A stretch of 64,000 nt of DNA from NCBI RefSeq assembly GCF_019711355.1, contig NZ_CP081297.1:930001-994000 (forward strand), written 5' to 3'. Position numbers and translations under genes: made by a program. Below, one piece after another: positions 1 to 64,000 of the stretch. This DNA is from Qipengyuania psychrotolerans. Lineage in GTDB: Bacteria; Pseudomonadota; Alphaproteobacteria; Sphingomonadales; Sphingomonadaceae. Within the stretch, counting starts at the first letter, position 1; each line of letters opens with the position of its first letter. The notes beneath the pieces were generated by a model. The model made no database searches and was not told the DNA's origin. It saw nothing but the letters and a program-made list of their open reading frames with translations.

Positions 1-2
1 GC

Positions 3-101
3 AGCTACGAGTTTTTCGACTATGTCCGGACCGGCGTGCCGTTGGTTATCCTCATGGTCATTTCATTATCGGCGGCGCTGGTCTTCACCTACGGTCTGTA
101 G
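3..101 (+). CDS. C-terminal fragment of an integral membrane protein, possibly an SLC13-type permease (partial)
   Basis: The window opens inside a reading frame with 32 sense codons before a TAG. The translated tail (YEFFDYVRTGVPL, then a run of about 18 hydrophobic residues ending YGL) has the shape of the last loop and last transmembrane helix of a polytopic transporter. An aromatic-rich segment followed by R-x-G-x-P-L resembles the end of SLC13/DASS or ArsB-like anion permeases. That family assignment is only a resemblance, because the body of the protein lies outside the window. The gene ends about 118 bp before the next start, on the same strand. Confidence 0.4.
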   Translation, partial: SYEFFDYVRTGVPLVILMVISLSAALVFTYGL

Positions 102-218
102 GGCTTTCCTACCGGGGCAGGCTCTGCCAGACAGGGCGCGAAATCGGGAAACGGGCGGGCTGGCCGATTTGCCCCCTGGACCGTGTTCCATGTGTTCCAT
201 CGGTAAGGGGAGATACCC

Positions 219-1553
219 GTGAAATCCTATATTCGTCCTACATTTGCGGCGTTGGTCGCTCTGACCGTCGCCGCTCCGGCTGCCGCGCAGGACCTGCGTG
301 CCACGCTGGCCGAGGATATGCCCGACCTGATGGAGCTTTACCGCGATCTCCACGCGCATCCCGAACTCAGCTTTGAAGAACACAAGACTGCCGCAAAGCT
401 GGCCAAGCGGATGAAGGCACTCGGCTTCGAAGTCACGGAGGGCGTCGGTCAGACTGGTGTCGTCTCGGTCATGCGCAATGGTGACGGTCCGGTCGTAATG
501 CTGCGCGCAGACATGGACGGTCTGCCGGTGGTTGAACAAACCGGCCTGCCATATGCCAGCAAGGAAACAGCAACTCCCGCCAGCGGCGTAACCACCGGCG
601 TTATGCACGCCTGCGGACACGACACGCACATGACGGGCTTCATTGGCGCGGCGCAGCTGCTGGTCGATCACAAGGACGAATGGCAGGGCACGCTGGTCAT
701 GATCCTCCAGCCCGCAGAGGAACTGGGGCTGGGCGCGCTCGCGATGATCGAAGACGGGCTCTACACGCGCTTTCCCAAGCCGGAATACGTGCTTGGCTTC
801 CATGATGCAGCAGCGCCTGCTCCGGCAGGGACCATCGGCTATACGCCGGGCTATGCGCTAGCTAATGTCGACAGCGTGGACATCACGGTGAAGGGTATTG
901 GCGGTCACGGCGCTTATCCGCACACGACAGTGGATCCGGTCGTTCTGGGCAGCGCGATCGTCATGAAACTGCAGACCGTAGTGAGCCGCAGCAGTTCGCC
1001 GCTCGATCCCGCGGTCATTACGGTTGGCAGCTTCCATGCCGGTGCCAAGCACAACATCATTTCCGATGAAGCCAAATTGCAAATCACGGTGCGCAGCTAT
1101 TCGGATGAAAGCCGACAGCTGCTGCTCGATGGCATCCGCCGCGTGGCGCGGGGTGAGGCAATGTCGGCGGGCTTGTCCGAAGAAATGATGCCCGTGGTCA
1201 CGGTGGAGGAACCGTATACTCCGTCGACTTTCAATGATCCGGAATTCTCGGAAGAACGTGCGGCATCGTTCGCGGCGCGCTTTGGTGACGAGCGGGTCAT
1301 GCAATGGCCTGCCGTGATGGGCGGCGAAGACTTCAGTCAGTTCCGCCGCGCGTCGCCGGAAGACGTGAAAAGCATGATCTTCTGGATCAGCGGGACCACT
1401 GACGAAATGCTGACAGCGCTGAAAGACGAGGGCAAGCCGCTGCCCTCGCTGCACTCGCCGTTCTGGGCGCCCGACGCGGAAAAGGTTGTCGCTACGGGAG
1501 CTGAAGCCCTGGCTAGCGCTGCAATTGACCTGATGCCAGCAAATGGCGGCTAA
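219..1553 (+). CDS. Secreted M20-family metallopeptidase/amidohydrolase (hippurate/IAA-amino acid hydrolase type)
   Basis: Predicted zinc-dependent amidase that would cleave N-acyl amino acids or related amides. A Sec signal peptide covers residues 1-24 (hydrophobic core, then PAAAQ), so the enzyme is periplasmic or exported. M20D motifs are visible: HAHPEL near residue 45, RADMDGLP near 97, the metal-site sequence HACGHDTH at 130-137, catalytic-region PAEE near 166 and a late GGEDFSQF. At 444 residues it matches signal-peptide-bearing M20D enzymes. The start is a GTG preceded by a purine-rich ribosome site (aagggga) about 8 nt upstream. It appears to be a single-gene unit closed by a strong terminator. 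Substrate cannot be told from sequence. Confidence 0.88.
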   Translation: MKSYIRPTFAALVALTVAAPAAAQDLRATLAEDMPDLMELYRDLHAHPELSFEEHKTAAKLAKRMKALGFEVTEGVGQTGVVSVMRNGDGPVVMLRADMDGLPVVEQTGLPYASKETATPASGVTTGVMHACGHDTHMTGFIGAAQLLVDHKDEWQGTLVMILQPAEELGLGALAMIEDGLYTRFPKPEYVLGFHDAAAPAPAGTIGYTPGYALANVDSVDITVKGIGGHGAYPHTTVDPVVLGSAIVMKLQTVVSRSSSPLDPAVITVGSFHAGAKHNIISDEAKLQITVRSYSDESRQLLLDGIRRVARGEAMSAGLSEEMMPVVTVEEPYTPSTFNDPEFSEERAASFAARFGDERVMQWPAVMGGEDFSQFRRASPEDVKSMIFWISGTTDEMLTALKDEGKPLPSLHSPFWAPDAEKVVATGAEALASAAIDLMPANGG

Positions 1554-1565
1554 TCCATAAATTAA

Positions 1566-1604
1566 CGGCCGCCGGAGCATTGGGGGTGCTCCGGCGGCCG
1601 TTTC
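1566..1604 (+). terminator. Intrinsic terminator after the M20 peptidase gene
   Basis: A perfect 14-bp inverted repeat (1566-1579 and 1587-1600) with a 7-nt loop is followed by TTTC. It begins 13 nt after the peptidase stop codon, so it reads as a rho-independent terminator for that gene. The convergent minus-strand unit ends 33 bp further on. Confidence 0.85.
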
Positions 1605-1632
1605 TCCTCCCCAGGAGAACTGAAATCAGGGT

Positions 1633-1824
1633 CTAGCCGTCCGAGGGCACATAGGTGCCAAGGCGGTGATGCAATGCGTTGATCTTCGCCAGTTCTTCCC
1701 GGTCATCGGTTTGGCGGGCGTAATGCATCAGCGCAGTACGGAGTAGGCGAAAGTCGGCGGTGGAGAACAGGGCGCGTGCACGGCCTGGCTCGGTCTTCGG
1801 AGTCTCTTCGGTCATGGTAGTCAT
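1633..1824 (-). CDS. Small conserved-looking hypothetical protein downstream of isocitrate lyase
   Basis: A 63-residue soluble, charged protein with no signal peptide or membrane segment. It starts only 11 nt after the aceA stop on the same strand and has a strong ribosome site (aaggag). Those two facts argue that it is translated as the second gene of the aceA unit. The central stretch (ADFRLLRTALMHYARQTDD) looks helical. I do not recognise a family. Its position suggests a role tied to isocitrate lyase expression or the glyoxylate shunt, but that is inference from position only. Confidence 0.65.
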   Translation of the reverse strand: MTTMTEETPKTEPGRARALFSTADFRLLRTALMHYARQTDDREELAKINALHHRLGTYVPSDG

Positions 1825-1835
1825 CCTTCCTCTCC

Positions 1836-3434
1836 TTAGGCGGCTTCGAACTGGTTCATCGTGTTGTCCTTGCCGCCAGCCTTCAGTGCGGCTTCGCCAG
1901 CGAAGTATTCCTTGTGATCGTCACCCAGATCCGAACCGGCCATGTTCTGGTGCTTCACACAGGCAATACCCTGACGGATTTCCTCACGCTGGACGTTCTT
2001 GACGTAACCGAGCATTGCCTGGTCACCGAAGTATTCCTTGGCGAGGTTGTCCGTGCTCAGTGCAGCCGTGTGATAGGTCGGCAGCGTGATGAGGTGGTGG
2101 AAGATGCCGGCCCGCTTCGCGCCATCGCGCTGGAAGGTGCGGATCTTCTCGTCGGCTTCCTGAGCAAGCTCGGTGCCGTCGTAATCGATGCTCATCAGCT
2201 TGTCGCGGTCGAAGGCGGACACATCTTTGCCTTCTTCTGCCCACTTGTCGAAGATCTGCTGGCGGAAGTTGAGCGTCCAGTTGAAGCTGGGCGAATTGTT
2301 ATAGACCAGCTTTGCATTCGGGACGACTTCGCGGATCCGGTCAACCATTCCGGCAATCTGATCGACGTGCGGCTTCTCTGTTTCGATCCAGAGCAGGTCA
2401 GCACCGTTTTGAAGGGCGGTGATGCAATCGAGCACGCAGCGGTCTTCGCCGGTTCCAGCGCGGAACTGGTAGAGATTGCTCGGGAGGCGCTTGGGGCTCA
2501 TCAGCTTGCCGTCGCGGCTGATGAACACCTGTCCGTTGGTCACATTGGCCGGATCGACTTCCTCGGCATCGAGGAAGGCGTTGTACTGGTCGCCGAGGTC
2601 GCCCGGTTCGGTGCTGTAGGCGATCTGCTTGGTCAGTCCGGCACCAAGGCTATCGGTGCGTGCAACGATGATGCCGTCTGGAACGCCCAGCTCGAGGAAT
2701 GCATACCGGATTGCGCGGATCTTCTGGAGGAAGTCCTCGTGCGGAACCGTGACCTTGCCGTCCTGGTGACCGCACTGCTTTTCGTCCGAAACCTGGTTTT
2801 CGATCTGCAGTGCGCAAGCGCCTGCCTCGATCATCTTCTTGGCGAGCAGATAGGTCGCTTCAGCGTTGCCGAAACCAGCGTCGATATCCGCAATTACGGG
2901 AACGACGTGTGTCTGATGCTCGTCAATTTCCCGCAGGAGACGGTGCGTGTTCACCGCGTCGCCCGCTTCCTTCGCAGCATCGAGTTCGCGGAACATGCCG
3001 CCCAGCTCGCGTGCATCAGCCTGCCTCAGGAATGTGTAAAGCTCTTCAATGAGAGCCGGAACGCTGGTCTTCTCGTGCATCGATTGATCGGGAAGGGGGC
3101 CGAACTCGCTCCGCAGCGCAGCAACCATCCAACCCGAAAGGTAGAGGTAACGGCGCTTGGTGCTGCCGAAATGCTTCTTGATGCTGATCATTTTCTGCTG
3201 AGCGATAAAGCCGTGCCAGGTGCCCAGCGACTGAGTGTACTTCGCTGGATCTGCATCGTAGGCTTCCATGTCCTCGCGCATGATCTTCGCGGTGTAACGC
3301 GCGATGTCGAGGCCGGTCGGGAAGCGGTTCTGCACGGCCATACGAGCGGCGCTGGCCGCGTCGATTGCAGCCCAGGGGGCGCCGTTTTCAGAAATGGTTT
3401 TGCCAAGTTCGGCGATGTGGCTTTGGTATGTCAT
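1836..3434 (-). CDS. aceA: Isocitrate lyase
   Basis: Cleaves isocitrate to succinate and glyoxylate, the first committed step of the glyoxylate shunt used for growth on acetate and fatty acids. The 532-residue length fits the long bacterial class (Pseudomonas-type, about 530) rather than the 430-residue E. coli type. The catalytic loop reads QCGHQDGKV, with the active cysteine at about residue 221 and the metal-binding DIDAGFGN just before it at 183-190. The start has an aggag ribosome site. It is divergent from an ScfR-type regulator, and the 150-bp shared region carries repeated TGTAAA/TTTACA elements. This suggests direct control by that regulator. No malate synthase is in the window. Confidence 0.96.
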   Translation of the reverse strand: MTYQSHIAELGKTISENGAPWAAIDAASAARMAVQNRFPTGLDIARYTAKIMREDMEAYDADPAKYTQSLGTWHGFIAQQKMISIKKHFGSTKRRYLYLSGWMVAALRSEFGPLPDQSMHEKTSVPALIEELYTFLRQADARELGGMFRELDAAKEAGDAVNTHRLLREIDEHQTHVVPVIADIDAGFGNAEATYLLAKKMIEAGACALQIENQVSDEKQCGHQDGKVTVPHEDFLQKIRAIRYAFLELGVPDGIIVARTDSLGAGLTKQIAYSTEPGDLGDQYNAFLDAEEVDPANVTNGQVFISRDGKLMSPKRLPSNLYQFRAGTGEDRCVLDCITALQNGADLLWIETEKPHVDQIAGMVDRIREVVPNAKLVYNNSPSFNWTLNFRQQIFDKWAEEGKDVSAFDRDKLMSIDYDGTELAQEADEKIRTFQRDGAKRAGIFHHLITLPTYHTAALSTDNLAKEYFGDQAMLGYVKNVQREEIRQGIACVKHQNMAGSDLGDDHKEYFAGEAALKAGGKDNTMNQFEAA

Positions 3435-3510
3435 GGCGAATCTCCTGTCGATTTGGCGCTGTGGCCTTGGGACAGAGAATGGTGATTGAACCGGTTCCGC
3501 GACAGGGAAA

Positions 3511-3581
3511 TTTACACAAAATCTTGTCTATCTTGGGCCGATCTGCCAGCATTGTCTGTAAAGTTGTAAAGGAATTTACAG
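3511..3581. promoter_or_regulatory. Candidate operator for the ScfR-type regulator between aceA and its own gene
   Basis: Four related elements lie in the divergent intergenic region: TTTACAC (3511-3517), TGTAAAG (3557-3563), TGTAAAG (3565-3571) and TTTACAG (3575-3581). The outer pair CTGTAAA/TTTACAG (3556-3562, 3575-3581) forms an inverted repeat ending 3 nt before the regulator ATG and overlapping its aaagga ribosome site, as expected for autoregulation. RamB/ScfR-family proteins are known to bind AT-rich TTGCAAA-like sites, so the assignment is by analogy. Confidence 0.5.
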
Positions 3582-3584
3582 AAT

Positions 3585-4970
3585 ATGGCTGAAAATGCCC
3601 TGCTTGCCGGACCAGCCATTCGGCGCGTTCGTAAGCGTGAGAGCCTGACCCAGGCAGCGATGGCCACCCGTCTATCGATTTCGCCGAGCTATCTGAACCT
3701 GATCGAACGTAACCAGCGACCGGTCAGCGCGCGGGTTGTGATGGCCTTGGTCGAACAGTTCGATTTCGATCCGCGCTCCTTACGCGAGGACGAGGCTGTC
3801 GGCGGGCTTGACGGGCTCATGCGGCGCTTGTCGGATGAGCGTTTTGCCGATCTCGCCATAGACCGTGAGGAAGCGGAAGAGTTCCTCGCAACAGTTCCGC
3901 AGATCGCTGCTGCCTTTGCGCGGCTATACGATCGGTCCGGGCCACAAGTGGACGCGCTAGATGATGCGCTGGCCGCGTCTCGGCGTGAGATAGAACGCTG
4001 GCGCAACCATTTCTCGGACCTTGATCATGCAGCGGAAGAACTGGCCGACGAAATCCGTTTGTCACGCGGCGATATCGGTCTTGCCCTGACCGAACGGCTT
4101 CGCGAGCGACACCAGTTTTCGGTCCGGGTACTCCCGCGCGATGTGCTCCCCGAAAGTCTCAGCAGGCTCGATCTCCATGCCCGCCAAGTCCAATTGTCGG
4201 AGATGCTCGCGCCTGCGTCGCGCAATTTCCAGCTTGCGTTGAAGATTGCTCAGCTCGAACAACGCGACGCTGTCGAGGCGGTGGCTCAGGGCGCGAAATT
4301 CGACGACGAAGCAGCAAGAGCGCTGTTCCGGCGCCATCTGGAAGGTTACTTCGCCGCTGCCCTCCTCATGCCGTACGGGCGCTTCATGCGTGCGTGCGAG
4401 GCTACCGGCTATGACTTGCCGGTGCTTGAGCGGCGTTTTTCGGTGAGTTTCGAGCAATTGGCCCACCGGCTAACCACGCTACAGCGCGTTGGACAACGCG
4501 GGTTGCCGTTCTTTATGGTCAGGATTGACCGGGCGGGGCAATTTTCCAAGAGCTTCATGGGGGCCAGCACGGCCCATTTCGCCAGCGCAGATGTTTCCTG
4601 CCCCCTGTGGGATGCACACCGGGCCTTTGAAATGGGTGGGGACTTGGTGACCCAGTTTGTCTCGCTCCAGGAAGCCAGCGAAGCGGAAGGGGGCGGCTGG
4701 CTCACCATGATGCAGAGTGTCGAAGGTAGCGGCGCACCGGGTGAAGCCCGCTTCGTGGTGGCCATCGGGATAGAGGCCGTGCTCGCTGGTGAACTGGCGC
4801 AGGCCCGCGGCCTTTCCCTCAGGCCGAGCGATGCTCAGCCCATTGGTCCCGGATGCGCAGGATGTCAGCGTTTGAACTGCCGCCAGCGTTCACTGCCGCC
4901 GCGCGGCAGGAAACTGCACTTCGACAGAATGCGAAGGGGAAACACGCCGTTCGAGTTCGGTGAGCGTTAA
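3585..4970 (+). CDS. XRE-family short-chain fatty acyl regulator (ScfR/RamB type)
   Basis: Predicted transcription factor sensing acetyl- or propionyl-level metabolism. Residues about 8-65 form an XRE helix-turn-helix (QAAMATRLSISPSYLNLIERNQRP is the diagnostic region). The long middle and C-terminal parts match the IrrE-like/DUF2083 architecture of RamB, PrpC-regulating PccR and ScfR proteins. The C-terminus carries a cysteine cluster (Cys424, Cys427, Cys432) followed by a basic tail ending NTPFEF, typical of this family. The 461-residue length agrees. It is divergent from aceA, which is the expected target. The start is an ATG directly after the operator palindrome. Confidence 0.88.
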   Translation: MAENALLAGPAIRRVRKRESLTQAAMATRLSISPSYLNLIERNQRPVSARVVMALVEQFDFDPRSLREDEAVGGLDGLMRRLSDERFADLAIDREEAEEFLATVPQIAAAFARLYDRSGPQVDALDDALAASRREIERWRNHFSDLDHAAEELADEIRLSRGDIGLALTERLRERHQFSVRVLPRDVLPESLSRLDLHARQVQLSEMLAPASRNFQLALKIAQLEQRDAVEAVAQGAKFDDEAARALFRRHLEGYFAAALLMPYGRFMRACEATGYDLPVLERRFSVSFEQLAHRLTTLQRVGQRGLPFFMVRIDRAGQFSKSFMGASTAHFASADVSCPLWDAHRAFEMGGDLVTQFVSLQEASEAEGGGWLTMMQSVEGSGAPGEARFVVAIGIEAVLAGELAQARGLSLRPSDAQPIGPGCAGCQRLNCRQRSLPPRGRKLHFDRMRRGNTPFEFGER

Positions 4971-5043
4971 CCATTGGCGTGGGAACTGCCGTGCCGCGCG
5001 AGAATTCCTTTAGCAACTCCAGCCTCAAGGAATGGAACTCGAT

Positions 5044-5337
5044 ATGACTGAAGAACGCATCACGGAAACGCGTACCCCCGATGGCAACACGCATACGACA
5101 CACACGGTCGTGACCGATGAGCCCCGCCGTGGGGGAGGCTCTGGCCTCCTGATTGGTCTTGGCCTGCTGGTCCTGGCAATCGTTGCCTTCTTTGTGTTCA
5201 CCCAAATGAGCGGCGCTGAAATGGCAAAGGATGACGCTGTAGCCAATGCGGCAAACCAGGTGGGCGAAGCTGCAAATCAGGTGGGTGATGCTGCCCAAGA
5301 TGCAGGCGAAGCAATCGGGGACGCTACCAACAACTAA
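5044..5337 (+). CDS. Small single-pass membrane protein with alanine/glutamine-rich tail
   Basis: A 97-residue protein with three parts: a polar, threonine-rich N-terminus, one strong transmembrane helix (about residues 36-58) and an amphipathic tail repeating AANQVGEAANQVGDAAQDAGEA, here quoted only in outline. The tail has heptad-like Ala/Gln spacing and could form a helical bundle. I chose the ATG at 5044 over one 12 nt earlier because the ribosome site (aagga, 5027-5031) abuts the earlier codon and is properly spaced for the later one. It stands alone and is followed by a terminator. Similar small proteins are common in sphingomonads, but no function is known to me. Confidence 0.7.
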   Translation: MTEERITETRTPDGNTHTTHTVVTDEPRRGGGSGLLIGLGLLVLAIVAFFVFTQMSGAEMAKDDAVANAANQVGEAANQVGDAAQDAGEAIGDATNN

Positions 5338-5356
5338 GCAATCCGCTGTTACCGAT

Positions 5357-5390
5357 ACGGCGCTTTCCCCGAGGGGAGGGCGCCGTTTTT
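5357..5390 (+). terminator. Intrinsic terminator after the small membrane protein
   Basis: A GC-rich hairpin (acggcgc ... gcgccgt, with an inner cccc/gggg pairing) is followed immediately by TTTTT. It sits 20 nt after the stop codon and separates the small gene from the exopolysaccharide-control operon. Confidence 0.8.
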
Positions 5391-5472
5391 CGTCGGTGTA
5401 AAATTTACCGACAGTTCACCAATGCGATGGTAAGAGGCGCCTTAACCAAATCGAGGCCGCCGCGAACCCGCA

Positions 5473-6861
5473 ATGATCAGACTTTTCAAACACTACATCC
5501 CGTTTGAGGTGATGCTGCTTTGTCTGGTGGATTTGCTGCTGCTCGCTCTGGCCGCGGAAATCGGCTGGCAGTTCCGCATTTTCCAGCTGGGTATTGATCC
5601 TGGCGCCTTTCTTTCTCGCCTTCCCGGAATCGCCGGATTTGCGGTAATTGTCTGGCTCGCGATTATTGCCGTCGGGACATACACTCCGCTCGCCCTGCGA
5701 TCCTTGCGATATGCGTTGGCGCGCATGTTCGTGGCCCTCGGCCTTGGTATTTTCGCCATATCATTCGTCAATTTGGTGTTCCCGGGCACAGCGCTTTGGC
5801 GCTCGATATTGCTCTATGCGATGGGCATCGGATTGGTTCTGTTGGTCGCCAACCGGCTGGTCTTCTCGCGCATCATTGGCACGCAGGCATTCCGGCGCCG
5901 GATCCTTGTGCTTGGCGCGGGCCCGCGCGCTCAGCGGCTGGTCGACATGTCGAACCATCCTGACAGCGGCTTCAAGGTCGTTGCCTGCGTCGCCATGGGT
6001 TCGGGATCGGACGAGCGGGTGGACAACGCAATCGAGCGCGCTTCCATCACCGACTTCGGCCGCTTCGTCGCAGGTCACGGCGCCCATGAACTGGTGCTCG
6101 CGATGCAGGAGCGGCGCAACACCTTGCCGCTGAAAGATCTTTTGCGGGTCAAAACCACTGGTGTCGATGTGAGCGATTTGTCCGGCTTTCTTGAACGCGA
6201 GACCGGGCGCCTCGATCTCGATACGCTCAATCCGAGCTGGCTGATCTTCTCAGATGGTTTCACTGCCGGTCAGCGGCTGTCATCGATTGCCAAGCGTATA
6301 TTTGACATTGTCGCCAGCCTGCTTTTGCTGGTGATCGCCTTGCCGCTGATCATCATCTTCGCTGTGCTGGTCAAACTGGAGAGCCGCGGCCCCGCTTTCT
6401 ATCGCCAGGTCCGTGTCGGCCTGTTCGGCGAACCTTTTCAAATTCCCAAGCTACGTTCGATGCGGCAGGACGCCGAAGCTGACGGCGCCAAGTGGGCGGA
6501 GAAAGATGATCCTCGGATCACCCGGGTCGGCCGTTTTATCCGCACAGTGAGGATCGATGAACTGCCTCAATTGTGGAGCGTGTTGAAGGGCGAGATGAGT
6601 TTCGTGGGCCCGCGTCCCGAACGCCCGCAATTCGTCGCCGAACTCGAAGAAAAGCTCCCTTATTATGCGGAACGCCACATGGTGAAGCCCGGCATTACGG
6701 GCTGGGCGCAGATCAACTATCCTTACGGCGCAAGCATTGAAGACGCGCGTAGCAAGCTTGAGTACGATCTCTACTACGCGAAGAACTACTCGCCATTTCT
6801 CGACCTGCTCATCCTGCTCCAGACAGGCCGGGTCATCCTCTGGCCTGAGGGTGCGCGCTGA
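5473..6861 (+). CDS. PEP-CTERM/XrtA-associated undecaprenyl-phosphate sugar transferase (EpsB-like, TIGR03013 type)
   Basis: Predicted initiating glycosyltransferase that loads the first sugar phosphate onto undecaprenyl phosphate for exopolysaccharide assembly at the inner membrane. The N-terminus has four to five hydrophobic helices (residues about 10-130). A Rossmann-like CoA-binding region follows, and the C-terminal third is a bacterial sugar-transferase domain. That domain has a membrane anchor after KRIFDIVAS, then KLRSMRQDAE, DELPQLWSVLKGEMSFVGPRPERP and KPGITGWAQINYPYG. The 462-residue length matches TIGR03013. The stop codon overlaps the start of prsK (TGATG), indicating translational coupling. 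Neighbours place it in the exosortase-linked EPS system, although no exosortase gene lies in this window. Confidence 0.88.
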   Translation: MIRLFKHYIPFEVMLLCLVDLLLLALAAEIGWQFRIFQLGIDPGAFLSRLPGIAGFAVIVWLAIIAVGTYTPLALRSLRYALARMFVALGLGIFAISFVNLVFPGTALWRSILLYAMGIGLVLLVANRLVFSRIIGTQAFRRRILVLGAGPRAQRLVDMSNHPDSGFKVVACVAMGSGSDERVDNAIERASITDFGRFVAGHGAHELVLAMQERRNTLPLKDLLRVKTTGVDVSDLSGFLERETGRLDLDTLNPSWLIFSDGFTAGQRLSSIAKRIFDIVASLLLLVIALPLIIIFAVLVKLESRGPAFYRQVRVGLFGEPFQIPKLRSMRQDAEADGAKWAEKDDPRITRVGRFIRTVRIDELPQLWSVLKGEMSFVGPRPERPQFVAELEEKLPYYAERHMVKPGITGWAQINYPYGASIEDARSKLEYDLYYAKNYSPFLDLLILLQTGRVILWPEGAR

Positions 6862-8966
6862 TGCAGTGGATCGATAGCCTTGGTTCGTCGCTATACCTGC
6901 TCGGCGCGCTGGTCTCGGCTGCCGCAGCGTTGTGGATTGCGCGGTCGGGCGCGGAAGAGCGCTCGGACCGCTGGGCGGGTGTCGTTGCGCTTGCGCTGAC
7001 GGCCAACTGGTGTGTCGCCGCGGCAAGCTTCGCGCAAGACAGCGTTGTCGTCTCTGTCACGGAAATCGCCAAGAACCTGGCGTGGATTTTCGTCCTCTTC
7101 CGTCTGTTCGCCAATGACGGCCGTGACGAAAGCCTCAAGCTGGTCCGCCCGGCGGTTATCGCAGTTGCGTTGGTCGAACTTTCGCAGCTGGTGCTGGTCG
7201 CGGTCCAGCAACGCTATGCGCTTTCCGGCGAATCGACACAGACTATCTTTGAAACAAGTTCGATCTTGCGCGCGCTGACTGCGGTGAGCGCACTGGTGTT
7301 GCTGCACAATCTCTATGTCGGTGCCGCCGCGTCTTCGCGCCGATTGCTCCGATGGAATGCCGCAGCAATGGTGGGGATGTGGGCTTTTGCCCTCAATTTT
7401 CACACGCTGTCATACCTTACAGGATCTCCGGTGGCAGAATTGGTCGCGATGCGCGGTCTCGCCGCTGCAATCATCGCGGTCGCGTTCGCCGTGGGCTTCA
7501 ACGCCAGCGCTGCCGGCCTAGAATTCAGCCCATCTCGAACGGTGGCATTTCGGTCGCTCTCATTGCTGGTGATCGGCGCATATTTTGCCCTCATGTTGGG
7601 CCTCGCCAATTCGTTCGATGTCCTCGATGGCGATATTCGCGCGCTGACCCCGGTAGGTCTGATCATTGCCGCAGGGGCTTTGGCGCTGATCTGGTTGCCG
7701 TCGGAACGGATGCGCGGCTGGTTGCGCGTGACGGCCGTCAAACACTTGTTCAAGCACCGCTATGATTACCGCAATGAGTGGATCAGGTTTACCAATACCG
7801 TCGGCCGAACCGGCTTTGACGAGTCGAGTTTGCAGGAACGCACAATCAAGGCGATGGCGGACATTACCGACAGCCCTTCAGGTCTGCTGCTCCTGCCAGA
7901 CGATCATGGTGGCCTGACGCTGGGCGCATCGTGGCAATGGCCGAGTATCGACGTTCCGGCAGCGGCAATGTCGGCTGAGCTTACATCCATCATGGAACAT
8001 GAAGCCTTGATCCTGGACTTCGACGAAGTGCGTGGAGGCAAGGAGCATTGCGGCGAACTGGTACATGTTCCGGACTGGCTGCGCGGGGAACTGGGCGCAT
8101 GGGCCGCCGTGCCGTTGCTGCACTTTGACCGGCTCGTGGGGGTGATCGTACTGTCGCGCCCATTGATCGAGCGGGACCTAGATTGGGAAGATTTCGACTT
8201 GTTGAGCATCGTTGGCCGCCAAATTGCGAGCTACCTTGCCGAACAAAGCGGACAGGTCGCCCTTTCGGAAGCGAGCAGGTTCGACGAATTCAACCGCCGG
8301 ATGGCGTTCGTGATGCACGACATCAAGAACCTGTCGAGCCAGATGTCACTTCTGCTGCGCAATGCTGAAAAGCATGCCGACAAGCCCGAATTTCGCAAGG
8401 ACATGCTAGTCACGCTCAAAAACAGCGCGGACAAACTCAACCTTTTGCTTGCCCGTCTCGGCCGGTACGGTGCCGCCTCGAACGAACAGCTTGAAACGCT
8501 GAATGTCGCGGAGATTGCTCACACGGTCGCGAGACGGTTCGAAGACGTTCATCCAGTGATTTTGGCCCGCGCCGAAACTGCGGAAGTCATTGGCCACCGC
8601 GAAGCGCTGGAGCAGGCTCTGGTCCATCTTGTCCAGAATGCCATCGACGCCAGCGAAGGGCATTCTCCCGTGGCGATCGAATCGTTCAGTGACGGAGTTT
8701 GCGGCCAAATCGCTGTGGTCGACCAGGGCAAGGGCATGAGCCCCGCGTTCATGCGAACAGGTCTCTTCAAGCCCTTCGTGTCGTCCAAGGACGGCGGGTT
8801 CGGAATCGGCGCATATGAGGCGCGAGAAACGATCCGCGCGATGGGCGGCAGGCTGGACGTCGAATCCCGTGAAGGACTGGGAACCCGTTTCAGCATCAGC
8901 CTCCCGCTCAAATCGGCCCAAGCGATCTATGCGCGGCCCGGAACCCAAATCAAGGAGACAGCCTGA
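6861..8966 (+). CDS. prsK: XrtA/PEP-CTERM system sensor histidine kinase PrsK
   Basis: Membrane sensor kinase paired with PrsR. Residues 1-290 hold about eight transmembrane helices. Residues about 310-460 are GAF-like. A HisKA-type region with FVMHDIKNLSSQ places the phospho-acceptor at His486. The ATPase part has an N box (HLVQNAIDAS) and G boxes (DQGKGMS, GGFGIGAYEARE). The HD-x-KN context is typical of PrsK and of NtrB-like kinases that drive sigma-54 activators. Length is 701 residues. It overlaps the sugar transferase by one base upstream and prsR by one base downstream, so the three genes form an operon. The signal sensed is unknown. Confidence 0.92.
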   Translation: MQWIDSLGSSLYLLGALVSAAAALWIARSGAEERSDRWAGVVALALTANWCVAAASFAQDSVVVSVTEIAKNLAWIFVLFRLFANDGRDESLKLVRPAVIAVALVELSQLVLVAVQQRYALSGESTQTIFETSSILRALTAVSALVLLHNLYVGAAASSRRLLRWNAAAMVGMWAFALNFHTLSYLTGSPVAELVAMRGLAAAIIAVAFAVGFNASAAGLEFSPSRTVAFRSLSLLVIGAYFALMLGLANSFDVLDGDIRALTPVGLIIAAGALALIWLPSERMRGWLRVTAVKHLFKHRYDYRNEWIRFTNTVGRTGFDESSLQERTIKAMADITDSPSGLLLLPDDHGGLTLGASWQWPSIDVPAAAMSAELTSIMEHEALILDFDEVRGGKEHCGELVHVPDWLRGELGAWAAVPLLHFDRLVGVIVLSRPLIERDLDWEDFDLLSIVGRQIASYLAEQSGQVALSEASRFDEFNRRMAFVMHDIKNLSSQMSLLLRNAEKHADKPEFRKDMLVTLKNSADKLNLLLARLGRYGAASNEQLETLNVAEIAHTVARRFEDVHPVILARAETAEVIGHREALEQALVHLVQNAIDASEGHSPVAIESFSDGVCGQIAVVDQGKGMSPAFMRTGLFKPFVSSKDGGFGIGAYEARETIRAMGGRLDVESREGLGTRFSISLPLKSAQAIYARPGTQIKETA

Positions 8967-10330
8967 TGGCAGACGCCAAGCCAAAGCTGCTGATCGTCGA
9001 GGATGACGAAGGCCTGCAGGCACAGCTCAAATGGGCTTATGACAATTACGAGGTCGTCATCGCTGGCAATCGCGAACAGGCACTAGCAGCTTTACGGTCG
9101 GAAGAGCCTACGGTGGTCACTCTCGATCTGGGCCTCCCGCCAGACCCTGATGGTACGACCGAAGGCTTCGCCGTTCTCGATGCTATCATGGCCATGAAAC
9201 CGGACACCAAGGTCGTTGTCGCCAGCGGGCATGGTGCGCGTGAAAGCGCATTGCAGGCGATCGAGCGCGGCGCCTACGATTTCTATCAGAAGCCGGTCGA
9301 TATCGAACAGCTTGGCATGATCGTGGACCGTGCCCACCGACTGCACACGATCGAGGCAGAGAACCGGCGGCTGTCAGCAAAGGTGGGCGAGGACCAGACG
9401 GTTCTTGGTTCCATGATCACGGCTGCACCCGAAATGGCCAAGGTTGCCCGCACCATCGAGCGTGTGGCGCCGACCAATGTTTCGGCCATGCTTCTCGGTG
9501 CAAGCGGAACTGGCAAGGAATTGCTGGCGCGCGGGGTGCACGAGGCAAGCAACCGCCGCGGCGGCGCTTTCGTTGCGATCAATTGTGCAGCGATCCCGGA
9601 AAACCTTCTCGAAAGCGAACTGTTTGGACACGAGAAGGGTGCATTTACCGGTGCGGTGAAGACGAACGAGGGCAAGATCGAACTGGCCCACGGCGGCACG
9701 CTCTTCCTCGACGAGGTCGGCGATATTCCGCTGCCGCTCCAGGTCAAACTGCTACGCTTTCTTCAGGAGCGCGTGATTGAGCGCATTGGCGGGCGCAAAC
9801 AGATAGCGGTAGACACGCGTATCGTGTGCGCCACGCACCAGAACCTCGAAGCGATGATTGCTGACGGCAGCTTTCGCGAAGACCTGTTCTACCGCCTTGC
9901 CGAGATCGTGATCAAGATTCCCACGCTATCGGAACGTCCAGGCGATGCCGTCCTTTTGGCGAAGCATTTCCTGACCAGGTTTTCGGCAGAAATGAACCCA
10001 CAGGTCAAAGGCTTCGCGCCTGATGCTCTTTCTGCGATTGATGCATGGACTTGGCCGGGGAATGTCCGGGAGCTCGAGAACCGCGTCAAGCGGGCCGTTA
10101 TCATGGCCGACGCCAAGCTTGTGACAGCGGAGGACCTCGATCTCGATTCAAGCGAGGAGGACGGCGATCTTGCGCTCAATCTGAAGCAGGCGCGGGAAGA
10201 GGCTGATCGCCGTATGATCCGCAAGGCATTGGCCCGCAGCCAGGGGAATATTTCCAATACGGCGAAACTGCTCGGGATCAGCCGGCCCACGCTTTACGAC
10301 CTGCTCAAACAGTATGATCTGCAGACCTGA
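8966..10330 (+). CDS. prsR: PEP-CTERM-box response regulator PrsR, NtrC-type sigma-54 activator
   Basis: Response regulator that, with RpoN, is thought to activate PEP-CTERM protein and EPS genes. The receiver domain covers residues 5-120 with phospho-acceptor Asp54 in [10 protein letters not shown] and the late lysine in YQKPVD. The AAA+ domain has Walker A GASGTGKE (178-185) and the sigma-54 contact loop GAFTGA (225-230). A Fis-type helix-turn-helix closes the protein ([22 protein letters not shown] region). The 454-residue length and this order match TIGR02915. It overlaps prsK by 1 bp and the downstream lipoprotein gene by 17 bp. No convincing -24/-12 promoter was found at the head of this operon. 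Confidence 0.93.
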
Positions 10331-12035
10331 TCTTCTGGGCATCCTTGCCCTGTTGGCGTTCTCGCTGGGAGGATGCGGTGAAGATAATGCCGAACCTGCC
10401 GGCATCGAACGGGTGCGCGCCCAGATCGCAGCAGGAGATGTCGCGGCTGCGCAGCTGACGATCGACAACCTTCTGGAGGAGGGGACGCCGAAGGCCGAGC
10501 TTGCTGCGCTGGCCGGCGAAGCTGCGCTTGACCGCGGTGATCTCGACAAGGCGAGGGAGTGGCTGGGGAGCGAAGGGTTTGCTTCCGGTTCTGCCGCCCA
10601 CGGCTACCGAATGTTGTCGAGGCTCGAATTGCAGGAAAACGACTTCCAGGCTGGGGCGCTCGCGTTGGAAAAAGCGCGAAGGCTCTCGCCCGAAGACGCT
10701 TCGATCTGGGTCGATATAGGCAGGCTGCGTTACCGCGTCGGCGACCACGTCGCTGCGCTCGAAGCAGCCGCGAAGGCGGTCCAGCTGGAACCTGATAATC
10801 TGGAGACCTTGCGCTTTCGAGGTCAGCTTGCCCGCGACAGCGACGGGATGGCGCCTGCCGCAAAATGGTTTGCGAAGGCACGCGAATTGGCCCCGCAAAA
10901 TGAAGGACTGAGGCTCGAACACGCCGCGGCCCTGCTCGATTCAGGAGATGTCCCTCAGGCCGTCTCGGTGCTTGATGAAAAATCCTCGGACGACGCCGGA
11001 AGTTTCTATCTGCGAGCCGTCGCAGCTGCACGCAGCGGCGCCTTTTTCGAAGCACGTGAATTGCTCGAACGATCGGGAGATCAGCGGCGTGCGACTGCTG
11101 CTGCGCAAATGCTATCGGCGGTTCTTGATCTTGAAAGCGGAAATCTGAAAAGCGCGGCGCAGACACTGGATCGGCTGTCCGAAAACCAGCCCGACAATTC
11201 GCAGGTCCACGAATTGCTGGCCTACGTCCTATCCTTGAGCGGGGCACATGATGAGCTCATTTACCGATACGCGTTCCGCGCGGCAGGAGCGCAGGGTTCT
11301 ACTTGGCTTCGCACACTGGTTGGCAGGGCCTATGAGGCGATTGATCAGCGCGAACAGGCTGCGATCTATCTCGACTTGGCTGCACGGCCGGCCGGCGCTC
11401 TGGCATTGCTTCGCCCTGCGGAGACTGCGGCGTCTTCCGCAGCAATTGCCCGGCGCAACGCAATTCGCAGTCTTATATCGGGCGGCGATACCAATGGCGG
11501 TGTGCGATTGGCACGGAATTTTGCGCAAGAGTTTGGCGGCTCAGCCGATGCAGCGGCTTTGCTGGGGGATGCCTTGCTTGCCGACGATCAGAAGAGCGGG
11601 GCACTTGTGGCTTATGAAAAGGCGGCAATGGTTCGCCAATCCTGGCCCCTCATCCTGCGCATGGCAGCGACAATGGATCGCGGTGACGCAGCCAAATTGA
11701 TTGCGTCATTTGCCGCGGCAAACCCGAATAATGCCGAAGCTTCCGCGCTTGCTGCGGACGCATATGCTGCCGCAGGACAATGGGAGGAAGCTGCCAGGCA
11801 TCTCGACCGGGCTATCGCTGGCGGGATGCGCCGGACACCCTGGGTCTTGGCATCGCGCAGCGTGGCTTCCGGCAAGTTGGGTGATCCGGAAGCGCAGCTT
11901 GCATGGGCAATCGAAGCTTACGAGCTCCAGAGGATGAACGAGGCGGCAATCGCTGCCCTGATCGATGCATTGCCGCCATCAGACCTGCTCCGCGCCGAAC
12001 TGGAAGCGAAACAGCGTGCCTTGCTAGCGCGCTAG
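10314..12035 (+). CDS. TPR-repeat lipoprotein, PrsT-like
   Basis: A 573-residue exported lipoprotein. The signal sequence ends in the lipobox LGGC with lipidated Cys21, followed by GEDN, which favours outer-membrane sorting. The rest is a solenoid of TPR-like helical pairs rich in Ala and Leu (examples near EAALDRGDLDKAREWL and AADAYAAAGQWEEAARHLD). In other proteobacteria, prsK-prsR are followed by PrsT, a TPR lipoprotein of roughly 900 residues. This one occupies the same slot but is much shorter. It overlaps prsR by 17 bp, so it is co-translated. It probably helps EPS or PEP-CTERM protein export across the periplasm; this is inference from context. Confidence 0.8.
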   Translation: MICRPDLLGILALLAFSLGGCGEDNAEPAGIERVRAQIAAGDVAAAQLTIDNLLEEGTPKAELAALAGEAALDRGDLDKAREWLGSEGFASGSAAHGYRMLSRLELQENDFQAGALALEKARRLSPEDASIWVDIGRLRYRVGDHVAALEAAAKAVQLEPDNLETLRFRGQLARDSDGMAPAAKWFAKARELAPQNEGLRLEHAAALLDSGDVPQAVSVLDEKSSDDAGSFYLRAVAAARSGAFFEARELLERSGDQRRATAAAQMLSAVLDLESGNLKSAAQTLDRLSENQPDNSQVHELLAYVLSLSGAHDELIYRYAFRAAGAQGSTWLRTLVGRAYEAIDQREQAAIYLDLAARPAGALALLRPAETAASSAAIARRNAIRSLISGGDTNGGVRLARNFAQEFGGSADAAALLGDALLADDQKSGALVAYEKAAMVRQSWPLILRMAATMDRGDAAKLIASFAAANPNNAEASALAADAYAAAGQWEEAARHLDRAIAGGMRRTPWVLASRSVASGKLGDPEAQLAWAIEAYELQRMNEAAIAALIDALPPSDLLRAELEAKQRALLAR

Positions 12036-12069
12036 ACATACTGAAACGGCGGGGGCAAACGGCGTTGCG

Positions 12070-13071
12070 ATGGCACTGCGCACCATAACCAGCGACCCCA
12101 TGCTACGCCTGCTGGGCGCCGCGATGCTGCTGGCTGCAATACTTCCAGCGACCGGGGAATGGCGTTCCGCTTCACAGATGGCGGCGAATGCAGGCATCTT
12201 CGCCCTGTTTCTTGCAAACGGCATGCGGATTGCACGGGGAGAAATCGCGGCAGGCTTGGCGAACTGGCGATTTTTCCTGCCCCTGACGCTCTGGATATTC
12301 GGTGTGATGGCAATCGCCGGACTAGGATTTTCGGTGGCGGGCAAGGCTGCCCTGCCGCCCTTGGTCGCTGCCGGTTTTCTCTATCTCGGCGTCTTGCCGA
12401 CTACGGTTCAGTCATCGACATCCTATAGCTCGTTGGCGGGCGGGAATGTTGCGCTCTCCGTTATTGCAGCCGCATCGATGAGCATCCTCGGCGTCTTTAT
12501 CTCGGTGCCGATCTTCCTTGCGCTTGGCGGGAGCGGCGAGGGGATGGTCGGCAGCGATGCAATCATGAAGATCGTCATTATCCTAATCGTGCCCTTCGCA
12601 ATCGGCCAGCTGGTTCAAACGCGCACCGCAAATTTCATCGCGCGACAGAAAAGCAGAATTATCTGGCTGGACCGTCTCGTGATTGCCTTCGCGGTCTATG
12701 TCGCGTTTTCAGGCGCTGTAGAGCAGGGCATCTGGAGCAAGATCGATCTTGCCGGATGGGGCTACACCCTCGGCTTGGTAGCGGTGTTTCTCGCCTTGGG
12801 CCATGCAGGTGCGTGGGCGGCGAGCAGGTTCGCGGGCCGCTCGCGCGAAGACCGGATCGCCTTCCTTTTCGCCGGAGCGCAAAAGTCGGCAGCCATTGGC
12901 GCTCCGTTAGCGACGGTGCTGTTCCCGGCGGAAGTCGCAGGCTTCATCGTGCTTCCGCTTCTGCTCTATCATTTTTTCCAGCTGGTACTGGCTGCGCCGC
13001 TGGCTACTCGACTTGCTGCGAAGCATCTGCCGGATGCTTCCGGTTCCAGCGCACCGACCACCAGAAGCTGA
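12070..13071 (+). CDS. Bile acid:sodium symporter family transporter (BASS/YfeH-like)
   Basis: Inner-membrane protein of 333 residues with about nine to ten hydrophobic helices. The segment LGVLPTTVQSSTSYSSLAGGNVA is the signature crossover region of the SBF-like/YfeH branch (LPTTVQSS ... ARGNVA). The family exchanges organic anions with sodium, and the substrate here is unknown. It follows the TPR lipoprotein by 34 bp and might be read with it. An internal ATG 33 bp downstream is an alternative start. Its last 68 bp overlap the 3' end of the convergent DUF475 gene. Confidence 0.85.
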   Translation: MALRTITSDPMLRLLGAAMLLAAILPATGEWRSASQMAANAGIFALFLANGMRIARGEIAAGLANWRFFLPLTLWIFGVMAIAGLGFSVAGKAALPPLVAAGFLYLGVLPTTVQSSTSYSSLAGGNVALSVIAAASMSILGVFISVPIFLALGGSGEGMVGSDAIMKIVIILIVPFAIGQLVQTRTANFIARQKSRIIWLDRLVIAFAVYVAFSGAVEQGIWSKIDLAGWGYTLGLVAVFLALGHAGAWAASRFAGRSREDRIAFLFAGAQKSAAIGAPLATVLFPAEVAGFIVLPLLLYHFFQLVLAAPLATRLAAKHLPDASGSSAPTTRS

Positions 13072-14071
13072 GGCCGATCAGGATCGCACCGATAAGCCCC
13101 GTGATCGTTTCCGGTATGTGATAGCGCGCCGACAGGAGCATGATCACGCCCAGCACGATGATCGCCCAGAACGCTCCGTGTTCGAGGTAGCGATATTGAG
13201 CGAGCGTCCCCGTCTTAACCAGGTGGATCGTCATCGAACGCACGAACATCGCTCCGACGGATAGGCCCAATGCGATGATCACCATATTGTTCGACAGCGC
13301 GAAGGCTCCGATCACCCCGTCAAAGCTGAAGCTTGCATCGAGCACTTCGAGATAGAGGAACCCGCCGAGGCCGGATCGAACGATCTCGCCAGCGGCCTTC
13401 TTGCGCGCCTCGCGTTGTTCGATGATCGCGCCGAGGGCGTGGACGGCGATGTAAGTCACCAGGCCCAACACACCGGCGGTCAGGAAAGTAATCGCGTCCT
13501 CTGGCGAAAGCAGGGTCGACACGAAATAGATCAGCGAAAGCACCAGGCCGATTTCCACAGCTGGCACGTTGGAAAATTTGTTGATCGCTTTCTCGATGGT
13601 GTCGATCCAGTGGACGTCCTTGTCGTGATCGAAGAAGAAGGTCAGACCGACCATAGCAAGAAAAGCGCCGCCAAAGCCTGCGATGCCGACATGCGCACCA
13701 GCGACAATCCGCTCGTATTCATCGGGGTCATTAAGTGAGAGCGAAATGGCTTCGAAGGGGCCGACCTGTGCAGCGATTGCCACGATCGCGATCGGGAACA
13801 CGATCCGCATCCCGAACACGGCGATCAATATGCCGATAGTCAGGAAGCGTCGCTGCCAGACCGGGTCCATATCACGCAGGACGGTGGCATTGACCACGGC
13901 ATTATCGAAACTGAGTGATACTTCGAGGATCGAAAGCACCAGCACGATCCACAAAATGCCAAGTGTCGCCGTGACCGATCCAGTGCTTGCCCATCCGTAC
14001 CAGGCAGCAAGGATGAAGCAGAGAGCCGTAAAGCCGAGCGAAAACGTGTAATATTGACGCAGCGTTTTCAT
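13004..14071 (-). CDS. DUF475/TerC-like integral membrane protein
   Basis: A 355-residue polytopic membrane protein with about eight to nine helices, of the DUF475 branch of the TerC/LysE superfamily. Recognisable stretches are ILEVSLSFDNAVVNATVLRDM near the N-terminal third and VLDASFSFDGVIGAFALSNN in the second half. The paired S-F-D-x(n)-A/N motifs are the conserved acidic residues that TerC proteins are proposed to use for metal ions. TerC relatives have roles in manganese or tellurite handling, not demonstrated for this branch. I start it at the ATG at 14071 because aagga precedes it; an upstream in-frame extension would run into panB. It begins 10 nt after the panB stop. Confidence 0.88.
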   Translation of the reverse strand: MKTLRQYYTFSLGFTALCFILAAWYGWASTGSVTATLGILWIVLVLSILEVSLSFDNAVVNATVLRDMDPVWQRRFLTIGILIAVFGMRIVFPIAIVAIAAQVGPFEAISLSLNDPDEYERIVAGAHVGIAGFGGAFLAMVGLTFFFDHDKDVHWIDTIEKAINKFSNVPAVEIGLVLSLIYFVSTLLSPEDAITFLTAGVLGLVTYIAVHALGAIIEQREARKKAAGEIVRSGLGGFLYLEVLDASFSFDGVIGAFALSNNMVIIALGLSVGAMFVRSMTIHLVKTGTLAQYRYLEHGAFWAIIVLGVIMLLSARYHIPETITGLIGAILIGLSFWWSVRWNRKHPADASQQVE

Positions 14072-14081
14072 GAGGTCCTTC

Positions 14082-14954
14082 TCAGCCCTTTGGCTGGTAT
14101 GTCTGGTCTTTGGTGGGGAAGCTGCGCGCACGCACTTCTTCGGCATAGCTGGCGACCGTGCGATCGATCACCTCGGAGATATTTTCGTACTTTTTCACAA
14201 AGCGCGGCACGCGGTCGAACATTCCCAGCATGTCCTCGGTCACAAGTACCTGGCCATCACACTGGGCAGATGCACCGATGCCGATGGTTGGACACGAAAC
14301 CGCCTTGGTGGCCTCGATCGCGATCGGTTCGACCACACCTTCGATGACGATAGCGAACACCCCGGCTTCGTCGAGTGCCTTGGCGTCACCAACGATCTTG
14401 TCCGCTTCCGTGTCGCTCCGGCCGCGGGCCATGTATCCGCCCAGGACATTGACCGCCTGCGGAGTGAGTCCGACGTGGCCCATGACCGGGATGCCGCGTT
14501 GGTTCAGGAACGCGACTGTTTCAGCCATCTGCTCGCCTCCCTCAAGCTTTACCGCAGCGGCGCCGCTTTCTTTCAACAGACGTGCGGCGCTTTCGAAAGC
14601 CTGTTCCTTGGACGCTTCGTACGAGCCGAATGGCATGTCGACGACAACGACCGAATGATAGCTGCCGCGCACGACTGCTGCAGCATGGTTAGCCATCATG
14701 TCGAGCGTCACCGGGATCGTGGAGGGAAGTCCGTAGATCACCTGCCCGAGGGAATCGCCAACCAGCAACATGTCGCAATGTGCGTCGAGAAGCTGGGCTT
14801 GCCGCGCCGTATAGGCTGTCAGCATGACCAGCGGATCCTTCGTTTCACCGTCAGCTTTGTGCGCGCGAATCTTGGGTACCGTCAGCCGCTTCATCGGCTG
14901 CGGTGTGGGATTGGCGCGGCTGGTGCTCGTATCGAGCTGGAATGTAGTCGACAT
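14082..14954 (-). CDS. panB: 3-methyl-2-oxobutanoate hydroxymethyltransferase
   Basis: First enzyme of pantothenate synthesis: transfers a hydroxymethyl group from methylene-tetrahydrofolate to ketoisovalerate, giving ketopantoate. The 290-residue product contains the family signatures: [26 protein letters not shown] with the metal-binding Asp, [20 protein letters not shown] and [10 protein letters not shown]. The start at 14954 gives MSTTFQLD; a longer frame reaching 15014 has no supporting ribosome site. Ketoisovalerate is supplied by the ilv genes elsewhere in this window. The downstream DUF475 gene is probably co-transcribed. Confidence 0.95.
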
Positions 14955-15030
14955 GGCAAACGCGACTAGCCGCCTGTGAAGATAAACGCAAAGCACACTC
15001 GACGTGCGCGCCATTTCATTGCAGGAGTGC

Positions 15031-15053
15031 GCCCGGAGAAAATGCCTCCGGGC
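15031..15053. promoter_or_regulatory. Hairpin in the 5' region of the sodium-dependent transporter gene
   Basis: A perfect 8-bp inverted repeat (15031-15038 and 15046-15053, 7-nt loop) lies 27 nt upstream of the transporter ATG in the panB/transporter divergent region. It has no U-run, so it is not a terminator. It could be an operator or a 5' leader structure. No riboswitch consensus was recognised. Confidence 0.3.
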
Positions 15054-15080
15054 ATTCAGACGGGATCGAGGGATTTTTTT

Positions 15081-16511
15081 ATGGTCGTTACTACCGCTTC
15101 AGACGGAACTACGCCGCGCGATGGTTGGTCATCACGCTCAGCATTTGTTTTGGCGGCAGTCGGCGCTGCGGTCGGCTTGGGCAACCTTGTCCGGTTCCCG
15201 GCAGAAGCGGCGAACAATGGCGGCGGCGCTTTCGTGCTGTTCTACGTCGCCTGTATCGTATTGATCGGATTGCCGGTCCTCCTGTCTGAAACTCTTATCG
15301 GGCGTCATGGTCAGGCTAGTGCAGTGGAGAGCATGAAGCGGCTGGCTGCCGAATCCAATGCGTCGAAATGGTGGGGAGGGATTGCCGGCCTTGGTGTCGC
15401 AGCAGCCTTCATGATCCTGGCATTCTATTGCGTGATCGGAGGGTGGGTCCTTTACTATATCGGACTGTTCGCCGCTGACATCGTGCAGTCGGGAATATCG
15501 GGCGGCGCGCTGACCGGCATGTCTGCCGAGGACATCAAGGCGATTTTCCCTGACCTGCTCAACAACGGTTTCACGATGAGCGTACTGGACGTGGCCTTCG
15601 TGGTCATCACGGTAATGTTCGTCGCACGCGGTGTTTCAGGCGGTATCGAAAAAGCCTCGGTCTGGTTGATGCCTGCCTTCTTCATGCTGCTTCTGGGCAT
15701 CACGATCTATGGCGCGTTTACCGGAGCTTTTTCGGAAGCCGTCGGCTACCTCTTCACTTTCGACGCTTCGAAATTGACCGGACCGGTCATGCTCGCTGCG
15801 GTCGGGCAGGCATTCTTTTCCTTGTCGCTGGGTGTGGCCGGGATGATGACCTACGGCTCATATGTCGGCCGCGATGTGAACCTGGCAAAGACTTCTGCGA
15901 CCATCGCCTTCGCCGATACTTCGGTCGCGCTGATTGCGGGTCTGTGTATTTTCCCGATCGTTCTGGCAGCCGGGCTTTCTTCCGATGGCGGGTTGGGGCT
16001 GATGTTCGACACCTTGCCGCACGCTTTCCAAAGCATGCCATTCGGCACCCTGATCGGCCTGGCGTTCTTTGTCATGGTCGGCTTTGCAGCATTGACCAGC
16101 TCCATTTCACTGATGGAAGTTCCGACTGCCTGGGCGATCGACAAGTTCGGCTTGCGCCGTGCGCCGACAGCCATTTCGATCGCTGTCGCGGCGGCGGTTC
16201 TGGGCATTCTTTCCGCCTACTCGTTCAATGCACTTTCGGGTTTCCATCCGCTGGGCTTCATTCCCCTGTTTGAAGGTGAAGGCATATTCTCGGCTCTCGA
16301 CAGCGTAACTGCGAAGCTGTTCATGCCGATTGGCGCCTTGCTGGTTTCGATTTTCGTGGGCTGGATTGCCGAGCGACGTCTGATCGATAACGAGAACGGC
16401 CTTTCCGGCGGTCTGCACCGTTTCTGGCTGTTCCTTGTTCGCTGGTTGTGTCCGCTGGCCCTGACCGGAATCCTCATCGTCGGGATTTTCCCGAGCCTTC
16501 TTCCGGCCTGA
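15081..16511 (+). CDS. Sodium-dependent transporter of the neurotransmitter:sodium symporter (NSS/SNF) family
   Basis: A 476-residue, twelve-helix-type secondary transporter that would take up an amino acid or similar zwitterion with Na+. The first helix carries the family hallmark ([19 protein letters not shown], then [11 protein letters not shown]), containing the unwound Na+/substrate region. A later segment [18 protein letters not shown] corresponds to TM6 and the following loop. I start at the ATG preceded by gagg, because an upstream extension would add about 35 residues with no membrane-protein character. Divergent from panB and followed by a terminator. Confidence 0.93.
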
Positions 16512-16515
16512 CGCA

Positions 16516-16556
16516 AAAAGGGCCGCCCTGAGACAGGGCGGCCCTTGCGACCGTTT
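16516..16556. terminator. Bidirectional terminator between the NSS transporter and the stress-protein gene
   Basis: A 13-bp perfect stem (16518-16530 and 16534-16546) with a 3-nt loop is flanked by AAAAA on the left, and TTTTT lies a few bases to the right. Read on the minus strand, the stem is followed directly by a U-run, so it serves the convergent minus-strand gene best. On the plus strand it can also end the transporter transcript. Confidence 0.8.
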
Positions 16557-16575
16557 TTATCGTTATCGGTTCGGT

Positions 16576-17061
16576 TTAGAGATCGACCTTGTCGACGTGG
16601 CGCTCTTCTGCTTCGTCATGAACATTCATGCCCAGTGCCATCTTGGCGGTGTTGAGCAATCCCAGATCGCCGCTCCAGATCTCGGCATCGCCCAGGTCCA
16701 TGCGCAGGAACAGGATGTCCGGATCGTCCTTGCCGCCATCGTACCAGGCTTCGACAAAGTTGTTCCAGAACTGGTCAAAACGTTCCTTGCTGGTTTCTAC
16801 GCTCAACGTGCCGTCGAAGCGGGCGAACATTTCGTGATCCTTGCCTGCGAAACTCGCAGTGACTTTGCCCAGTTTGGCAAAGCTGCTGTTCTTCTGCGTA
16901 AAGAACCAGATTGCGCTGTTGGCGTCCTTGTCTAGCTGCGCGGTCATCGGCACCGAAGTGTCGGATTGGCCATTGAGTTCGAGGAATACGAAGGGCGAAT
17001 CTGACATCGCTTTCCAGAACTTCTTTTTGAGGGCGTCGGCGTCTCCGTTCGAATATTTCAT
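16576..17061 (-). CDS. General stress protein 26-like, PNPOx-type split-barrel flavin-fold protein
   Basis: A 161-residue protein of the pyridoxamine-5'-phosphate-oxidase-like split-barrel superfamily, general-stress branch. Diagnostic stretches are FVFLELNGQSDTSVPMTAQLD, AIWFFTQKNSSFAKL, ASFAGKDHEMFARFDGTL and the late LFLRMDLGDAEIWSGDLGLL, where W-x(2) and G residues line the flavin pocket in relatives. Family members bind FMN or FAD and are stress-induced; their reaction is unclear. A candidate extracytoplasmic-stress sigma (EcfG) promoter lies about 30 bp upstream, which fits the assignment. Confidence 0.88.
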   Translation of the reverse strand: MKYSNGDADALKKKFWKAMSDSPFVFLELNGQSDTSVPMTAQLDKDANSAIWFFTQKNSSFAKLGKVTASFAGKDHEMFARFDGTLSVETSKERFDQFWNNFVEAWYDGGKDDPDILFLRMDLGDAEIWSGDLGLLNTAKMALGMNVHDEAEERHVDKVDL

Positions 17062-17095
17062 TGTATGACCTTTTTGTAATGGCGTTTGGTTATTC

Positions 17096-17120
17096 TACGT
17101 CAGGTAAGCCGACTCGTTCC
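17096..17120 (-). promoter_or_regulatory. Candidate EcfG-type general stress promoter for the stress-protein gene
   Basis: On the minus strand, GGAAC (17116-17120) is followed after 16 nt by CGTA (17096-17099). The alphaproteobacterial general-stress-response consensus is GGAAC-N16/17-CGTT, so the match is 5/5 and 3/4. The predicted transcript start would be near 17089, about 28 nt upstream of the ATG. Confidence 0.55.
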
Positions 17121-17156
17121 GGCAGCGACGTTGAAGCGAGGCGGCGAAAGGACGAA

Positions 17157-17191
17157 TTGCGAATCTCTCCGGAATGGAACATAATGGGAAC
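17157..17191 (+). promoter_or_regulatory. SOS promoter with LexA box for imuA-imuB
   Basis: GAAC (17177-17180), 7 nt, GAAC (17188-17191) is the complement of the alphaproteobacterial LexA site GTTC-N7-GTTC, a direct repeat. It overlaps a well-formed promoter, -35 TTGCGA (17157-17162), 17-nt spacer and -10 CATAAT (17180-17185). LexA binding would therefore block RNA polymerase directly. The imuA start is 17 nt downstream of the box. Confidence 0.85.
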
Positions 17192-17208
17192 AAGCGAGTC
17201 GTTCCTGC

Positions 17209-17991
17209 ATGTCCAAACCCGATCTATCCTCCTTGCCGCTCACGGCCTTTGAAGACGTTGCCACGCTGTCTGCGCGGCGCACTGCGCGCTGGCGACCAGG
17301 GTTGGCAGCGGTGCAGGGCGCGGCGTCTCACAGCGAAGTCTTTGCATCATCGCGCGAAGGGGCGGGGGTGGGGGCCGCACTGGCCCTGGCGCTCGACGAC
17401 TGGCGGCACATTCCGCGTGAAGATGACCGCGAGGTAGAGGACCGGCGCAGCGTGTTGTGGGTGCAGACGCGCGATGCTGCGCGCCTGAACGGGCGCCCCT
17501 ATCGCGCCGGCCTTCCCGATGAATTGCAAGGACGCCTGATTCACGTGCTGGCGGACAAGGCGGGAGACGCGCTCTTCGCATTGGAAGAAGGGCTGCGCTG
17601 CCGCGACTTCGCTTTCGTGATCGGCGAAATGACCGGCAATGCCAAGGCGCTGGATTTCACGGCTTCGCGGCGGCTGACTTTGGCGAGCGAGAGGCACGGC
17701 GTGCAGCTGTTCCTTATCCGGATCGATGCCGCACATGATCTGTCTTCGGCCCGGATGCGCTGGGAAGTGACCAGTGCGCCGTCTCCTGCATCCCAGTGGA
17801 ATGCGCAAGCGCCAGGCGACCCGGCGTGGCGCGCCGAACTTTTCCGCGCCCGCAGTCATGCTCCGGGAGAATGGCTGCTGAAAAGCACGCCAAAAACCCT
17901 TGAGGCAACCAGGGCGAGCGAGCGCACAGACCGGGCGGTGGCCAATTGGACGGCCGGGCTAAGACATCGGCGCCCGCCGCTCAGGGCATGA
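17209..17991 (+). CDS. imuA: ImuA, SOS mutagenesis accessory protein (RecA/SulA-like)
   Basis: Component of the ImuA-ImuB-DnaE2 mutasome that carries out damage-induced translesion synthesis in bacteria lacking Pol V. The 260-residue product has the weak RecA-like core of ImuA: SHSEVFASSREGAGVGAALALAL near the front, VLWVQTRDAARLNGRPY, FVIGEMTGNAKALDFTASRRL and LFLIRI. As in other ImuA proteins, I do not see an intact Walker A motif. It lies just behind a LexA-controlled promoter, and its TGA overlaps the imuB ATG (ATGA). The ribosome site is weak, so the ATG at 17209 rests mainly on fit to the family. Confidence 0.9.
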   Translation: MSKPDLSSLPLTAFEDVATLSARRTARWRPGLAAVQGAASHSEVFASSREGAGVGAALALALDDWRHIPREDDREVEDRRSVLWVQTRDAARLNGRPYRAGLPDELQGRLIHVLADKAGDALFALEEGLRCRDFAFVIGEMTGNAKALDFTASRRLTLASERHGVQLFLIRIDAAHDLSSARMRWEVTSAPSPASQWNAQAPGDPAWRAELFRARSHAPGEWLLKSTPKTLEATRASERTDRAVANWTAGLRHRRPPLRA

Positions 17992-19562
17992 ACGCGCCGA
18001 TGACAGGTGCGGCCTGCTCGCGGCGCATCCTCTCGATCTGGCTTCCTGCGATGGCAATGGATCGCTGGCGGCAGGACGGGGGCGAGCAGCGGCATGCGCT
18101 CGATACGCAGCCTCTCGTCCTGATTGCCGATACTGCGCATGGTCCGCGCATCGAGACGGTGAACCGCGCCGGTATGGCAGCGGGCGCGCGCCGCGGCATG
18201 ATGCTGGCAGATGCACGAACCTTGTGCCCTGATATCATTACTGCGCCGAGCGATCCGGCAGGCGATCTCGCTTTCCTCGAAAAGCTCGCAATCTGGGCGC
18301 AGCGCTGGGGTCCGTGGTCGGCGATGGATGCCCCTGACGGATTGCTGGTCGACGTAACCGCTGTGCCGCATCTCTTTGGGGGCGAGCAAAAGCTGCTGCG
18401 CGATGTGGCAACCGCCTTTGCCGCGCGCGAGCTGGCCTTGCGCTGCGCCATTGCACCGACGGCGGGTGCCGCATGGGCGCTATCCCATTATGGCCCGCCT
18501 GGCGCGATATTGCAGGGTGAGGAAGACTTCGAGGCGAAGCTCGCCGATTTGCCCGTGGCCGCTCTTCGGCTGGACGAGGATGTACTTACGGTACTGCGCC
18601 GCCTTGGATTGAAGCGGATGGGCGAACTCACGACGATTGGCCGCGATGCGATCCAGCGCCGCTTCCGCAATCGCAAATCGCCAGCTGCCAACCCGCTGAT
18701 CCGGCTTGACCAGATACTTGGCCGCGTGCCCGAACCGCTGCTGCCGGTGGTGCCGCAGCATATGCCGCTGGTCCAGCGCCGGTTGATGGAGCCGATCCGT
18801 CATCGCCAACTGCTCGACCAGGTCGTTGGCGATCTTGCCGAAGACATGGTGCGCGAGTTGGAAGGGCGGGGCGAGGGCGCTCGCAGGCTCGAACTTGGCC
18901 TATGGCGTGTCGATGGCGAGGTTGTCGTGCGCCGTCTCGAAATGGCCGCTGCCACCCGCGATCCGGCGCACATCTGCCGCCTGTTCGCTGCACGGCTCGA
19001 TGACATCGACGCAGGCTTCGGTATCGAGATGCTGCGCCTGCGCACGAGCTGGGCCGAACCGCTGGCACTGGAGCAGGGGGATATCGAGGCTGCAGCAGAG
19101 GTGCATGGCACATCCCTGTCCGCCTGTATCGACCGGTTGACCGTGCGGCTAGGGGTGCATGCGATTACGCGTCCCGTGCCCTTCGCCAGCCATATCCCGG
19201 AACGCGCCCAGCGGTGGCAGCGGCCGCTGGAGCCGGAATCGGCTTCTCAAGCCGAATTGGCTTTTCACAAGAGGCCTCTGAAACTCCTCGACAATCCGGA
19301 AAGGATCGCGGTCCTTTACGCTACGCCGGATGGTTACCCGCAACGCTTTCGCTGGCGGGGTGAAGTGCACGAGGTGGCGCGAGTAGAGGGGCCGGAAAGG
19401 ATCGCGCCGGAATGGTGGCGCGAGCGCGGTGCAACGCGCCTGCGCGATTATTACCGGATCGAGGATGATCGTGGTCGGCGATACTGGATATATCGCCTCG
19501 GTATCGTGGGAGACGGACGCGGCGGTGCGCCCGACTGGTATCTTCAGGGACTGTGCGCTTAG
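17988..19562 (+). CDS. imuB: ImuB, catalytically inactive Y-family polymerase homologue of the SOS mutasome
   Basis: Hub protein that links ImuA, DnaE2 and the sliding clamp. It has a Y-family polymerase fold but lacks the catalytic acidic residues: the N-terminal strand reads ILSIWLPAMAMDRW where polymerases have the D-x-D/E metal site, and the second motif is LLVDVTAVPHLFGGE. A C-terminal DUF6504-like domain follows (FRWRGEVHEV, PERIAPEWWRE, YYRIEDDRGRRYWIYRLG). A QAELAF stretch near the C-terminal third could be a clamp-contact motif, which is weakly supported. I prefer the ATG at 17988, overlapping the imuA stop by ATGA, over one 42 nt earlier inside imuA. Length from that start is 524 residues. 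Confidence 0.92.
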   Translation: MNAPMTGAACSRRILSIWLPAMAMDRWRQDGGEQRHALDTQPLVLIADTAHGPRIETVNRAGMAAGARRGMMLADARTLCPDIITAPSDPAGDLAFLEKLAIWAQRWGPWSAMDAPDGLLVDVTAVPHLFGGEQKLLRDVATAFAARELALRCAIAPTAGAAWALSHYGPPGAILQGEEDFEAKLADLPVAALRLDEDVLTVLRRLGLKRMGELTTIGRDAIQRRFRNRKSPAANPLIRLDQILGRVPEPLLPVVPQHMPLVQRRLMEPIRHRQLLDQVVGDLAEDMVRELEGRGEGARRLELGLWRVDGEVVVRRLEMAAATRDPAHICRLFAARLDDIDAGFGIEMLRLRTSWAEPLALEQGDIEAAAEVHGTSLSACIDRLTVRLGVHAITRPVPFASHIPERAQRWQRPLEPESASQAELAFHKRPLKLLDNPERIAVLYATPDGYPQRFRWRGEVHEVARVEGPERIAPEWWRERGATRLRDYYRIEDDRGRRYWIYRLGIVGDGRGGAPDWYLQGLCA

Positions 19563-19879
19563 ACGGGTTCCGCCTCTTCGGCAGGCTCGACAGATTCCAC
19601 ATCCTCGGGCTCCAAAACCTCTTCGGGACCGTGCTTGAGTTCGGACAATTCCGGGATGAGCGCGCTGGTTCTGCACACTTCCGACCCCGCCACAATCGTG
19701 GCCGCAATCCGCGACTGTTCCATCGCTTCGGGGGTATTGTTGAATGTCGGCACGATCACTTGCGGCGCGATACATTTGCGCGGTGCCTGCTCACTCGATT
19801 CAACCGGTGCATCATCGTCCTGCGCCAGCGCCGGAGCGGCCAGCAGGGTCAGGCTGGAAACGAAAAGTACAGCGCGCAT
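19559..19879 (-). CDS. Small secreted protein with acidic C-terminal tail
   Basis: A 106-residue product with a Sec signal peptide (residues 1-19, ending APALAQ), a short core holding two cysteines (KCIAPQ and EVCRTS) that could form a disulfide, and an acidic Glu/Pro/Val tail. It ends 4 bp into the convergent imuB gene. I recognise no family. A periplasmic structural or binding role is possible but unsupported. Confidence 0.6.
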   Translation of the reverse strand: MRAVLFVSSLTLLAAPALAQDDDAPVESSEQAPRKCIAPQVIVPTFNNTPEAMEQSRIAATIVAGSEVCRTSALIPELSELKHGPEEVLEPEDVESVEPAEEAEPV

Positions 19880-19934
19880 CGAAATCTCCTATGCCAAGCA
19901 TTTGAGAGATAACCGCTTACTGTGCGGTGAACCG

Positions 19935-20366
19935 TCAGCCTTCCGAAAGAAGCGAAGCTCTGCGCGAGCGTTTCTGCCCCAGAGGTATCTTGCCGAAATT
20001 GGCCACCGGACCAGTCTGGACTTCAACCGTTTCGACAGTGTCCTCGACAACAGCAAGCGGGATCGGTCGCTCGAATACAATGCCGCAGCTCTTGTCATTG
20101 GCCCATACGATCTTGCCGAAGTGTTCGTGACCGTTCCAGAACAGCAGGCCGGAGACGCCTTCACTCGGAGGGTTGCTGGTTTCCAGTCGCGCACCGTCTT
20201 CGGAAAGATCGGACAGGCGTCCTTCGCGGTCGCCGCCAAGCATCTTGAGCGTTGCAGCGCAATCGACTGCAAAGCGCGGTGCGGCGCGTCGCTCCTTTTG
20301 AGCCACAGCTTGGTTCCTGCGGAATAGCCCCACGTCCACTCTCCTGTTGGTCAGATCACCTGCCAT
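19935..20366 (-). CDS. PilZ-domain protein, probable cyclic-di-GMP receptor
   Basis: A 143-residue cytoplasmic protein with a single PilZ domain. The bipartite ligand motif is seen: ERRAAPRFAVD (the RxxxR element) near residue 25 and LSEDGARLET (the D/NxSxxG-like element) about 30 residues later. It is followed by beta-strand-rich sequence with GKIVWANDKSCGIVFERP. Both elements look competent for c-di-GMP. The start is uncertain: the ATG used here gives MAGDLTNRR, while a TTG start 30 nt upstream is also open. It is monocistronic by position. Confidence 0.82.
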   Translation of the reverse strand: MAGDLTNRRVDVGLFRRNQAVAQKERRAAPRFAVDCAATLKMLGGDREGRLSDLSEDGARLETSNPPSEGVSGLLFWNGHEHFGKIVWANDKSCGIVFERPIPLAVVEDTVETVEVQTGPVANFGKIPLGQKRSRRASLLSEG

Positions 20367-20413
20367 CAGAAGGGTAAATTTGGTCCTTCGGCACAAGCTT
20401 ACCGCCGCATTAG

Positions 20414-20450
20414 GAAACGGGCCGGAAGCGCGAAGCTTCCAGCCCGTTTC
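20414..20450 (-). terminator. Terminator hairpin after the carbonic anhydrase gene
   Basis: Outer arms gaaacggg (20414-20421) and cccgtttc (20443-20450) pair perfectly, and an inner ggaagc/gcttcc stem stacks on them. It lies 18 nt beyond the carbonic anhydrase stop codon on the minus strand. The U-run is short (TTTC). Confidence 0.7.
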
Positions 20451-20467
20451 AAGGACTTCACCAAATT

Positions 20468-21190
20468 TTACTCGGGTGCGACAAGAAGCCGCGTGCCGAG
20501 CGGCTGGATCGAACGAGCCGACGAGCCGAGGTTCGCTTCCATCGCAGCGATTTGCTCTGCGCTGGCGCTCATGACTTCATCGGCAACGTGCCAATTGACA
20601 CCTTCGCTGCAGGGCGGCGTGGTAAGCGAGCCCATGTAGCGGTAAACGCCGGCATCTTCGGGAACCATGTCATTCACGTCGAACTGCACAGTGGCACCCT
20701 TGCCAGCGCCGACACCGGCAACGATGGAATCAAGCGCAGGGTTGGCGTCGCCCTGTTCGAACATGACGCCAAGGACGCCGAGTTCACCGGCTTCGGTTGC
20801 GTGCACGAAATGGGCGACGAGCGGGTGGCGCTTACCGTTGATGGCGTGTTCGGAAGGGGTGTGGAAGTGAACCTGGATCAGATTGAATTCCTTGCCGCCT
20901 GAATTCATTCCCATTCCGGCGGGAAAGTCCACTTGGACCTTCTCCTTGCCGAGCGCGATCGTGCCGCTGGTCTCGCCAAAATTTGTTTCGAATGCGATAT
21001 CGCCGCGTGCGTTGGCCGCGCCAAGATCGATTGGCGACTGGTGCAGTCCGACATCGCACAGTGCATATGCCGCATTTACGGTCGACCAGCGCTCGGGCGA
21101 GGTTCCGTCGCTGAAGCTCCAGTCCTTTTCCTGGGCGACAACAGGGCCAGCAGCCATGGCAGCGAGTGCGAGGGTAGCGATCTTCTTCAT
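20468..21190 (-). CDS. Periplasmic alpha-class carbonic anhydrase
   Basis: Zinc enzyme interconverting CO2 and bicarbonate. The mature protein follows a Sec signal peptide (residues 1-20, MKKIATLAL ... VVAQ). Zinc ligands of the alpha class are visible in VHFHTPSEH (two histidines of H-x-H) and AHFVHA (third histidine), with the adjacent QSPIDL and the TTPPCSEGVNW loop, both characteristic of the family. The 240-residue length is normal. The start at 21190 is the ATG of the signal peptide; an upstream in-frame extension is not credible. It has its own terminator and sits between the two SOS units on the opposite strand. Confidence 0.95.
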   Translation of the reverse strand: MKKIATLALAAMAAGPVVAQEKDWSFSDGTSPERWSTVNAAYALCDVGLHQSPIDLGAANARGDIAFETNFGETSGTIALGKEKVQVDFPAGMGMNSGGKEFNLIQVHFHTPSEHAINGKRHPLVAHFVHATEAGELGVLGVMFEQGDANPALDSIVAGVGAGKGATVQFDVNDMVPEDAGVYRYMGSLTTPPCSEGVNWHVADEVMSASAEQIAAMEANLGSSARSIQPLGTRLLVAPE

Positions 21191-21396
21191 AACATACTCC
21201 AACTGGCGACCCGACGGTCGCGGGATGTTCGTATGCCAGCGGTATATGAGTGTTGGGGCCGCCAGCGTCACTTACGTCCGACATCACGAGCGCATTTACG
21301 CTCGCCAGAGGGGCCCGGTCCGTGGCTCCCTTACGTTCGATCGCGGTATAGGTTCCCGACCAATTATATCTTTTGACATTGGTGAATCCCAACAAA

Positions 21397-21411
21397 GAAC
21401 ATATAGCGAAC
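21397..21411 (+). promoter_or_regulatory. LexA box directly in front of the radical-SAM/UdgX/dnaE2 unit
   Basis: GAAC (21397-21400), 7 nt (ATATAGC), GAAC (21408-21411) matches the same GTTC-N7-GTTC complement seen before imuA. It ends 2 nt before the radical-SAM ATG. A TTGACA lies at 21373-21378, but the matching -10 is not clear. If transcription starts just after the box, the message would be leaderless or nearly so, which fits the absence of a good ribosome site. Confidence 0.8.
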
Positions 21412-21413
21412 AC

Positions 21414-22658
21414 ATGACTGCGCAAACTGTCCTTCAAAAGCTCGAAATTCTCGCCGATGCGGCGAAATACGATGCATCATGTGCATCGTCCGGGACGGCA
21501 AAGAAGAACAGTCTTGGCGGGAAGGGCATCGGCTCGACCGAGGGGATGGGTATCTGCCATGCCTATGCGCCGGATGGTCGGTGTATCTCGCTGCTCAAGA
21601 TCTTGCTGACCAATCACTGCGTGTTCGATTGTCATTACTGCGTAAACCGCAAGAGCTCGAATGTGCAGCGCGCGCGGTTCACGCCGCAAGAAGTGGTCGA
21701 CCTCACGCTCGCCTTCTATCGGCGCAATTATATCGAAGGGCTGTTTCTGTCCTCCGGCATCGTGAAAAGCTCGAACCACACGATGGAACAGATCGTCGAG
21801 GTTGCGCGCATCCTGCGCGAAGAACACGATTTTCGCGGCTACATCCACCTCAAGACCATCCCCGAAGCCGATGCGGAGATCGTCCATCAGGCGGGGCTTT
21901 ATGCCGACCGTGTGTCGATCAATGTCGAACTGCCGACCGACAGCGGATTGACCCGCCTCGCGCCCGACAAGGATGCGCGCCAGATCGAAGGTGCCATGGG
22001 CAAGGTGAAGGCTGACCTTGTCGAAGCGAAAGATGCGCGAAAGCGCTTCCGGCACGCCCCGCGCTTTGCGCCAGCGGGCCAATCGACACAGATGATCGTC
22101 GGGGCGGACGCCGCGACCGATGCGGACATCGTCGGCAAGGCCAGCCGGTTATACGATAATTTTCGTCTGCGCCGTGTCTATTACAGTGCCTTTTCACCGA
22201 TCCCCGATGCCAGTGCGGTGCTGCCGCTGAAACGCCCTCCGCTGATCCGCGAACACCGGCTCTACCAGTCCGATTGGTTGATGCGCTTCTATGGCTACAA
22301 GCCGAGCGAAGTCATGCAGGCGACCGATGCTGATGGAAACCTGCCGCTCGACATCGACCCCAAGCTGGCATGGGCGCTGAAGTTTCGGGAGCAATTCCCG
22401 GTCGATGTGAACCGGGCCACCAAGGAACAATTGCTGCGTGTTCCCGGCCTTGGAGTGAAGGCGGTGAGCAAGATCCTCGTCAGCCGCCGCCATCGCACGC
22501 TTCGGCTGGATGATGTGGCAAAGCTCACCCAGTCGATCACCAAGGTGCGGCCCTTCATCTGCACGCTTGACTGGCGACCGGTCATGCTGACGGATCGCGC
22601 TGACCTGCGCAGCCTGCTCGCGCCAAAGACCGAGCAGCTGGAGTTATTCGTCGCATGA
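21414..22658 (+). CDS. Putative DNA modification/repair radical SAM protein (TIGR03916 type)
   Basis: A 414-residue radical-SAM enzyme. The 4Fe-4S-binding CX3CX2C motif lies at Cys69, Cys73 and Cys76 (NHCVFDCHYC). A TIM-barrel follows with LFLSSGIVKSSNHTMEQ and HLKTIPEAD. Near the C-terminus a helix-hairpin-helix segment (VNRATKEQLLRVPGLGVKAVSKIL, residues about 325-350) implies DNA binding. The last residues are QLELF-VA, closely resembling the QL(S/D)LF clamp-binding pentapeptide. Its stop overlaps the start of the UdgX fusion gene (ATGA), and a LexA box abuts its ATG. The reaction is unknown; family context suggests acting on a damaged or modified base. Confidence 0.88.
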   Translation: MTAQTVLQKLEILADAAKYDASCASSGTAKKNSLGGKGIGSTEGMGICHAYAPDGRCISLLKILLTNHCVFDCHYCVNRKSSNVQRARFTPQEVVDLTLAFYRRNYIEGLFLSSGIVKSSNHTMEQIVEVARILREEHDFRGYIHLKTIPEADAEIVHQAGLYADRVSINVELPTDSGLTRLAPDKDARQIEGAMGKVKADLVEAKDARKRFRHAPRFAPAGQSTQMIVGADAATDADIVGKASRLYDNFRLRRVYYSAFSPIPDASAVLPLKRPPLIREHRLYQSDWLMRFYGYKPSEVMQATDADGNLPLDIDPKLAWALKFREQFPVDVNRATKEQLLRVPGLGVKAVSKILVSRRHRTLRLDDVAKLTQSITKVRPFICTLDWRPVMLTDRADLRSLLAPKTEQLELFVA

Positions 22659-24109
22659 CAGCTCTCCAGCACGTCAAGCTCGGCGCCTATTACGTGGTGC
22701 AGATGCCCGAGCCGGACGATTTCGATTTCTGGCGTGAACGGGCGCGTCAGCTGGTCCAGTGCGATGTCCCGCCCGACCGTGTGGCCTGGGTTGAACCCGG
22801 CGGCAGCGGCGATTTGTTTGCATCCGGCGAAAAATTGGGCGGAGAGCGGCGATCGCCTGTGCCCGATGCGGATGCGAAGGCAGTGCGGGCCAATCGCCGG
22901 TTCGTCAGCCTGGCGCGCAATGCCATCCTCCATTCCGATCCGGAGCGTTTCGGGCTGCTCTACCGGCTGCTGTGGCGATTGCAGGCAAACCCGCGGATGA
23001 TGGAAGACAAGGCCGATCCAGACGTCCGCAAGATCGAGGAACTCGACAAGAACGTCCGCCGCGACAGCCATAAGATGCACGCTTTCGTCCGCTTCCGCCT
23101 TGTCGAATCCGAAGACGAGGAAGTGGGCGAACACTACGTTGCCTGGTTTGAACCCGAACATCACATCCTGCGTGCCAATGCCGGTTTCTTCATGCGCCGC
23201 TTCGCCAATATGCAGTGGTCGATCCTGACGCCGCGCGGATGCCTCCACTGGGACGGCGAGACAATGGCAGAAGGCCCTCCTGCCGAGCGCAGCGATGCCC
23301 CGGGCGGCGATCCGATGGAGGATATGTGGCGCACTTATTACGCCTCCATCTTCAATCCCGCACGGCTGAAAATTGGTGCCATGCTGAAGGAAATGCCGAA
23401 GAAATACTGGAAGAACATGCCCGAAGCCGCGCTCATTCCCGAACTGATCGCAGGCGCGCAGGGGCGCGAGGCGAGAATGGTCGCGGCCGGCGCGCTGGAA
23501 TTCGAGGAGCGGCCCGAAACGCTGGCCGCTATCGACAAGGCCATCCATGCGTGCCGCAAATGTCCGATTGGCGGCCTCGACAATAATGCTGTCATGGGCG
23601 AGGGGCCGCAAGATGCCGCTCTGATGATCGTGGGTGAGCAGCCGGGAGATCAGGAGGATCAGCAGGGGCGTCCATTCGTGGGACCTGCTGGCCAATTGCT
23701 TGAGGTGCATCTCGAAAAGGCCGGGATCGACCGGCGCGCGGCCTATGTCACCAATACGGTGAAGCATTTCAAATATGTGATGCGCGGCAAAAGGCGCCTG
23801 CATCAGAACCCGGGCGCGAAGGAAATCGACACCTGTCGCTGGTGGATCGAGGCGGAGCGCGCCATCGTAAAACCGAAGCTGATCCTTGCCATGGGTGCCA
23901 GTGCGGCGCGCGGTATGCTGGGCAAGACGGTGAGCATGTCCAAAGTGCGAGGCGCGCCGATCCCGCTGGAAGATGGCAGCGAGTTATGGGTCACCGCGCA
24001 CCCATCCTACCTGCTGCGCCTCGACGGTCCTGCGCGTGAAGAGCAGGCGCGGCTGCTCGATGCCGACCTCGCCGCAGTCAGGCACCGGCTGATGGAACTG
24101 GCCGGGTGA
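22655..24109 (+). CDS. Fusion of a DUF4130 (TIGR03915) domain to a UdgX-type uracil-DNA glycosylase/crosslinking protein
   Basis: The N-terminal half (about residues 1-265) matches the DUF4130 family that accompanies this radical-SAM protein (VRANRRFVSLARNAILHSD, MHAFVRFRLVE, FMRRFANMQWSILTP). The C-terminal half is a family-4-like uracil-DNA glycosylase of UdgX type. It shows CRKC (Cys300, Cys303) and Cys394 as cluster ligands, GEQPG at 327-331, the distinctive KRRLH loop with His383, and HPSYLLR. In mycobacterial UdgX the loop histidine forms a covalent bond with DNA after removing uracil. At 370-371 the sequence is KH where family-4 enzymes have KC, so His371 may be the fourth cluster ligand. 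It overlaps the radical-SAM stop and is 4 nt from dnaE2. Confidence 0.9.
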   Translation: MTALQHVKLGAYYVVQMPEPDDFDFWRERARQLVQCDVPPDRVAWVEPGGSGDLFASGEKLGGERRSPVPDADAKAVRANRRFVSLARNAILHSDPERFGLLYRLLWRLQANPRMMEDKADPDVRKIEELDKNVRRDSHKMHAFVRFRLVESEDEEVGEHYVAWFEPEHHILRANAGFFMRRFANMQWSILTPRGCLHWDGETMAEGPPAERSDAPGGDPMEDMWRTYYASIFNPARLKIGAMLKEMPKKYWKNMPEAALIPELIAGAQGREARMVAAGALEFEERPETLAAIDKAIHACRKCPIGGLDNNAVMGEGPQDAALMIVGEQPGDQEDQQGRPFVGPAGQLLEVHLEKAGIDRRAAYVTNTVKHFKYVMRGKRRLHQNPGAKEIDTCRWWIEAERAIVKPKLILAMGASAARGMLGKTVSMSKVRGAPIPLEDGSELWVTAHPSYLLRLDGPAREEQARLLDADLAAVRHRLMELAG

Positions 24110-24113
24110 CACC

Positions 24114-27100
24114 ATGCCCGAAAACGATCTCCAGGTACCCAAGCGCACAATCGATCTCGATCCGGCGTCGATAGACGCGCCCTCCCGCGCGCCCTTCGTC
24201 GAGCTGGGCCTTGTCTCATGTTTCAGTTTCCTGCGCGGCGCATCCGATGCGGTGGACATCGTGCTCAAGGCGCGGGCGCTTGGCTATGATGCCATCGGGA
24301 TAGCCGATGCCAACACCATGGCAGGCGTGGTGCGGGTGCATACCGAAGCACGAACACTCAAGCTGAAGCCCTGCATCGGCTGCCGGATCGAGACAGTCGA
24401 GGGGCTGGCCTTCCTCGCCTATCCGGAAAACCGCACAGCCTATGGCCGTCTGTGCCGCCTGATCTCGGCCGGACGGATGCGCGATCTGGATGGCGGATGG
24501 CAGGAGAAAGGCGCGTGCGACATCAGCCTCGCCATGCTCGCGCGCCACGCCGAGGGCGTGCAACTCATCCTGCTCCCGCCGAATGATCTGGCGCGCGAAT
24601 TCACCGTACCTGCATGGGCCAGCAATGTGGTGGGACTGGGCGGCGAAAAGGTGCAGGAGCATATCGCCGCGCCCTTTGCGGACGTCCTGCCGCACCTTTC
24701 TGCAGGCCTGGACTCTTTGCGCCATATTGCTGCGGCCTATCTCTACACCGATAACGATATTGCACGGATAGAGCGGCTGGATGCGCTGGCCAAAGCGAAC
24801 GGCCTGTCCATTCTTGCGACCAATGATGTGCACTACGCAGGGCCCGAACGGCGCCCGCTGCAGGATGTGATGACCGCAATCCGCCACAAGACTACCGTGG
24901 CGCGGGCAGGGCACCTTCTGCATGGTAATGCGGAGCGTTATCTCAAGCCGCCTGCAACCATGGTGCGCCTGTTCGAACGCTGGCCCCATGCAATCCACGC
25001 TGCGCGCGAAGTTGCCGACGCCTGCAATTTCAGCCTCGACGAACTGCAATACGAATATCCCGAAGAGCTTTATCCCGGCGGGGCGGAGCCGCAGGAGTAT
25101 CTCGAAAGCGAGACCTGGAGAGGCGCCGACTGGCGCTACCCCTCCGGCGTGCCGGAGAGTGTCACGGAGACATTGCACAAGGAATTGGCGCTGATCGGCA
25201 AGATGGATCTGGCGCGGTATTTCCTGACCATCAAGGACATCGTCGATTTTGCGCGCAACAAGGTCGATCCGCCGATCCTGTGCCAGGGCCGGGGAAGCGC
25301 GGCGAATTCCGCCGTGTGCTACTGCCTTGGCATCACCAATGTCGATCCGGCCCAGCACCAGTTGCTGTTCGACCGCTTCATCTCCGAAGACCGCAAGGAA
25401 CCGCCCGATATCGATGTCGATTTCGAGCATGAGCGGCGCGAGGAAGTGATCCAGTACCTCTATCGCAAATACGGCCGCCACCGCGCCGGACTATGCGCCA
25501 CGGTCATTCATTACCGCCCGCGCATGGCCATCCGCGAAGTTGGCAAGGCCATGGGTCTGTCAGAGGATGTCACCGCTGCCCTCGCCAAGACGGTGTGGGG
25601 CGGATGGGGCCGAGAAATCAGTGAAAAACACGCGTCCGAAACGGGCATGGATGTCAGTGATCCGCACCTGAAGCGGGTTCTTAAACTGACCGAACAAATG
25701 ATTGGAATGCCGCGCCATCTATCACAACACGTGGGCGGGTTCATCCTCACCGAAGGCGCGCTCAGCGAGACCGTGCCAATTGGCAATGGCGCCATGCCTG
25801 ATCGCAGTTTCATTGAATGGGACAAGGACGATATCGAGGCGCTGGGCATCCTCAAGGTCGATGTGCTGGCGCTGGGCATGCTCACCTGCATCAGGAAATG
25901 CCTCGACCTGCTGGACGATCATCACGGGCGCACCCTGACGTTGGCGAGTGTCCCGCGCGAGGATCCGGAAACTTATGCCATGCTGCGCAGCGGCGATTCC
26001 CTTGGCGTGTTTCAGGTCGAAAGCCGTGCGCAGATGAACATGCTCCCCCGCCTGCGCCCGCGCGAGTTTTACGACCTCGTCATCCAGGTGGCCATCGTGC
26101 GTCCCGGCCCCATCCAGGGCGATATGGTCCACCCCTATCTCAAGCGCCGCCGGGGGGCAGAGCAGGTGGTCATTCCCGCACCATCGCCCGAACATGGCGC
26201 ACCCGACGAGCTTTCCAGCATTCTCGAACGCACGCTGGGCGTGCCGATCTTCCAGGAACAGGCGATGAAGATCGCGCTCGACGCAGCCAGGTTTTCGTCA
26301 AAAGAGGCCAATCGGCTGCGCAAGGCCATGGCGACCTTCCGCAGCCGTGGCATGGTCGACGAACTGCAGGACATGATGGTCGAACGGATGGTCAATCGCG
26401 GTTACGACCGCGATTTTGCGCAGCGCTGCTTCAACCAGATCCGCGGCTTCGGCGAATACGGTTTCCCCGAAAGCCATGCCGCCAGCTTCGCGCATCTCGT
26501 TTATGTATCGAGCTGGCTCAAATGCCATTTCCCCGCCGCCTTCGCCTGCGCGCTGCTTAATTCACAGCCGATGGGTTTCTATGCGCCCGCCCAGATCGTG
26601 CGCGATGCAGCAGAGCACGGGGTCGAGGTGCTGCCGGCTGATGTGAACCTGTCTGCATGGGATTGCACGCTTGAAGAAAAGGGCAAGGCGCGAGCGCAGG
26701 GACCCGACAACGGCAGGTTGGACAAGCACGTCGCGCTGCGTCTGGGGTTCAGGCAGGTCGATGGCCTGCCCGAAGCGGTTGCAGCACAGCTTATCGCCGA
26801 GCGGGAGACAGGCGGCGCATATGAGGATGTCCGCGCCCTGCGCGATCGCGCGCGCATCGGTCCAGCCCATGCAGAACGCCTGGCCAGCGCCGATTGCTTC
26901 GGGTCGATGGGCCTTACACGCAGGCAGGCCTTATGGGACGCACGCAGCCTGGTTGGTGGACCGGATTTGCCATTGTTCGCCGCTGCTGCCGCGCGCGATG
27001 AAGGTGCGGAGAGAAGCCGCACAAACCTGCCGCAGATGCCGCTCAGCGAGGAAGTGGTGGCAGATTACCAGACCACTCGCCTCAGCCTGAAAGCGCACCC

Positions 27101-27653
27101 GATGGCATTCCTGCGCGCCAGCCTTGCGGAGCGCGGATTTGTGCGCGCCTGCGACCTGCGTGCCAAGAAGTTCCGCAGCATGGTCCATGTCGCAGGCGTG
27201 GTGCTGATCCGTCAGCGCCCGGGCAGCGCCAAGGGCGTATGCTTCATCACGCTGGAAGATGAGACCGGCGTCATCAATCTTGTCGTCTGGCCGGACCTTA
27301 AGGAAAAGCAGCGCCGCGTAGTCATGGGGTCGCGCCTGATGGAGGTGCGCGGCCGCGTCGAATATGACGACGAGGTCATCCATGTCATCGCGCACCATAT
27401 GACGGATGCGACGGGTGAATTGCACAAGCTTTCCGACGACATACTCAATGCACCGCTGGCGCGCGCGGATCACGTCAGCAACCCGCTGCCCGACAAGTTC
27501 AATCCGAGAGACAATCTGCGTGACGGTACCGACGACCCCTATCAACCGGTCGAGCCGTGGCAGGAACCGCCACCGGGCAATCGCGAATGCGGCTGGCAAG
27601 GCGGTCATCCGCGCGATGTCCGTATCATTCCGAAATCGCGCGACTTTCACTGA
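24114..27653 (+). CDS. dnaE2: Error-prone DNA polymerase DnaE2 (ImuC)
   Basis: C-family polymerase that performs damage-induced translesion synthesis with ImuA and ImuB. Order: N-terminal PHP domain (LVSCFSFLRGASDAVDIV), palm with catalytic aspartates in PDIDVDF (431-437) and KVDVLALG (Asp583), fingers, tandem HhH region and a C-terminal OB fold (VHVAGVVLIRQRPGSAKGVCFITLEDETG). It ends with a basic tail. At 1179 residues it is somewhat longer than most DnaE2 proteins (about 1050-1100). It starts 4 nt after the UdgX fusion, so here it belongs to the radical-SAM/UdgX transcription unit rather than to imuAB. SOS control would come from the LexA box 2.7 kb upstream. Confidence 0.95.
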   Translation: MPENDLQVPKRTIDLDPASIDAPSRAPFVELGLVSCFSFLRGASDAVDIVLKARALGYDAIGIADANTMAGVVRVHTEARTLKLKPCIGCRIETVEGLAFLAYPENRTAYGRLCRLISAGRMRDLDGGWQEKGACDISLAMLARHAEGVQLILLPPNDLAREFTVPAWASNVVGLGGEKVQEHIAAPFADVLPHLSAGLDSLRHIAAAYLYTDNDIARIERLDALAKANGLSILATNDVHYAGPERRPLQDVMTAIRHKTTVARAGHLLHGNAERYLKPPATMVRLFERWPHAIHAAREVADACNFSLDELQYEYPEELYPGGAEPQEYLESETWRGADWRYPSGVPESVTETLHKELALIGKMDLARYFLTIKDIVDFARNKVDPPILCQGRGSAANSAVCYCLGITNVDPAQHQLLFDRFISEDRKEPPDIDVDFEHERREEVIQYLYRKYGRHRAGLCATVIHYRPRMAIREVGKAMGLSEDVTAALAKTVWGGWGREISEKHASETGMDVSDPHLKRVLKLTEQMIGMPRHLSQHVGGFILTEGALSETVPIGNGAMPDRSFIEWDKDDIEALGILKVDVLALGMLTCIRKCLDLLDDHHGRTLTLASVPREDPETYAMLRSGDSLGVFQVESRAQMNMLPRLRPREFYDLVIQVAIVRPGPIQGDMVHPYLKRRRGAEQVVIPAPSPEHGAPDELSSILERTLGVPIFQEQAMKIALDAARFSSKEANRLRKAMATFRSRGMVDELQDMMVERMVNRGYDRDFAQRCFNQIRGFGEYGFPESHAASFAHLVYVSSWLKCHFPAAFACALLNSQPMGFYAPAQIVRDAAEHGVEVLPADVNLSAWDCTLEEKGKARAQGPDNGRLDKHVALRLGFRQVDGLPEAVAAQLIAERETGGAYEDVRALRDRARIGPAHAERLASADCFGSMGLTRRQALWDARSLVGGPDLPLFAAAAARDEGAERSRTNLPQMPLSEEVVADYQTTRLSLKAHPMAFLRASLAERGFVRACDLRAKKFRSMVHVAGVVLIRQRPGSAKGVCFITLEDETGVINLVVWPDLKEKQRRVVMGSRLMEVRGRVEYDDEVIHVIAHHMTDATGELHKLSDDILNAPLARADHVSNPLPDKFNPRDNLRDGTDDPYQPVEPWQEPPPGNRECGWQGGHPRDVRIIPKSRDFH

Positions 27654-27674
27654 CGCTCTGGTAAAGCGCCGCCG

Positions 27675-28310
27675 ATGATCGGCCTTGAGACCCTCGCTGC
27701 ATTTCTGGTGGTCACTGCGACCACCAGTATCGTGCCCGGGCCCTCGATGATGTTCGTGATGAGCCAGGCAATCTGGCGCGGGCCGCGCTCGGGCTGGGCA
27801 GCGCTGATGGGCATGCAAATCGGGTATTTCGTGTGGTGGGCCTTCGCCGCACTCGGCCTTGGCGCGCTTGCTGCCACTTATCCTCTGGCCTTCCGCATAC
27901 TTGCCATCAGCGGAATCCTCTATCTGGCATGGCTCGGCATCAGGGCGATCCGCCATTCTTTCCACGTGGAAGACGATGGCGCAGCGCCGACGCGCAAGGT
28001 GTCTGGCCATGCGTTTCGCGACGGAATTGCCGTGGCCATCGGCAACCCCAAATCCCTGGTCTACATGGTCGCGATCATTCCGCCCTTTGTCGATCCGCAG
28101 CGCTCGGTCCCAACGCAGATCGTGATATTGGCACTGGTCGCACTGGTGGCAGACCTTGTAATTGGATGGCTCTACATCGCCGCTGGCAAGCGACTGGCGA
28201 CATTCATGGAGCGTGCTGCGACGCGAAGCTGGATCGATCGCGGCATCGGGATCGTATTCATCCTGATAGCGGCCGCGATCCTGGTCGATCTGATGGGTAC
28301 GAAGATTTGA
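27675..28310 (+). CDS. LysE/RhtB-family amino-acid exporter
   Basis: A 211-residue inner-membrane protein with six predicted helices. The N-terminal signature TSIVPGPSMMFVMSQAIWRGPRSGWAA corresponds to the LysE motif (PGP near the first helix end, then G-R-x-G). AVAIGNPKSLVYMVAIIPPFVD is the second conserved block. Family members export amino acids or homoserine lactones; the substrate is not readable. It follows dnaE2 by 21 bp and its TGA overlaps the start of the extensin-like gene, so it may be at the tail of the SOS transcript. Confidence 0.9.
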   Translation: MIGLETLAAFLVVTATTSIVPGPSMMFVMSQAIWRGPRSGWAALMGMQIGYFVWWAFAALGLGALAATYPLAFRILAISGILYLAWLGIRAIRHSFHVEDDGAAPTRKVSGHAFRDGIAVAIGNPKSLVYMVAIIPPFVDPQRSVPTQIVILALVALVADLVIGWLYIAAGKRLATFMERAATRSWIDRGIGIVFILIAAAILVDLMGTKI

Positions 28311-29032
28311 ATCTGGGAATTTCACGGCATATCGGCAAGTTCGCAGGCGATCGCCGCGTGCTCGCCTTGCTCCTGCTCGCCGCACTTTTCATCGCCGGGA
28401 GATCATGGCTCGCGGCACATCCCGAGCATGATCCGTGGGCACCCCTCAACCTGTCCGACCCGCCGGGCTGGGCGACACAGGCCAAGCTGCAGGCGCTGCG
28501 CAGCGATATCCCGCAGTGCCGCGCGGTATTACAGCGAAGCGAGGTGGCGTTCTCGGCGTTGGAACCTGCTGGCGAAGGCGATTGCCGCCGCACAGATCGC
28601 ACGCGGCTGGATGCATATCCGCTCGTACCCGATACCCCGCCCACGACTTGTCCCATGGCCGTTGCCCTCCAGATCTGGAAGCGCGACACGCTGGAACCAG
28701 CGGCGCGGGAAGTCTTCGGGAGTGGGATCGCACGGATCGAACACCTGGGAGCCTATTCATGCCGTCGCCTTTATGGGCGCGATGAGGGGCCGTGGAGTGA
28801 ACATGCCACGGCCAATGCGCTGGATATTGCGGGTTTCGTGCTCGACGATGGAACACGCATCAATGTGCTGAGCGACTGGCTGGCAGAGGGTGATAAGGCG
28901 CGATTTTTAAGGAGAGTGCGTGACGGTGCCTGCGACGGTTTCGCTACCGTACTCTCACCCGACTACAACTCCGCCCACGCCGACCATTTTCACTTCGACA
29001 TGAGCGATCGCTGGCGCGGCACCTGCCGTTAG
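28307..29032 (+). CDS. Membrane-anchored extensin-like domain protein (DUF882/extensin-like C-terminal family)
   Basis: A 241-residue protein with an N-terminal hydrophobic anchor (VLALLLLAALFIAG, residues about 18-31) and an extensin-like C-terminal domain of the kind related to LD-carboxypeptidases. That domain shows CPMAVALQIWKRD, IEHLGAYSCRRLYG, SEHATANALDIAGFVLDDG and HADHFHFDMSDRW. The SEHATANALDI and HADHFHFD histidine/aspartate sets are likely zinc ligands of a peptidoglycan-modifying domain. The frame has no ATG near the beginning. TTG at 28307, overlapping the LysE stop as TTGA, is the most economical start; a GTG at 28358 is an alternative. It converges with phoB, overlapping its end by 4 bp. 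Confidence 0.85.
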   Translation: MNLGISRHIGKFAGDRRVLALLLLAALFIAGRSWLAAHPEHDPWAPLNLSDPPGWATQAKLQALRSDIPQCRAVLQRSEVAFSALEPAGEGDCRRTDRTRLDAYPLVPDTPPTTCPMAVALQIWKRDTLEPAAREVFGSGIARIEHLGAYSCRRLYGRDEGPWSEHATANALDIAGFVLDDGTRINVLSDWLAEGDKARFLRRVRDGACDGFATVLSPDYNSAHADHFHFDMSDRWRGTCR

Positions 29033-29757
29033 AACGGATCGAGCGAATAGCCTGCGCTGCGGACAGTGCGGACAGGATCCTTTGCACCATCCATCTCCAA
29101 CGCTTTACGCAGGCGGCGAATGTGAACATCGACCGTGCGCAACTCGATATCGCTGTCGGTGCCCCAGACCCCGTCGAGCAGCTGGTTCCGGCTGAACACT
29201 CGGCCCGGACTTTCCATGAAAAATTTTAGCATGCGGTACTCGGTCGGACCAAGTTTGAGGGTTTTCCCTGATCGACTGACCTTGTGTGCAACAGGGTCAA
29301 GAGTGATGTCGCCGAGCTCTATGGATTCGCCTGCCAGCACTGGCCGGATGCGCCGCATCACAGCTGCAACCCGTGCCAGAAGCTCCCGCGGTGAGAAGGG
29401 TTTGGTAAGATAATCGTCTGCACCGGTTTCCAGTCCGCGGACCCGGTCATCCTCGGTTTCGCGTGCCGTCAACATGATGATTGGCACATGAGCTGTCGTT
29501 TTGTCCCGGCGCAGGCGGCGGCACACCTCAATCCCGCTTGTCCCTTCGATCATCCAGTCGAGAATGACGAGATCGGGGGTTTCCTCGGTCGCAAGAAGGA
29601 TCGCCTCATCGCCGTCCGGAGTGGTGCGGACGTCATAGCCTTCGTTCGTAAAGCGGTATTCCAGCAGTTCAGAGAGGGACGGGTCGTCTTCGACCAGCAG
29701 TAGTTTAGCTGCCTGCACTTTTGCGTCTCCATGCGAGCGTGATTTCTCGTTGGACAC
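29029..29757 (-). CDS. phoB: Phosphate regulon response regulator PhoB
   Basis: OmpR-class regulator that activates genes bearing Pho boxes under phosphate limitation. Receiver domain residues about 18-135: acidic pocket LVEDD, phospho-acceptor Asp67 in LVILDWMIEG, and Lys119 in DDYLTKPFSP. The winged-helix output domain follows, with LKLGPTEYRMLKFFMESPGRVFSR, RTVDVHIRRLRKAL and a VRSAGYSL end. It is 242 residues, about 12 longer than E. coli PhoB at the N-terminus. Last gene of the minus-strand phosphate cluster, 31 bp after phoU. Its predicted target sites lie before pstS and the porin gene. Confidence 0.96.
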   Translation of the reverse strand: MSNEKSRSHGDAKVQAAKLLLVEDDPSLSELLEYRFTNEGYDVRTTPDGDEAILLATEETPDLVILDWMIEGTSGIEVCRRLRRDKTTAHVPIIMLTARETEDDRVRGLETGADDYLTKPFSPRELLARVAAVMRRIRPVLAGESIELGDITLDPVAHKVSRSGKTLKLGPTEYRMLKFFMESPGRVFSRNQLLDGVWGTDSDIELRTVDVHIRRLRKALEMDGAKDPVRTVRSAGYSLDPF

Positions 29758-29788
29758 CGGCGTATGACCCTTAAGCTACAGGTTTATG

Positions 29789-30460
29789 TCAACCGTCTTC
29801 GTCGACGGGATAAAGTCCCGTAGCAGCAAAGTGGACCATTTCTGCGACGTTGGTTGCATGGTCCCCGATCCGTTCGAGGTTACGGGCCACGAAGAGGAGC
29901 TGCGCCGCACTTGAAATCATCGACGGATTTTCAACCATGTGGCTGACAAGGTTGCGGAAAATCGAATTGTAGAAGGCGTCGACTTTCTCGTCGGCGAGGA
30001 TGACTTCCTTGGCGAGTTCGGGATCGCGCGCAGCGTAGGCCGTCAGCACGTCATGAACCATCTCACTGGCGACTTCGGCCATCGCCGGGAGAAGGGTGAG
30101 AGGCTCGAACTTCTTGCGATTGTCGCCAATCTCGCGGCTCGCCTTGGCGATGTTCTTCGAATAATCGCCAATGCGTTCAACGACGCCGGCTATTTTCAGT
30201 GCTGCGATAACTTCGCGAAGGTCGTCGGCCATAGGGGCGCGCAGAGCGATGATGCGCACGGCCAGCTTATCGATCTCGCTTTCCAGCGCGTCGATTTTCT
30301 TGTCGGCCTTGACGACTTTCTTGGCCAACTCATCGTCGCCGCGCACCAGCGCATCAAGCGATTGCTGAATTGCGACTTCGGCCAGACCGCCCATTTCCGC
30401 GATCAGTCCGCGAAGGCGTGTGATGTCCTCGTCGAAGGCTTTTACGGTATGTTCTTGCAT
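29789..30460 (-). CDS. phoU: Phosphate signalling protein PhoU
   Basis: Negative modulator that couples PstSCAB to PhoR. The 223-residue all-helical protein has the two PhoU repeats, each with a recognisable acidic metal-binding helix: VVERIGDYSKNIAK in the first repeat and NLERIGDHATNVAEM in the second, matching E/D-R-x-G-D/H-x-x-N-I. I start at the ATG giving MQEHTVKAF, since the longer frame extends into pstB. Thirteen bases separate it from the pstB stop, consistent with an operon. Confidence 0.96.
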   Translation of the reverse strand: MQEHTVKAFDEDITRLRGLIAEMGGLAEVAIQQSLDALVRGDDELAKKVVKADKKIDALESEIDKLAVRIIALRAPMADDLREVIAALKIAGVVERIGDYSKNIAKASREIGDNRKKFEPLTLLPAMAEVASEMVHDVLTAYAARDPELAKEVILADEKVDAFYNSIFRNLVSHMVENPSMISSAAQLLFVARNLERIGDHATNVAEMVHFAATGLYPVDEDG

Positions 30461-30473
30461 TTTTTCCAAAGCC

Positions 30474-31262
30474 TTATCCGTACCGGCCCGTGATGTAATC
30501 CTGCGTTCGTTTTTCGAGCGGATTGGTGAATATGTCAGAAGTCCGGCCATACTCCACCATCTTTCCGAGATGGAAGAACGCGGTGCGCTGGCTGACGCGC
30601 GCGGCCTGCTGCATTGAATGGGTCACGATCACGATAGCATAACGACCATTCAGCTCATCAATCAGTTCCTCGATTTTTGCGGTCGCAATGGGGTCGAGCG
30701 CGGAACATGGCTCGTCCATCAGAATAACTTCAGGATCCACTGCGATGGCGCGCGCGATGCAAAGGCGTTGCTGCTGTCCGCCCGAAAGTGCAGTGCCGCT
30801 ATCCTGAAGGCGTTCCTTGACCTCTTCCCACAATCCTGCGCGGCGCAGGGATCGTTCGACCACTTCGTCAAGCTCGTCCTTGCCTTCGGCAAGTCCGTGG
30901 ATTTTGGGGCCGTACGCAACATTGTCGTAGATCGATTTCGGGAACGGGTTCGGCTTCTGGAATACCATGCCGACGCGTGCGCGCAGTTGCACGACATCCA
31001 TGCCGGACTTGTAGATATCCTCGCCATCGAGATTGATCTCACCCTCGACGCGGGCCGTGGGGATCGTGTCGTTCATGCGGTTGAGTGTCCGCAGGAAAGT
31101 CGACTTGCCGCAGCCGGACGGGCCGATGAAAGCGGTGACATACTTAGTCGGAATATCAATCGACACCTCGTCGATCGCCTTCTTGTCACCGTAGTATACG
31201 GAGACGTCCCGCGCGCTCATCTTGGCGTCGGTATCTTCCAGATTTTTGTGAACTACGGTCAC
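30474..31262 (-). CDS. pstB: Phosphate ABC transporter ATP-binding protein PstB
   Basis: ATPase of the high-affinity phosphate importer. Walker [10 protein letters not shown] (about residues 47-55), Q-loop [10 protein letters not shown], signature [14 protein letters not shown], Walker [14 protein letters not shown] and the switch histidine in VTHSMQQA are all intact. [14 protein letters not shown] is specific to PstB. The start is a GTG: GTG at 31262 overlaps the pstA stop as GTGA, with another GTG one codon upstream. Length is about 262 residues. Confidence 0.97.
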
Positions 31263-32509
31263 CACTTTTTCTCGAACTTGTTGCGCAGGTAGATGGCGAG
31301 GCCGTTCATCAACAGGAGGAACAGCAATAGGACAATGATAGCCGCACTTGTCCGTTCAACGAAACCGCGATCGATTTCGTCGGACCACAGGAAAATCTGC
31401 ATCGGCAGAACTGTCGCAGGTGAAGTGAACCCATCAGGCGGTGTCGCGACGAATGCGCGCATGCCGATCATCAGCAGAGGCGCTGTTTCGCCCAAGGCGC
31501 GGGCCATGCCGATGATAGTACCGGTCAAGATACCGGGCAGGGCAAGCGGCAGGACGTGGTGGAAGACGACCTGAACCGGCGAAGCGCCCACGGCCAGCGC
31601 ACCGTCGCGGATGCTGGGAGGAACAGCCTTGATGGCATTGCGTCCGGCGATCACGATAACCGGCATGGTCATCAGGGCCAACGTCATACCACCGATCACT
31701 GGGGCCGATCGCAAATTGGGGAAGATCGTCAGGAACACCGCCAGGCCGAGCAGGCCGAAGATGATCGACGGAACTGCAGCGAGATTGTTGATCGATAGCT
31801 CGATCAGATCGGTCCACCGGTTTTTCGGAGCGTATTCCTCGAGGTAGAGTGCTGCCAGAACGCCGATCGGGAACGCTAGCAGCAAGGTCACCACCATCGT
31901 CAGCATGGAGCCTTTCAAAGCGCCCCAGATTCCGACTTGTTGCGGGTTGGTGGCATCGGCGCGGCTAAAGAAGCCGGCGTCGAAATTCTTGTCAATCTTG
32001 CCCTCGGCGTCGAGCTGTGCGGCAAGGGCCTGCATTTCGGCCGAGCCTTCACCAGCGTAACCGCTGGCAAGATCGGCACTTGCAGGCAGCCAGAATGTCC
32101 GTTCCTGTCGGATTATCGACGGGTCGGCAATGATGGCCTGCGCGACATCGCGCCATGCTTGTGCGCCAAGCTCTTCAGCGGCTTCTTCGCCGAGCGCTTC
32201 CTGCGCGAAATACTGAACCACTTCAGGTAAGCCCTGTCCTTGAAGCGATTGCACGGCGTCTGGGCCAGCCATCGTCGCGGGATCAGCCGACAGGCCAGCC
32301 TGCGCGAAGTCGATGGGCACAGCCACTTCGGAACGCTGGAAACCGCCGATGCCGTTGAAAGTCATCGAGGCGAGCAAATAGATCAGCACGCCAACTGAGA
32401 ACACGATTGCCGCAAGACCAAGGCCGCGGAAACGCTTTTCAGCTGCGTAGCGCTTTTTCAGCCGCGCTTCGAAGGCGGGCGTACGCGTGGGGGCAATGCG
32501 CTCACTCAT
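31259..32509 (-). CDS. pstA: Phosphate ABC transporter permease PstA with periplasmic insertion
   Basis: One of two membrane subunits of the phosphate importer. The 416-residue product is about 120 residues longer than E. coli PstA. The extra part is a soluble segment after the first helix (roughly residues 55-190) of the DUF3333 type seen in alphaproteobacterial PstA proteins. The permease core has five further helices and the EAA-like loop [23 protein letters not shown] that contacts PstB. The start [10 protein letters not shown] at 32509 overlaps the pstC stop by 8 bp; a longer frame would lie inside pstC. Confidence 0.95.
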
Positions 32510-33887
32510 AAGCTTCGCGGAACCTCTTAACGACGCGCAAGGCAATGAAGTTCAGACCCAGTGTGACCATGAAGAGCACGAACCCGAGCGCGAAGGCACT
32601 CAGCGTTGCGGGATGGTCGAAACTGCCTTCGCCAGTCAGCATGGCGACGATCTGGACCGTCACCGTGGTCATGGAATCGAGCGGATTGGCGCTGAGGTTT
32701 GCCGCAGTGGATGCTGCCATCACCACGATCATGGTTTCCCCGATGGCGCGGCTGATCGCGAGCATTACGCCTGCCACGATGCCCGGCAACGCGGCTGGCA
32801 CCAGTACGCGGCGGATTGTTTCATTGGTGGTCGCACCCATTGCCAGGCTGCCATCGCGCATGGCTTGCGGCACTGCTGCGATGGAATCGTCGGCCATCGA
32901 CGATACGAACGGGATAATCATCACACCCATGACGAGACCTGCGGCCAAGGCGCTCTCGCTCGACGGGTTCGAGGCACCCAGATCGACTGCAAGATCGCGG
33001 ATTGCCGGTGCGATGGTTAGGGCTGCAAAGTAGCCGTAAACGACGGTCGGTACACCCGCGAGAATCTCCAGCGTCGGCTTGACCCAGGCACGAAGCCGCG
33101 GGTTGGCATACTGCGTGAGGTAGACCGCGCTCATCAGGCCGAGCGGGATGGCGACGATCATCGCGATGATCGCACCGATAAACAGAGTGCCCCAGAAAAG
33201 CGGGATCGCGCCATAGCGTGAAGCATCCGGATTTTCCGGATTGCTCATCGGGTCGGGGGCCCAGTGTGTCCCAAACAGGAAGTCGATCGGATTGACCATG
33301 CCGAAGAAGCGCAAGGTCTCGAATACCAGGCTGACAAAGATGCCGATGGTCGTCAGGATTGCGACCAGCGACGCACCCAGAAGGATCGCCATGACGATCT
33401 TCTCGACTCGCGTGCGAGCCGCGAAATCGGGCTTCAGGCGCAGGAAGGCCCAAGCGCCGCCGAGGAAGGCGATCACAAGCGTCGCGGCGATGCCAATCCA
33501 GTTATAGAATGACAGCGCCTGCCGGTAAGGTTCGACAAATTCGCGGGCGAGGGGATTGAAGACGGCTTGCGTGGCACCTGTCGCTACTGCGCGGGCCTCG
33601 TTCAAGATTGTCTGCCTCTGGAACCCAAATGCCGGAAGCTGGTCCGCGGCGGGGGAAGCCATCACTGACTGGGTAACCAGCCCGGGCGCGACAGCGCTCC
33701 AGATGGCGATGAAGGCAGCCACTGGCAGGACAATCCAGAGCGCAACATACCAGGCATGGTAGCTTGGCAGGCTGGCGAGACGTCCGTCAGCGCTTTCCTT
33801 GCGGAATGTCCACGCACGCGCGCGAGCCGCCAACCATCCGGCGAGCCCGAGCCCGAGGGCAAGGAGGAGCAGAATGGTTGGCGACAT
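32502..33887 (-). CDS. pstC: Phosphate ABC transporter permease PstC
   Basis: Second membrane subunit of the phosphate importer, 461 residues. After an N-terminal helix there is an additional soluble stretch and helix (to about residue 150) of the DUF3708 type. Then come the six-helix permease core with SAVYLTQYANPRLRAWVKPTLEILAGVPTVVYG (quoted in part) and the coupling loop GATTNETIRRVLVPAALPGI. Seventeen bases lie between the pstS stop and this start. The overlap with pstA indicates coupled translation. Confidence 0.95.
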   Translation of the reverse strand: MSPTILLLLALGLGLAGWLAARARAWTFRKESADGRLASLPSYHAWYVALWIVLPVAAFIAIWSAVAPGLVTQSVMASPAADQLPAFGFQRQTILNEARAVATGATQAVFNPLAREFVEPYRQALSFYNWIGIAATLVIAFLGGAWAFLRLKPDFAARTRVEKIVMAILLGASLVAILTTIGIFVSLVFETLRFFGMVNPIDFLFGTHWAPDPMSNPENPDASRYGAIPLFWGTLFIGAIIAMIVAIPLGLMSAVYLTQYANPRLRAWVKPTLEILAGVPTVVYGYFAALTIAPAIRDLAVDLGASNPSSESALAAGLVMGVMIIPFVSSMADDSIAAVPQAMRDGSLAMGATTNETIRRVLVPAALPGIVAGVMLAISRAIGETMIVVMAASTAANLSANPLDSMTTVTVQIVAMLTGEGSFDHPATLSAFALGFVLFMVTLGLNFIALRVVKRFREAYE

Positions 33888-33904
33888 TACGTGCGTTGAT
33901 ACCC

Positions 33905-34948
33905 TTACTTCAGCTCGGAACCGTCGAGCGTGGTGTATTCGGTGACTGCAGCATTGGCTGCGGCTGCCGCATCATCAGGATTGGCGACAAGACCGATCTT
34001 GGCCAGCGCGCCGTCCTTGCTCCACATGGTCGCCCAGGTCGAGAGAAATTCCTTGAGGCCGGGAATGGCATCGAGGTGTGCTTTTTTCACGTACATGTAG
34101 AGCGGGCGTGCACCCGGATATTCGAAGTTCGAAATGTTCGCATAGGTCGGTTCGACGCCGTTCATCGGAAGGCCCTGCACCTTGTCGAGGTTCTCCTCAA
34201 GGTAGGAATATCCGAAAATCCCCACTGCGTTGGGATTACCTTCAATTTTCTGGACGATCAGATTGTCCTGCTCGCCCTGGTCGACATAGGCGCCATCGCT
34301 GCGAACTTCGGTGCAAACCTGGTCGTAGCGATCTTCATCGGTTTCCTTCAGCGCCTTGGTAGCCGCATCAGTCTTGCAGCCAGCTTCAAGGATCAGTTCC
34401 TTGAGAGCATCGCGCGTGCCGGAGGTGCTGGGCGGACCGTAAACGAGAATCGGTTCGTTCGGGAGCGAGGCATCGACATCGGACCAGTTCTTGGTCGTCT
34501 GCTCGCCGCCATAGGGCGAAGCAGCAAGAGCTTCGTAAACCATCTTCGGCGTGAGGTTCATCGTGATCCCGCCCTTCGAAGAGGCAAGCGCAATACCGTC
34601 AAGGCCGACCTGGACTTCGATGATGTCGGTGACGCCGTTTTCCTGGCAGCTGGCGAACTCACTCGCCTTCATGCGGCGCGAGGCGTTAGCGATGTCCGGC
34701 GTGTCGGCACCGACGCCCGAGCAGAACAGCTTCATGCCGCCGCCCGTTCCGGTCGATTCGATGATCGGCGAAGCGAACTGGGTGTCACGGGCGAATGCTT
34801 CGGAAACGGCCTTCGAGAACGGGAATACGGTCGAGGAGCCGACAGCCTTGATCTGGTCGCGCGAGGCGCCGCCAGCAGAATTGTCGCCACATGCGGCGAG
34901 GGCCAGAGCCGAAGCTGCAGCGAGAGCGAATTTGAAAGTCTTGGTCAT
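33905..34948 (-). CDS. pstS: Phosphate-binding lipoprotein PstS
   Basis: Periplasmic phosphate receptor of the Pst importer. The 347-residue precursor has a lipoprotein signal with lipobox LAAC (Cys20), so it is membrane-tethered rather than freely soluble. Ligand-site motifs include AVGSSTVFPFSKAVSEAF and STGTGGGMKLFCSG near the N-terminus and YGPPSTSGTRDALKEL in the second lobe, supplying the Ser/Thr/Arg contacts to phosphate. A PhoB-box array lies 48-76 bp upstream of the ATG. First gene of pstSCAB-phoU-phoB. Confidence 0.96.
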   Translation of the reverse strand: MTKTFKFALAAASALALAACGDNSAGGASRDQIKAVGSSTVFPFSKAVSEAFARDTQFASPIIESTGTGGGMKLFCSGVGADTPDIANASRRMKASEFASCQENGVTDIIEVQVGLDGIALASSKGGITMNLTPKMVYEALAASPYGGEQTTKNWSDVDASLPNEPILVYGPPSTSGTRDALKELILEAGCKTDAATKALKETDEDRYDQVCTEVRSDGAYVDQGEQDNLIVQKIEGNPNAVGIFGYSYLEENLDKVQGLPMNGVEPTYANISNFEYPGARPLYMYVKKAHLDAIPGLKEFLSTWATMWSKDGALAKIGLVANPDDAAAAANAAVTEYTTLDGSELK

Positions 34949-34995
34949 TTGAAAACCCCTTGGTTGTCCAACTAGCCGCGCAAGAGCGGGAAATT

Positions 34996-35024
34996 GTTAC
35001 ATACTGACGACAAAAGTGTGACTT
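34996..35024 (-). promoter_or_regulatory. Candidate Pho box array upstream of pstS
   Basis: Three heptamers at exact 11-bp spacing: GTTACAT (34996-35002), ACGACAA (35007-35013) and GTGACTT (35018-35024). Each is a partial match to the complement of the PhoB half-site CTGTCAT. The phasing, the location upstream of pstS and the presence of phoB in the cluster support the call. Confidence 0.65.
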
Positions 35025-35072
35025 CCGCAAAAGGGGTTCGAATCGATGTTCGTGCCCCTAGCGGGATATGGA

Positions 35073-36434
35073 TCAGAAATCGACCTGAGCGCGCACACCG
35101 AATGCATCCACCGTATAATCGGTGTCGCCATCGGCCTTTGCGTAGACGGCATCGGTGTAGTCCATCTTGCCGTAATTCAGGCTGAAGAGAGTGTAATCGG
35201 TCGGCTTCCAGATCAGCGATGCGAGGTAACCGTTCTGTTTCCCGCCGATAATGCCGGCATCGTTGAGATCGAGGTAGTCATAGCGCAGGTTCAGCTGGAC
35301 CGACCCTGTGCCACCTTCGCCGACCGGATTTTCAGGCTTGGTACGGTCGAACTTGCCGCCCTTGTACCCGCGGGTGTCGCCCTTGGTCAGGAAGTAGCCT
35401 ACTTCGGCATAGCCACCGAAGAACGTGGGATTATCCCCCATCGTTGGAATATCGACGTTCTGCCAATAGCCTTCGGCCGCGGCGTGGAACGGGCCCGAAA
35501 TAACGGCGCCTTCAATACCAGCGCCAAATTCGCTTTCGGCATCGATATTGCCAGTGTTGACGAAGCGCTCGGAAGTGAAGTGAACAAGCGGGCGCTGGCG
35601 ATAGCGGACCGTCGCATCGTCTTCGCCAAGTTCGTTGAAGTGGATCGATCCGCCGAAGTGGAACTGTGTATTGCCAGACTTAGGCATCAAGACCAGCCGT
35701 CCGTCGAACCCGCGATTATTGGTGCCGGTGTCGTCGAAATTGTCCGTAAACACGCCTGCCTGGGCGATGGCGATACCCTTCTCGTAGCTAACCGATGCAC
35801 CGATGCGGCGCTCAAAGCCGAATGCATCAGTGAACGCTGCGCGCTCGATAAAGGTGGTGTGCAGGCTGCTGGTCAGTTCTTCCAGCGACTGAAAATTGTT
35901 GTGGTGGCCGATGGCGACTTCCAGATCGCCGTGACCGTAGGTCAGGATAGCGTCGGCGACCTCAACTTCATTGCCGGCGAAATCGATTTCGAACTTGTAT
36001 CCGAAACCGCCGCCGACATCACCCGAAGCACCGAGACGTGCGCGGCGGACTTCATTCTGGAACCCATCATCGCGGCCGATCGAATCCGGAACGCTGGTGA
36101 AACCGGCGTCATACATCAGACGTCCGCGCGGCTTGAAACTCCATCCATCCTTCTTTTCCAAGGCCGCCACCTGCGGTTCGGGAGCGGGTGCCGGAGTGGC
36201 GACAGCTTCCGCGGTGGCGGCGATCGTTGCGTCTTGCGCGACGTTGGCAGCCTTTTCCTGTGCCAGTTCGCCCTCGAGTTGGTCGATGCGCGCTGCCAAG
36301 GTCGCAAGCTGGGCGCGCATTTCGGCCAAATCCTGCTGCGCAGCAGTGGGTGAGGCGTCTTGCGCAAAAACGGGGGTGGCAAATGTGCAGCTCATTGCGG
36401 CAGCAAGGACGGAAAGGCGGATAGAGGAGTTCAT
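35073..36434 (-). CDS. Phosphate-selective porin (OprP/OprO family)
   Basis: Outer-membrane channel expected to admit phosphate or polyphosphate during starvation. The 453-residue precursor has a Sec signal peptide (residues 1-25, ending FAQ) and a short coiled coil (about residues 33-62, DLAEMRAQLATLAARIDQLEGEL shape, typical of trimerising porins). An Ala/Pro linker follows, then a beta-barrel rich in alternating aromatic strands ending in phenylalanine (RAQVDF), the outer-membrane assembly signal. Strand sequences such as RLMYDAGFTS and FEIDFAGNEVEVADAILTYG are typical of the O/P family. It lies between phoR and pstS and is preceded by a four-unit Pho-box array. Confidence 0.9.
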   Translation of the reverse strand: MNSSIRLSVLAAAMSCTFATPVFAQDASPTAAQQDLAEMRAQLATLAARIDQLEGELAQEKAANVAQDATIAATAEAVATPAPAPEPQVAALEKKDGWSFKPRGRLMYDAGFTSVPDSIGRDDGFQNEVRRARLGASGDVGGGFGYKFEIDFAGNEVEVADAILTYGHGDLEVAIGHHNNFQSLEELTSSLHTTFIERAAFTDAFGFERRIGASVSYEKGIAIAQAGVFTDNFDDTGTNNRGFDGRLVLMPKSGNTQFHFGGSIHFNELGEDDATVRYRQRPLVHFTSERFVNTGNIDAESEFGAGIEGAVISGPFHAAAEGYWQNVDIPTMGDNPTFFGGYAEVGYFLTKGDTRGYKGGKFDRTKPENPVGEGGTGSVQLNLRYDYLDLNDAGIIGGKQNGYLASLIWKPTDYTLFSLNYGKMDYTDAVYAKADGDTDYTVDAFGVRAQVDF

Positions 36435-36464
36435 GTCGAAGAATCCGGATTTGGTTACGTTCTG

Positions 36465-36504
36465 ATGACGCCTCTATGACCACGTCATTACGCTTTTGTG
36501 ACAG
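36465..36504 (-). promoter_or_regulatory. Tandem Pho boxes upstream of the porin gene
   Basis: Four heptamers repeat every 11 bp: ATGACGC (36465-36471), ATGACCA (36476-36482), ATTACGC (36487-36493) and GTGACAG (36498-36504). Read on the minus strand they resemble CTGTCAT half-sites separated by 4 nt, i.e. two complete Pho boxes in tandem, ending about 31 bp upstream of the porin ATG. Confidence 0.75.
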
Positions 36505-36585
36505 CCCGTGCGGCGGCCACCAATGCCTGTGGAAACGCTGTGGAGAAGCTGTGAATCGCGGGTGGTGACGAACTCGCGCCGGCGG

Positions 36586-37758
36586 TTAGTCGGCTAGCGG
36601 AAGCGAGACCTTGACCCGCGTTCCTTCGCCCAACGTGCTGTCGATCGATAGTTTGCCGCGGTGGCGTTCGACGATGTGTTTTACGATTGCGAGGCCAAGT
36701 CCTGTGCCGCCGGATGCGCGGCTGCGGCCGGGATCTGTCCTGTAGAAGCGGCGGGTGAGGTGGGGTAGGTGCTCCGGCGCGATCCCGTCGCCGCGGTCGG
36801 TCACGCTCAGCACGACGCGGGAATCGCCCTGCGGTGCCAGTCTGACGGTGACGCTGCTATTCGCCGCGCCGTACTTCATCGCATTATCGACGAGATTACG
36901 AACCAGTTGCTCCAACTGCCTTTCGTCTCCCTGGACAGCGAAGTCACCGTGGGATTCGAAATCGAGCCTGTTCGAGCGCTCGCTCCCGGCTCCGTCCTGA
37001 GCGGCTCGTTTGACTAGCGCTGTAAGGTCTACCACTTCGGACGGCAGTTCATGTCGTTCCGCTTCGATCCGCGACAGTGACATCAAGTCACTGACTAAAT
37101 CTTGGAGCCGTTTTGCCTCGCGCTGGATCGTGCCGAGAAATTTGTCGGCTGTCTTGGGATCAATGTCGGCCCCGTCTTCGCGGAGCGTTTCGACATACCC
37201 AAGGATTGACGCCAGCGGCGTGCGCAATTCGTGACTGGCGTTGGCAACGAAATCGGTATGGGCGCGGCTGATATCCGCCTCGGCGGTCTTGTTGACCAGT
37301 TCGATGACCGAAAGATCGCCGTTGAGTCGCTTGTGGTTTATTCGCCATATGTCGCGGCGTCTGGAAAGGCCGCGGATCACGGCAGCGCCGTCCTCGTTGC
37401 TATCGAGCAGCTTCACCGCTTCGGGCTGGCGCAGCGCCATTCTTACGTCTTGACCAAGTATGTGCGTACCCAGCAATCGGCGTGCAGCGATATTGGCGAT
37501 GATTACCCGCCCGCCTTCGGTGAGCAAAACTGGCGTTTCGGAATGCTCGAAGAGATCGCCCATCGATTCGCGCGAGATAGAGCCATTGGACTGCTTCTCG
37601 ACCGGCGGCGGCGGCGTGCCGCCCACCAGCCAAAGCGATCCTGCCCACACCAGCAGCATCACCGCAACGACGAGGAAATCGACGCCAAGGACGAGAAGTC
37701 CAACAGCGGTCGCAAGAGCCAACGAGAAAGCCGACCATGGAAAGGAGCGGGCGCTCAT
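36586..37758 (-). CDS. phoR: Phosphate regulon sensor histidine kinase PhoR
   Basis: Inner-membrane kinase for PhoB. Two close hydrophobic segments span residues about 9-47 with no large periplasmic domain, as usual for PhoR. A PAS-like region follows (SETPVLLTEGGRVIIANIAARRLLG). HisKA has NASHELRTPLASILGYVETL, with the phospho-acceptor histidine near residue 176. The ATPase domain shows LVDNAMKYG, DRGDGIAPEHLPHLTRRFYR and GGTGLGLAIVKHIVERH. Length 390 residues. It is the first gene of the phosphate cluster in transcription order and ends about 150 bp before the porin start. Confidence 0.95.
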   Translation of the reverse strand: MSARSFPWSAFSLALATAVGLLVLGVDFLVVAVMLLVWAGSLWLVGGTPPPPVEKQSNGSISRESMGDLFEHSETPVLLTEGGRVIIANIAARRLLGTHILGQDVRMALRQPEAVKLLDSNEDGAAVIRGLSRRRDIWRINHKRLNGDLSVIELVNKTAEADISRAHTDFVANASHELRTPLASILGYVETLREDGADIDPKTADKFLGTIQREAKRLQDLVSDLMSLSRIEAERHELPSEVVDLTALVKRAAQDGAGSERSNRLDFESHGDFAVQGDERQLEQLVRNLVDNAMKYGAANSSVTVRLAPQGDSRVVLSVTDRGDGIAPEHLPHLTRRFYRTDPGRSRASGGTGLGLAIVKHIVERHRGKLSIDSTLGEGTRVKVSLPLAD

Positions 37759-37823
37759 GAAGCCGCGCTTAGCGAGCGATTTCGGGCAGCGCCAGCGGCA
37801 ATGTGCCGGAAGATGGGGAGAGG

Positions 37824-37898
37824 TGGTGACCCCTACGGGAATCGAACCCGTGTTTCAGCCGTGAAAGGGCCGCGTCCTAACCGCTAGACGAAGGGGCC
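37824..37898 (-). tRNA. tRNA-Glu (anticodon TTC), copy 1
   Basis: Reading the minus strand from 37898 gives a complete 75-nt cloverleaf: acceptor GGCCCCT pairing with AGGGGTC, D-arm with AGCGGTTAGGAC, anticodon loop CTTTCAC with anticodon TTC, T-arm GGGTTCGATTCCC, discriminator A and encoded CCA. No variable-arm extension. It is identical to the copy 42 bp away. Confidence 0.97.
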
Positions 37899-37940
37899 TT
37901 GCCTGCTGCAGCAAAGCCACAGACGCAAAAACGCCACCGA

Positions 37941-38015
37941 TGGTGACCCCTACGGGAATCGAACCCGTGTTTCAGCCGTGAAAGGGCCGCGTCCTAACCG
38001 CTAGACGAAGGGGCC
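37941..38015 (-). tRNA. tRNA-Glu (anticodon TTC), copy 2
   Basis: Same 75-nt sequence as the neighbouring copy, including anticodon TTC and encoded CCA. In transcription order this is the upstream copy of a tandem pair, and the 42-bp spacer is not conserved between copies. Likely one transcript processed into two tRNAs. Confidence 0.97.
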
Positions 38016-38100
38016 ATACCCGTTACCGGGTCGGTGGCGTGGCGGCGCACATATGCGGGGGCGCTCGGGGCGTCAACCCTTCAAATGCCCGGACCGGCTG

Positions 38101-39888
38101 TCAGTCCGCAAAAGCGGCATCTTCAAGGTGGAGTTCAGCTTGCCGTCGGCTGCCCCAGTCATCGATCTTCGCGCGGCCTGCGAGCCACAGACGCCGCCCT
38201 CGGGATCCATGAAGCAGCGCTTGACCCATATCACTTTCCGCCGCGCGGAACGCGATGCCTTTGAAACTGCGGCCGTCATCGCCGCTGGCGATCAGGCGGA
38301 CGTGATCGGTCCCGACGATGTCGCATTTTACCAGCCGCACCGGGCCAACCGCTATCCGCGGTCCAGGCCAGCCAACGCCGTAAGGTCCGCCGCCATCGAG
38401 CGATTCGACCAGTTCGGGGGTCAGGCCGCCCGGGGCTACTGCGATATCGAGGAGCATTTCGCGGTTGCCGCTTGCCCGTGAAACCGCTCCTTCCAGATGC
38501 GCGTCAAGCCATTCGGCAAAGGTGTCCAGCTTGTCACTTGCAACCGTAAGGCCCGCTGCCATGGCATGCCCGCCGCCTTTGACCAGCAACCCTTCCTCGC
38601 TCGCCCGGATGATTGCCGCGCCAAGATCGACTCCGGGTATCGAACGGCCCGAACCTTTTCCTTCTCCGGTCTGCTCGTCGATCGCGATAACCACAGAAGG
38701 TTTGCCGGTCTTTTCCTTGATGCGTCCGGCAACGATGCCGATCACGCCTGGATGCCAGCCGTTTGCCGCCAACACGTGAACCGCCCGGTTGTGCTGCGCG
38801 CCGAGTTGCTCCTCCGCAGCCTGCTGGACCTCCGCCTCTATCGCGCGGCGTTCCTCGTTGAGCGCCGACAACTGATCGGCAATCGCGGCAGCTTCCTCTG
38901 CATCCTCGGTCGTCAGCAAGCGAACACCAAGTGTGGATTCGCCCACACGCCCCCCTGCATTGATGCGGGGACCCAGTGCGAAGCCGAGATCTGAACAGGC
39001 AGGTGCCCGCTTCAACCGGCTGGCGTCGATCAAGGCGGACATTCCGATATTCGCGCGTTTGCCCATGACCTTCAGGCCTTGCGCAACGAAAGCTCGGTTG
39101 AGGCCATGCAAAGCCGCGACATCGGCGACAGTTCCAAGGGCCACCAGGTCGAGCAGCGCAAGAAGATCAGGCTCCTTCCGGTCGTCAAAATGGCCTTGCG
39201 CACGCAGGGTGCGGACCAAGGCAATTGCCAGCAGGAAGGCGACGCCGACGGCGGCCAGGTGGCCATGTGCCGCAGCCAGATCATTTTCGTCGAGGCGGTT
39301 CGGATTGACGAGAGCGGCAGTGCGGGGAAGATCCGCAGCACACTTGTGGTGATCCACCACGATGACATCGATCCCGGCATCTCTGGCCATGCCGAGCGCC
39401 TCGTGTGCCATGGCGCCGCAATCGACTGTAACGATAAGGCTCGAACCGGTTTGCCCCAGTTTGACCAATGCCTCGCCAGACGGCCCGTAACCCTCCAGCA
39501 GGCGATCAGGGATGTAATAGTCAGCGTCCACACCAAGATCACGTAGCAAACGGATCAGGAGCGCCGAACTTGTCGCGCCGTCGACGTCGTAATCGCCGTA
39601 AACCGTGATCTTTTCCTGTCCGAGCACGGCCTGTGCAATTCGTTCTGCGGCCACGTCCATGTCGTTGAACTCGGATGGATCGGGAAGAAAGTCGCGCAGG
39701 GTTGGCGAGAGATGCCTGTTCAAGTCATCCTGATCGACACCCCGCGCCAGCAGTATCTGGCGAACGATATCCTCGCCATTTCCGAAGTTACCCTGACCAA
39801 GGTCCATGTTGCCGCCCCGCCATCGCCATGCGCGCCCTGTCAGAGATTGAGAGACACCGAACACATGGGGGAGGGCAGAAGTGGCCAT
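38101..39888 (-). CDS. recJ: Single-stranded-DNA-specific exonuclease RecJ
   Basis: 5'-3' exonuclease acting on single-stranded DNA in recombination and mismatch repair. The DHH phosphoesterase motifs are in order: VYGDYDVDGATSSALL (motif I, DYD-x-D), VDCGAMAHEAL, VVDHHKCAADLP (the DHH itself), then LGTVADVAALHG. The DHHA1 domain has VKGGGHAMAAGLTV, and an OB region follows. Length 595 residues fits alphaproteobacterial RecJ. The N-terminal segment VFGVSQSLTGRAWRWRGG is what I expect for sphingomonad RecJ and fixes the start. The start codon overlaps a small divergent ORF by 8 bp. Confidence 0.96.
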   Translation of the reverse strand: MATSALPHVFGVSQSLTGRAWRWRGGNMDLGQGNFGNGEDIVRQILLARGVDQDDLNRHLSPTLRDFLPDPSEFNDMDVAAERIAQAVLGQEKITVYGDYDVDGATSSALLIRLLRDLGVDADYYIPDRLLEGYGPSGEALVKLGQTGSSLIVTVDCGAMAHEALGMARDAGIDVIVVDHHKCAADLPRTAALVNPNRLDENDLAAAHGHLAAVGVAFLLAIALVRTLRAQGHFDDRKEPDLLALLDLVALGTVADVAALHGLNRAFVAQGLKVMGKRANIGMSALIDASRLKRAPACSDLGFALGPRINAGGRVGESTLGVRLLTTEDAEEAAAIADQLSALNEERRAIEAEVQQAAEEQLGAQHNRAVHVLAANGWHPGVIGIVAGRIKEKTGKPSVVIAIDEQTGEGKGSGRSIPGVDLGAAIIRASEEGLLVKGGGHAMAAGLTVASDKLDTFAEWLDAHLEGAVSRASGNREMLLDIAVAPGGLTPELVESLDGGGPYGVGWPGPRIAVGPVRLVKCDIVGTDHVRLIASGDDGRSFKGIAFRAAESDMGQALLHGSRGRRLWLAGRAKIDDWGSRRQAELHLEDAAFAD

Positions 39889-39976
39889 TACCCTTCTTAC
39901 TGTGACGGCAGGACTGGCGGCAAGCGCCGCGGCATTGACAATCTACAGCGGTAAGCGATGTTCTAAGGTGTCATGA
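39881..39976 (+). CDS. Candidate 31-residue membrane microprotein coupled to the flavodoxin-like gene
   Basis: A GTG at 39881 with a strong ribosome site (gggagg about 6 nt upstream) opens a frame of 31 codons. The product is one hydrophobic helix (ITLLTVTAGLAASAAALTIY) followed by a basic tail (SGKRCSKVS). Its TGA overlaps the ATG of the next gene as ATGA, the usual sign of translational coupling. The first 8 bp overlap the recJ start. It may be a true small membrane protein or merely a leader that sets translation of the flavodoxin-like gene. Confidence 0.4.
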   Translation: MAITLLTVTAGLAASAAALTIYSGKRCSKVS

Positions 39977-40458
39977 CGCCTCCATCCCTCCTCATAGCCT
40001 GGCATAGCCGTACCGGTGCCAGCGAAGCGCTTGCCCGCGCCGCGAAGGATGGCGCCGGTGAGGCCGGCAACCTTCTTTGGGCGGGAGATGTAGAGCCGGA
40101 GCATTTGCTGGAGGCGCAGGGATACCTCTTCGTGTGTCCGGAAAACCTGGCCACCATGAGTGGGCTGATGAAAGAGATGTTCGACCGGTGTTATTATCCG
40201 GTGTTGGGCCGTATCGAAGGTCGCCCATTTGCAACCTTGATTGCAGCGGGTTCCGATGGCGAAGGCGCCCAGCGACAAATCGATCGCATTGCCAAGGGGT
40301 GGCGGCTGAAGCGCATCGCTGAACCTGTAATCGTGAAGACATACGCACAAACCCCTGAGGAGATTATGGCTCACAAGTCTCTCGGCAAAGCCGATATCGA
40401 GCAGGCTTTCCAGCTGGGGCAAGGGTTTGCAGAAGGGTTGACCGAAGGAATCTTCTGA
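39973..40458 (+). CDS. Flavodoxin-like/NADPH-dependent FMN reductase family protein
   Basis: A 161-residue single-domain protein with the flavodoxin fold. The phosphate-binding loop AWHSRTGASEALARA at residues 9-23 corresponds to the S/T-x-T-G-x-T FMN loop. The middle strand ends in FVCPENLATMSGLMKEMFDRC, a flavin isoalloxazine loop typical of WrbA/NADPH-FMN reductases, and AAGSDGEGAQRQI forms the third loop. Likely a flavin-dependent oxidoreductase or electron carrier. Translationally coupled to the tiny upstream ORF and divergent from recJ. Confidence 0.8.
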   Translation: MTPPSLLIAWHSRTGASEALARAAKDGAGEAGNLLWAGDVEPEHLLEAQGYLFVCPENLATMSGLMKEMFDRCYYPVLGRIEGRPFATLIAAGSDGEGAQRQIDRIAKGWRLKRIAEPVIVKTYAQTPEEIMAHKSLGKADIEQAFQLGQGFAEGLTEGIF

Positions 40459-40475
40459 ACTGAACTAGGTCGTTA

Positions 40476-41372
40476 ATGGATGTAAAATCCTCGCAAGCCC
40501 TCGACGGATTTCAGTATTGCGCTAAGGGTCTGAGACTGAAGGGCGATTGGGGACGGGTTCGGAAAATGCGGCGGGGAAAGGCAGTGCCTATTGGGCCATC
40601 GCATAGCGCCGATGGCCTGTTTTTCCTGTTCGACAAAGGTGCTCGCCCGGGTCGCGCCGCCTTGATCGATGCGCTTGGCGCAAATCCCGGAATTTCAATC
40701 AGTCACGATCCTTTCCGGGACGATGTTCCGCACGTGCAATCCTCCAGTGCCGCGAATGCAAATCGCTCGGGTGACTGGCTCGAGGTCTTGCATTGGGGAA
40801 TGACGTTCGACTGCCTCGGACTTGCTCCGGGACCTGCAGTCGCCGTGCCTGATGTGGTCCAACGGTTCAACTTGCCGGCCGATCTCGAGACAGGGTCGCT
40901 GGATGCAGTGGCGCTGGTTCCGGGACCGCATCTCGCAGATGCCGCGAACAGTTTGCCTGTGGTCCGATCCATGCTCGATATCGCCGCCACGCTTACTGAT
41001 ACGTTGGATGCAGTACAGGCCATCTGCTGGTCTCCTGCCAAGTCTGCCATCGCCCCGAGTTTCTTCAGCGGTGCGGTGCGAAACTGGATTGATGGCGGAC
41101 CATTCCCCGCTCTTGGATTGACCGGCCTGAGCATGAGCGAGGCGGGCACATTGGAAACAACCGGCCTGAACTGGTTTATCGGGCAAGAGCTGGTTCTGGA
41201 TTACGCTTTGTCTGAAGATCGCGTCGCCGCCACGCGCCTGATTGTGCGATTGGTGCACGAATTGGTGGCGAACGGTCCGGTCAGGGATATCGCTGAACTC
41301 CAAATCGACCGCGATCACAAAGTTATCCTTCAACCAATGCCGGGTGGGCGCATCGAGGTTACGCTGATGTAA
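40476..41372 (+). CDS. Conserved-looking hypothetical protein of 298 residues
   Basis: A soluble protein with no signal peptide or helices of membrane type and no motif I can name. Two parts are visible. A short basic N-terminus (RLKGDWGRVRKMRRGKAVPIGPSHS) comes first. A longer mixed alpha/beta region follows, with a stretch (LDAVQAICWSPAKSAIAPSFFSGAVRNWIDGGPFPALGL) that recalls, without proof, the DUF4261 group. It starts 17 nt after the flavodoxin-like gene and is followed 3 nt later by the AHH-nuclease gene, so the three may be co-transcribed. Confidence 0.65.
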   Translation: MDVKSSQALDGFQYCAKGLRLKGDWGRVRKMRRGKAVPIGPSHSADGLFFLFDKGARPGRAALIDALGANPGISISHDPFRDDVPHVQSSSAANANRSGDWLEVLHWGMTFDCLGLAPGPAVAVPDVVQRFNLPADLETGSLDAVALVPGPHLADAANSLPVVRSMLDIAATLTDTLDAVQAICWSPAKSAIAPSFFSGAVRNWIDGGPFPALGLTGLSMSEAGTLETTGLNWFIGQELVLDYALSEDRVAATRLIVRLVHELVANGPVRDIAELQIDRDHKVILQPMPGGRIEVTLM

Positions 41373-41375
41373 TCC

Positions 41376-41906
41376 GTGACACTACCGGGTCGCAAATCAG
41401 GTGCTGGTCTCAGGGCCAGCCTGCCGTTTCGTTCGGTCAATCGCCGCGGGTTTCCGGGGCACGATCCCTTTCTGCAACGCCATCACATATTGCCGCGCCA
41501 GCTGCTGAATGCCGATTGCTTCGGTTCCATGTTTGCAGTGCTGGGGCGTGAGCGGATCGGGTTTGATGATTTCCGCATCAATGGTCTGCTCCTGCCTTCC
41601 AGCGAACCAGCCGCCAAGCGGACATTGCTTCCGCTTCACCGCGGCCCGCACCGGGACTATAATGCGATGGTGATAGACCGGGTCGGATCGGTTGAAGCGC
41701 AATGGTCAAAGGCACGCCTTGCGGATGCGGACATAGCTGCAAGTGAGGCTTTGTTGCGACTTGGGCTGCTTCAAAAAGCCTTGCGCCGCCGCCTGCTGGA
41801 TGAGGGGCGGCCAATCAGGCTCAATCGCAGGGATCCTGTTGGCGCAGATCTCGACTTTTCCGACCTCGACGCAATGGCCGAGATTTTATGGCGTTCTGCC
41901 GCCTAA
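41376..41906 (+). CDS. AHH-type HNH/endonuclease VII superfamily nuclease
   Basis: A 176-residue protein whose N-terminal half reads DPFLQRHHILPRQLLN, the (A/R)HH-x(2)-P core of AHH nucleases, followed about 50 residues later by LPLHRGPHRDYN, giving the second histidine set. These match the beta-beta-alpha-metal finger of the HNH/ENDO VII superfamily. The C-terminal half is helical and basic. AHH domains often occur as the toxin tips of polymorphic toxins. Here the domain stands alone, without a secretion domain and with no obvious immunity gene next to it. The start is a GTG 3 nt after the previous stop. Confidence 0.75.
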   Translation: MTLPGRKSGAGLRASLPFRSVNRRGFPGHDPFLQRHHILPRQLLNADCFGSMFAVLGRERIGFDDFRINGLLLPSSEPAAKRTLLPLHRGPHRDYNAMVIDRVGSVEAQWSKARLADADIAASEALLRLGLLQKALRRRLLDEGRPIRLNRRDPVGADLDFSDLDAMAEILWRSAA

Positions 41907-42871
41907 GCTATACGCTGAGCCAGTTCTTCCTTCGCGGTGATATATTCACGCTCTAGACGCGCGACCATGTCCTCGACAGGCGCAACCTCGCGGACTGTCC
42001 CGATGCCTTGGCCCGATCCCCAGATATCTTTCCAGGCCTTGGCCTTGGTATTGCCGCCGCTGCCGAAATTCATCTTGCTCGGGTCGCTTTGCGGCAGGTT
42101 TTCAGGGTCGAGGCCCGCGTTCTCGATACTAGAGCGGAGATAGTTGCCGTGCACGCCGGTGAACAGGTTGGAATAGACGATGCCGTCTGAGCTGCCTTCC
42201 ACGATGCCTTGCTTGTAGCCATCGACTGCATTGGCTTCTTCAGTCGCGATCCACGGTGAACCGATATACGCGAAATCTGCACCGAGCGCCTGCGCGGCAA
42301 GGATTGAACGACCGTGAGCGATCGAGCCTGAAAGTGCGATGAGCCCGTCAAACCATTCTCGGATTTCCTGCATCAATGCGAACGGGCTGAGCGTTCCGGC
42401 ATGGCCGCCAGCCCCGGCCGCGACGGGAATGAGGCCGTCGGCGCCCTTTTCGATCGCCTTGCGGGCGAAGCGGTTGTTGATCACATCGTGCATCGTGATG
42501 CCGCCCCATCCGCGGACGGCATTGAAGATTTCCTCGCGCGCACCGAGCGAAGTAATGACGAGCGGAACCTGCCACTTGGCGCAGGTTTCCATGTCCGCCT
42601 CGATCCGGTCATTCGAGCGGTGAACGATCTGGTTGACCGAAAAGGGCGCTGCGGGACGATCCGGATTATCGCGATTATGCGCCGCAAGTTCTTCGGTGAT
42701 GCGGTGAAGCCATTCGTCCAGCTCGCTCTGTGGTCGAGCATTGAGTGCCGGAAAACTGCCGATAATTCCTGCCTTGCACTGCGCAATGACCAGTTCGGGA
42801 CCTGAAACGATGAACAGGGGCGATCCGATGACCGGAATGCGAAGCTTGTCGAAGGGTGCGGGCAGGCTCAT
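41903..42871 (-). CDS. Nitronate monooxygenase / NAD(P)H-dependent flavin oxidoreductase (2-nitropropane dioxygenase family)
   Basis: FMN-dependent TIM-barrel enzyme, 322 residues. Family features include GSPLFIVSGPELVIAQCKAGIIGSFPALNARP at the N-terminus (quoted in part), VTSLGAREE, HDVINNRFARKAIEKGADGLIPVAAGAGGHAG (the GAGGHAG phosphate/active-site loop) and ALGADFAYIGSPWIATEEAN. These belong to the nitronate monooxygenase-like group, whose members oxidise alkyl nitronates or act as enoyl reductases. Substrate is uncertain. It lies 81 bp after the amidohydrolase gene on the same strand. Confidence 0.9.
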   Translation of the reverse strand: MSLPAPFDKLRIPVIGSPLFIVSGPELVIAQCKAGIIGSFPALNARPQSELDEWLHRITEELAAHNRDNPDRPAAPFSVNQIVHRSNDRIEADMETCAKWQVPLVITSLGAREEIFNAVRGWGGITMHDVINNRFARKAIEKGADGLIPVAAGAGGHAGTLSPFALMQEIREWFDGLIALSGSIAHGRSILAAQALGADFAYIGSPWIATEEANAVDGYKQGIVEGSSDGIVYSNLFTGVHGNYLRSSIENAGLDPENLPQSDPSKMNFGSGGNTKAKAWKDIWGSGQGIGTVREVAPVEDMVARLEREYITAKEELAQRIA

Positions 42872-42952
42872 GCGGGTAGGCTCCTCTCACGAATTGTGAG
42901 GGAACGCCTATGGTGCAGCGTCGTCCTTGTCGAGGGTGACGTTACGTAAAGG

Positions 42953-44002
42953 TCAGCCGCTCGGCAGCACGTGCTCGATCCCATAGATCCGCGCAGCAGT
43001 GCCTGCGAAGAGGGCCGCTTTCTCGTCTTCACTGTGTCCCTGGGCCAGAAGTTTGAACGCGTTCCAAAGGGTAGGATAGCTCGCACCCCATCTGTCGACG
43101 GGATAATTGCTTTCGAACATTCCCCGTTCCGGACCGAAGGATTGGATGCAGGTTTCAATATATGGACGCCATAAGGCGGCGAGATGTTCGGACCCGTAAC
43201 CACGGGCAGGGCCTTCTTCGGGCATACCGCAAAAAGCCATTGCCAGGCCGCCCAGCTTGACCGCGACGTTCGGGCAGTCTGCCAGCGCATGAATTGAAGC
43301 GCGCCAGCGGTCGAAATTCTCGTGCAATTTGCCCCGATAGCTGGCGATGTTCAGCGGTGTTCCGCAGTGGTCGAGAATGATCTGCTGGTCAGGAAATGCT
43401 TTTGCCAGTTCGAGAACGTCGCCTAATTGTGATTCAAGCAACCAGGCATCGAATGTCAGGCCGTATTCGCCATATGCCGCAAATCCGGCGCGGAAGGCGT
43501 CACTGGAATAAAGGCCTTCGGGCGCGTGAAACGGAGGGCCGAGTACGTCGGCATCAGCATCCCATGCAGCAGCGTGCCGGATTCCCCGAAAGCGTCCATT
43601 GCCTGCTGCAATCAGTGCTTCGACGACCGGTTTGACCTTGTCGCCCAACGTAAGATCGGCATGACCCACAATGCCGGCACAAGGCCTACAGTCGCCGTAT
43701 AGTCCGCTAGCGCCCTGCGCGGCGACCCCGTTGACGAACTCCACTTCGCCTACCGGCTTCATGGCTTCGTCGCGGCTGGCATCGTAGAATGCGCCGCATT
43801 CCATGAAAACGGTGCCGACGATATTGTGGCCGCTACCTGTGTCCGCCTGCAATTCGTCGAATGTGTAGTACGCAGCGCCCGCGATTGCTTCGATGAAATC
43901 GTGCCGGGGTTCAGGGAACGCAGGCATTAGCGGCCGTAGATCCCAAAGGTGATGATGCGGATCGATGATCGGCAGGTCGGGTTCGAGAATTGCTTCGGGC
44001 AT
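42953..44002 (-). CDS. Amidohydrolase-2 family TIM-barrel metal-dependent hydrolase
   Basis: A 349-residue cytoplasmic hydrolase. Metal-ligand motif D-x-H-H-H appears as IIDPHHHLWD at residues 11-20. Later histidine and aspartate ligands appear in FRGIRHAAAWD, IILDHCGTPLN and FESNYPVDRWG. This pattern is that of PF04909 enzymes acting on lactones, decarboxylating ring acids or similar. A strong ribosome site (aaggagag) marks the ATG. It lies between the YflT-like gene and the nitronate monooxygenase gene and may form a catabolic set with them. Confidence 0.9.
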   Translation of the reverse strand: MPEAILEPDLPIIDPHHHLWDLRPLMPAFPEPRHDFIEAIAGAAYYTFDELQADTGSGHNIVGTVFMECGAFYDASRDEAMKPVGEVEFVNGVAAQGASGLYGDCRPCAGIVGHADLTLGDKVKPVVEALIAAGNGRFRGIRHAAAWDADADVLGPPFHAPEGLYSSDAFRAGFAAYGEYGLTFDAWLLESQLGDVLELAKAFPDQQIILDHCGTPLNIASYRGKLHENFDRWRASIHALADCPNVAVKLGGLAMAFCGMPEEGPARGYGSEHLAALWRPYIETCIQSFGPERGMFESNYPVDRWGASYPTLWNAFKLLAQGHSEDEKAALFAGTAARIYGIEHVLPSG

Positions 44003-44025
44003 TCTGACTCTCCTTTTTCACCGGG

Positions 44026-44847
44026 CTACGCGAGGCTCCCCGCGTTCATCCCTGCCGTCTCTCCTCCGGCCTTTTGCATCATGGCATGAATCGCATCGGG
44101 ATCGCATCCCCCTTCGACACAATCGACCGACACGAACACTTTGCCTTGCCTTATTTCCTGTTCGTAAAGGGTCGCAGAAACGCCGTCGACGTCGTGATCG
44201 GTCAACATCTTGGCAATGCCGCTACCGGTGGCGCCGATGATGCCTGTAACCGTCGCAATGGAGGAAAAAGCCGAGCCTGTCAGTGCGCCTGCCACGGCGA
44301 CCGGTCCTACCCCTGGAATGAGCAGGATCGCGGTGCCGAGCATGGCGCCGGCAAGACCGCCCCCAGCCATCGCGGACGCAATACCTAGATAACCGTGGCC
44401 ATCTGCTGTCTCGTATTGTGTGTCGAGATATTGACTGGTTCGCCAGACTAGCGAAATCGCCTCATCCGTAATTCCCATCTTGCCCAGTTCCTCAACCGCT
44501 TTCTCGGCAATTTCAGGACTGTCGAAAATGGCGGTCACCATGTGCGTGGACTTGGAATAGAGCTGACGCCGCGCGTCCACGAAGGCTCGCGCAAATCGTT
44601 CACGCTGGCTTTCGTTCGAAAAAACAGCGCGCAGTCCCGCAGATTCGTGCAGCTTCTTCAAGCTTGGCGAGCCTGATCCGCGAAAGAGGGTGCGAAGCAG
44701 CATGTCGACATTGGAGGGTCTGAGCTTGGAATCGGTGCCTCGATTGATCCACTCGAGGCGTTCCGGCCGCGGGTGGTTGCGGTCCAGATAGTACAGCGCT
44801 GGAAGCTGATCGGCTCTAACTACGAAGGACGGCTCTTCCACGGACAC
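44026..44847 (-). CDS. YflT/general-stress-17M-like domain protein with glycine-zipper hydrophobic segment
   Basis: A 273-residue protein in three parts. Residues 1-95 are polar with no family I know. Residues about 100-150 (HMVTAIFDSPEIAEKAVEELGKMGITDEAISLV) match the N-terminal fold of YflT/general stress protein 17M, found also in Gly-zipper proteins. Residues 150-215 form a Gly/Ala-rich hydrophobic region (GIASAMAGGGLAGAMLG ...). The C-terminus returns to a beta-alpha pattern (GKVFVSVDCVEGGCDPDAIHAMMQKAG). The start is GTG. A TTGTATACAA palindrome lies about 80 bp upstream. First gene of a probable minus-strand set with the amidohydrolase and nitronate monooxygenase. Confidence 0.75.
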   Translation of the reverse strand: MSVEEPSFVVRADQLPALYYLDRNHPRPERLEWINRGTDSKLRPSNVDMLLRTLFRGSGSPSLKKLHESAGLRAVFSNESQRERFARAFVDARRQLYSKSTHMVTAIFDSPEIAEKAVEELGKMGITDEAISLVWRTSQYLDTQYETADGHGYLGIASAMAGGGLAGAMLGTAILLIPGVGPVAVAGALTGSAFSSIATVTGIIGATGSGIAKMLTDHDVDGVSATLYEQEIRQGKVFVSVDCVEGGCDPDAIHAMMQKAGGETAGMNAGSLA

Positions 44848-44923
44848 GCTTTCTCACGGCAGCCTTGGGGGGCTGTATGTATGCGATTGCGACCACTCTC
44901 TAAGTATAAGCGAAGCGACCGGA

Positions 44924-44933
44924 TTGTATACAA
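44924..44933. promoter_or_regulatory. TTGTATACAA palindrome, GntR/FadR-type operator candidate
   Basis: A perfect 10-bp palindrome TTGTATACAA in the 115-bp gap between the leuA stop and the YflT-like gene, about 77 bp upstream of the latter's GTG. Many FadR-subfamily GntR regulators recognise (T)TGTATACA(A)-like sites. No GntR-family gene is in this window, so the regulator would be encoded elsewhere. Confidence 0.45.
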
Positions 44934-44962
44934 ACGCCGTAATTTTTTCTCAACGTTGTCAG

Positions 44963-46657
44963 TTATTTCGCGGCTTGGGCAAGAAGGTGAGCAGAATTTG
45001 CGGCGCTAAGAACTGCCCTGACACTGGCGGTTGCGATGTCTTCGTCGATTCCGCAGCCCCACAGTGATCTGCCGTCATTGGTGCGGCATTCCAGATAGGC
45101 TGCTGCCCTACTGTCACGGCCGGCCGTCAGCGCATGTTCGCTATAGTCTACAATTTCAAGCTGGAGACCGAACGCGTCCTCGATCGTCGAGAGGACCGAG
45201 GAGATAAGGCCATTTCCCCGCCCCGAAACGCTTTGCGGGGTTCCGCCGACTTCGATCCGGCCAGTGAAAATGCGCGTACCGTCGCTCGTTCGGCTCTCTT
45301 CGTAGTCGACCAGCTGGAATTGCTTGCCGCTGGTCTGGACATGATAGGCTTGCTGGAATGCCAGCCAGATATCTGACGCGTTGAGTTCGCGGCCCAGTTC
45401 ATCTGCCATGCGTTGGACATGCGGGCTGAAGTCGGCCTGCATCTTCTTGGGCAATTTGAGGCCCTGGTCCTGTTCCAGTACCCACGCAAAGCCGCCTTTG
45501 CCGCTCTGTGAATTGACGCGGATTACGGCCTCGTAGCTGCGGCCCAGATCGGCAGGGTCGATCGGAAGGTAAGGGACGCGCCACTGCGGGTCGTTCTGGA
45601 CCTCGTGGGCGCCGAAGCCTTTCTTGATTGCGTCCTGATGGCTGCCGGAAAACGCGGTGTAGACCAGTTCGCCGCCATAGGGATGTCGCTGATGGACGGG
45701 GAGCTCGTTGCAATACTCGACCGTTTCGATCACGCGGTCGATGTTCGAAAAATCGAGATCGGGATTAATCCCCTGAGTGTACATGTTGAGTGCCATCGTC
45801 ACGAGACAGCAATTGCCCGTCCGCTCGCCATTTCCGAATAGGCACCCTTCGACGCGGTCTGCGCCTGCCATCAAGGCGAGCTCAGCCGCTGCAACGCCTG
45901 TGCCGCGGTCATTATGCGTGTGCAGGCTGATCACGGCGCTGTCGCGGTCTGGGAGGTTGCGGATGAAGTACTCGACCTGATCGGCGTAAATATTGGGCGT
46001 TGCCGCCTCGACTGTTGCGGGCAGGTTGAGGATGATCGGATGCTCGGGAGTGGGTGCCAGCACGCCCATGACAGCTTCACAAACCTCGAGGCTGAAATCG
46101 AGTTCTGCAGTGGAGAATGTTTCGGGTGAGTATTGAAAGGTCCATTTTGTACCGGGCTGTTTGGCAGCCTCGTCGCGCATGACCTTCGCGCCTGTAACAG
46201 CAATCTCGCGGACCTGGTCCTTGGTCATCCCGAAGACGACTTCTCGCCATGCCGGGCTGACCGCATTGTAGAGATGCACGATTGCCTGCTTTGCGCCTTG
46301 GAGACTGGCAAAGCTGGTGCGGATCAGATCCTCGCGGCTTTGTGTCAGGACCTGAACCAAAACATCGTCCGGCACACGGCCTGACTGGACAAGGCCGGAG
46401 ATGAAATCAAACTCGGTCGCACCTGCGCTGGGAAAGCCGACCTCGATTTCTTTCACGCCGATTTCCACCAGCAGGTCGAAGAAGCGGTTCTTCTTGTGCG
46501 CATCCATCGGGTCGACAATCGCTTGATTACCGTCGCGCAGATCGGTCGACAGCCACCGCGGCGGAGCAGTGATGGTGCGGGTTGGCCACTGGCGGTCAGT
46601 AATCGGGACCTGCGGAAATGCTGAATATTTGGCGCTTGGATCGCTAAGCATGGACAT
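44963..46657 (-). CDS. leuA: 2-isopropylmalate synthase
   Basis: Condenses acetyl-CoA with ketoisovalerate, the committed step to leucine. The 564-residue protein is the long class (TIGR00970-like): WLSTDLRDGNQAIVDPMD holds the catalytic Arg and metal Asp, and SLHTHNDRGTGVAAAEL holds the H-x-H metal ligands. GLFGNGERTGNCCL-like sequence (VEGCLFGNGERTGN) follows, and a C-terminal regulatory domain covers about residues 430-560. I start at MSMLSDPS because the frame upstream lies in an apparent regulatory leader; no clear ribosome site precedes it. Regulation may involve a leader peptide and alternative hairpins. Its ketoisovalerate comes from the ilv operon nearby. Confidence 0.95.
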   Translation of the reverse strand: MSMLSDPSAKYSAFPQVPITDRQWPTRTITAPPRWLSTDLRDGNQAIVDPMDAHKKNRFFDLLVEIGVKEIEVGFPSAGATEFDFISGLVQSGRVPDDVLVQVLTQSREDLIRTSFASLQGAKQAIVHLYNAVSPAWREVVFGMTKDQVREIAVTGAKVMRDEAAKQPGTKWTFQYSPETFSTAELDFSLEVCEAVMGVLAPTPEHPIILNLPATVEAATPNIYADQVEYFIRNLPDRDSAVISLHTHNDRGTGVAAAELALMAGADRVEGCLFGNGERTGNCCLVTMALNMYTQGINPDLDFSNIDRVIETVEYCNELPVHQRHPYGGELVYTAFSGSHQDAIKKGFGAHEVQNDPQWRVPYLPIDPADLGRSYEAVIRVNSQSGKGGFAWVLEQDQGLKLPKKMQADFSPHVQRMADELGRELNASDIWLAFQQAYHVQTSGKQFQLVDYEESRTSDGTRIFTGRIEVGGTPQSVSGRGNGLISSVLSTIEDAFGLQLEIVDYSEHALTAGRDSRAAAYLECRTNDGRSLWGCGIDEDIATASVRAVLSAANSAHLLAQAAK

Positions 46658-46698
46658 TGGGGGTACTCGTATCGGAAGGTCTGCGAAGGTCAGTTTAG

Positions 46699-46785
46699 CC
46701 CTTGGGTGCGCGGCGCACCCTGTCGGCACGCCAAGGTCACGCCCAAGGGCGTGTAAGTCGCAGAATGAGTCCGATGCCGTTCATG
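46699..46785 (-). promoter_or_regulatory. Possible leuA leader peptide and attenuator-like hairpins
   Basis: On the minus strand an ATG at 46785 opens a 15-codon frame, MNGIGLILRLTRPWA, ending in TGA at 46738: three leucines and two isoleucines within ten residues. Its end overlaps a hairpin (46739-46754, 7-bp arms). A second hairpin lies downstream (46705-46721, 7-bp arms). A 9-nt segment of the first (46743-46751) is perfectly complementary to 46699-46707, overlapping the second, so the structures are mutually exclusive. No ribosome site or U-run was found. Confidence 0.4.
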
Positions 46786-46836
46786 GGATGAGACATTGCG
46801 CATATTTGCGCTGGCGACAAGGTGTAGTTTGCATTT

Positions 46837-47985
46837 CTAACGCCAGCGTAGGCGGTCTGGGGTCAATTGTTTCACACTGGTCACGCCCATCAAACGCATT
46901 CCGCGCTCTATCTCGTCTTTCAGGATGCCGAGTGCCCGCTCGACACCAGCCTGGCCCGCAGCAGCTAGTGCGTAGAGGTAGAGCCGCCCGCCAGAGGCCG
47001 CCGTTGCCCCTGTGCACAGGCTCTTCAGCACATGGGTGCCGCGCCGGATGCCGCCGTCACAGATAATCTCGATTTCGCCGCCGACAGCGTCAACGATTTC
47101 GCCCAATTGATCGAAAGGTGCGCGGCTCCCGTCGAGCTGTCGGCCGCCGTGATTGGAAATCATGATCGCGTCGGCACCAATGTCCACCGCGCGACGTGCG
47201 TCGGCCGCACTCATGATGCCCTTGAGGCAAAAAGTGCCGCCCCAGTCCTGTCTGATCCGGGCCGCCGTATCCCAGTCCATGTTCGTATCGAGCATGGTGT
47301 TGAAATAGTCCTGAATGCTGACAGCCTTGCCGGTCCCCTCCCGCACGTGGTCATCGAGGTTCGGCAGTCGGAACTTGGGCGAGAAAAGGTAATTCAGCGT
47401 CCAGTAGGGCCGCGTGGCATAGCTCCACAAAGACGACGCGGAAAAGCGGGGCGGGGTAGTGAAGCCCGAACGCAGGCACCGTTCGCGCTTGCCTGAAACG
47501 ATGGTGTCCACGGTTAACGCCAACGCATCGAACTTTGCCTCCTGACAACGCTCGATCATCGAGGCGTTGAGGCCCTTGTCCTTGTGAACATAGAGTTGGA
47601 ACAGCTTCGGGCCGCTCGTGAGGCTGGCTATTTCTTCGATGGAATGGGTCGCGAGGCTGGAGATACCAAACCACAAGCCGAATTTTTCCGCCGCGAGCGC
47701 AACGGCGCGCTCACCGTCCCGGTGAAATGCTCGCTGGAGAGCGGTGGGGCTGAGCATCAGGGGCAGGGCGCTTTGCCGGCCCATAATGGTGCAGGATGTG
47801 TCGATCTCTCCCACTCCGGCAAGAACATCAGGTACCAGATCGACATGGTCGAAGGCGCTTGTGTTGCGCGCCTTGGTGATTTCATCGTCTGCTGCGCCAT
47901 CGATGTAGTCGAACACCGGCCATGGCAGTCGCTTTCGCGCAAGCTGGCGGAAGTCATCGATATTGTGACAGTCTGTCAGGCGCAT
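46837..47985 (-). CDS. lldD: FMN-dependent alpha-hydroxy-acid dehydrogenase (L-lactate dehydrogenase type)
   Basis: Oxidises L-lactate or a related 2-hydroxy acid, feeding electrons to the respiratory chain. The 382-residue TIM barrel has the family set: FDYIDGAADDE near residue 26, LPLMLSPTALQRAFHRDGE, LFQLYVHKDKG, LTVDTIVSGKRERCLRSGF, then the active-site SNHGGRQLDGSRAP with its catalytic histidine. The phosphate-binding CDGGIRRGTHVLKSL follows. An intact membrane-loop region suggests peripheral membrane attachment as in LldD. The exact substrate (lactate, glycolate or mandelate) is not certain. It lies just 4 nt after the DUF6151-like gene. Confidence 0.88.
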   Translation of the reverse strand: MRLTDCHNIDDFRQLARKRLPWPVFDYIDGAADDEITKARNTSAFDHVDLVPDVLAGVGEIDTSCTIMGRQSALPLMLSPTALQRAFHRDGERAVALAAEKFGLWFGISSLATHSIEEIASLTSGPKLFQLYVHKDKGLNASMIERCQEAKFDALALTVDTIVSGKRERCLRSGFTTPPRFSASSLWSYATRPYWTLNYLFSPKFRLPNLDDHVREGTGKAVSIQDYFNTMLDTNMDWDTAARIRQDWGGTFCLKGIMSAADARRAVDIGADAIMISNHGGRQLDGSRAPFDQLGEIVDAVGGEIEIICDGGIRRGTHVLKSLCTGATAASGGRLYLYALAAAGQAGVERALGILKDEIERGMRLMGVTSVKQLTPDRLRWR

Positions 47986-47989
47986 ACGA

Positions 47990-48595
47990 TCAACTCCGAC
48001 CCAAATGTTTCTGCTCGATGTCGGTCAGATGGCAAGGCTCGGTGATGGGAGCCAGCGTTATGGCATCGAACAACTCGGTGCGGCGGCGATCCTTCGACAG
48101 CATATCCTTGATCATGCGAGGCAAGAAGCGGCGCAGCAACTTGTTCATGGACAAGGGTCGCAAATTGGAGGTGTCTCCCTTGGCATCGCCGAGGAAGAGA
48201 TGACCGAGCGGCTCGCCGAGGCGTTTTCTGCCCTCCGCATCACAATTCGCCAATATGGTTGTGACATAGGGAATGCGCGCATTCTTGTAGGTGTTGAACA
48301 TCGGTGTTCCGCAGCAGGACGCGTACCACCTCAGTGTCGGACCATTCGTCATGTGCAGCCCGGCAAGCTTGTCCTTGCCTTGGTGAATGCGCATCCTTGC
48401 GCAGCGGGACTGATACAAGGCCGTGCCGTCATGCTCGTCGAGAATGCGATCTTCCTGACCGAAATGGCGAACAAGATCGCGGCAGTCGGTGCAATGGCAG
48501 ACGACGTGATCGCCTTGTGCGGCGGTCGCGTGTTCAATCACACCCGTGACCTCGCCGCAGCGACAGGCAAAGGGCAGTTCGATAGACGCGCTCAC
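47990..48595 (-). CDS. DUF6151/GFA-like zinc-binding protein
   Basis: A 201-residue protein with a Mss4-like/GFA (glutathione-dependent formaldehyde-activating) fold. Cysteine sets CRCGEV and CHCTDC are near the N-terminus, and a further pair is seen in YASCCGTPMFNTY, giving the usual two-zinc pattern. The C-terminal 60 residues are basic and helical. Family members are poorly characterised; some are S-transferase-like. It lies immediately upstream of the lactate-dehydrogenase-type gene and is probably co-transcribed with it. I infer nothing firmer about the substrate. Confidence 0.78.
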   Translation of the reverse strand: MSASIELPFACRCGEVTGVIEHATAAQGDHVVCHCTDCRDLVRHFGQEDRILDEHDGTALYQSRCARMRIHQGKDKLAGLHMTNGPTLRWYASCCGTPMFNTYKNARIPYVTTILANCDAEGRKRLGEPLGHLFLGDAKGDTSNLRPLSMNKLLRRFLPRMIKDMLSKDRRRTELFDAITLAPITEPCHLTDIEQKHLGRS

Positions 48596-48626
48596 AAGAA
48601 AATTCCCATGAGCGCGTACCTATCGT

Positions 48627-50186
<1,560 letters not shown>

Positions 50187-50190
<4 letters not shown>

Positions 50191-50486
50191 TCGCTGCGCT
50201 CCTGCCAAACGGGCTCGAACATCCGGCCATCGCCGTCGTATTCATTGAGGAACACGCGGCCCATCCGAACCGCCTCGAAATTATCGGTCTGGCGCGACAG
50301 GTCCAGCTGATCGGGGAGCAGAGCCCAGTTCCCGTCGTCGCGCTTTTCAGCGACGTCTAGGCCGATGAAGCGGTGTCCGTTGTCTTCCAGCCAGTCGAGC
50401 AATCGCCCGGCATCCTCGCGGCTGAACCAGCGACGACGCTCTGCGCGTTGCTCAAATTCGGTCGGGATTCTTGCGAGCATACCCAT
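50187..50486 (-). CDS. Small protein encoded between ilvB and ilvN
   Basis: A 99-residue soluble protein wedged between the two acetolactate synthase subunit genes, overlapping ilvB's stop by one base (TGATG) and ilvN's start by four (GTGA). The N-terminus is helical and charged (EFEQRAERRRWFSREDAGRLLDWLEDNGHRF). The rest is mixed, with IGLDVAEKRDDGNWALLPDQLDLSRQ. I do not recognise a family. Strict coupling on both sides argues that it is expressed in proportion to the enzyme; a role as a third subunit or modulator is conceivable but unproven. Confidence 0.75.
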
Positions 50487-52234
50487 CAAACCAGCGCCTT
50501 TGCTTCGTCGTCCATCGTGCCGCCTACGTGGTCGCCGTAAAGCAGCATTTCCGTATGTGCTGCGCCGCTCGGGATCATCGGGAAGCAATTTGCATCCTTG
50601 GCCACCTGGCAATCCACCATCACCGGACCATCATGCGCGAGCATGGCTTCGATACCGTCATCGAGCTGGCTTTCATCTTCGATGCGGATGCCCTTCCAGC
50701 CGTAAGCCTCGGCCAGCTTCACGAAGTCAGGCAGGCTATCGGAATAGCTGTTCGAATAGCGGCTTTCATAGGTCAGTTCCTGCCACTGGCGGACCATGCC
50801 CATGTACTCGTTGTTGAGGATGAAGACCTTCACCGGCAGACGAAACTGGCTGGCAGTGCCGAGCTCCTGGATATTCATCTGGATGCTGGCTTCGCCGGCG
50901 ATGTCGATCACAAGGCTGTCGGGATTGCCGAGCTGCGCACCGATGGCTGCGGGCAGGCCGTATCCCATCGTGCCAAGCCCGCCGCTGGTGAGCCATTTGT
51001 TCGGGCCCATGAATCCGAAATACTGCGCCGCCCACATCTGGTGCTGGCCGACTTCGGTGGTGATGATCGGGTCGCGGTCCCTGGTCAGCGCGAAGAGCCG
51101 TTCGATGCTCTTCTGCGGCATGATCACATCGCTGCGTTCCGGATAGGCAAGGCAATCGCGCGCTTTCCAGCCGAGAATGCGGGCCTGCCATTCCGACAGG
51201 TCGTTTGCCTTCCGGCTGCCCCATTGCTGCAGAATCTGGTCGAGGACGTTGGCGCAGTCGCCAACGATGCCAAGATCCACTGGCACGATCTTGTTGATCT
51301 GCGCCCGGTCGATGTCGATGTGAATTTTCTTGGCTTGCGGCGCAAAGGCATCGAGCCTGCCGGTCACGCGGTCATCGAAGCGCGCGCCAACCGCTACGAT
51401 CAGGTCGGCCCGGTTCATCGCCATATTGGCTTCGTAAGTTCCGTGCATCCCGAGCATTCCGAGCCAGTCGGGATGATCGGCTGGAAATGCGCCCAGACCC
51501 ATCAGTGTGCTGGTGACCGGTGCACCGGTTGCCTTCTGGAGTCGGCGCAGCAATTCGGTGGCGCGCGGGCCGGCGTTGATGACCCCGCCGCCGGTATAGA
51601 AAATGGGACGCTCGGCCGCAGCAAGCATGGCTGCTGCCTGCTCGATCTCGGAGGCACCGCCATCCACTTGCGGCTGGTAGCGGTGCGAGGGCAGGGGCGC
51701 CTCGTCCTGATCGTCCCAGGATGCGAGGGCGATCTGAACATCTTTCGGAATGTCGATGACAACGGGGCCGGGCCGGCCGGTGGTCGCAATGCGGAACGCT
51801 TCCTCAATCGTGGCGCGCAGGCGCTCGGGGTCTTTGACGAGGTAATTGTGCTTCGTGCAGTGGCGCGTCAGACCGACAGTGTCGGCTTCCTGAAATGCGT
51901 CTGTTCCGATCAGCGCGGTGGGAACCTGACCCGTGATTACCACCATGGGGATGGAATCCATGTAAGCGTCGGCAATGCCGGTCACTGCATTGGTGGCACC
52001 GGGGCCACTGGTGACAAGAACGACACCAGGCTTGCCGGTGGACCGGGCATAGCCCTCGGCAGCGTGTGCTGCGCCGGCCTCGTGACGCACGAGTATGTGA
52101 CGCAGATTATCATCAGCGAAAAGCTCGTCGTAGATCGGCAACACTGCGCCGCCGGGATAGCCGAATACGAATTCGACACCCTGCCGCTTCAGGCATTCAA
52201 TCAGGATCGCGGCGCCGCTGCGCTCTTCCGACAC
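50486..52234 (-). CDS. ilvB: Acetolactate synthase large (catalytic) subunit
   Basis: Thiamine-diphosphate and FAD enzyme joining two pyruvates, or pyruvate with 2-oxobutyrate, at the branch to valine, leucine and isoleucine. Signatures in order over 582 residues: [20 protein letters not shown] with the catalytic Glu in the next segment ([14 protein letters not shown]), [26 protein letters not shown], and the TPP-binding GDGS-type region [19 protein letters not shown] with [12 protein letters not shown]. Here the usual GDASFQM reads GEASIQM, i.e. a Glu in place of the metal Asp. The start is GTG with an excellent ribosome site (ggaggaaa). Confidence 0.96.
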
Positions 52235-52262
52235 GAGTATTTCCTCCGTTACGAGTCACAAA

Positions 52263-52335
52263 TCGGCCCGGCGCTGGGGTCATAGCACCGGGCCGACTGG
52301 ACCTTCCGTATGAGTAACGAAAGGAACGTTGTCAA
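52263..52335 (-). promoter_or_regulatory. ilvB promoter and leader hairpin
   Basis: Minus strand: a perfect -35 TTGACA (52330-52335) overlaps the end of miaA, followed after 17 nt by CATACG (52307-52312) as a weak -10. The predicted transcript would begin near 52300, right at a 9-bp perfect stem (52263-52271 with 52288-52296). The stem is followed by only TTT, so it may act as a 5' leader structure or weak attenuator rather than a terminator. Confidence 0.5.
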
Positions 52336-53285
52336 CTCGGTTCGCGTAACAAAGAAACAAAAATGTCCTCGATTGAGATCATTTTGTTTTCCAGTCTCGG
52401 CCATGAGTCCGGCGGCTGATGCCTGAACCAGGTATACTGCCGCTTTGCGTACTGCCGTGTAGCGGTCTGGCCAGCGACGATGGCTTGAGCCTGCGATAGT
52501 TCGCCTTTGAGGTAGGCTGCAATCTCTGGCACGCCGATGGCGCGCATGACCGGGAGTGCAGTATCAAGATTGCGTGCAAGGAGGGCGGAAACCTCTTCGA
52601 CCGCGCCGCCATCCATCATCATGGTGAAGCGGCGGTCACAGCGCTCGAACAGCCATTCACGGTCGGGCAGGAGGATCAGCGGGTGCAGACTGACGCCTGC
52701 GCCAATGCCGCCTTGTTTGCGGGCCTGCCATTCTTTCAAGGTCCGCCCGGTCGAGCGCACGACCTCCAACGCCCGCGAAGTGCGTGCCACGTCAGCCGGA
52801 GCGAGGCGAGTTGCGGCCTCGGGGTCTTCTGCCTCCAGGGCAGCGCGCGCATCCTCCTTGCCAAGCTCGCGGACTTGCGTGCGAATGGAAGGATCGATGG
52901 CGGGTACAGGGGCGATCCCTTCAAGCAATGTGCGCATGTAAAGGCCGGTGCCGCCGCACAATATCGGAACTGCACCTTCCGAATGGAGCTGAGCCACTTC
53001 TTTCTTGGCAGCATCTGCCCAGTCTGCTGCAGAGCACGCTTCGGCACCGTCCCAGGCGCCGAACAGGCGGTGTTCGATACCGCCCATTTCTTCATCGGTT
53101 GGCCGGGCTGATACCACGCGGAGATCGGCATAGACCTGGGCGCTGTCAGCATTGATGACCACCGCGCGGCGGCCATGTTTCTCCAGCGTCTTCCCCAACT
53201 GCACCGCCAGATCGGTCTTGCCGCTCGCGGTCGGCCCTGCAATGAGCGCTACAGGTCGATTGTCAGGGGAATTATTTGTGCTCAT
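52332..53285 (-). CDS. miaA: tRNA dimethylallyltransferase
   Basis: Adds a dimethylallyl group to N6 of A37 in tRNAs reading codons that begin with U. The 317-residue protein has the P-loop LIAGPTASGKTDLAV at residues 14-28, INADSAQVYADLRVVSARPT, the substrate loop GGTGLYMRTLLEGI and the late IGVPEIAAYLKGEL plus RQYAKRQYTWFR. The start MSTNNSPDN at 53285 gives normal length; a longer frame would overlap most of the first part of serB. Its ATG overlaps the divergent serB start by 8 bp. Confidence 0.96.
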   Translation of the reverse strand: MSTNNSPDNRPVALIAGPTASGKTDLAVQLGKTLEKHGRRAVVINADSAQVYADLRVVSARPTDEEMGGIEHRLFGAWDGAEACSAADWADAAKKEVAQLHSEGAVPILCGGTGLYMRTLLEGIAPVPAIDPSIRTQVRELGKEDARAALEAEDPEAATRLAPADVARTSRALEVVRSTGRTLKEWQARKQGGIGAGVSLHPLILLPDREWLFERCDRRFTMMMDGGAVEEVSALLARNLDTALPVMRAIGVPEIAAYLKGELSQAQAIVAGQTATRQYAKRQYTWFRHQPPDSWPRLENKMISIEDIFVSLLREPS

Positions 53286-54159
53286 CGCCCGGCTGATAGC
53301 AGAGCAGGACAGGCTGGAAACCCGTCTGGATGCGGCAAGTGCCGCACTGGATGCCGCAGGCATGCCCGTTGCGGCGGCCGCCATGCTGGATTTCTGCGGC
53401 GACGTCCTGCAGATTTCGCTTCCCCACGGCGATCTGCGCCATGTCACAAACATCCTGGCCGAGCATTTCGGCGAGAGCGATATGCTGGTTGCGGATCACG
53501 ATATCGAGATACCGCGCCTGTTCGTTTCGGACATGGATTCCACCATGATCGGACAGGAGTGTATCGACGAGCTGGCCGATTATGCGGGGCTCAAGGAGCG
53601 CGTGTCCGAAATAACAGAACGCGCAATGCGGGGCGAACTGGATTTCGAATCAGCTTTGCGGGAGAGGGTGGCCTTGCTCGAGGGGCTGGGTGAGCCCGCC
53701 ATCGACCGCTGCCTTGCAGAGCGTATCAGGCCGGTTGCCGGTGCCCGCACGCTTGTGCAGACGCTCAAGAACCACGGATGCCGCACTGTGCTGGTAACTG
53801 GCGGCTTCCATCACTTTGCTGACAGGGTCGCAGAACAATTGGGGTTCGAGCGAACGGTTGGGAACAGGCTTGCCGTTTCCGGCGGACATTTGACCGGAAA
53901 GCTCGCCGGACCAGTAAGCGATGCGTCGACCAAGCTGGCAACCTTGGAAAATGAACGTTCCGCACTGGGTGAAGGTGCGCGGGTCTTGGCAACAGGTGAT
54001 GGTGCCAATGACATTCCGATGATCGAGGCGGCCGACTACGGGATAGCCTACCGCGCGAAGCCCAAGGCCCGCGATGCTGCCAATGGAAGGATCGTCAGCG
54101 AAAACCTCACCTCGATCCTTTCGCTATTGGGTATCCCGCGCGAGAATTGGATCGAATAG
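53278..54159 (+). CDS. serB: Phosphoserine phosphatase
   Basis: HAD-family phosphatase completing serine synthesis. Motif I is FVSDMDSTMIGQE (D-x-D-x-T), motif II lies in VLVTGGFHHFA, and motif III/IV is KLATLENERSALGEGARVLATGDGANDIPMIEAADYGIAYRAKP. An N-terminal segment of about 75 residues is a degenerate ACT-like region. The start is GTG at 53278 with ggggaa upstream, giving 293 residues; extension to an ATG further upstream would lie inside miaA with no supporting homology. It diverges from miaA with overlapping start codons. Confidence 0.94.
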   Translation: MLIARLIAEQDRLETRLDAASAALDAAGMPVAAAAMLDFCGDVLQISLPHGDLRHVTNILAEHFGESDMLVADHDIEIPRLFVSDMDSTMIGQECIDELADYAGLKERVSEITERAMRGELDFESALRERVALLEGLGEPAIDRCLAERIRPVAGARTLVQTLKNHGCRTVLVTGGFHHFADRVAEQLGFERTVGNRLAVSGGHLTGKLAGPVSDASTKLATLENERSALGEGARVLATGDGANDIPMIEAADYGIAYRAKPKARDAANGRIVSENLTSILSLLGIPRENWIE

Positions 54160-54232
54160 TTCCATATAAATACTTCCGTGACGATTTCTTCCAATCGGTA
54201 TTTTTGATTAATATCTATACATATCCCGGTAC

Positions 54233-55060
54233 TTGCCGAGAGATGCACTGGAGTTCGTCATTACGCATTTGGAGCATCTGGAATACGCTCCTGACGGAAC
54301 GCCTTTCCGTCATCCGTCCAGACCTTTGCCGAAGCGCAGCTTGAGGCGAGCCTGGAAGCATTACATGGCGTTGGTGCGGAACAAGGAAGACACCGCGCGT
54401 GTCTTCCATATCTATGATGCCCTGCCATCACGGCATTTCTGGCCTCATGCACACAAATTGGCGCTTAGCGAGCATGGCCAGTCCCTGCGCGAGCGTGAGC
54501 CTTTTCTTCCGCCCGTGCTCGATGATCATGAGGCATTGCGCAATCTCCCCAAAGGCAGTGTTGGTCAGGCTTACTGCCACTTCATGGAGGAAGAAGGTTT
54601 AACGGCATCCGGCCTCGTGCAAGCAGCAGAAGAAATGGGGCGTCCGAAGTACGGCGATCTCATCGAATGGTACGGCTGGCGGCAGCGCGACACGCACGAT
54701 CTTCTGCATGTCCTGACCGGTTATGGCCGCGATGCGCTGGGCGAGGCGTGTAATCTGCTGTTTACCCACGGCCATGCGCCCAGCCATGCGCACTTGCTGC
54801 TCGGCTATTCCGCCGCCATCAATATTCGCCGCAAGGTCAAGACCCGCGCCCCTGTTTTAAAAGCAGTACGCGAGGCGCACCGCAGCGGAGCAAGCGTGCC
54901 AGCTCCAGCGAGCTTCCACATCGGTGACCTGCTCAGGATGAATATCGACGAAGCGCGGCAGATGCTCGGCATCGAAAGGCCACACGCCTATCATGCGTGT
55001 CACGAGGTCTGGCAGGATGAGCGGATCGACCCTTACGATTTGCTTGCCGCTGCTGCCTGA
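54233..55060 (+). CDS. Coq4-family ubiquinone biosynthesis protein, paralogue 1
   Basis: A 275-residue protein of the Coq4 family. The zinc-type signature HDLLHVLTGYGRDALGE (HD-x2-H-x11-E) is intact at about residues 150-166, just after LIEWYGWRQRDT. Coq4 in eukaryotes organises the coenzyme Q complex and is reported to carry out oxidative decarboxylation at ring carbon 1. Bacterial relatives are less studied. The alignable region with the second copy starts at FRHPSRP, which supports the upstream TTG start, although no ribosome site is evident and the message may be leaderless (a TCTATACAT -10-like element sits just before). It converges with the nitroreductase gene. Confidence 0.82.
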   Translation: MPRDALEFVITHLEHLEYAPDGTPFRHPSRPLPKRSLRRAWKHYMALVRNKEDTARVFHIYDALPSRHFWPHAHKLALSEHGQSLREREPFLPPVLDDHEALRNLPKGSVGQAYCHFMEEEGLTASGLVQAAEEMGRPKYGDLIEWYGWRQRDTHDLLHVLTGYGRDALGEACNLLFTHGHAPSHAHLLLGYSAAINIRRKVKTRAPVLKAVREAHRSGASVPAPASFHIGDLLRMNIDEARQMLGIERPHAYHACHEVWQDERIDPYDLLAAAA

Positions 55061-55061
55061 A

Positions 55062-55733
55062 TTAGAGCCAGCTCGAAATCACGGAAAGCGGCTTCTTTTC
55101 GAGCGCGTACCGGGGAATGGTCGCCCCTTCAGCTGGCAGTCCTGCTACCACGATCATCAATGGTTTTTCGTAGTCTGGCCGGCCGCAAAGCTCGCGCAGG
55201 AAGCCCATCGGCGATGGCGTATGGGTCAATGTGGCAACCCCCGCGCTGTGCAAGGTTGAGATCAGCATCCCGCAGGCAATGCCGACGCTCTCGTTAACGT
55301 AGTAATTCTGCGTCTTGCCGTCCTCGGCGATCCCACCTTTGCGCTGGGCGAAGACGACGATCAGCCACGGAGCTGTTTCCAGGAAAGGTTTGTCCGCGTC
55401 AGTGCCGAGTGGGGAAAGTGCTTCCAGCCATTCATCGCTGGCCTTGCCGGCATAGAACGCGCGTTCTTCTTCCTCTGCAGCAACGCGAATTGCGCGCTTC
55501 TTGTCGGGCGAGGCGACTACGGCGAAATGCCACGGCTGGTGGTTGGCGCCATTGGGCGCGCTTCCGGCGGCTTCTATTGCGGCTTCGATAACTTCGCGCG
55601 GCACAGGCTTTTCCGAGAAATAGCGACAAGTGCGCCGTTCCTTCAGTCGATCGCGCATCGATCGGGCGCGTTCGATACGGGCATCGCCGGATAATTCGGG
55701 CAGGGAATAGGGAATTTCGTCGTGGTCTTTCAT
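55062..55733 (-). CDS. Nitroreductase-family flavoprotein resembling iodotyrosine deiodinase
   Basis: A 223-residue FMN enzyme. The N-terminal RRTCRYFSEKPVPREVIEAAI and SAPNGANHQPWHFAVV are the flavin-binding arginine and loop of the nitroreductase fold. The insertion EEEERAFYAGKASDEWLEALSPLGTDADKPFLETAPWLIVVF is characteristic of the iodotyrosine deiodinase (IYD) branch, where this lid binds the amino-acid zwitterion. At the position where I align the animal-enzyme lid tyrosine, this protein has Phe followed by Tyr. The start MKDHDEIPY has a perfect aggagg site. It lies between two Coq4-family genes, 1 nt from the end of the first. Confidence 0.85.
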   Translation of the reverse strand: MKDHDEIPYSLPELSGDARIERARSMRDRLKERRTCRYFSEKPVPREVIEAAIEAAGSAPNGANHQPWHFAVVASPDKKRAIRVAAEEEERAFYAGKASDEWLEALSPLGTDADKPFLETAPWLIVVFAQRKGGIAEDGKTQNYYVNESVGIACGMLISTLHSAGVATLTHTPSPMGFLRELCGRPDYEKPLMIVVAGLPAEGATIPRYALEKKPLSVISSWL

Positions 55734-55829
55734 GCCGCCTCCTATTCCCGTTTCGCTCGCGGAAGGAAAGCGGTTACGTGGACAGTCAATTAACAGTGTT
55801 GTAAGTTGCTGCCTGCAATGGAGTGCGAC

Positions 55830-56621
55830 ATGGCAAAAGCAGACCAACCCCTCGTCCATCCCAACCGCAAGACTAGCGGCATGCGCCCGATCAAGGCGTG
55901 GCGTCATTTTCGCAAGCTCGTTGCGGACAAGGAGGACACAGCGCAGGTCTTCCACATTATCGAAGCCATGAAGGGCAAGCGCAGCCACCGGCAGGCCTGG
56001 GACTTCATCGCATCGGAAACGGGGCAGCGCTATCTGGCCGACCGAAGCGAGATCCCGGAAATGCTCGACGATCACGGCCGCTGGCAAGATTGCGCCCCCA
56101 ATAGCGTCGCGTCCCATTACATCGCCTTCATGCGCCGCGAGGGCCTGTCCGCGGCAGGACTCGTCGAAGAATCGCACCGCTTCCTGCCGCCTGCAAAGCG
56201 ATACAACGATCTTACCGAATGGTATTTCAACCGCCTGCGGGACACGCATGACCTGTTCCACATCCTGACCGGCTATGGCCGAGATGCACTGGGGGAGGCG
56301 GCGCTTCTGGGCTTCAGCTACGAACAGAACCACAATCGCGGGATACTGTTCATCGCCTATGCCGGTGCGCGTGAGATCAAGAAATCGACTGGGACGAGCG
56401 CGCCGCTTTTTGCCGCTATTCGTGAAGGGCGCGAACTGGGCCGCAAGGCTGCGAAGCTGGCACACATGGACGTTGCACGGGTCATGCGCGAAGATATTGA
56501 TGAAGCGCGCGCCCGGCTCAATGTCGGCAAGCCGGAGACCTATTTCCGCTGCCTGGAGATCATGCGCGAAGAAGGTCTGGCCGAAGACGAGTTCCTGCCG
56601 CCCGAGGCGAAAACCGCCTGA
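55830..56621 (+). CDS. Coq4-family ubiquinone biosynthesis protein, paralogue 2
   Basis: A 263-residue protein. It shares with the first copy HPxR...R.AW.H, a K/NKEDTA.VFHI block, the core HDLFHILTGYGRDALGE and the DIDEAR segment near the end, so the two are ancient paralogues rather than a recent duplication. The HD-x2-H-x11-E metal motif is intact. The ATG at 55830 is chosen because ggag lies 6 nt upstream; an ATG 12 nt earlier is open. It is divergent from the nitroreductase gene, with 96 bp between them. It may act in coenzyme Q synthesis alongside, or instead of, copy 1. Confidence 0.86.
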   Translation: MAKADQPLVHPNRKTSGMRPIKAWRHFRKLVADKEDTAQVFHIIEAMKGKRSHRQAWDFIASETGQRYLADRSEIPEMLDDHGRWQDCAPNSVASHYIAFMRREGLSAAGLVEESHRFLPPAKRYNDLTEWYFNRLRDTHDLFHILTGYGRDALGEAALLGFSYEQNHNRGILFIAYAGAREIKKSTGTSAPLFAAIREGRELGRKAAKLAHMDVARVMREDIDEARARLNVGKPETYFRCLEIMREEGLAEDEFLPPEAKTA

Positions 56622-56624
56622 GGG

Positions 56625-57032
56625 TCAGCGCAGTTCTTTCCGGATAACGAGCTTGAGGCCTGACCAGGTCTCGTCGACCGCGCATTTCTTTGTGTCCACG
56701 AAACCCAGTTCCAACCCGGCAGCGCGGACATCGTGCTCGCCGATTTCGGTTGGGGCGCCTGATGCCTGTTTAGGCCAGCTCACCCAGACGTGACCATCGG
56801 CTGCCAGGTTCTGGCGCAGGATGACGAGCTTTTGCATCATGTCCGCTGCTTCGGTTACGAAGATATGTGCAGCATCCGGCCCTTCCTCGGGGCCGCCCAC
56901 AAAGGTCAACTCCAGAGCGTATTCGTCGATTTCGTCCTGAATGTTTTCGGGCATCGCGTCGAACCAGACAAGTTGACCGTCTCGCAGCGATAGCTTCCTC
57001 GCCAGAGGTGTTTCCGAATATCCTGCGGTCAT
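56625..57032 (-). CDS. DUF3052-family protein
   Basis: A 135-residue soluble protein. AGYSETPLARKLSLRDG at the start, followed by LELTFVGGPEEGPDAAHIFVTEAADMMQKL and VWVSWPKQASGAPTEIGEHDVRAAGLELGFVDTKKCAVDETWSGLKLV, match DUF3052. The last block is the family's most conserved part. No function is established. It starts 1 nt after the stop of the DUF6122 gene on the same strand and ends 3 nt from the convergent Coq4 gene. Confidence 0.85.
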   Translation of the reverse strand: MTAGYSETPLARKLSLRDGQLVWFDAMPENIQDEIDEYALELTFVGGPEEGPDAAHIFVTEAADMMQKLVILRQNLAADGHVWVSWPKQASGAPTEIGEHDVRAAGLELGFVDTKKCAVDETWSGLKLVIRKELR

Positions 57033-57033
57033 C

Positions 57034-59611
<2,578 letters not shown>

Positions 59612-59668
59612 GCGCCGCGCCTTACGGTCCCGCGCGCGCCGGTGCAATATGTCCTGTCCAGCTTTTCC

Positions 59669-60349
59669 TTAGAGAGGAGGACTCGCGCGGTGCAGTCCAA
59701 CCTCGTTCCGGTGCCATCTCGTGCTGGCCACCCATGATGCGATGAGCGTCAGAATTGCGAAGGCGGCAAGGCCGGTTGCGAGGAAAGGAATGCCGACGGT
59801 CTGAGGCTCCGGACCGAACCAGTTCACGGCCTGGAAAACAAGCATGAAGGCGAGCAACACGAGTGGTGGGACTATCGGCCCTTTCGTTCGCCTTACATAC
59901 CACCAGAACGCAAGGCCGATGATAAGCAATTCGACAACTATGGCCGCTATCGGATAATTCCACAGTCCAAGGCCGTAGTGCTTCTCGCCGCCTGCTATCG
60001 TCAGGTCGGGTTGATGCGACACGAAGTCTAGCACCCAATGCGACATCACCACCAGGCCAGCCCAGGTCGCTGCGATGAAGTTTCGCAGCGCAATTCCTAC
60101 TATCAGCGCAAAACCGATGGCGAAAGCAGATGTCCCGGCGAGGCTATGTGTGAGCGGGTAGTGGTAGAAGTCCAAGGGGTTCATCGCGGTGATGCCCGGT
60201 GTTAGCCGGAGGTGCTCGATCCCGCCCATTGCAAACAGGAAGAATGCCCAATCGGTGAGCTGTGCTGCGATGAACATCGTGCCCAGCTTGGGTGCTTCTT
60301 CAGTGGCTGCGCACGCCGCCAGAGCTGGCGCAAAGTGACCTATGAACAT
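59669..60349 (-). CDS. YdjM-like integral membrane protein (putative metal-dependent hydrolase fold)
   Basis: A 226-residue membrane protein with six to seven predicted helices. Histidine/aspartate residues at helix ends recall the YdjM/LexA-regulated membrane hydrolase group: FIGHFAPAL at the N-terminus, FYHYPLTHSLAGTSAF and SHWVLDFVSHQPDL. No LexA box was seen upstream. It starts 17 bp after the DUF2177 gene on the same strand and ends 57 bp before purL. The function is unknown, and the group call is by motif shape. Confidence 0.72.
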   Translation of the reverse strand: MFIGHFAPALAACAATEEAPKLGTMFIAAQLTDWAFFLFAMGGIEHLRLTPGITAMNPLDFYHYPLTHSLAGTSAFAIGFALIVGIALRNFIAATWAGLVVMSHWVLDFVSHQPDLTIAGGEKHYGLGLWNYPIAAIVVELLIIGLAFWWYVRRTKGPIVPPLVLLAFMLVFQAVNWFGPEPQTVGIPFLATGLAAFAILTLIASWVASTRWHRNEVGLHRASPPL

Positions 60350-60366
60350 GATTTTGCCAGTTTATT

Positions 60367-60762
60367 TCAAGCGAGCTTCGAGGCTGCGTAGGTGGCGATT
60401 GTCGCTGCTACCGAAGTGGCAAATGCCCCCCAGATAATGTCTGCGATTGTAACGGTGGTCGACCATTGGCGCAGCGTTGCCTGATTGGTCAGGTCGTAAG
60501 TCGCATAGCAAATCGCGCCGAGCAGTGCCCCGTTCAAGGCAGCGCTGCCAAGTCCGCCAGCGAGGCCGGGGCGCACGGCAAACCATACGATTGCTGCGAT
60601 ATATGCGGCGTAGAAAACCAGGGCAGGTCCCATCCGGAAACTGTCGGCCAGCATATCGCCGAGGCGGGGGCGGTAGAAATTATTTCCGGCCCAGCCGAGC
60701 CAGAGAGCATCCAGCGCACCGAATGCCAAAGCCGCTGCGATAACTGCTATAATCCACGTCAT
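60367..60762 (-). CDS. DUF2177-family membrane protein
   Basis: A 131-residue protein with four predicted helices. ALDALWLGWAGNNFYRPRLGDMLAD near the N-terminus and GALLGAICYATYDLTNQATLRQW in the third quarter are the two conserved DUF2177 blocks (D-x-W-L and Y-A-T-Y-D-L-T-N). Function unknown. It is divergent from xseB, with 64 bp between the starts. Confidence 0.9.
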   Translation of the reverse strand: MTWIIAVIAAALAFGALDALWLGWAGNNFYRPRLGDMLADSFRMGPALVFYAAYIAAIVWFAVRPGLAGGLGSAALNGALLGAICYATYDLTNQATLRQWSTTVTIADIIWGAFATSVAATIATYAASKLA

Positions 60763-60826
60763 AAGTGCCTCCCCGCTTTTGCGCCTTCTTGACCGCGCGG
60801 CTGTGCCCCGTCAATGCTCACCGAAT

Positions 60827-61081
60827 ATGACAGAGGGTCAAGAAAAGCCGATTGGCGAAATGAGCTTCGAGGAAGCGCTACGCGCGCTCGAAGATGTGGT
60901 GCGCAATCTTGAAAGCGGCGAAGTACCGCTCGATGACAGCATCGCGTTGTACGAACGCGGCGAGGAACTGCGCAAGGCATGCCAGGCGCGGCTCGATGCT
61001 GCGCAGGCACGAATAGAAAAGATCGTCCAGGGGCCAGATGGCAAGCCGTCCGGCACTGCTCCTTTCGATGCCGAAGGCTGA
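60827..61081 (+). CDS. xseB: Exodeoxyribonuclease VII small subunit
   Basis: Small helical subunit of exonuclease VII, which degrades single-stranded DNA from either end; XseA is not in the window. The 84-residue product has the full family pattern: MSFEEALRALEDVVRNLESGEVPLDDSIALYERGEELRKACQARLDAAQARI (quoted in part). A short Pro/Gly tail follows. The ATG at 60827 gives MTEGQEKP. It is followed after 3 nt by ispA, a common arrangement in proteobacteria. Confidence 0.95.
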   Translation: MTEGQEKPIGEMSFEEALRALEDVVRNLESGEVPLDDSIALYERGEELRKACQARLDAAQARIEKIVQGPDGKPSGTAPFDAEG

Positions 61082-61084
61082 GGC

Positions 61085-61993
61085 GTGAACGCGATGACCG
61101 CGATGCCCGACGTTCTTGCTGAAGCGCTGGAGCAGGTCCAGCGCGAGGTTGACGGTGCTTTCGACGCGTTTTTGCCCGTTCCTGAAGACACCCGTGCCAG
61201 ATTGGTCGAAGCGATGCGCTACTCGGTCATTGGCGGAGGCAAGCGAGTGCGGCCTCTGCTGGTTTGCGCCACTGCCCAGCTGTTCGGGGTCACGCGGCAG
61301 GCGGCGGTCAATGCGGGATGCGCTGTCGAAGCGATCCATGCCTATTCGCTTATCCATGACGATTTGCCGTGCATGGACGATGACGAAATGCGTCACGGCA
61401 AGCCCACTTTGCACAAGGCCTATGACGAGGCGACCGCGGTTCTGGCCGGAGACTGCCTGCACGCGCTGGCGTTTGATATCCTGACGATGTCCGACACCAG
61501 CAACGATCCATTCGTTCGTGCTGAACTGGTTGCGGCATTGTCGCGCGCCAGCGGGCACGAAGGCATGGCTGGCGGCCAGATGATGGATATCGTCTCGGAC
61601 GAACAGGAATATGATCTCCAGCAGGTAACCCGGCTGCAGCAGCTAAAGACCGGTGCTTTGCTTGCCGCCAGCGTCGAAATGGGTGCCATTCTCGGACGCG
61701 TCCCGCCGGAAGGCCGCACGCATCTGCGCGCCTATGCCCGCGATATCGGCCTGGCTTTCCAGATCGCCGACGATCTCCTCGACGTCGAAGGTGACGAGGA
61801 AAAGGCTGGCAAGGCGCTGCGCAAGGACGAAGGGCAGGGCAAGCAGACCTTCGTCACGCTCATGGGCCGCGATGCTGCACGGGCGCAGGCTGAAATACTG
61901 GTCGAACAGGCCGGGCAACACCTGGCGAGCCACGGAGCCGACGCGACGCTGCTGGTCGAACTGGCACGCTTCATTGTGAAGAGGGATCATTGA
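61085..61993 (+). CDS. ispA: Farnesyl diphosphate synthase / short-chain polyprenyl synthetase
   Basis: Condenses isopentenyl units to farnesyl diphosphate for quinones, carotenoids and undecaprenyl carriers. In 302 residues, GGGKRVRPLL precedes the first aspartate-rich motif LIHDDLPCMDDDEMRHGKPT (DDxxxxD type). LAFQIADDLLDVEGDEEKAGK is the second motif (DDxxD). Residues before the first motif fit the short-chain class. The start is a GTG 3 nt after xseB; an ATG 9 nt later is an alternative. The TGA overlaps the coaD ATG (TGATG). Confidence 0.93.
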   Translation: MNAMTAMPDVLAEALEQVQREVDGAFDAFLPVPEDTRARLVEAMRYSVIGGGKRVRPLLVCATAQLFGVTRQAAVNAGCAVEAIHAYSLIHDDLPCMDDDEMRHGKPTLHKAYDEATAVLAGDCLHALAFDILTMSDTSNDPFVRAELVAALSRASGHEGMAGGQMMDIVSDEQEYDLQQVTRLQQLKTGALLAASVEMGAILGRVPPEGRTHLRAYARDIGLAFQIADDLLDVEGDEEKAGKALRKDEGQGKQTFVTLMGRDAARAQAEILVEQAGQHLASHGADATLLVELARFIVKRDH

Positions 61994-62505
61994 TGAGCAC
62001 CCGCATCGGAATTTATCCCGGGACATTCGATCCCATCACGCTGGGGCACGCCGACATCATTCGCCGGGGCAGCAAGCTGGTCGACAAGCTCATCATCGGG
62101 GTGACGACCAACCCATCGAAAAACCCCATGTTTTCGACCGAAGAACGTTTCGCCATGGTGGAGCGAGAGATCGCTGAGATGGGTATCGAGAACGTGGAGG
62201 TGGTCGGCTTCAACGCCTTGCTCGTCAAGTTTGCCCAGAAAATGGGTGCTAACGTCCTGATCCGCGGCCTTCGTGCAGTGGCTGACTTCGAATACGAGTA
62301 TCAGATGGCGGGAATGAACCAGCAGCTCGATGACGATATCGAGACGGTATTCCTGATGGCGGACGTCTCGCTCCAGCCGATCGCTTCCCGCCTGGTCAAG
62401 GAAATCGCGCTGTTTGGCGGCGACATTGGCCCCTTCGTCAGCAAGGCCGTGTGCGAGGACGTAATCGCGCGTGTGGATGAAAAGGGGCGGCTGGGCGACT
62501 ATTGA
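61993..62505 (+). CDS. coaD: Phosphopantetheine adenylyltransferase
   Basis: Penultimate step of coenzyme A synthesis. The 170-residue protein starts RIGIYPGTFDPITLGHADIIRRG, with the nucleotidyltransferase T/H-x-G-H motif (TLGH). LIRGLRAVADFEYEYQMAGMNQQL and MADVSLQPIASRLVKEIA, the latter with the ISSS-like ATP loop replaced by LQPIASR, are the other conserved blocks. The ATG overlaps the ispA stop. It works downstream of PanB in the same pathway, although the two genes are 47 kb apart. Confidence 0.96.
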   Translation: MSTRIGIYPGTFDPITLGHADIIRRGSKLVDKLIIGVTTNPSKNPMFSTEERFAMVEREIAEMGIENVEVVGFNALLVKFAQKMGANVLIRGLRAVADFEYEYQMAGMNQQLDDDIETVFLMADVSLQPIASRLVKEIALFGGDIGPFVSKAVCEDVIARVDEKGRLGDY

Positions 62506-62584
62506 GCGCGCCTAAGCTATTCATTGAACCGACAGCGCCCGCTCGCTAGGGCAAGCTCAACTCAGATATATCGACGGAAAAACG

Positions 62585-63253
62585 ATGATCAAGAATACCC
62601 TTGCCCTTGCTGCCGCTGCACTGACCGCGCTCGCACCTGTCGCTGCTACGGCGCAGGAAGCAGAGGCACCGGCCCAGCGCCAGGCGCTTTTGCCCATCAA
62701 CTACAGCGCTCAGGAAGATCCGGAGAACATTCTCCTGCTCGATCTCTCCAACGGAGAGCGGGTCGCTATACGTTTGATGCCGAGCTGGGCCCCCGATCAT
62801 GTCGACCGGATCAAGACGCTCACGCGAGAAGGCTTTTATGACGGGGTCATTTTTCACCGCGTGATCGACGGCTTCATGGCGCAGACCGGTGATCCGACCG
62901 GTACCGGACAGGGCGGCTCGCAGCTCCCCGATCTGGAAGAGGAATTCAACTACATGCCGCATGTTCGCGGCACGGTTTCGATGGCGCGTGCTTCCAGCGA
63001 AGACAGCGCTAACAGCCAGTTCTTCATCGTTTTCTACCCCCGCTTCAGCCTGGACAAACGGTACACCAATTTCGGCCGCGTCATTTCGAACATGGATGCA
63101 GTCGATGCGATCAATCGCGGTGAACCGCCGCAGGATCCGACACGCATCCTTCAGGCGTCGATTGCTGCCGACAACCGGCCCGTGCCGACCGGTCCGCGTA
63201 TCGGCGCCGAACCCGATGTGACGACTGCAGACCTGAACGCTCCGATCAGCTAA
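62585..63253 (+). CDS. Periplasmic cyclophilin-type peptidyl-prolyl isomerase
   Basis: A 222-residue precursor with a Sec signal peptide (residues 1-23, ending ATAQ) and a cyclophilin domain. [26 protein letters not shown] contains the catalytic Arg and substrate loop. [22 protein letters not shown] and [17 protein letters not shown] complete the family pattern. The tryptophan of eukaryotic cyclophilins is absent, as is normal in bacteria. An acidic/proline C-terminal tail follows. It would assist folding of exported proteins. Stands 79 bp after coaD. Confidence 0.93.
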
Positions 63254-63294
63254 GCGCTTTTCCTGCGCAGGTGAGGCGTCTAAGGGCGCCAGCC

Positions 63295-64000
63295 ATGAAG
63301 GTAGACCTGTTCGATTTCGATTTGCCGCAAGAGCGGATAGCGCTGCGTCCGGCACGCCCGCGCGACGCCGCGCGTATGTTGGTTGTCGAAGGCGCGGACA
63401 CTCCCTTCGCGGATTGCGGTGTACGGGATCTGCCGCGCCTGCTGCGTGCAGGTGATGTGCTTGTCTTCAACGATACTCGCGTCATTCCCGCTCAGCTTGA
63501 AGGGCGGCGCGGTGAAGCGAAAATCGGTGCGACCCTTCACAAGCGGGTCGATCTGCGGCGCTGGCAGGCATTCATCCGCAATGCGAAGCGCCTGCGCCCG
63601 GGTGACCGCGCCGAATTTGGCGGCGGCGTGACTGCTATTGCCGAACAGCGATTGCTCGACGGTAGTTTCATCCTCGCATTCGAAGGTGAAGAACCAGTCG
63701 AGGTCTTGCTGGAACGGGCAGGGCGGATGCCGCTGCCGCCATACATTGCAGGCAAGCGCGACACTGACGCGCAGGACCGCGAAGATTATCAAACCATGTT
63801 CGCAGCTGAAGATGGCGCGGTGGCAGCGCCCACTGCGTCATTGCATTTCACGCCCGAGCTGGTGGCGGCGCTGGATGAAGCCGGCATAGGGCGCGAAACG
63901 CTCACGCTGCACGTGGGTGCCGGCACGTTCCTGCCGGTCAAGGTTGATGATACGGATGACCATGCGATGCATTCCGAATGGGGACGCATCGAACCGCAAG
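63295..64000 (+). CDS. queA: S-adenosylmethionine:tRNA ribosyltransferase-isomerase, 5' part (cut by window end)
   Basis: Transfers and rearranges the ribose of S-adenosylmethionine onto 7-aminomethyl-7-deazaguanine in tRNA, making epoxyqueuosine. The first 235 residues are present: [29 protein letters not shown] (quoted in part), [19 protein letters not shown], the [11 protein letters not shown] loop and [23 protein letters not shown], then [15 protein letters not shown]. These are unmistakable QueA blocks. The usual full length is about 340-350, so roughly 110 residues lie beyond the right edge. Confidence 0.96.

Follow-up and report, generated by a model that had tools for sequence, protein, structure and literature searches.

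How does the gene of an error-prone DNA polymerase come to lie third in line behind genes for a radical-SAM protein (rSAM) and for a fusion of DUF4130 with a UdgX-type uracil-DNA glycosylase (UDG), and what controls the three together? In the window, by which we mean the whole analysed stretch of 64,000 nucleotides, the following features bear on the question:

17177..17191, + strand: LexA-type box before imuA, a motif match in the window
17209..17991, + strand: imuA, a weak NF033429 match (23.6 bits, cut-off 150), assigned by its place and by homology to genes in the same place
17946..19562, + strand: imuB, with IMS and DUF6504 domains; its true start is probably the ATG at 18000
21379..21384, + strand: putative -35, TTGGTG; the consensus of 95 box-aligned sequences is near TTGAC and the window copy is weak
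21397..21411, + strand: LexA-type box GAACATATAGCGAAC, ending 2 nt 5' of the rSAM ATG, its position conserved
21402..21407, + strand: putative -10, TATAGC, inside the LexA box; consensus TATAAN (95 sequences)
21414..22658, + strand: rSAM, TIGR03916 (575.1 bits, curated cut-off 343.5)
22655..24109, + strand: DUF4130-UdgX fusion (udgX), TIGR03915 (231.3 bits, cut-off 112.25) and TIGR03914 (312.4 bits, cut-off 189.95)
24114..27653, + strand: dnaE2, error-prone DNA polymerase III alpha, NF004225 (1367.9 bits, curated cut-off 939)

Gene calls and coordinates confirm what an earlier note on this DNA had described, namely that rSAM, udgX and dnaE2 are packed with a 4-bp ATGA overlap and a 4-nt gap behind a GAAC-N7-GAAC repeat, and that the same type of box stands before imuA. 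The note had also taken dnaE2 to travel apart from imuAB, which turned out to be wrong: in the window both imuA and imuB precede dnaE2, and they lie upstream and co-directional in all 28 same-family loci with a nearby dnaE2, a homologous gene preceding imuB in the imuA position every time, which contradicts a dnaE2 travelling without them. Taking all sets together, 48 of the 49 distinct co-directional loci have imuB, and L153 gives no imuB match. The locus thus resembles the ImuA-ImuB-DnaE2 SOS cassette in having all three genes on one strand with a LexA-type box before imuA, but it is a variant, spanning 17177-27653 and interrupted not only by rSAM-udgX but also, between imuB and the rSAM operon, by a PilZ gene and a carbonic anhydrase on the other strand. 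It differs in that rSAM-udgX, with its own LexA-boxed promoter, stands between imuB and dnaE2, and in that dnaE2 is the third gene of the rSAM-udgX operon. This complete, LexA-boxed operon seems to supply the promoter of dnaE2. We favour, with a probability of about 0.7, the reading that a self-contained SOS operon of rSAM and DUF4130-UdgX, under a LexA box and promoter belonging to it, lies inside the ImuA-ImuB-DnaE2 cassette, the figure including the model of processing and bypass given below.

The comparison rests on a family set of 105 genomes over the TIGR03916 cut-off, from which 100 loci were used; outside these remain G000 (the window), G030, G138, G073 and G182. By coordinates, rSAM adjoins dnaE2 in G030 and G138, and dnaE2 lies on other contigs in G073 and G182, all four being outside the 100-locus count. 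G073, G138 and G182 were excluded for having little upstream contig, while the equally short G094 was included. Among phylum matches outside the family, 60 of 70 were used and 10 left out, along with the family matches G439, G451 and G534; seven of the further 80 loci repeat a family locus, hence distinct counts are given where sets are combined. Of the rows picked for alignment, A1 uses 72 of 79 and A2 uses 82 of 91; a UdgX or DUF4130 match was found in 233 of 240 rSAM loci, and the phylum-wide survey is limited to Pseudomonadota.

As a motif, the box was rejected as significant on its own, the bare GAAC-N7-GAAC pattern occurring at chance in this genome: 3 matches in the window versus 1.82 expected (29 of 100 shuffles reach 3), and 77 genome-wide versus 90 for the reversed control. 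The evidence for it is therefore its conserved place. Within the 100 nt 5' of rSAM, 98 of 100 same-family loci have a perfect alpha-type box in either orientation, versus 20 of 4816 control segments, as do 41 of 41 other alphaproteobacterial loci, versus 3 of 2000 controls; in 80 of the 100 same-family loci it stands at exactly -17 from the rSAM start. In gammaproteobacteria the LexA motif is CTGTN8ACAG, which is found upstream of rSAM in 11 of 19 non-alpha loci versus 2 of 919 controls. A perfect gamma box is absent from the stretch tested in the other eight, two of which have a box overlapping the aligned start and one a box with 1 mismatch. The genome itself encodes LexA (168.7 bits, cut-off 110.95), with boxes standing 34 and 123 nt in front of the lexA and recA matches, respectively. 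Of 51 co-directional loci with an imuA match, 49 have a perfect box no more than 250 nt ahead of it.

Promoter columns coincide with this place. In the 95 sequences aligned on the box, the -10 shows T 0.99, A 0.99, T 0.75 and A 0.76, and in the window TTGACA begins 6 nt further upstream of the putative -35. Since the box usually ends 2 nt before the ATG and overlaps the conserved -10, the arrangement suggests a transcription start at or adjoining the rSAM ATG, hence a leaderless mRNA. Downstream, the interval that opens 100 nt short of the udgX stop and closes 30 nt inside dnaE2 is free of boxes in all 52 co-directional loci (49 distinct). The third window match, at 23039 inside udgX, is not conserved: only 3 of 49 distinct co-directional relatives carry a perfect box anywhere from the rSAM stop to the udgX stop. 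The rSAM/udgX overlap is exactly 4 bp in 37 of the 52 loci, and the gap from udgX to dnaE2 is long in L139 (622 nt) and L153 (293 nt). The single LexA-controlled unit that had been proposed is in this respect upheld by comparison, as a predicted unit, through the conserved box and promoter, the tight packing and the lack of a box near dnaE2. Sequence comparison covers gene order, box, promoter columns, the absence of a second box near dnaE2 and conservation; from these we infer co-transcription, leaderlessness, damage induction and the biochemistry.

The rSAM protein carries the cluster motif CX3CX2C (C69, C73, C76), conserved without exception across the 73 aligned rows, together with three further invariant cysteines (C23, C48, C57) and a C-terminal helix-hairpin-helix (HhH) that matches under the Pfam cut-off (21.3 of 27 bits). 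Its family, TIGR03916, is presumably of the COG4277 type. Among the 50 matches listed in the fold search, the barrel is nearest to HydE, LipA and BioB types, and no spore photoproduct lyase (SplB) family appears in these or in the NCBIfam matches, an absence that does not weigh against such kinship. A solved structure for the family was sought by sequence search, which gave weak HhH or radical-SAM stretches and chance-like matches (21 sequences, E up to 1). The fusion comprises TIGR03915 at residues 20-258, with the DUF4130 domain (PF13566, 138.9 bits versus 27), and UdgX at residues 260-475. UdgX is defined by a GEQPG motif A, a KRRxH R-loop with its His and an HPSxLLR motif B, as given in passages of PMC10359453. 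All are present here as GEQPG, KRRLH and HPSYLLR, with E328, Q329, N367, R381, H383, H449 and R455, so that the protein is predicted to form a covalent link with DNA at uracil sites. In a single strain, entered as both L072 and L137, Asn replaces the crosslinking His, which counts against our favoured reading. The search for a solved DUF4130 structure matched only the UDG part (profile positions 267-461; 30 sequences, namely uracil-DNA glycosylase chains and one phage DNA polymerase). Matches to the UDG domain and to the rSAM barrel took up the fold-search listings, of 50 entries each, which thus barely probed DUF4130.

Across 398 Pseudomonadota genomes, DUF4130 is present in all 84 with rSAM, while UdgX is over its cut-off in 63 and below it in 21, some of which may hold a divergent UDG domain. 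Thus, rSAM and DUF4130 form the core pair and UdgX is an add-on, and UdgX was rejected as an obligate partner on these counts; the dependence of rSAM on UdgX implied in the earlier note is not supported, given the same 21 genomes, and its order of events, in which UdgX marks and rSAM processes, is weakened. In 10 loci from rSAM genomes without UdgX, DUF4130 is a short separate gene of 279-325 aa, whereas in L262, also without UdgX over cut-off, its gene has 460 aa and may be a case of such a divergent UDG domain. Conversely, 15 genomes carry UdgX without rSAM.

With its own boxed operon inside, the cassette would run as two LexA-controlled messages, imuA-imuB and rSAM-udgX-dnaE2. LexA would cover the -10 and the start codon of rSAM, and its cleavage would release a probably leaderless tricistronic mRNA from which DnaE2 is made together with repair enzymes, so that repair and a mutagenic polymerase would appear on one damage-controlled message. 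The inseparable pair of rSAM and DUF4130 would chemically process a base or sugar lesion, the fused UdgX, where present, would covalently capture uracil or abasic sites, and DnaE2 with ImuA and ImuB would copy across the remaining damage. A bolder form, which we hold to be less likely than not, makes rSAM-DUF4130 an unrecognised two-component SOS radical-SAM DNA repair enzyme that would reverse or trim a lesion and carry a further Fe-S cluster near its N-terminus (C23, C48, C57), UdgX being an optional abasic-site shield; in this lineage the leaderless LexA promoter would hard-wire its expression to DnaE2, delivering lesion processing and mutagenic bypass as one dose.

The adjacency of rSAM, UdgX and dnaE2 in close relatives, whose absence the earlier note would have taken as a refutation, holds within the genus, where rSAM adjoins dnaE2 in 29 of 37 genomes (coordinates compared by hand; of the others, 3 have dnaE2 elsewhere, 2 no dnaE2 over cut-off, 1 no rSAM, and 2 are ambiguous at contig ends), but not in the wider family, where 72 of 100 rSAM loci have no dnaE2 match in the fetched stretch (roughly 9 kb to either side, shorter where a contig ends). 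The association is therefore not needed for function. This majority fits the idea that two independent SOS modules adjoin solely because, under common LexA control, neighbours are cheap and easily moved, with no biochemical cooperation, an explanation that we rate as a serious competitor somewhat short of even odds. It is also favoured by rSAM-udgX standing as a two-gene unit on plasmids (two records examined), by the 4 of 105 family genomes with rSAM in which dnaE2 is below cut-off, and by G015, where the order is imuA-imuB-[box]-dnaE2 and neither rSAM nor UdgX is matched in the stretch. Against it, the same modules are joined in two separate arrangements, the second of which, in 7 loci from another alphaproteobacterial family (f14), sets them divergently on either side of a common box; by this comparison the proposed link of rSAM-udgX to the ImuAB-DnaE2 mutasome appears sound. 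Moreover, none of the 52 co-directional loci gives dnaE2 a separate box, and co-occurrence of rSAM and dnaE2 in the family is 101/4/39/15 (Fisher p 2.5e-5, phylogeny ignored). In G003, G022 and a Roseobacter plasmid, imuB is followed directly by dnaE2, without rSAM between, and these cases, like G015, also count in favour of our preferred reading. Against it stand the tree counts, whose 13 changes are compatible either with a single gain followed by many losses or with repeated gains.

An order of events in which UdgX first caps uracil or abasic sites, the capped lesion is next processed by rSAM and DnaE2 fills in appears unlikely, given the rSAM genomes with UdgX below cut-off, the free-standing DUF4130 genes of UdgX-less genomes and the genomes with UdgX and no rSAM. 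Less probable still, indeed improbable, is that rSAM makes a DNA base modification which UdgX reads or removes, the SOS link being stress-specific marking: 'modification/repair' in the family name allows such a role, as do the HhH-like module and the barrel types noted above, but SOS-type boxes in Alphaproteobacteria and partly in other Pseudomonadota fit repair better.

Parts of the operon embedded in the cassette, our preferred reading, are already published, namely that a UDG/COG4277 operon is under SOS control and that DUF4130, UDG and rSAM are associated. Passages of PMC8565304 describe a LexA-regulated UDG/COG4277 operon in Bacteroidetes, citing earlier reports in Verrucomicrobia and Alphaproteobacteria; the two gene families are apparently the same as here, COG4277 presumably corresponding to the present rSAM family, and LexA-type control is shared. 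That operon, as described there, has two genes without dnaE2, whereas ours takes in dnaE2 and encodes DUF4130 and UdgX as one fused protein. PMC3765255, which deals with SOS gene neighbourhoods, names an association of DUF4130, SplB-like radical SAM and UDG, the same grouping as here, although in its relevant passages we found neither an rSAM-udgX-dnaE2 operon nor an obligate rSAM-DUF4130 pair. UdgX of Mycobacterium smegmatis (PDB 6ajo, 6iod) differs from ours by the N-terminal DUF4130 domain and the operon context here, and an MMC-induced, LexA-bound 'Radical SAM protein' of Streptomyces venezuelae, in a passage of PMC9380542, is comparable by annotation name only. In the openly licensed PMC literature, neither the fused rSAM-udgX-dnaE2 locus nor UdgX with radical SAM or with DnaE2 gave a match.

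The rSAM-DUF4130 pair is widespread, in 84 of 398 sampled Pseudomonadota genomes and mostly SOS-boxed, and the literature passages and listings examined give no tested function for it. Its place inside a mutasome cassette offers a concrete genetic setting for finding its substrate, with one promoter, one polymerase and natural variants with and without each part, and suggests that the imu cassette can be rewired to pair error-prone synthesis with particular repair enzymes.

The radical-SAM gene (rSAM), the DUF4130-UdgX fusion gene (udgX) and dnaE2 lie together in the window, with the imu genes upstream:

17177-17191, LexA-type box (GAAC-N7-GAAC), upstream with imuA-imuB
from 17209, same strand as rSAM, imuA, upstream of rSAM
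to 19562, same strand as rSAM, imuB, upstream of rSAM
between imuB and rSAM, other strand, a PilZ gene and a carbonic anhydrase among the separating genes
21397-21411, LexA-type box before rSAM
21414-22658, plus, rSAM
22655-24109, plus, udgX
24114-27653, plus, dnaE2

The packing of rSAM, udgX and dnaE2 and both junctions are borne out by the window gene calls, and the products score far over the curated cut-offs of TIGR03916 (rSAM protein), TIGR03915 and TIGR03914 (fusion protein) and NF004225 (DnaE2). The observation of the earlier note is confirmed overall: dnaE2 does travel with rSAM and udgX, but the idea that it does so away from imuAB did not hold, as imuA and imuB lie upstream on the same strand.

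The bare box pattern is not rare by itself, occurring 3 times in the window against 1.82 expected and 77 times genome-wide against 90 for the reversed pattern, so that comparison across loci decides whether the box is real. A perfect GAAC-N7-GAAC, in either orientation, occurs in the 100 nt preceding the aligned rSAM start in 98 of 100 loci of the window's own family and in 41/41 loci of other alphaproteobacterial families, compared with 20/4816 and 3/2000 random segments of the same loci. Among 19 loci of the remaining Pseudomonadota, 11 have CTGT-N8-ACAG instead (controls 2/919), which we take to be the LexA motif there. In the window's genome, the matches to lexA (1210834-1211532, minus) and recA (1437433-1438392, minus) have a box 34 and 123 nt upstream, respectively. 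The proposal of one rSAM-udgX-dnaE2 unit under shared LexA-type control is well supported by sequence comparison. A third perfect copy in the window, at 23039-23053 inside udgX, is probably due to chance and rarely present in relatives: of the 49 distinct loci with co-directional genes, 3 have a box at any point from the rSAM stop to the udgX stop.

The box starts exactly 17 nt before the ATG in 80/100 family loci. Promoter columns were drawn from the window and 94 other loci (95 sequences in all), selected for a perfect box starting at -17; the 94 come from the 160 loci that do not belong to a separately collected contig set. The columns display T 0.88, T 0.43 and G 0.85 at the -35 place, a spacer of 17 nt after it, TATA inside the box, and the ATG where transcription should begin; TTGGTG, the -35 in the window itself, is weak. 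Given this layout, LexA would be expected to cover the -10 and the start codon, and the rSAM mRNA to be leaderless.

Among the 100 family loci, imuA, imuB, rSAM, UdgX and dnaE2 all lie on one strand in 28, rSAM and UdgX occur in a stretch with no imu genes in 69, a UdgX match is absent in 3, and dnaE2 without imuAB is found in none. The distance from the imuB end to rSAM ranges from 53 to 6293 nt (100 nt or less in 6 of the 28). In the contig set (80 loci), imuB is present in 23 of the 24 co-directional loci, and two more loci with imuB have stretches ending 1.4 and 2.7 kb past the rSAM start. Both sets together yield 52 co-directional loci (49 distinct), and none of the 52 has a box in the interval that opens 100 nt ahead of the udgX stop and closes 30 nt inside dnaE2. 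Looked for in close relatives, the rSAM-dnaE2 adjacency is present in 29/37 genomes of the window's genus (coordinates compared by hand); the remainder comprise two cut by contig ends, three with dnaE2 elsewhere, two with no dnaE2 over the cut-off and one without rSAM. In the last, G015, the stretch contains imuA, imuB, a box and dnaE2 and gives no rSAM or UdgX match; genomes G003 and G022 carry imuA-imuB-dnaE2 elsewhere, with a single box, before imuA. A same-strand ORF separates rSAM from UdgX in loci L071, L074, L105, L111, L119, L162, L171, L201 and L209; the call in L105 overlaps the rSAM end, and the L071 ORF, the one scanned of the nine, contains a hemerythrin domain.

Across 398 Pseudomonadota genomes, 84 have rSAM, 87 DUF4130 and 78 UdgX over the cut-offs. 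DUF4130 is present in 84/84 rSAM genomes and occurs without rSAM, each at its own cut-off, only in G412, G428 and G495, all of one other alphaproteobacterial family (f14); UdgX falls short of its cut-off in 21 of these rSAM genomes and occurs without rSAM in 15 genomes. This distribution, with DUF4130 in all rSAM genomes and UdgX often absent, argues that rSAM-DUF4130 is the unit and UdgX an add-on. DUF4130 is encoded by a gene of its own, 279-325 aa long, in 10 loci of genomes without UdgX. Of 27 aligned rows covering fused and separate forms, 26 retain R136, H139, R146, R182, W225, Y228, R237, W252 and E257 (window numbering); row L219 was a 15-residue fragment owing to the start chosen for it. 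In at least one UdgX-free locus, L262, the DUF4130 gene is a longer fusion, which may hold a divergent UDG domain. The biochemical order put forward in the earlier note, in which UdgX marks or caps, rSAM processes and DnaE2 synthesizes, is not supported. The UdgX R-loop of L072/L137 (same strain, Qipengyuania sp. YIM B01966) reads RRLN, with Asn replacing the crosslinking His, as in ordinary family-4 glycosylases.

PMC8565304 describes LexA-type control of a two-gene UDG/COG4277 operon in Bacteroidetes and states that earlier reports had placed such a system under SOS regulation in Verrucomicrobia and Alphaproteobacteria. The association of DUF4130, SplB-like radical SAM and UDG is named in PMC3765255. 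PMC10359453 defines the UdgX signature and calls the physiological role of UdgX largely unknown. Neither a dnaE2-containing rSAM-udgX operon nor rSAM-DUF4130 as the core pair was found in the searched literature (openly licensed PMC papers). The enzyme function of the rSAM-udgX locus is now easier to test.

The nearest plasmid-borne DnaE2 (61%) is on a Roseobacter plasmid, directly after imuB; from this and the gene orders in relatives, we infer that a complete rSAM-udgX operon was inserted into an imu cassette, and that events ran in this direction. The window DnaE2 is nearer to Rhodobacterales plasmid copies (58-61%) than to a Sphingomonas plasmid copy (50%), which hints at a horizontal origin of the cassette. 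Of 8 fetched f14 loci, 7 have imuA-imuB-dnaE2 divergent from rSAM-UdgX, with a single perfect box no more than 300 nt upstream of rSAM. On the rSAM tree (161 rows, FastTree), these seven form one supported clade apart from the co-directional group, and the co-directional arrangement requires 12 changes, being clustered (0/500 shuffles as low). An rSAM match is found in 158 plasmid records, and rSAM-udgX stands as a two-gene unit on plasmids of Leisingera (L277) and Shinella (L278).
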